Shown here piece by piece: positions 1-21,789 of a DNA stretch of 21,789 bases; position 1 is the stretch's first letter; the number at the start of each line of letters is the position of its first letter. The notes under the pieces were generated by a model. That model did not search any database. It saw only the letters and a list, made by a program, of their open reading frames with translations, and was not told where the DNA came from. The DNA lies in assembly GCA_018985235.1 (NCBI GenBank), contig JADGIG010000087.1, positions 1-21,789 of the forward strand, read 5' to 3'. Position numbers and translations under genes: made by a program. The stretch is from Sanchytrium tribonematis (taxonomy: Eukaryota > Sanchytriomycota > Sanchytriomycetes > Sanchytriales > Sanchytriaceae).

Positions 1-372
1 ATGAAGCTCACCCACATCACTGGTTGATCCGATATTCATACCATAACCAGTCGAGGCAACCATATTAATGACGCCTTCTTCTTCGTGGTTTCCATGGATC
101 ATTAAAAAGTTGTACAGCAATTTCTCAGGCGGTTGGTCATATCTATATATTTCAATATCACTATTTTTACAGCAATTTTGCATGGATTTATAAAAATTTT
201 TATAATCTGTGGAGGTAGGCTGATTATTGTCGAATAAATCTCCTCCATGCAATACAAGATCATAATTGGTATAGTTCAATTGATATTCAAACATTTTGAG
301 CGCATCTTTTTGTCTGATGGGATCATTTGGAAGAAATCCCAAATGGGTATCAGTGACGAGTAAAATTTTCAT
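1..372 (-). CDS. MRE11: Mre11-type double-strand-break repair nuclease, N-terminal part (cut by window edge)
   Basis: The first 124 codons of a calcineurin-like phosphoesterase are visible; the rest lies off the left edge. Motif I is D8-T-H10 in a context DTHLGF, motif II is G44-D45 followed by LF, and motif III is HGN95-H96. These are metal ligands of the Mre11/SbcD family. Acidic and polar residues after DTHLGF, then GGDLFDNNQP, match the Mre11 pattern GGDLFxxNKP better than other phosphoesterases. Mre11 acts with Rad50 (and Nbs1/Xrs2) in the nucleus as a 3'-5' exonuclease and endonuclease at DNA breaks. Oddities: only about 50 residues separate motifs II and III, which is shorter than I recall for yeast or human Mre11, and GNH is followed by EEE rather than DD. 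The ATG at 370-372 starts directly at the first beta strand. A divergent gene begins 50 bases away. A diverged Mre11 is the best call; another phosphoesterase is possible. Confidence 0.75.
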   Translation of the reverse strand, partial: MKILLVTDTHLGFLPNDPIRQKDALKMFEYQLNYTNYDLVLHGGDLFDNNQPTSTDYKNFYKSMQNCCKNSDIEIYRYDQPPEKLLYNFLMIHGNHEEEGVINMVASTGYGMNIGSTSDVGELH

Positions 373-422
373 TGATTGTGTCGACTCCTCAAATTAATGG
401 AGAAAATCTTGTCACATTAAAA

Positions 423-1340
423 ATGCTACAAACGCTAATAGATTTAAGAAAAGCCAATAGTTCCTTTCCTGAAATAGCAGTTGACAGGTTGCCAAGTCAA
501 ATAATTCTTCGCAATGATCAATATCGATCAGCACCAATTGATGCATCATTATTGCAGTTTTGTGAATATCAAAAGAACACAATAAGTAACTTAAATTTGC
601 CTTTTATTTCTCAAAGTCATTTATTGTCAAAACACTTGAAAATATTAGAGAAATCCATTATTTATTTAAACTTATTGAAACTTAAACATAATCTTTTACG
701 AGGTGAAAACAAGAAGCCTGCCATTGACTTAATTCATGATTTCAAAATTGAAAAGTCACATCTAGTTCATGTGGAAAACAAAAATAGAATCAAAATTTTG
801 AAAGACTATGCGCTCTATCTAGAAAATTTTATTGAAATATCGACTGAAAATCTGAAGAAGACTTCCAATTATTTTGATTATCTCAAAAAATCTTTAGGAG
901 ATGTACAAATGCTAATTTCTAAATCTGAAAGATTCAAAGAGACACTTGTTGCACAAAGTACTCTGCTCAAGTCCAGGAGAATTGAAAATGGTAATATTAT
1001 TAATTTAACCTATGGAAAAATATATTATGATATCTTAGTCAAAATTGGACTTTCGGTTCAACCTACCCAACTTTACAACATTGACATAATTCCGGACTTG
1101 ATCCTAGATAAAGTCAAGGCACTTAACACCTTGAAAAGTAAGAGAACACAGAAAAGAAAAGTAATTCAAGATCTACTAAGAGTTAAATTTGGTGTCCACA
1201 TTGAAGACTCATTGATTATACCTGAATACCCACAACGTATCGAAATTCCAATCTGGGATTTAGGTGCGAAAGAGGAAAGGCTGAACGAATTAGTATTGCA
1301 ACTCAAAGCAATGGAAAATAGCTTTAATGAATCACGCTAA
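423..1340 (+). CDS. Unrecognised coiled-coil protein, 305 aa
   Basis: I do not recognise this protein. The frame is open from 372, but the codon there is TTG; the first ATG is at 423, so I start there. The product is rich in Lys, Leu, Ile, Asn and Glu. Long heptad-like helical stretches are visible around residues 75-190, with a shorter one at the C-terminus (about 280-305). A proline-containing segment near residues 265-280 (IPEYPQRIEIPIWDL) separates them. There is no signal peptide, membrane segment or catalytic motif. The pattern of long helices with a short C-terminal coil is seen in many structural subunits of spindle, tethering and kinetochore complexes, but no family can be named. It is divergent from the Mre11 gene, and its TAA overlaps the TAG of the convergent Rab gene. 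Coding status rests on the long open frame and coherent composition. Confidence 0.8.
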   Translation: MLQTLIDLRKANSSFPEIAVDRLPSQIILRNDQYRSAPIDASLLQFCEYQKNTISNLNLPFISQSHLLSKHLKILEKSIIYLNLLKLKHNLLRGENKKPAIDLIHDFKIEKSHLVHVENKNRIKILKDYALYLENFIEISTENLKKTSNYFDYLKKSLGDVQMLISKSERFKETLVAQSTLLKSRRIENGNIINLTYGKIYYDILVKIGLSVQPTQLYNIDIIPDLILDKVKALNTLKSKRTQKRKVIQDLLRVKFGVHIEDSLIIPEYPQRIEIPIWDLGAKEERLNELVLQLKAMENSFNESR

Positions 1341-2014
1341 CAGCAAAATTTATTATTGGGATTTGTCAAATTCACGTGGTTACTGCTATATAGTTTCGCA
1401 TTACCGTAAACGATACCAGACTTTTCCATAGACTCTATATCCAATTCACCATTTTCAATCTTGGCTAAAATTCTTTCGATCGCTCTTGTAAGGCCTGATT
1501 TGAATTCTTTCTCAAAATGATATATCGATGTTTCGCAAAATATAGCCTCGTACCTCTTTGCCAATTCGTGTCCTTGTTCTGTGGTGATAGATTCTTGAGT
1601 TCTTTTATCAACTTTGTTACCAACTATTAATAAAACGCAATTTGGGGAATAAAGTCTAATTTTTCTTATCCAATCTTCCATTTGATAAAATGTATTTGGA
1701 TTGTCAACTGAATAAACCACGCAAGCAATCGCCGACGATCGATAATAACTTTGAGTTATGCTCTGGAATCTCTCTTGACCTGCTGTGTCCCATATCTGCA
1801 ATTTAATAAACCTATTAGGTTCAATTTTGAAAACTGTGGATGCAAATTCTACTCCTATGGTTGGATTATAATTTTCAATGTTAGTAGGACTCAGCGATGC
1901 CAGGTCTTCGTTATCTTGCCTTTTCACAAACTCTTTCAAAATAGTAGATTTACCGACATTCGAGCTGCCTATTATGATCGCTTTAAGTAAAAATTCATAT
2001 TGATTGCTGCTCAT
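1337..2014 (-). CDS. Rab-family small GTPase, 225 aa
   Basis: A Ras-superfamily GTPase that cycles between GDP and GTP and directs vesicle traffic. All G motifs are present: G1 GSSNVGKST (residues about 16-24), the switch I threonine in NPTIGVEF, G3 WDTAGQERFQSIT, G4 NKVD, and a G5-like ETS in place of the common ETSAK. The switch II sequence and the YYR stretch after it are typical of Rab proteins. The protein ends in FCC, a double-cysteine tail for geranylgeranylation, so membrane attachment is expected. Switch II resembles the Rab2/4/14/39 group, but I cannot fix the subfamily. Unusually, about ten polar residues are inserted between helix 1 and switch I (DNEDLASLSPTNIENY), lengthening the approach to the effector loop. 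It lies 15 bases downstream of the ABC transporter stop on the same strand, and its TAG overlaps the stop of the opposing gene. Confidence 0.95.
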   Translation of the reverse strand: MSSNQYEFLLKAIIIGSSNVGKSTILKEFVKRQDNEDLASLSPTNIENYNPTIGVEFASTVFKIEPNRFIKLQIWDTAGQERFQSITQSYYRSSAIACVVYSVDNPNTFYQMEDWIRKIRLYSPNCVLLIVGNKVDKRTQESITTEQGHELAKRYEAIFCETSIYHFEKEFKSGLTRAIERILAKIENGELDIESMEKSGIVYGNAKLYSSNHVNLTNPNNKFCC

Positions 2015-2029
2015 GAAAATTGTTTCACT

Positions 2030-5002
2030 CTAAAGTTTTATTAGATTTTTGTTTTGAATCTCGTAAATTGTATCGGCCTCCAAATCTTGATGAGACACCA
2101 TCACAACAATTTTTCCAGTTTTCCTCAAGAGATTCACAACTTTTTTACGCATTTCGTGGTCCAACGCGTTTGTCATCTCGTCCATTAGAAGCACCTTGCA
2201 TGGATGAATAATACCTCTAATAATTTGAATTCTCTGCTTCTCACCACCACTAAGCTCGACCTTGCTTCTACAAACTCCCCATAAATGATCCAAGTGCAAA
2301 TCAGAAAACAATTGTTTCAAATTATCAAAATTATCAATCTCTCCCATATAGATATTATCCAATATATCACCTCCAAGATAATCATTTTCAACAAGCAATA
2401 TCTTATTTTGAAAGTTTGTCAAAATTGTGCCTTTACAGGGTACCAAATTAGCAATGATTCTTAACAAGGTTGATTTTCCACATCCACTCTCACCTTTAAT
2501 TTGAGTGATGCCCTCATTAAATTCAACACATATTTCTTTTAAAATAGGACTAAAGCTCAAGTTCTCGAGGCTTACTTTATCTATAACTTTGTAAGTGTAA
2601 TTATTCATGGAATGAAACGACACAATGCTTTGGAACAAGTCATACATATCAGAGACCATTTTGAAATTTGTAAGTTCGCCAAAAAACGAACTCAATTGAA
2701 CTGCTGTGTTGATGAGAATTCCTAAAATTGAACTTGCATTAAAAATTGTAATTTTATGGTCCAAAATTAAGGCACCAGTTGTGTAAGTTGTGAATAATAT
2801 GCATATCATAGGCAGTGTGTCTAGGATGCCAAGATGTATACTTTTTAGTTTGCAATATTTCATGCAAGCATTTAGGTGTATTTTTCGACGATTTTTGAGA
2901 AGTCCATCAATAAAAGGTAATTTTCCAAATGGCAGTAGGCTAGAAAGAAAAACTTGACTTTCTTCATATAACATAATAATTTTAGACTCATGAGGATTCA
3001 AAGCCATGCGAGAGATGTATACCACAACACCACAACCAATAAATATTATTTGCAGTGCAAAAATTAACGTGGAAGACTCTCTGATGATAAGGTAAAAAGC
3101 GACGGCAATAGCAGATAAACCTCTAATGCTCTGGAGTAAGCTTTGACAAGAGTAATATTGAATATTGCCGACAACTTCCGTATAAGCAAATAATAACTTT
3201 GGGTGGTAAACCTCTGAGTTTAAAACCAAATCTCTCAATTTAATAGATAAAACGTTCAAAAAGTACGAACTGATTTGCATATTGATCTCAGAAAACGCGT
3301 TTACAGCTGCAGATAATACTAATAGTTTGATGTTGGGATTAGTGAATAGGCCTCCGACAAGATGACCTTGTAAAGGTATAATTATACCACCCATGATGAA
3401 AGACATTGTAGCATAGATCAAGGTAGAAATTGGTATCAATCTATATAACTGTAAAAAAGTATTCAAAATAGAATTTGCTGATTGTTTCTCAGTTTGATGA
3501 TACTGCAAAATATCCGCGCTTGAATTTTGAATTTTAGCCTCTTTCACAATCTTTTGGGATTTGTCGTTTTCTATTAGAGATCCATTTTCCAAAGTGATTA
3601 TTTTAAACTTTTCTTGAAATATGGCATCATGGGTAACCATAATGAGTTTGTAATTCAATAAGTGATGAAAAACAACTTTTGCCAGTCTTTGATTTAAATA
3701 GCTTGTAGGCTCGTCGAGAAGAAGCCATTCATTCTGATAATAAATCAAGTATCTCATTAAACAAATTCTTTGTCTTTGTCCCATGCTCAAAGTATTTGGA
3801 CTACTCAAGACATTTAAATCTAATTCAAATAATTTCAAGAGCTCTTCATACCTCAATTTTGTTTTCTTGTCAAGACTGTCAACGTGAGAAATATAAGGGC
3901 CGCGCATAAAAATATTGTCAAAAACTGTTGACTCTATAAAATTCATGTTTTGGTCCATATACATTGAACTTTTCAAATCGACTTCGCCTTCGAATGGAAT
4001 AGCTTTTGCTAGACATCTTAACAGGGTGGATTTGCCACTATTTGTGTGTCCAAGAATCAGTGTATTCGAATTAACTTCAAAATTTAAATTTTTTAGAATT
4101 ACATTATCATCGATTTTGCAGCTAAGATTTTTGACGTTGAAAGCTCTTTGACTCTCATTTATAATTCTAAAATCAGCGGGATTGGAATCTTTGTCAAATA
4201 TACCATTCAATTTATCCCAAGATAAAGACTTTTTATAATAGCGCTGGTAAGTTCCAACGACGTTGTGTAATTGTATCAACGTCATTCCAAATAACATCAT
4301 ATCCATAAAATTGTCGAATAGCAGATAAATTGCTCCAAGCATTGACATACTGCAGAATTGAAAGAGACTCCAGCCAATTGCACCAGCAAGTGTCAACTTC
4401 CATTGTGATTTGTTTTGTATAACTTGAAGATTCCTAATTTTTGCTTTTAAACTAGTAAATTGCTTGTAAGTATAAAAATGTGTATAATATTCGGTATAAT
4501 AGTGAGTACATTGCTGCCTATCGTGATTCAATGTAGCGCTGTACCGATTAAGAACTTGTAATTGATAATACAAAATAACAGCTGGAATTGCAAATAATAC
4601 AGACACCAATATTATTGTTAATAGGCTATGCTTATAAATGCTGTAAAGGGTATATATAATTGTATTGACTAAATTTAAAAAATCAATCGGCTCTTTCAAA
4701 ACGGGAGTATTAATGTGATATACTGCAGAAAATTCATTGGTATCCAAGGACTTAGGAAAATGAAATATGATAGAATTGACAAGTTTATGGCATTTCGAGT
4801 GCAGGGCGTATTGATAAAATGTCATTACAAGGAATCTAGCCAAAATTACAGCGGACAGAGTAATTAATATATCTTGCAATTCAAACAGATCAAATTTTTT
4901 CTTTACCAGCCCGACTGTTTCCGAGGTCAGATATCCAAATGCCACATACAAAAGGCTTAATAAAAATTGACAAGTTAAAATTTTCCATTCTCCTTGTAGC
5001 AT
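2030..5002 (-). CDS. Full-size ABC transporter (TMD-NBD-TMD-NBD), 990 aa
   Basis: One polypeptide carries two membrane domains and two ATPase domains, giving an ATP-driven exporter-type transporter; the substrate is unknown. Membrane domain 1 covers about residues 1-270 and membrane domain 2 about 510-755, each with several hydrophobic helices. NBD1 has Walker A GHTNSGKST (about 317), signature LSMGQRQR (about 403), Walker B LLLDEPTS (about 425) and H-loop THD (about 456). NBD2 has Walker A GESGCGKST (about 836), signature LSGGEKQR (about 913), Walker B VLLMDEMTN (about 935) and H-loop SHQ (about 966). Both catalytic glutamates and H-loop histidines are present. Deviations: LSMGQ in NBD1, the NBD1 D-loop reads SYLN, and the NBD2 Q-loop position appears to be Asn (VEN where VPQ is usual). 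At 990 aa it is short for a two-module ABCB/ABCC protein. No standard subfamily could be assigned. The start ATG is 2 bases from the divergent RPA32 ATG. Confidence 0.93.
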   Translation of the reverse strand: MLQGEWKILTCQFLLSLLYVAFGYLTSETVGLVKKKFDLFELQDILITLSAVILARFLVMTFYQYALHSKCHKLVNSIIFHFPKSLDTNEFSAVYHINTPVLKEPIDFLNLVNTIIYTLYSIYKHSLLTIILVSVLFAIPAVILYYQLQVLNRYSATLNHDRQQCTHYYTEYYTHFYTYKQFTSLKAKIRNLQVIQNKSQWKLTLAGAIGWSLFQFCSMSMLGAIYLLFDNFMDMMLFGMTLIQLHNVVGTYQRYYKKSLSWDKLNGIFDKDSNPADFRIINESQRAFNVKNLSCKIDDNVILKNLNFEVNSNTLILGHTNSGKSTLLRCLAKAIPFEGEVDLKSSMYMDQNMNFIESTVFDNIFMRGPYISHVDSLDKKTKLRYEELLKLFELDLNVLSSPNTLSMGQRQRICLMRYLIYYQNEWLLLDEPTSYLNQRLAKVVFHHLLNYKLIMVTHDAIFQEKFKIITLENGSLIENDKSQKIVKEAKIQNSSADILQYHQTEKQSANSILNTFLQLYRLIPISTLIYATMSFIMGGIIIPLQGHLVGGLFTNPNIKLLVLSAAVNAFSEINMQISSYFLNVLSIKLRDLVLNSEVYHPKLLFAYTEVVGNIQYYSCQSLLQSIRGLSAIAVAFYLIIRESSTLIFALQIIFIGCGVVVYISRMALNPHESKIIMLYEESQVFLSSLLPFGKLPFIDGLLKNRRKIHLNACMKYCKLKSIHLGILDTLPMICILFTTYTTGALILDHKITIFNASSILGILINTAVQLSSFFGELTNFKMVSDMYDLFQSIVSFHSMNNYTYKVIDKVSLENLSFSPILKEICVEFNEGITQIKGESGCGKSTLLRIIANLVPCKGTILTNFQNKILLVENDYLGGDILDNIYMGEIDNFDNLKQLFSDLHLDHLWGVCRSKVELSGGEKQRIQIIRGIIHPCKVLLMDEMTNALDHEMRKKVVNLLRKTGKIVVMVSHQDLEADTIYEIQNKNLIKL

Positions 5003-5004
5003 AC

Positions 5005-5655
5005 ATGGTAGAAATTGATTTTGTAAGTGCCATTGTACCTGTGCTCGTGGAAGATGTCTTAGGTGGTAGACACGCAGGTGCTACACATGTTATTGAAGGG
5101 CATGGAGTGACGAATATATCCCTATGTGGCAAACTGATTAGGATTGAAGATCAGTTGGGTCAACCATGGTACAAATTGAATGACGCTACAGGTAATGTGA
5201 AGGTCGCTTACGATATTGATCAAGAGCAGGTGGAGGAATGTGGATGTGCAAAAGTTATTGGAAGTGTGAGAACTGATGCAAATGGTGATATATACATTCA
5301 AGCTTACACAATTAATGCCTCTAATGACATCAATGCTCTTAGCTGCCATATTTTGGAGAAAAAATTTGCTTTCAAACTGTATAAACATGGGTTACCACCA
5401 ACCTTGAAGGAACAATACAACATGGGTGACATGCTGCCAATCAGTGGCCCAGTTATTCAGCAGGCTCAAAGTGGTGACACAAAGGAAGCTTTGATTGAAT
5501 TTTTGCGCAACAACGGCACTAAATCAAATCTTCAACAACTAGAATCCCAGTTCCAAGGAATCGACTTATCAAAGCTGTTGTATGAATTGGAAAATGAGGA
5601 TGGCCTTATATATTCCGGTGGCGAACAAGATAATCCAGAGTACACGTTGTTTTAG
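5005..5655 (+). CDS. RPA2: Replication protein A 32 kDa subunit (RPA2), 216 aa
   Basis: This is the middle subunit of the single-stranded-DNA-binding RPA heterotrimer, which acts in replication, repair and checkpoint signalling. The OB-fold occupies about residues 8-125: the family strand IVPVLVEDVLG, then VIEGHGVTNISLCGKLIRIE, a YKLNDATGNVKV stretch (the human protein has YKIDDMTAAPMDV) and the HILEKKFAF helix. The C-terminal winged helix, about residues 150-216, reads KEALIEFLRNNG and ends with a LLYELENEDGLIYS segment. I start at the ATG at 5005, which is the last Met before the first OB strand. The frame is open upstream to 4939, but that part is antisense to the ABC gene and has no family resemblance. 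This leaves almost none of the Ser-rich phosphorylated N-terminus usual in RPA32. Gluconokinase follows 30 bases downstream on the same strand. Confidence 0.92.
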   Translation: MVEIDFVSAIVPVLVEDVLGGRHAGATHVIEGHGVTNISLCGKLIRIEDQLGQPWYKLNDATGNVKVAYDIDQEQVEECGCAKVIGSVRTDANGDIYIQAYTINASNDINALSCHILEKKFAFKLYKHGLPPTLKEQYNMGDMLPISGPVIQQAQSGDTKEALIEFLRNNGTKSNLQQLESQFQGIDLSKLLYELENEDGLIYSGGEQDNPEYTLF

Positions 5656-5685
5656 ATAATAAATTTTAGGATATTTTTTCAGACT

Positions 5686-6204
5686 ATGGGGCAAAATGGG
5701 ATTTATTGTATTTGTGGCGTTAGCGGATGCGGTAAGAGTGCTTTAGGTATTGCCCTAGCTAGAGAATTGAGAATCCAATTCATTGATGGTGATGATTATC
5801 ACACTGATGTCAATAAAGATAAGCTACGAAAGGGAATCCCATTAAGCGATTCTGATCGAATGCCTTGGTTAAAAGAAATCCACGAAAAATTACTTTCAAA
5901 TAAGAGTTGTGTTGTTGCTTGCTCTGCACTTAAAAAGAAATACAGAGAGTATCTTGCCACTGACCTAGAAGGCAAAGTTATATTTATATATTCAAAAGTC
6001 GATTTTGATATTGTCAAAGAGAGAGTTTCTAAAAGAAGAGGTCACTTTGTGGGAGTTAATTTAGTGGAGTCACAGTTCGCGACATTAGAGTCGCCAAAAA
6101 TCGACGAGTCCGTGAGTTATAAAGTCATAGAAATTGAAAATCACGGCTCGATCAAGGATTTTATTCAACAAGCCAAAGAGAAGCTATTGTTGACTAGCCA
6201 ATAA
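5686..6204 (+). CDS. Gluconokinase, 172 aa
   Basis: A cytosolic kinase phosphorylating D-gluconate with ATP to 6-phosphogluconate, which feeds the pentose phosphate pathway. The protein has the whole GntK/IDNK signature: P-loop GVSGCGKS (residues about 12-19), DGDDYH (about 34-39) followed by NKDKLRKGIPLSDSDRMPWL, ACSALKKKYREYL in the middle, the lid motif RRGHFVG, and the late ESQFATLESP. Length matches bacterial GntK, which is about 175 aa. The ATG at 5686 starts four residues before the first beta strand, so no targeting peptide is present. A pyrimidine-rich tract ending in CAG lies three bases upstream of the ATG; it looks like a splice acceptor, but no coding exon is needed. The last 21 bases overlap the 3' end of the convergent UBA-rhomboid gene. 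Confidence 0.95.
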   Translation: MGQNGIYCICGVSGCGKSALGIALARELRIQFIDGDDYHTDVNKDKLRKGIPLSDSDRMPWLKEIHEKLLSNKSCVVACSALKKKYREYLATDLEGKVIFIYSKVDFDIVKERVSKRRGHFVGVNLVESQFATLESPKIDESVSYKVIEIENHGSIKDFIQQAKEKLLLTSQ

Positions 6205-6912
6205 AATCGCCAATGCTTGCTCTATGTTATTGTTGGACTGCAATAGTGCTTGTGTGCTTTGTTCTGTACTAAACCCCATATCTGTCAATTGTCGTAATGC
6301 TGAATTATTAGGTTGAGGTACTTGACTTTGGTTTCTGCTTCCCCTGGGTTCTTGTTCAAATCTTCGACCACTTCTGCCGAAAAAAGTTTCGTCTTTGTAG
6401 GTCGTAAATGCCAATTTGTTCAAAACTGAGTCTAACTGGAGAAATAAATTTGATTTTAATTTTAATACCAACTTATTGTATGTTATAAAGCTCACCAATG
6501 GAGCAATGATATAGTATGGGTTTGTGAATACCATTTGTAATGCAAAAGCATACACATACCACTTGTTTGTAAAAGGAATAGGACCAAATTTAGTTAAATG
6601 AGAATAAGGAATCATAGAATAATATGGACCAATAGTCGATAGCGACCACAACGCGAGATTTGGAGCACCACCTATATAGTAAATAAGTAGTCCGGATCCC
6701 AAAGTATTCACAGTTTGCAAAATTGTGAATTTTGCAGGTCCAATAAATTTTTCCACATGGCGGGTATTGTAAAGGATGAGCGATCCCAAGATCCAGTCAA
6801 AGGTGCTGGTGTAGAAAAAGGACATATCTTTTTTAGTAACAGAGTTCCAATAACTAAGAACAGACCCTATAATCAATACTAGCTTAAGTGATGGAGAATT
6901 CGAAAAAATCAT
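6184..6912 (-). CDS. Rhomboid-like membrane protein with C-terminal UBA domain (UBAC2/Dsc2-like), 242 aa
   Basis: The N-terminal 165 or so residues hold about five to six hydrophobic segments of rhomboid-like layout: one near 10-20, FDWILGSLILY, FTILQTVNTLGSGLLIYYIGG, ALWSLSTIGPYYSMIP, WYVYAFALQMVF and YYIIAPLVSFITYNKLV. I see no GxSG serine-protease motif, which fits the inactive members of this family. A polar linker rich in Arg, Gln and Asn (about 170-200) leads to a UBA domain at about 204-242 with the typical MGFS loop and a LLQSNNNIEQAL helix. In fission yeast Dsc2 is part of the Golgi Dsc E3 ligase that cleaves SREBP; human UBAC2 acts in ER-associated degradation. Membership of the family is clear, but which of these roles applies is inference. 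Its stop overlaps the gluconokinase gene, and its ATG is 47 bases downstream of the MAPR gene on the same strand. Confidence 0.88.
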   Translation of the reverse strand: MIFSNSPSLKLVLIIGSVLSYWNSVTKKDMSFFYTSTFDWILGSLILYNTRHVEKFIGPAKFTILQTVNTLGSGLLIYYIGGAPNLALWSLSTIGPYYSMIPYSHLTKFGPIPFTNKWYVYAFALQMVFTNPYYIIAPLVSFITYNKLVLKLKSNLFLQLDSVLNKLAFTTYKDETFFGRSGRRFEQEPRGSRNQSQVPQPNNSALRQLTDMGFSTEQSTQALLQSNNNIEQALAILLASQQ

Positions 6913-6959
6913 TTTATTTCAAAGGGGTAAAGACTGCCCAAAGTACTATTTACTAGGTT

Positions 6960-7610
6960 TTAAACGGAAGAAGATTCGCTCTTTTCCTCTTTTTTCTCTT
7001 CTTCTTTATTGCAGTCTTCAGGGATAGGACCTGTTGGTTCGGGTAATTCAACGTAACCGATAAAAGTGTACTCTTTGTGTTTCTCATAAAACGAAACCCA
7101 GCTGTCTATACTTTTCATTTGATCTTCTGTGACACCTCTTAGATCGTGGGTTAAATGGTCTTTAAAACAGCCTGTACCATATGCCCTTGAGGCATCCTTT
7201 GCAGCAAAAAATTTATACCCGCCTTCTGGACCATATGATTTGGGTTTCGAGCTGACATCATAGACTTTACCTTTAATCGCTAAATAAATCGGCTTATCGT
7301 TGGTACCGTCGAAAGCTGCTAATTCTTCGATTGTAAATTGTCTTAATTGGGGTGGAGAGTCAAAATACAACTTTTTAATATCATTAAAATCTGGAAATTT
7401 GTAATGGAAAAATATCGTTTCCGTTGTTAAATAAGATATAATGGAACTTAATAATATACCGACCAAAATGAAATGAAAAATATCTCGAAGTCCAATTGGC
7501 TTAAAGAGAAGCTTTTGTTGCGATTTCTTGGTAGTGGAGCTTTTTTCCGTGGCTCGAACTTGCTGAAGTGATTCTTTGCTTTTCTTTCCTTTTCTTGAAC
7601 GCAGTTCCAT
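6960..7610 (-). CDS. Membrane-anchored cytochrome b5-like haem/steroid-binding protein (MAPR/neuferricin type), 216 aa
   Basis: The N-terminus is Lys/Arg/Ser-rich (about 1-43), followed by one membrane segment at about 44-61 (IFHFILVGILLSSIISYL). A cytochrome b5-like MAPR domain covers about 90-190: FTIEELAAFDGTNDKPIYLAI, GKVYDVSSKPKSYGPEGGY, FFAAKDASRAYGTGCF, then WVSFYEKHKEYTFIGYV. The Tyr residues of the YGPEGGY stretch fit haem binding in this family. The insertion GTGCFKDHLTHDLRGV and the WxxFYEKHKEY segment are closer to neuferricin and its fungal relatives than to the shorter Dap1/PGRMC1 form. The C-terminus after PEDC is an acidic Lys/Glu/Ser tail. A type II-like or N-terminal anchor in the ER or secretory membrane is likely. 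MAPR proteins bind haem and support cytochrome P450 and sterol metabolism. It shares a 151-base upstream region with the divergent gene at 7762. Confidence 0.92.
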   Translation of the reverse strand: MELRSRKGKKSKESLQQVRATEKSSTTKKSQQKLLFKPIGLRDIFHFILVGILLSSIISYLTTETIFFHYKFPDFNDIKKLYFDSPPQLRQFTIEELAAFDGTNDKPIYLAIKGKVYDVSSKPKSYGPEGGYKFFAAKDASRAYGTGCFKDHLTHDLRGVTEDQMKSIDSWVSFYEKHKEYTFIGYVELPEPTGPIPEDCNKEEEKKEEKSESSSV

Positions 7611-7761
7611 GTATCAAGTTTACCCCAACTGACTATAATTAATAGAGTGGAATTAATTCTATCATAGGCCTAGGGTTTACATGAAAACAGATCAACGAAA
7701 ATAAAGGTCCGTCGAGCCCTTATTCAAGTACAATTACCAATATTGCCCCATAAAACGTTTA
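7611..7761. promoter_or_regulatory. Shared 5' region between divergent genes
   Basis: These 151 bases separate the MAPR start (minus strand) and the unrecognised gene at 7762 (plus strand), so they should hold both promoters. This is the second longest non-coding gap here, just shorter than 10944-11099. It holds an 8-bp palindrome TAGGCCTA at 7665-7672 overlapping TAGGGTTT at 7671-7678. The latter is the complement of AAACCCTA, the telo-box known from plant promoters. AT-rich TAATTAAT stretches lie near 7636. No factor can be named from sequence alone. Confidence 0.4.
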
Positions 7762-8616
7762 ATGGATCGAATCCAGAATACAGCTCAAAATTTAGGGTGG
7801 CTAACATCTTCTAAAGATGAAAATTTTAAGCAGGATTTTCTGCTTTTTGGGAATGTCTCAGCAGCGGAAAAAAATATTATTGAAGGACCATACGAAATCG
7901 CAAAAAATGTTTCTTCTAGAGGAGATAGCCAAGAATGGCTAAGCTCATTAGTGTATCAATCCCAAAATAAGTATCGACTCGATAGATCTGCAGATCTATG
8001 CGGGATGAAATATGACGGAAAATATTCTTCATTCAAAGTTTTTATCAACAGCGTTATTTTAGCATTTAATAACAACGACGATATGATGCTATATGTAAAA
8101 ATATCAAATTTGTTAGCTGCCCTATATGCTGAGAAGGATAGTATTTCTGACTATGAAGAATTCTTAAAAATTTGGAATCAACTTCTTAAATCTACAAAAA
8201 ATCGTGTCAAATTTGCAACATTAATGAAAAACAATGATTTGGTATCAGACATGTTAGAAATTTCTATTATGGAACAGCTTAAAACTGACATAAAAAAGGA
8301 GCGGCTGTCTAAATCTCATTATTTTCAAATCAGCAATTCCACGACAATTGAAGACTGGGTGGTTCATTTTTTTGAATCTGCTGTAGCATTCTCATCACTC
8401 GATATGGCTGATCCATCCCTGGATCATGCCATAAACCAAATATTTACCATAAAGACTAAAACTAAAAAGTCAAAACTTTTCGTTAATTTATATAAAAGAT
8501 TTTCGAACCCGCGGCTAGACTTGAAACATCTACTCTGTTGCTATATTGGGCTTCAAGTAAGAATTGGAAAGTCAACTGTTTATGATGAAGAATATAAAGC
8601 TGTACAATTTGAATAA
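7762..8616 (+). CDS. Unrecognised protein, 284 aa
   Basis: I do not recognise this protein. The ATG at 7762 is the first in frame and follows a non-coding gap, and the frame is open for 284 codons. The product is mostly helical by composition: hydrophobic helices near residues 90-125 (FKVFINSVILAF, YVKISNLLAALYA), around 200-215 (VVHFFESAVAFSSLDM) and 245-270 (LFVNLYKRFSNPRL, LLCCYIGLQVRIG). It is too polar overall for an integral membrane protein. No signal peptide, catalytic motif or repeat is visible. A helical-repeat scaffold or subunit is possible, but nothing identifies one. It ends 10 bases before the Nar1 ATG on the same strand, so the two could share a transcript or the Nar1 promoter may lie inside this gene. 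A perfect 18-bp palindrome sits in the coding region at 7982-7999. Confidence 0.78.
   Translation: MDRIQNTAQNLGWLTSSKDENFKQDFLLFGNVSAAEKNIIEGPYEIAKNVSSRGDSQEWLSSLVYQSQNKYRLDRSADLCGMKYDGKYSSFKVFINSVILAFNNNDDMMLYVKISNLLAALYAEKDSISDYEEFLKIWNQLLKSTKNRVKFATLMKNNDLVSDMLEISIMEQLKTDIKKERLSKSHYFQISNSTTIEDWVVHFFESAVAFSSLDMADPSLDHAINQIFTIKTKTKKSKLFVNLYKRFSNPRLDLKHLLCCYIGLQVRIGKSTVYDEEYKAVQFE
7982..7999. repeat. Perfect 18-bp palindrome inside the unrecognised gene at 7762
   Basis: ATAGATCTGCAGATCTAT equals its own reverse complement. It is in coding sequence, in the DRSADLCG region. No function is apparent. Confidence 0.6.
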
Positions 8617-8626
8617 ACTCCTTGAA

Positions 8627-9964
8627 ATGTCTTTTTCTTCTGGACTACAATTAGCACAATTAAACGACTATTTGCAACCCGCAACCGCATGCATACAACC
8701 TGCGGAAGAGCAACACCAGCTTTCCTTAGACGATTGCTTGGCTTGCAGTGGCTGTATTACTAGCGCAGAATCAATGTTAGTTAACATGCAAACAGAAGAA
8801 GAATTGCTTGAGAATTTAAAGGGAAAAGATGAAATATATTGCATCATTTCAACTCAGACAGTTTTGGCAATATCAAAGCATTACAATACTGATGTTCAAG
8901 AAACGTGGACACGTTTAAATTACTTTGTCACTGAAAAAATAAAAGGTAAAGTTAGGCACATTAATGATGGTCGAATGCTATCACTTCAACTCACCGCTCA
9001 AGAATTTGTGCAAAAATATAGGGAAAAAATGGATTCAGGTAAATTGCCAAAAGGGAAAGTTTCGGATGAAATACTTAAACAGCATTTCTCGGGTCGCTCG
9101 TGCCCTTTGTTTGTTACTTCCTGTCCTGGATGGGTGTGTTATGCAGAGAAAACGCATCCATATTTAATCCCTCTGCTTTCAAAGACTAAGTCTCCTCAGC
9201 AACTCTCCGGTATTCTTTGTAAGCACGCTGATGCAATAGAATCTTCAAGTGCATACGTGTTTTGTGTGATGCCTTGCTATGACAAAAAAATTGAAGCAGC
9301 AAGATCCTCTAATAGCATCAATGGTGTAAAAGATGTTGATTTGGTTTTGACGACTGCCGAATTTATTCGATTAATGGAAAAACTTCAATTTAAGTTTCTA
9401 GACAAAGAATCTCCGAACATAGCCACTCCATTATACCGAACTCTTGGTCAGGGGTCGGGTGGCTATGCAGAGTTCGTATTTCTTTATAGTTTGCAAAATT
9501 TGTTTAATATACCAATTAAATCACTTGTCCATGATTTCAGGTATGAGAAATATCGAATCTCCATCTCTGAAAAGAAAGGTGTGGATTTAAGAGAGTTTGA
9601 ATTATTTGAAAATGAAAATTGTGTGCTCAAGGTTATTGCAGCTTTTGGTTTTAGACATATTCAAAATATAGTTCGCAGCCTTAAGAGAAGAGGTGAGTGT
9701 GATTGCCATTTTTACGAGGTCATGGCTTGTCCAGGTGGCTGCTTGAATGGGGGTGGTCAAGTTAATTTGGTGGGACAAAAGTCTAAATTATCACCAAATG
9801 AGTCCAAATTATGGATTAAGGAAATGATTCTGAAATATCAGCGCCTTGAAGAAACCGCAATCATATCGAAAGATATTGACATTGATCACCGTCACTTCTT
9901 GACAGAATTCATGACAATTGCTTCAAGAGAAGTCAATGCGATGAATGTCGTAAATTCTTGGTGA
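8627..9964 (+). CDS. NAR1: Cytosolic Fe-S cluster assembly factor Nar1 (iron-only hydrogenase-like), 445 aa
   Basis: Nar1 is the core factor of cytosolic iron-sulfur assembly (CIA) that links the Cfd1-Nbp35 scaffold to the targeting complex. The start at 8627 gives MSFSSGLQLAQLNDYLQP, which matches the family N-terminus; the open frame extends upstream to a TTG at 8564, inside the preceding gene. N-terminal cluster ligands are C22 and C37, C40, C43 in DDCLACSGCITSAE. The hydrogenase-like domain shows TSCPGWVCYAEK, then CVMPCYDKK, and EVMACPGGCLNGGGQ, the remaining cluster cysteines. The spacer between C22 and C37 is very short because the variable loop found in animal and yeast Nar1 is absent. 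The protein ends in N-S-W; a C-terminal aromatic residue is a known targeting signal for CIA clients and adaptors. The stop is 4 bases from the stop of the convergent gene. Confidence 0.96.
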   Translation: MSFSSGLQLAQLNDYLQPATACIQPAEEQHQLSLDDCLACSGCITSAESMLVNMQTEEELLENLKGKDEIYCIISTQTVLAISKHYNTDVQETWTRLNYFVTEKIKGKVRHINDGRMLSLQLTAQEFVQKYREKMDSGKLPKGKVSDEILKQHFSGRSCPLFVTSCPGWVCYAEKTHPYLIPLLSKTKSPQQLSGILCKHADAIESSSAYVFCVMPCYDKKIEAARSSNSINGVKDVDLVLTTAEFIRLMEKLQFKFLDKESPNIATPLYRTLGQGSGGYAEFVFLYSLQNLFNIPIKSLVHDFRYEKYRISISEKKGVDLREFELFENENCVLKVIAAFGFRHIQNIVRSLKRRGECDCHFYEVMACPGGCLNGGGQVNLVGQKSKLSPNESKLWIKEMILKYQRLEETAIISKDIDIDHRHFLTEFMTIASREVNAMNVVNSW

Positions 9965-9968
9965 TCCC

Positions 9969-10943
9969 TCAATTTATTAAATTTATAAGTTCTTTTAGTT
10001 CATTTTTTTCCTCCAACGTTAATTTGGCTGATTGTATGTCACTTTTGAATTTTTTAATTTTCAAAAGCATAATATTTTCATCAATCTGAGGCATTTCAAC
10101 GTATAGGTGGAATCCGTTGGGTAAGATGCTTATCTCTTTCATTTCAAAAATTGGAGGGTCGCTATTGTAGCTATAAGCAGTTTTACAGTTGGATTTGTTT
10201 TTATCCGACATATTGGCAGTATATTGCTTCGCCGTCTCAGAATATTTCATATAGAAAAGTGTATTGCATATATAAAGGCACTCTTCAATATAGTTGGCAG
10301 GTTCAAACTTTGAATGGTTTTCGACGAATACATTCCAAGTGTTTGTCAAGTATTTAATACAAGGCTTCTTGGCCAAATATTCCATCGAGCCAGCTCCAAA
10401 TTGATGTTCCATGTGAATCTGCCTTGTGTAAAACTTTTTAGAAAAAGCATCATCTAGGTAGGATCTAGAATTACTTTTCGAATGTCCAATCAAGCAGAGC
10501 AGACGATGGTAGCGATAATTGTTTTTAGTTTCAGCGAATTTCACCACTAAATCCCTAAATTTAGAAAATTGACAAGCCTTTGAAAGGAGTATATTAAACA
10601 GACTGAAATAAGGTTCTTTAATGCACTGAAAGATATAAAACAGTTTTTTAGGAAATTTTTGCATGAATTTCAATATATTTGTCAAATCTTGCTTTTTAAA
10701 ATTAAGGAGAATGAAATGCCATATCTTGATAGATTTCTCGTCTGGTAGCAATTCAAGATACATTAGAAGAAATGGAATATTAGTGTAACTAAAGTATAAT
10801 CCTTTCATCAATAATTTCTTTTCCTCGACTGAAATATCAGCGGATTTGACCAATTTTATCATTTGAATATACTGTTTTGGCGGTATATACATTTGCTTGA
10901 AGTCTCCGTTTTCAATAAAAGTAGATGTGACAAATGCGATCAT
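9969..10943 (-). CDS. Unrecognised helical protein, 324 aa (5' end uncertain)
   Basis: I do not recognise this protein. It is Lys/Phe/Tyr/Leu-rich and strongly helical (FLLMYLELLPDEKSIKIWHF, LTNILKFMQKFPKKLFYIF, EECLYICNTLFYMKY), without a clear membrane span, signal or catalytic motif. The first ATG in frame is at 10943. The frame stays open upstream to a TGA near 11014, and that extension reads like protein (HTFGNYKPSQGYFNSLLQM). The true N-terminus may therefore come from an upstream exon. An ATG at 11086 in another frame reads MEIFWANCHLRV; removal of an 80-nt GT-AG stretch (10972-11051), which contains a CACTAAT branch-like motif, would join it in frame. I report the conservative start. 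It is convergent with Nar1 (4-base gap) and divergent from the giant gene at 11100. Confidence 0.72.
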   Translation of the reverse strand: MIAFVTSTFIENGDFKQMYIPPKQYIQMIKLVKSADISVEEKKLLMKGLYFSYTNIPFLLMYLELLPDEKSIKIWHFILLNFKKQDLTNILKFMQKFPKKLFYIFQCIKEPYFSLFNILLSKACQFSKFRDLVVKFAETKNNYRYHRLLCLIGHSKSNSRSYLDDAFSKKFYTRQIHMEHQFGAGSMEYLAKKPCIKYLTNTWNVFVENHSKFEPANYIEECLYICNTLFYMKYSETAKQYTANMSDKNKSNCKTAYSYNSDPPIFEMKEISILPNGFHLYVEMPQIDENIMLLKIKKFKSDIQSAKLTLEEKNELKELINLIN

Positions 10944-11099
10944 TTGTAACAAGGAATTGAAATAGCCTTGACTTGGTTTGTAATTTCCAAATGTATGAAA
11001 ATCATTAGTGATTCAACAACTTGGTGACAAGCTAATATCAGATTTTTGTACACTCTAAGGTGACAATTTGCCCAAAAAATCTCCATTGTTACACAACAC
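10944..11099. promoter_or_regulatory. Gap between divergent genes; may hold a first exon on the minus strand
   Basis: These 156 bases lie between the conservative start of the minus-strand helical protein and the ATG of the giant plus-strand gene. If the minus-strand gene has a first exon starting at 11086, the true gap is only 13 bases. No clear TATA-like element stands out. Confidence 0.3.
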
Positions 11100-14000
11100 A
11101 TGTATCTTCGACTACACTGGACGAATATTTTAATAGCAGCAATAGCCGGCATCCTTCTGTTTTGGTCTTTCATTGTTCCATTAATAATACGATACTTGGT
11201 GCAGACCATACAATACGACGCCACCATCAATAAGATCAAAGTCGATGTTGATGAAATTGTCCAGTATCAAGCAGATATCAGTGTTGGATTAAAAATACCC
11301 ACTGATGTTACCGTTTTTGTAAATACATTAAACATTAATAATTTAATACAGTTGAATGTTAACGAAAATATTCATGTTGAAAATGCAAATCGTTGGCAGC
11401 TAAGTGGCAACGCCAAATTGAATCCAGATGCAATTAAAACCCTTTTAAATACAAAAGACATTGGGGATATCAACATCAATGCTGCAATGGGAATATCAAA
11501 ATATATAAAATTTTACGATTATTTGTGGATCGAAAGAACTGATAAATTACCTCAAATAGATTACACTAAGGTTTTAAAAAACCTACGGTGGTCTCTCTCT
11601 GGGCTATCTGTAGACGTTACAAGCTCTGGATTTAATATTATCGCTGATGTTGATTTAAATAATCCTATTCCAATTGAAATCTACATTCAATTAGCCACGC
11701 TTGATATTTATCTGGGAAAATTAAAATTGGGACGAGGTGGAGTTAAAAATCTAGTGATTAATGAGAAAATAACTTCTGTCAATGCGTTTTTAAATTTAAG
11801 AGATTCATGGGCAGAGGTTCGTGAGTATTTATCAAATGAGTCGAATGCTATTAATTTATTGGACAATGCCACTCTTTCTGGACCTATCAATTTGTACAAA
11901 AATGATCGTATGATAAATTGGTTGGAAGCTGCGACTTCAGATCTTCAAATCAGTTTTGGTTTGAAAGATTTTTTAAAAGTATTTTTGACCGGATTTTTTA
12001 ACATTAAAAACTTTTTAAAAACCGTGGAAGTTACGGTTAGCAACACAGGTAAATATTTGAATGTTCATATTGCCTTCCCTTTTGATGTTGAGCATATTCA
12101 TGAATTTCATTTGTCAAAAAATCTAAAATTTAATGTATTTCACAAGTCACTCAAAATTGCCTCCGTAGAAGCTGACCCTGACTTGACAAATAATCGAGTG
12201 AACCTTGATCTAAATATGGAATTTTTCAACTTTGAGAAGCTTAATGACGTCATTTATGACTACCTTATATTAAACAAGATAAATAGCGAAGAATTATTGA
12301 ACAACATTTATATAGGAGAAGTACAGTTTTCTCGGAGAGATTGTGAGTGGTGCCATTTAATGCTAAAAGATTTTCGACTTAGTTTGGATTTTCTATCAGG
12401 ATTAGATAACTCACCAATATTTGACCAAGTCATAGAAATTATTCAAAACCTTATCCAGATCAAGAACATAAATTCAATTCAAAGTCAATCTTACTCAGGT
12501 TTTGATGCAGTCGCTCATGTAAAATTATCCAACGCCTTCAAGAAATTGAATATCCATCTTGATGATGTTTTTATCGCAATAAAGCACAAATACGAATTTG
12601 TGCAACTTAAGATTAAGAAACTATCAGTCAACTCGGGTTGGAACAGTATACCTTGCATCGTACCATTTTTGCACACTTCCAAGGATTTTGCGGACTTAGT
12701 CCATTCGCTGCTTTATTTAAAAGCACCGATTATTTTCATAAGTTCATTAAAGCTGGGATTGGTAGATCTGAGTGTAGACATTCCAATAGATTTAAGTTGG
12801 TTCTTTCCAGATCCCGTGACTTTACATGATTATGTTACTTTTAACATTAGTTCTATTGATTTGAATATGAACATATACAACTCATTTTCAGCAATCATTT
12901 CTTTAAAATTATTTAGTCGTATTCCTTTGCATGTTAAGACCAACGACATATCGGTGGCCCTTAGTTTGAACGAAGATTCTATGTTCGATGTTAAACTGTC
13001 CTCATTGGATATGCCGATCGGTAACTCGGATTTCAAATTCAAGTCTTTAGTTACTTTTGGGAACACATCAATCGAAAAAGCAAGCAATTATGTGGACGGG
13101 ATTGTTTATAATTACGAACCTAATTACGATCTGGCATTAAGAAATTTGTACCTAATGGGTGGCTCGCCTATAGACTTATTTAAGGACGTGAACTTACCCT
13201 ACAAACTTATGGATGCCGTTCACGGATCGTCTGTTGTATCGGCTGCCAAACTTATCACCCCGACACAAGATTTCGAAATTTCAGTTAAAAAAGCGTATGT
13301 GCGTGCATTGCCCAACAGCTTGTTGGGTGTTCAAATTGCGATTGAAGCATTAAATCCGATTCCGGTGAAATTGTTTATTCCAAATGTGAAATTTGAATTA
13401 GGAATTGGGGATATCACTATCATGTCTGGCACTGTACATTCATTCGATATGCAAAGAAATGAGTTTCTATTTGAGGCAGACATATCCGTGAAGTTTAACA
13501 ACGAATTGAACACTCAAAATGTATTAGCACAATTTATGGAACGTGCCCTTGATCCAGAATCAGTTGAAAATTTGCCAGTCTGGGTGAACGGAATAGGAAT
13601 GGCACCCTCAGATAAACATTACACAGTAATCTTGACGGCTTTAAAAGTCTATTTTAAGAGATTTCTCACCTACTCGTCTGCGCAATTAGTGACTTATTTG
13701 AAACGAACTGTGATTAATCTGAAGTCACTAGCCGTTACTCTGAGCAACAACTTAGTTGTTGATTTGGATATCGGGCTTTCACTTCCATTTGATTTTAAAA
13801 TTGATGTTAATTTTATATCTTTGAATGTGTTGCTAGATTCCGCTAAAGTAATTTCGGTTGTTCTAGAAAACGTGAAACTCTCTAGTAGTAATGGTAAATT
13901 GCATTTGATTGTCGACTTTTTTGATGTACCAGAGATCAAAAACATTTTTAATGATCCATTAATTACGATTTGTGGATTAGTAATTGGACATTCATCTACT

Positions 14001-17000
14001 GATGTTATCTTGGCCTTGCAGAAAATCAATATAGGGAGCAGAGCTAGTGTTTTTTCGAATGTTATCAGACTTCCGCAACTCATCGTGCCAGAACTGAAGA
14101 TCAACGACGTTGATCTTCGAATGGCTAGTGGTGGGAATTTTGACTTATCTTTGGACCTAAATTTGAATTTAAATATTGATGTGTCAATTATTATACCTTC
14201 TATACACCTGATTTTTATGCTTAATCAAGATAGAGTGATTAAATTGGAAATTAGCCATTTTATGCTAAATGCAGGTAAGTTATCAAAATTGCAAATTCAT
14301 GGTGAATTTATAAATGAGGCGCATGGAGATTTTCATCTTTTTAAAAGCTTGCCGGGTTCAATTGGAATAACAGATCTAATATTGAAAAGTTCAACTAAAA
14401 TTGTCACTGGTTTAAAATTTCTGGATATTCATGTGCCTTTATTTTTAATTCAATACCTCAAAGTAGTTCTAAATTGGAAACCAGAATTTTCATTAGATCA
14501 TGTCGAAGTTACATCAATACCCAAGGGACTGATAATCAAACCTAGCGCAAAGTTTGTCTCTATGTTTAAGGTGTTTATACCATTTGCATCTGCCGCATTA
14601 AAAATTGCAGGAGAACCATTTGTAAATGTAGAAATTGACAATATTTTAAAAGATAATCTCATCTTGAAAATAGTGTTTTTCGAAGACATTGGGAAACACA
14701 ATGCCATTCAAGAATTTTTGACCAATGGGCGCGATCTTCAGCTGTCATTATCAGATATTGAGTTTGGCACTAGGCTTCATCGATCGAAAACTTTAAGGCA
14801 ACTTCGATTCTTTGCAGATATTAATGGGGATATTTTATTGAAATTAGCTTCAATAGTTGCGCAATACATTCCTAAAAATCTCTTAAATACTATAGGATTA
14901 AAATCTTTTAAACTGCACCAAAATCAAAAAAGTCTTTTAGGCTCACTTGAAATATATCATCCTTGGCTCAAAATTGTTAATCTTAATTTCCTTGATTTCA
15001 AATTATCGTTAGGCCAAAATCTAAAGATGTTAGACTTAGCTTCAAACCTCAAGTTGGAAAAAAACCTTGACATTCATTATAGTCTCGATTTTTTTGACGA
15101 ATTGGAAAGCCAAAAGGCTTGGAATAATTTATTCGAAAATAGATATTTGGAAATTGATTCAATTGAACTAAATGGTGTCAGAATACTGAGCTCGATTAGT
15201 TTTACGATACCGACGTTCAACATTCCTCAGTTACCAGTGCCCCAAATAGATTTACAAAGGTTTAAAATTAATACTTTTCATATTGATGACAATGTGTTTA
15301 TCAACTTTGAGTACAGCATTGAAAATTTTACTATCGAACTCGATAAATTATCAGTGGGCGTCTTAGTCGATGATGCTCTTATTTTGAATTCCTTCCTGTC
15401 ATTGAGCCATCCAGTCGATTTGGAAGTCGCATTTGTGGATTCAGACATTGCACAACAACGGGTGGCAAAACTAGTAGACTGCTTGTTGCACAAGGATTGC
15501 GAAAAATATAAATTTGGCTTACGCAATCTAGTCATTGGAGATATTCGCGCACTTCAGTTATGTGAAATCAACATCAACCTTGGCCTTGACTTTACATACC
15601 CAATATTAGACCATCTGCTCTCTAAACTTTCAAATTTTGTGCGCAAACTTCACTTGAAGTTTATGGAAGAAACGTTGATTGTTAATGAGATGACTACATT
15701 TGTTTCGTTTAAATTAGATTTTCCATTTTCTGTTTCGATTCCCCACGTGCGACTTGATTTGTTTTCTAATGTGAAGCTGATGGCTGTCACCGCATCTTTG
15801 CATGAAAGTTTAACAATTGACGCCCAAGTGTTTTTTGAAAACAACGAAAATTCAATTCGAGATGTTGCTAATATTTTTTCAAATCCCCAAGCAGTTTTAT
15901 TATTTATACAAAATTTGGAGTTCGGAAATTCTAAACTAATATCTATTTTCAAACAATCATTAATTCCAATTCCCTTATCTCATTTAAATATTCCTAAAAT
16001 TACTTATCCTAAATTTGAGAAAGTGAAATTTTCATCGTTGTCGCTCACACAATCTAATGATTTTAATATACATGCATACTTTGATTTTCATGGTTTTGGA
16101 CTCAACTTTAATTTTTCAAATATTAATTTAAACTTTAGACTTGACAAAAAAGAAGTTATGGCAGTCTCAATTTCTAAGCTTACAAATAGAGAAATCGAGC
16201 TTGATGTTAGATTTTTAGACTTCATTAGCCAAGATATGTTAGATTTGAATTTTATTGGCATTTCAAATTTAGTTTTTGCCGACAATTCCATATTATCGGC
16301 GGTCACCCTAGATTTAAAAAATGAATACTCTATAATAGATATCTGGAACAAATTTGGCAAAACAGCAGGCGATTTTAAATACATATTTGGGCATACCAGT
16401 ATCACTGTAGATAATCAAGACAATCCACTTGAATTAAAAAGCAGTGGATCTTTTCAATCAGCATTTCCCAATGTAAACTTAAAAAATGTTGGTGTGAATG
16501 TACAGATTTCTAATCACTTATTTGGATCATTCAATGTCAACAACATTGATTCAAATGGCTCAGATTTTTATCTGGCTTTACGAGGAAACTTGTACAATCA
16601 CCCTTCTATTGAAAAATCTATTAGAGAAATATATCTAAATGTTCTAAATCACAAAACGCTTCCTGATATCAATATTGGATTTTCAGATTTAAATATTGGT
16701 AACATGCCATATTTGTCACGACTTCTTATCGAAATTCCGATTCGGCATCTATTTCCCAAAAATGCCGAACTCCAAATTCCAAAAATAAGCAATGTGGGTT
16801 TAGAAGACATTCAATTAAACATTGTTGATAATAACAAATTAGATTTGGATGTGAAAGTCAATTTGGTGAATCCTTTTAATGCTAGTCTCAATATTGACAA
16901 AGCTGTGGCCAATCTTTACTTAGGCAATGATTTATTTACAATAGCCGAAGTTAGGCACTTGGAGATAGGTCCGGGTGAAACGTCTATTCCGCTTCATGTG

Positions 17001-18005
17001 TTATGCTCTTTTGAAGATTCCGAAAGCATAGGCAGTCATATCTCTAATATTGTCCATCGGATCTTATATAATGATAATATTGTTGAAACGGCAAGTATTA
17101 GAAATGTAGAATTTGGAAATTCAAAATCCTTATTTTCCTTAATTAGCTTGGTTGACATTGGCATTCAGGTTGGTCAAAAAATACCTATCGTTCAACCCTA
17201 TCTAGAGATACTGCAAGTCAGAGGGGAAGTGAATACTAAGGGAATATCCGTATCTGCTCGTATTAAAATTAGTCCTGAATTGGCTGGAAATATTTTTGGT
17301 ATTAGTGCTGTATTATACCATACAGAGATCAAGCAAAATTTTTTAAGTCTTCAGGTTGACAACTTGGTTCTTTCAGAAGGAACCGTCGATGCCCTCATTT
17401 CATTTCCTAGTGTTGCCGCCATAAAAAATATATGGGATAAAAGCGTAAAAAAAGAAAATATATTTGAGGCTTTAGAAATCCAAAAAGTTCAAATTTTGGG
17501 ACCCGAGTCGACTTCATTGAATTTTCTCGAACATGCTTCTTTGCGATTGCCAAAATTTTATGGAAGTGAGCTTGTGGGATATTTTTCGCCTAAAAATTTG
17601 TTTAAATTATTAGTGAATGTCTACGTCCCTGTCCATGTTCCATTTGATGTAGAAATTGACTTTCATCATTTTTATTTTGAAGCATGGGATTATGTTGATT
17701 CGAATCGAAGTAGACTTGACTATATTGTAGCTACAGTAGACGAACAATTTATGTTTGATTCGAAGGAAAATGGTGCGAGACTGGCTGCAAAATTCAGTGG
17801 CTCTTTCCTTAAACTTGGAAACATTATTTGGAGAATGAATAAAGCGAAGGGATTGAAAAATATTAAAGTATTTCACCCTGTTGAGGGAGAAATTCCCTGG
17901 ATCACAAAATTGAACGAAGTAGGATTTTTCTTCCGTGGAGAACTTAGACTTAGAAACCCTGATATAAAGCAACTGGATTCTTTTAATCAAACACAAAATA
18001 AATAA
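11100..18005 (+). CDS. Giant membrane-anchored beta-rich repeat protein, DUF3712/Tag1-like, 2301 aa
   Basis: A single open frame of 2301 codons with one N-terminal membrane anchor at about residues 9-33 after a short cytosolic tail. The rest is expected in a lumen or outside the cell. The remainder is made of alternating short hydrophobic strands, with recurring NP or LPF turns followed by strand pairs: DLNNPIPIEIYI (about 186), EALNPIPVKLFI (about 749), LSLPFDFKIDVNF (about 892), LSHPVDLEVAF (about 1435), FPFSVSIPHVRLDLF (about 1541), LVNPFNASLNI (about 1921), HVPFDVEIDFHH (about 2180). This pattern is that of LEA14-like beta sandwiches in fungal DUF3712 proteins such as yeast Tag1, a vacuolar membrane protein linked to ending autophagy. 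Yeast Tag1 is far shorter. A second recurrent element, IPxxxxPxI-like strands, occurs near 990, 1369, 1622 and 1879. Cysteines are few. Family assignment is moderate; the gene itself is certain. Confidence 0.8.
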   Translation: MYLRLHWTNILIAAIAGILLFWSFIVPLIIRYLVQTIQYDATINKIKVDVDEIVQYQADISVGLKIPTDVTVFVNTLNINNLIQLNVNENIHVENANRWQLSGNAKLNPDAIKTLLNTKDIGDININAAMGISKYIKFYDYLWIERTDKLPQIDYTKVLKNLRWSLSGLSVDVTSSGFNIIADVDLNNPIPIEIYIQLATLDIYLGKLKLGRGGVKNLVINEKITSVNAFLNLRDSWAEVREYLSNESNAINLLDNATLSGPINLYKNDRMINWLEAATSDLQISFGLKDFLKVFLTGFFNIKNFLKTVEVTVSNTGKYLNVHIAFPFDVEHIHEFHLSKNLKFNVFHKSLKIASVEADPDLTNNRVNLDLNMEFFNFEKLNDVIYDYLILNKINSEELLNNIYIGEVQFSRRDCEWCHLMLKDFRLSLDFLSGLDNSPIFDQVIEIIQNLIQIKNINSIQSQSYSGFDAVAHVKLSNAFKKLNIHLDDVFIAIKHKYEFVQLKIKKLSVNSGWNSIPCIVPFLHTSKDFADLVHSLLYLKAPIIFISSLKLGLVDLSVDIPIDLSWFFPDPVTLHDYVTFNISSIDLNMNIYNSFSAIISLKLFSRIPLHVKTNDISVALSLNEDSMFDVKLSSLDMPIGNSDFKFKSLVTFGNTSIEKASNYVDGIVYNYEPNYDLALRNLYLMGGSPIDLFKDVNLPYKLMDAVHGSSVVSAAKLITPTQDFEISVKKAYVRALPNSLLGVQIAIEALNPIPVKLFIPNVKFELGIGDITIMSGTVHSFDMQRNEFLFEADISVKFNNELNTQNVLAQFMERALDPESVENLPVWVNGIGMAPSDKHYTVILTALKVYFKRFLTYSSAQLVTYLKRTVINLKSLAVTLSNNLVVDLDIGLSLPFDFKIDVNFISLNVLLDSAKVISVVLENVKLSSSNGKLHLIVDFFDVPEIKNIFNDPLITICGLVIGHSSTDVILALQKINIGSRASVFSNVIRLPQLIVPELKINDVDLRMASGGNFDLSLDLNLNLNIDVSIIIPSIHLIFMLNQDRVIKLEISHFMLNAGKLSKLQIHGEFINEAHGDFHLFKSLPGSIGITDLILKSSTKIVTGLKFLDIHVPLFLIQYLKVVLNWKPEFSLDHVEVTSIPKGLIIKPSAKFVSMFKVFIPFASAALKIAGEPFVNVEIDNILKDNLILKIVFFEDIGKHNAIQEFLTNGRDLQLSLSDIEFGTRLHRSKTLRQLRFFADINGDILLKLASIVAQYIPKNLLNTIGLKSFKLHQNQKSLLGSLEIYHPWLKIVNLNFLDFKLSLGQNLKMLDLASNLKLEKNLDIHYSLDFFDELESQKAWNNLFENRYLEIDSIELNGVRILSSISFTIPTFNIPQLPVPQIDLQRFKINTFHIDDNVFINFEYSIENFTIELDKLSVGVLVDDALILNSFLSLSHPVDLEVAFVDSDIAQQRVAKLVDCLLHKDCEKYKFGLRNLVIGDIRALQLCEININLGLDFTYPILDHLLSKLSNFVRKLHLKFMEETLIVNEMTTFVSFKLDFPFSVSIPHVRLDLFSNVKLMAVTASLHESLTIDAQVFFENNENSIRDVANIFSNPQAVLLFIQNLEFGNSKLISIFKQSLIPIPLSHLNIPKITYPKFEKVKFSSLSLTQSNDFNIHAYFDFHGFGLNFNFSNINLNFRLDKKEVMAVSISKLTNREIELDVRFLDFISQDMLDLNFIGISNLVFADNSILSAVTLDLKNEYSIIDIWNKFGKTAGDFKYIFGHTSITVDNQDNPLELKSSGSFQSAFPNVNLKNVGVNVQISNHLFGSFNVNNIDSNGSDFYLALRGNLYNHPSIEKSIREIYLNVLNHKTLPDINIGFSDLNIGNMPYLSRLLIEIPIRHLFPKNAELQIPKISNVGLEDIQLNIVDNNKLDLDVKVNLVNPFNASLNIDKAVANLYLGNDLFTIAEVRHLEIGPGETSIPLHVLCSFEDSESIGSHISNIVHRILYNDNIVETASIRNVEFGNSKSLFSLISLVDIGIQVGQKIPIVQPYLEILQVRGEVNTKGISVSARIKISPELAGNIFGISAVLYHTEIKQNFLSLQVDNLVLSEGTVDALISFPSVAAIKNIWDKSVKKENIFEALEIQKVQILGPESTSLNFLEHASLRLPKFYGSELVGYFSPKNLFKLLVNVYVPVHVPFDVEIDFHHFYFEAWDYVDSNRSRLDYIVATVDEQFMFDSKENGARLAAKFSGSFLKLGNIIWRMNKAKGLKNIKVFHPVEGEIPWITKLNEVGFFFRGELRLRNPDIKQLDSFNQTQNK
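14096..14118. repeat. Near-perfect 23-bp palindrome inside the giant gene
   Basis: Two 11-base arms, GAAGATCAACG and CGTTGATCTTC, flank one central A. The element lies wholly in coding sequence (LKINDVDLRM region of the giant protein). It could form a hairpin but has no loop of normal size, so a chance or protein-binding palindrome is likelier than an RNA stem. Confidence 0.6.
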
Positions 18006-18035
18006 AGTTGTACAGTTGAAAACCCGTGAAACAGC

Positions 18036-18725
18036 ATGGTGGAGCGAAAAGTACTTTCCAAACATTTACCTTCAGGAATAAATCCACGAAAGGTTCCACG
18101 TATAGCTTTGGCAATTAAAAAGCATAAGAAAGTGAGATTATGTGCTCCATTTACTATGAATTGTGAAAAGTGTCATGAATTTATTCATAAAGGAAAAAAA
18201 TTTAATGCTCGGAAAGAACATACACATCAATTTTTTATGACCATTGAAATATTCAGATTTTATATCAAATGTACATTGTGTTCAACCGAAATCATATTTG
18301 CGACTGATCCAGAAAATGCGGATTATACCATAATTAAAGGCGCCAAAAGAAGTGCAGAGCCACATGCGGAAGAAAAGAAACAAAGAATCTTGAAAGATAT
18401 TCGCAAAGATTTTGAAGATGATGGAGATTCAGAAGAAGATGAGATAGATCCATTAGCTAAACTCGAAGAAAAAACTAAAATTCAACAACAGGAAATGAAA
18501 GATATTGATGACATTGAGGCTTTAAAAGAACAGCAAGCTCAATTTCACAAACTTGAAAATCAAAATTATGCTAAAACCGAAGAGGAAGAGTTGGAGTGGT
18601 TCAGAAAGCAAAAAAGTGGCATTCCTGATCAAGATGCGCTTCGTAATATAGAGACCACGACATTTGCTATCAGACCTCAGAAAAATAACATTCATTTGGG
18701 TCTTGACTACAGTGATTCTGACTGA
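18036..18725 (+). CDS. YJU2: Pre-mRNA splicing factor Yju2/CCDC94 (Cwc16 family), 229 aa
   Basis: Yju2 is a step-one spliceosome factor, recruited around Prp2 action and associated with the Prp19 (NTC) complex, which promotes branching in the nucleus. The N-terminus MVERKVLSKHLP matches the family start. A zinc site is formed by C43-x2-C46 and C79-x2-C82, with KGKKFNARKE between them and IFRFYIKC and FATDPENADYT around the second pair, all family hallmarks. The second half is a charged helix and coiled coil (about 105-205), rich in Glu, Lys and Gln, and the protein ends in an acidic DYSDSD. Length is close to yeast Yju2 and shorter than human CCDC94. It begins 30 bases after the giant gene and 63 bases separate it from the phosphodiesterase ATG on the same strand. 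Its presence shows that spliceosomal introns exist in this organism. Confidence 0.95.
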   Translation: MVERKVLSKHLPSGINPRKVPRIALAIKKHKKVRLCAPFTMNCEKCHEFIHKGKKFNARKEHTHQFFMTIEIFRFYIKCTLCSTEIIFATDPENADYTIIKGAKRSAEPHAEEKKQRILKDIRKDFEDDGDSEEDEIDPLAKLEEKTKIQQQEMKDIDDIEALKEQQAQFHKLENQNYAKTEEEELEWFRKQKSGIPDQDALRNIETTTFAIRPQKNNIHLGLDYSDSD

Positions 18726-18788
18726 TATTGGTGTAAACTTGTGAATAATAAACTTAAATTATATTTTTGCTGCACTGAAACAAGCATA

Positions 18789-20112
18789 ATGTTAGAACAG
18801 GAACTGGCGGATGAACAAAATCAGCCACTTTTGGAAAACAATCAAAGACGAAGAAAGCTTCAGGTAGGAATTCTTACGGCCTTTATCTTGATTGTATTTT
18901 TATTAGGTGGCCTTATTTTTCTAGTTAGTAGTCCTGATCCTGAACGCACTGTATTACTAATAAGTCTTGACGGTTTTCGATACGAATACCTAGAAAGAGG
19001 GTTCACTTCTAATTTACTTCATATGATGAAAAATGGAGTTCATGCAAAAATGATTCCTTCATTTCCAAGTTCAACCTTTCCAAATCATTATACACTAGTG
19101 ACAGGACTTCATCCCGAGAAGCATGGCATCATCGATAACCATTTTTTCGATCCTGAATTTAATGAGACTTTTGATTACAAAAGCGAGAGCTCGTTGCAGA
19201 AGAAATGGTGGAAAGGTGAAAGTATTTGGCAAACTGTAGAAAAAGCAAATTATAGCAGTTTTGTCTACATGTATCCCGGCTGCAATGTCGACCATGATAT
19301 AAAACCTAAAAAATATGTTCCTTACGACGACGCAGTCAAATTTGATCAAAAAATCGATGTTATTTTGAAAGAGCTCGAAAACAATAGACCAAAATTTATG
19401 GCCATCTATACTCCTGAGGTAGATCAGATCGGTCATAGAAGTGGACCTGACTCTGCAGACGTAAATACTATACTCTCGATCATTGACGATGGTTTTCGTA
19501 GATTGTTAGACGGAATTAGGGAATTGTCTTTACAGGACTTTGTAGATGTAGTTGTGGTGAGTGACCATGGCATGATGAATGTCAGACCGGATGCATGGAT
19601 TGACTATCAAAAATGGATGCCTGAAATTTCTCAAAAAATGAAAATTTCAGATGAAGGTGTAGTATGGGGCGCATATCCAGACAAACATAGTAATAATTAC
19701 TTATTTAGGCATCGGTAATTTTTTTCTACAGCTTAAAAATGTATCAATGAAATCAAATACCTTTAAAATCCATTTAAGAGAGGAGGTTCCAGAGCATTTA
19801 AATTATCAAGATTCGCATAGAATACCCCCAATTTTGGCCTTTCCAAATCCTGGATATTATATATCCAAGAGTCAGTGGACTATAAGAGGCAATCATGGCT
19901 ATGATCCAGCTGAAGTCCAAGACATGAAAGCATTATTTATAGGTTACGGGCCAAGTTTTGAATCTTGTCCACCTTATCCTTTTTCGATTAGCCCAAACAC
20001 TAAAAAATGTCAATGGGATGATTTCGAAAACACCAATGTCCACGGTATATTATGCAAGTTGCTATTTAAAGACCCTGATGAATGCTTGAATACAAATTCA
20101 ATTTATTTGTAA
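18789..20112 (+). CDS. Ectonucleotide pyrophosphatase/phosphodiesterase, two exons, 434 aa
   Basis: A type II membrane enzyme of the alkaline-phosphatase superfamily that splits nucleotide phosphodiester and pyrophosphate bonds (for example ATP to AMP and PPi) outside the cell or in a lumen. The first family-consistent ATG is at 18789; an upstream in-frame GTG at 18741 is not used. A short polar tail precedes a membrane segment at about 26-46. Metal and catalytic residues are complete: D61 (SLDGF), nucleophile T96 (STFPNHY), D212 and H216 (EVDQIGHRSGP), D259 and H260 (VVVSDHGM), and H363 (RGNHGYDP). The frame breaks near 19716 and resumes one position shifted. Removing the 19 nt at 19690-19708 joins GAYPDKHS to IGNFFLQLKNVS and on to EEVPEHLNY, matching family order. 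The C-terminal nuclease-like domain of animal ENPPs is absent. The TAA abuts the stop of the 5'-nucleotidase gene. Confidence 0.9.
19690..19708 (+). other. Candidate 19-nt spliceosomal intron in the phosphodiesterase gene
   Basis: The sequence GTAATAATTACTTATTTAG begins GTAA and ends TTTAG. The upstream frame reaches a stop at 19716-19718, while the homologous downstream frame is shifted by one. Excising 19 bases (3n+1) restores the frame and makes an AGC serine codon at the junction. Splicing has not been seen; a one-base sequencing or assembly error is the alternative. Confidence 0.6.
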
Positions 20113-21546
20113 TCATTCAGTTATTAATTGAGCAATGTCATTAACTGTCATAAAAACTTTTATAACCGCTTCATTTACAAATTCTAAACCCTGGTCAAAT
20201 GTTGAAATTTTATCAAATAAATTATCACCTCCTGATAATAAAAAGCTTGATGTTACTACTCGATAATAGTGATCTGGTTTGATAGGTAGCCACTTGCCAC
20301 GGTGAAATATTAATAGTTGAGTAAATACATTATTAACAAACACTATTTTAGAGTGTACACTTGACTGCAAAAAACTAGTCACCTTTTCACCATTGCGAAT
20401 CCCTGTAATGGATCCATTGACAGACTCGAGAATCTTTGAGCCGATCATTATTGCAGAACTTATTTTGTCATCAAATGGTAAAGAGTTGTAAATATTTGTT
20501 CTCGTTACAATTCCTGAATCAATTGGGAAGCGAAATGCACCAGACTGTATTAAACCAAAAGTCGGGACACTTCTATCACTTCGTCTTTGTTGATAATATT
20601 TCAAAAGAGTTGATGCCAAAAGCTTTCCAGCATCGCAGAATTTTCTAATGCAGTCATTCTCAAAATTTCTCGATGATTTGGAAATGCTCTTATTGTATAG
20701 TTCATTCACAGGTTTTTCCCAATTATCGACTTTTATTTTCCATTCTGGATCTACATTTTCAGAATCTATTCGCACAGTATCACCAAAAAAATTTGCGACT
20801 GTATCATTGTCAAACTTGACGTCAAAATATCCCAAGTATTTTCCGAAACATTTAGCTTGAACAATGTAAACTGATTTCTTGTGTAAATTACTCACCACTG
20901 TGGGGAACACGCCCTCAATTTTATCGTCTGAGTATGTTTGATTATTAGATAACAAAGAATGTGAATGTGCACCAACGATGATCGAAATTCCACTTGTTTT
21001 TCTGGCAATATCCTTATCGTCATTGAATCCATTATGAGATAGCAGTATAATTTTATAAATGCCCTGCTTGTTTAATTCTTCCACATATTTCTGAGCAGAC
21101 TCCACTACAGGAAAGAAATCAAGGCCATCGATTGGAGATTGAATCTTTGTATCTGGAGTTGTGCTTCCTATAATTCCGATATCTCCTTTTATGACGTAAG
21201 GCTTAACGATGTCGCTTATAGGATTATAGTTAATATTTGAAGATGTAACTGGAATTTGAAGCAGTTTTATGTATTTTATCAATTCGGCAATACCTCTATC
21301 AAATTCATGATTTCCCAGGGTCATGGCATCGAATTTAAGCTCATTCAGAATCTCTACACTCTTATTAGTTCCATAGTAGCGAAACATTGCGGTTCCAGTA
21401 AACTCATCTGCACCATTGAGCAATAATGTATCATTTGTTCTATATTGTTTGATAAGCCTCACTAGCCCCGGAATGTTTTCATAATGTCCGTGTAAATCAT
21501 TGAAGAAAATAATTCTAAGACAATTTAAAAGATTGAAGAGCAACAT
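20113..21546 (-). CDS. 5'-nucleotidase (CD73/UshA family), 477 aa
   Basis: A two-domain metallo-hydrolase that removes phosphate from nucleoside 5'-monophosphates, usually secreted or at the cell surface. The N-terminal phosphoesterase domain shows FNDLHGH (D17, H19), NGADEFTGT (the usual form is GDxxxGT), TLGNHEFDRG, LLSHNGFND and GAHSHS. The C-terminal substrate domain shows FGLIQSGAFR, where other members have an Asn-Ser/Gly-Gly-x-R motif, and SSFLLSGGDNLF with the base-stacking Phe. The open frame runs up to a TTG at 21597; the only ATG is at 21546, giving MLLFNLLNCLRIIFF directly before the catalytic Asp. This hydrophobic lead is short for a signal peptide, so an upstream exon is possible. 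There is no C-terminal hydrophobic GPI signal. It lies tail to tail with the phosphodiesterase gene with no spacer. Confidence 0.92.
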   Translation of the reverse strand: MLLFNLLNCLRIIFFNDLHGHYENIPGLVRLIKQYRTNDTLLLNGADEFTGTAMFRYYGTNKSVEILNELKFDAMTLGNHEFDRGIAELIKYIKLLQIPVTSSNINYNPISDIVKPYVIKGDIGIIGSTTPDTKIQSPIDGLDFFPVVESAQKYVEELNKQGIYKIILLSHNGFNDDKDIARKTSGISIIVGAHSHSLLSNNQTYSDDKIEGVFPTVVSNLHKKSVYIVQAKCFGKYLGYFDVKFDNDTVANFFGDTVRIDSENVDPEWKIKVDNWEKPVNELYNKSISKSSRNFENDCIRKFCDAGKLLASTLLKYYQQRRSDRSVPTFGLIQSGAFRFPIDSGIVTRTNIYNSLPFDDKISSAIMIGSKILESVNGSITGIRNGEKVTSFLQSSVHSKIVFVNNVFTQLLIFHRGKWLPIKPDHYYRVVTSSFLLSGGDNLFDKISTFDQGLEFVNEAVIKVFMTVNDIAQLITE

Positions 21547-21631
21547 CCAAATATTTGACAAAATGGATACAAAGCCCCTCGGCAATTCTAGCGGCAAATT
21601 TTGAATATGAAAAAATAGAATGGTTTATTAC

Positions 21632-21789
21632 TCAATGCTGATTTTGGTTTTCCTTGATCATGTTTTTAACAAGGTGTCCAGTCTTATTTTCTTCGGCAAG
21701 TGTCCTCGCGTTATTTTGTGACATTTGTGGCAGCTTTTTAATAAAATCGTCTTTATCATTCGTTGTAAGGACCATAGAGGCGTAGCCGA
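21632..21789 (-). CDS. 3' end of an unrecognised gene (cut by window edge)
   Basis: A frame on the minus strand enters from the right edge and stops at a TGA at 21632-21634. It encodes 51 residues, polar and helical, including NDKDDFIKKLPQMSQNN and ARTLAEENKTGHLVKNMI. The even composition and its place 85 bases upstream of the 5'-nucleotidase ATG suggest a real C-terminus. Too little is visible to name a family. Confidence 0.55.
   Translation of the reverse strand, partial: GYASMVLTTNDKDDFIKKLPQMSQNNARTLAEENKTGHLVKNMIKENQNQH

Follow-up and report, generated by a model that had tools for sequence, protein, structure and literature searches.

Introns of uniform length between 15 and 21 nt have been described for heterotrich ciliates, mikrocytids and the nucleomorphs of chlorarachniophytes (PMC9505925, PMC10245619). 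In Mikrocytos mackini 217 of 224 introns have 16 nt and 7 have 17 nt, and the chlorarachniophyte nucleomorph carries more than 800 introns in about 300 genes (both PMC10245619). For the ciliate Stentor coeruleus, the branch A is placed at 10 or 11 (PMC9505925). Introns of the fungus Cryptococcus neoformans have an average length of 56 nt; those below 60 nt are termed ultra-short, and a class of 20-40 nt exists (PMC11913375).

The window analysed here, the whole stretch of 21,789 nt from Sanchytrium tribonematis, contains a gene for an NPP-type phosphodiesterase in which two reading frames are separated by a short gap (Table 1). This gap, GTAATAATTACTTATTTAG, is almost certainly an intron of the spliceosomal U2 type (GT-AG) and as such belongs to a genomic class of several hundred, perhaps as many as two thousand, introns with a length nearly fixed at 19 nt and a minority of 20 nt. 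The chlorarachniophyte nucleomorph agrees in the range of lengths, being a reduced genome with hundreds of introns of 18-21 nt in a narrow spread (PMC10245619), but a nucleomorph is the relict nucleus of an algal endosymbiont, whereas a nuclear genome of a fungal lineage is concerned here. Mikrocytids, including Paramikrocytos canceri, share with the host a near-uniform intron length, a conserved motif and the parasitic life; they belong to the Rhizaria, their introns are 2-3 nt shorter and have the support of RNA reads, while the introns here were recognised from sequence alone (PMC10245619). Stentor coeruleus resembles the host in two adjacent lengths (15-16 nt), a constant spacing between branch A and 3' end, AU-rich introns and conserved U2/U6 pairing motifs; unlike the host it is a ciliate with introns 4 nt shorter and without the strong branch consensus that the clear YTNAY provides here (PMC9505925). 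Cryptococcus neoformans has fungal U2-type introns as well, but its efficiently spliced class of 40-60 nt is broadly spread, in contrast to the one length of 19 nt here (PMC11913375). The preliminary description of this DNA had ranked the intron among the shortest known, which is fair, although introns of 15-17 nt have been published (PMC9505925, PMC10245619). No report of a uniform 15-21-nt intron class in fungi was found in a search of mostly open literature on sanchytrids, fungal intron length and ultra-short introns. The sanchytrid texts searched contained the word intron only in a reference title on rDNA, and it was absent from the main text of the Paramicrosporidium genome paper. A fungal case of uniform introns of about 19 nt appears to be new.

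Table 1. Features of the NPP-type phosphodiesterase gene and its upstream neighbour in the window
Feature	Position	Strand	Basis
19-nt intron GTAATAATTACTTATTTAG, phase 1	19690..19708	+	sequence, frame repair, motif scan
5' splice site GTAA	19690..19693	+	sequence and class consensus
Proposed branch site CTTAT; A at 19703, intron position -6 from the 3' end	19700..19704	+	inferred from class motif YTNAY
3' splice site TAG	19706..19708	+	sequence and class motif
Exon 1, NPP-type phosphodiesterase gene; begins with the ATG at 18789, as does P0001	18789..19689	+	frames, PF01663, relatives
Exon 2, NPP-type phosphodiesterase gene, including stop codon	19709..20112	+	frames, PF01663, P0002
Rejected alternative 19-nt GT..AG, repairs frame, deletes GAYP	19662..19680	+	frame-repair and motif scans
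Yju2 splicing-factor gene, directly upstream of the NPP gene	18030..18725	+	profile match and human YJU2 alignment

The two stop-to-stop frames of the gene (18726-19718 and 19663-20112) are offset by one base and overlap at 19663-19718. Both matched PF01663, the upstream frame at positions 1-256 and the downstream frame at 286-342 of the 342 profile positions, with 247.2 and 31.4 bits against a gathering score of 23, in agreement with the two NPP-family frames one base apart that had been noted before. Read without splicing, the gene reaches a stop at residue 309. Removal of the 19 nt (GT...AG ends) creates the junction CATA|GCATCG and a protein of 434 residues that reads ...GAYPDKHSIGNFFLQLKN...EEVPEHL; it is 65 % identical to P0002, its closest uninterrupted relative, with 100 % of the length aligned. 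An exact repair at the expected family position had been proposed. The frame is indeed restored, but among six full-length homologs the junction was free of gaps only against two (P0007, P0009); one residue was missing against P0002, P0010 and P0016, and three were extra against P0013. Since the alignments differ by homolog, the exact number of bases removed cannot be derived from the NPP gene alone. The exact string occurs a single time in the 6.34 Mb of the genome.

Such introns were sought in the genome (6,336,753 bases on 311 contigs), of which 251,789 bases in 24 stretches including the window, about 4 %, were analysed base by base and the remainder by pattern counts. The 19-nt pattern GTAWWN5YTDAYNTAG occurred 412 times against 55 for the reversed pattern; with three spacer bases inserted (22 nt), it occurred 11 times, reversed 61 times, which makes a chance origin of the class as a whole untenable. 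GTAAN{3,19}TTATTTAG gave 119 matches and GTATN{3,19}TTATTTAG 109. The reversed controls, 183 and 113, reached or exceeded these totals, which are uninformative alone; the length peak is the evidence. Among the 100 matches listed for the first pattern, 67 have 19 nt and 11 have 20 nt; among the 100 listed for the second, the numbers are 59 and 11. A fixed 20-nt pattern was found 28 times in the genome against 25 times reversed, so the 20-nt class rests on the length distributions and on the scans for motif and frame repair. Such a scan for GTA...YTNAYN(T/A)AG in the 252 kb, in which removal had to join open frames of at least 40 aa upstream and at least 30 aa downstream with stops in the unspliced readings, yielded 15 introns of 19 nt, 6 of 20 nt, 3 of 25 nt and 0-2 of any other length from 14 to 150 nt; the motif had been trained on these very 252 kb and was required at all lengths up to 150 nt. 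The preliminary description had suggested scanning for frame-repairing GT-AG gaps, and the peak at 19 and 20 nt, together with the 412 against 11 genomic counts, bears out its suspicion of ultra-short introns in this genome. Scans free of the motif were noisy, yet still peaked at 19 nt. With GT..AG and 60 aa on each side, 17 repairs were of 19 nt (15 once the duplicate locus L001 is set aside), compared with 0-8 for each other length of 12-30 nt and 1-12 for each of 31-80 nt. With GTA..AG and 30 aa, 32 were of 19 nt and 17 of 20 nt, besides 26 of 25 nt, 21 of 28 nt and 20 of 22 nt. A narrow length peak within 15-21 nt was hence present across the genome. As a rough estimate, the genome holds about 1,000 such introns, scaled from the 412 matches since that pattern is present in 6 of the 15 introns of 19 nt in the 252 kb; the sampling error of this 6/15 gives a range of 624-2,023. 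Scaling of the local motif excess gives, equally roughly, about 600. A 25-nt class, suggested by eight candidates with a score of at least 14 in one motif count, fell apart on inspection: three share the 3' end of a 19- or 20-nt site with an upstream GTA, one starts at the end of a 19-nt site, another falls within the uninterrupted RPB1 frame, and the frames of the remaining three are short or weak. Further introns with a length of 3n, hidden in frame, had been considered possible as well, but 18- and 21-nt lengths remained at background in the motif counts; the frame-repair test is less sensitive for these two lengths.

The motif was derived from 18 GTA..AG strings of 19 nt that repair a frame (minimum 80 and 50 aa). 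The rejected 19662-19680 is part of this training set, as is at least one further string that is probably false. Position 14 was A in 17 of the 18 and position 15 T in 16, whereas position 11 was always C or T. The resulting branch motif YTNAY with the A at -6 from the 3' end was present in 17 of 18. In the 20-nt introns of the 252-kb scan YTNAY stood at an unchanged distance from the 3' end, a spacing that the search required. For 22 introns the phases 0, 1 and 2 were represented 5, 6 and 11 times, the mean A+T content was 79 % and the exon flanks were without strong preference. The consensus of the 5' splice site lacks the usual G at +5; U1 pairing would hence have to be short, with much of the remaining signal residing in the branch site and TAG. 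The NPP intron, itself one of the training strings, had the highest score of the window for lengths of 18-21 nt (17.6), and no other stretch of these lengths in the window reached 14 in the motif scan (best 13.6). Little room for a branch point had been seen in it, a concern that did not hold: CTTAT with the A at position 14 is the norm of the class. CTTAT has one mismatch to CTAAC-type sites, and its A can pair with GUAGUA of U2, as judged by sequence only.

In five of five other genes aligned, drawn from 22 listed candidates, intron removal joined the proteins without gap. SF3B1 (against the human protein), an RPD3/HDAC1-type deacetylase, homogentisate dioxygenase and a MutS-family gene, presumably MSH4-like, have a 19-nt intron, the last at a point where P0241, P0242, P0244 and P0245 are uninterrupted; RPB1, compared with eight other proteins, has one of 20 nt. 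For an NAD kinase and a SNF1-type kinase, the joins appear correct on visual inspection only. One 10-kb stretch, L018, carries both RPB1 (+) and SF3B1 (-), and one ultra-short intron was found in each. Two EukProt proteins are 100 % identical to the first exons of this genome: P0121 (L018 569-3652, +) ends within a few residues past the 20-nt intron of RPB1, and P0243 (L020, - strand) within a few residues past the 19-nt intron of the MutS-family gene. These entries in a public protein set are thus cut short at introns. For the published sanchytrid genomes, SPAdes was used for assembly and TransDecoder for protein prediction from the contigs, a procedure that fits missed introns (PMC8371127).

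The NPP relatives P0003-P0006, which are 72, 71, 64 and 58 % identical to the NPP protein, all stop just past the stretch equivalent to GAYPDKH. They end there with GAFPPKQ-G, GAFPPKD-C, GAFPIKD-G and GAFPEDD-G, respectively, and the unspliced form of the window, P0001, with GAYPDKH-S. S, G and C can all be derived from N|GT; the break thus falls on one and the same codon in the four relatives, where a GT at the phase of the window is possible. Judged by the translated tails, P0006 would be compatible with a 19-nt intron, P0005 with 20 nt and a GTC donor, and P0003 with 17 or 22 nt, whereas P0004 would not be compatible with 19 nt under the strict motif. P0002, from an environmental contig, has GAYV where the window has GAYP, and its NPP gene is without interruption.

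These observations weigh against the other readings of the frame break. An assembly or sequencing error, i.e., a one-base indel within 19663-19716 that splits an intact frame and leaves GT..AG by chance, is very improbable. A one-base deletion joins the frames with a nearly equal homology score, the 19-nt removal being better by only about 4-6 bits for each of three homologs, and the published sanchytrid genome was assembled in single-cell mode (PMC8371127). However, the 19-nt signature was found hundreds of times and repairs unrelated conserved genes, and the four relatives that end at the same codon are with 58-72 % identity not the same sequence. The T run at 19719-19725 lies downstream of the stop codon 19716-19718 and hence cannot be the cause. 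For a decaying pseudogene with a true frameshift the frame break itself is the one argument; with both parts similar to P0002 over the whole length, frames that are otherwise open and a break point common to the relatives, this reading has hardly any probability left. Programmed ribosomal frameshifting or another translational bypass would suit the overlap of the two frames, but leaves the length of 19-20 nt with GTA and YTNAY-N-TAG ends unexplained at hundreds of sites and is just as extremely improbable.

A real intron with other splice sites is also most unlikely, less so than these last two but more so than an indel. The pair 19662-19680 and a 70-nt pair, 19662-19731, both restore the frame (the latter checked by hand), and the 70-nt stretch GTATGG...CTACAG resembles an ordinary fungal intron. 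Both pairs would however delete GAYP, which corresponds to GAYV in P0002 and GAFP in P0003-P0006, and the motif scan gave no further favoured length up to 150 nt. In the comparison of the two 19-nt strings, both members of the 18-string training set, 19662-19680 scored below 8 against 17.6 for 19690-19708. The 17-nt string GTAATTTTTTTCTACAG (19715-19731), tried by hand as an intron, did not restore the frame. The 19-nt intron at 19690-19708, which had been put forward as the best explanation of the frame, is thus supported by its class, the frame repair and the relatives that break at the same codon.

A spliceosome is present in the genome, with U2, U6, a Prp8 domain, SF3B1 and Yju2, and with U1 as a candidate only. 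U2 RNA was found with 115.9 bits and GUAGUA kept, U6 RNA with 61.8 bits and ACAGAGA kept. The U1 candidate (43.7 bits, E 2.5e-9) lies below the Rfam cut-off of 69.5 and has the canonical AUACUUACCU at its 5' end; a loose U1 search matched in 9 of 14 control genomes, in none of them above the cut-off. PF10597, which we take to be the Prp8 domain, was matched in an open frame of 2,239 aa, and the N-terminus of Yju2 aligns with human YJU2 from residue 1. U5 was not found in an Rfam search of the genome up to E 10, and the search for U4 gave weak matches only, the best with E 0.77, similar to the control genomes. From the sequence class, the length peak, the motif, the frame repair and the U2, U6, U1 candidate and Prp8 matches we infer that these introns are spliced. 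The major spliceosome would remove the 19- and 20-nt introns, with U1 and U6 recognising GUA(A/U) and U2 pairing with the branch site YUNAY, in which the A is at -6 relative to the 3' end. As the branch A would follow the first G at a distance of 13 nt, the lariat loop would be 14 nt (or 15), and the 3' cut would fall at the next AG, leaving a tail of 5 nt after the branch that ends in TAG. A fixed distance from branch to AG without pyrimidine tract has been described for Yarrowia, Trichomonas and Giardia (PMC2483917).

The phylogenetic placement of the host was examined in an RPB1 tree of 34 rows (quick method, one gene, no outgroup), in which it grouped with P0122 at a support of 100. Both together with four Blastocladiomycota were split from the other 28 rows with an SH-aLRT of 83, so that the sister position to Blastocladiomycota that characterises Sanchytriomycota was recovered in this one-gene tree. 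The GC content of the 252 kb was 35.2 %; Sanchytrium tribonematis has a published value of 34.64 % and Amoeboradix gromovi one of 36.27 % (PMC8371127). The related environmental contigs P0002 and P0122 carry uninterrupted NPP and RPB1 genes, and the P0122 branch is long (0.58). Both may stem from a sister lineage in which these introns were lost. We lean slightly towards the view that the whole sanchytrid phylum converged on one-size introns, essentially all of 19 or 20 nt with a fixed spacing from branch to 3' end, with an otherwise ordinary U1/U2/U6/Prp8 spliceosome and no longer introns; protein sets blind to these introns would then be truncated throughout and inferences of gene loss in the phylum biased. 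Already for this genome, fragments in public protein sets that end at introns could be misread as the loss of a gene or domain. With the introns of this genome, Fungi would join the few lineages whose introns shrank independently towards the physical minimum, in this case with U2 and U6 recognisable and U1 likely. Fungal spliceosomes are the best studied, which would allow asking which alterations accommodate a lariat loop as small as 14 nt.

The window contains several other frames. On the - strand, 2030-5080 encodes 1016 aa with two ABC transporter domains; its start is overlapped at 4864-5080 by a + strand frame (4864-5655) that is RPA2-like by eye, without a Pfam match. One uninterrupted frame of 2313 aa with repetitive hydrophobic stretches occupies 11064-18005. 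An iron-only hydrogenase-like protein (PF02906, E 3.6e-46), presumably of the Nar1/Narf type, is encoded at 8561-9964, and this stop-to-stop frame overlaps the preceding frame 7705-8616 by 56 bases.
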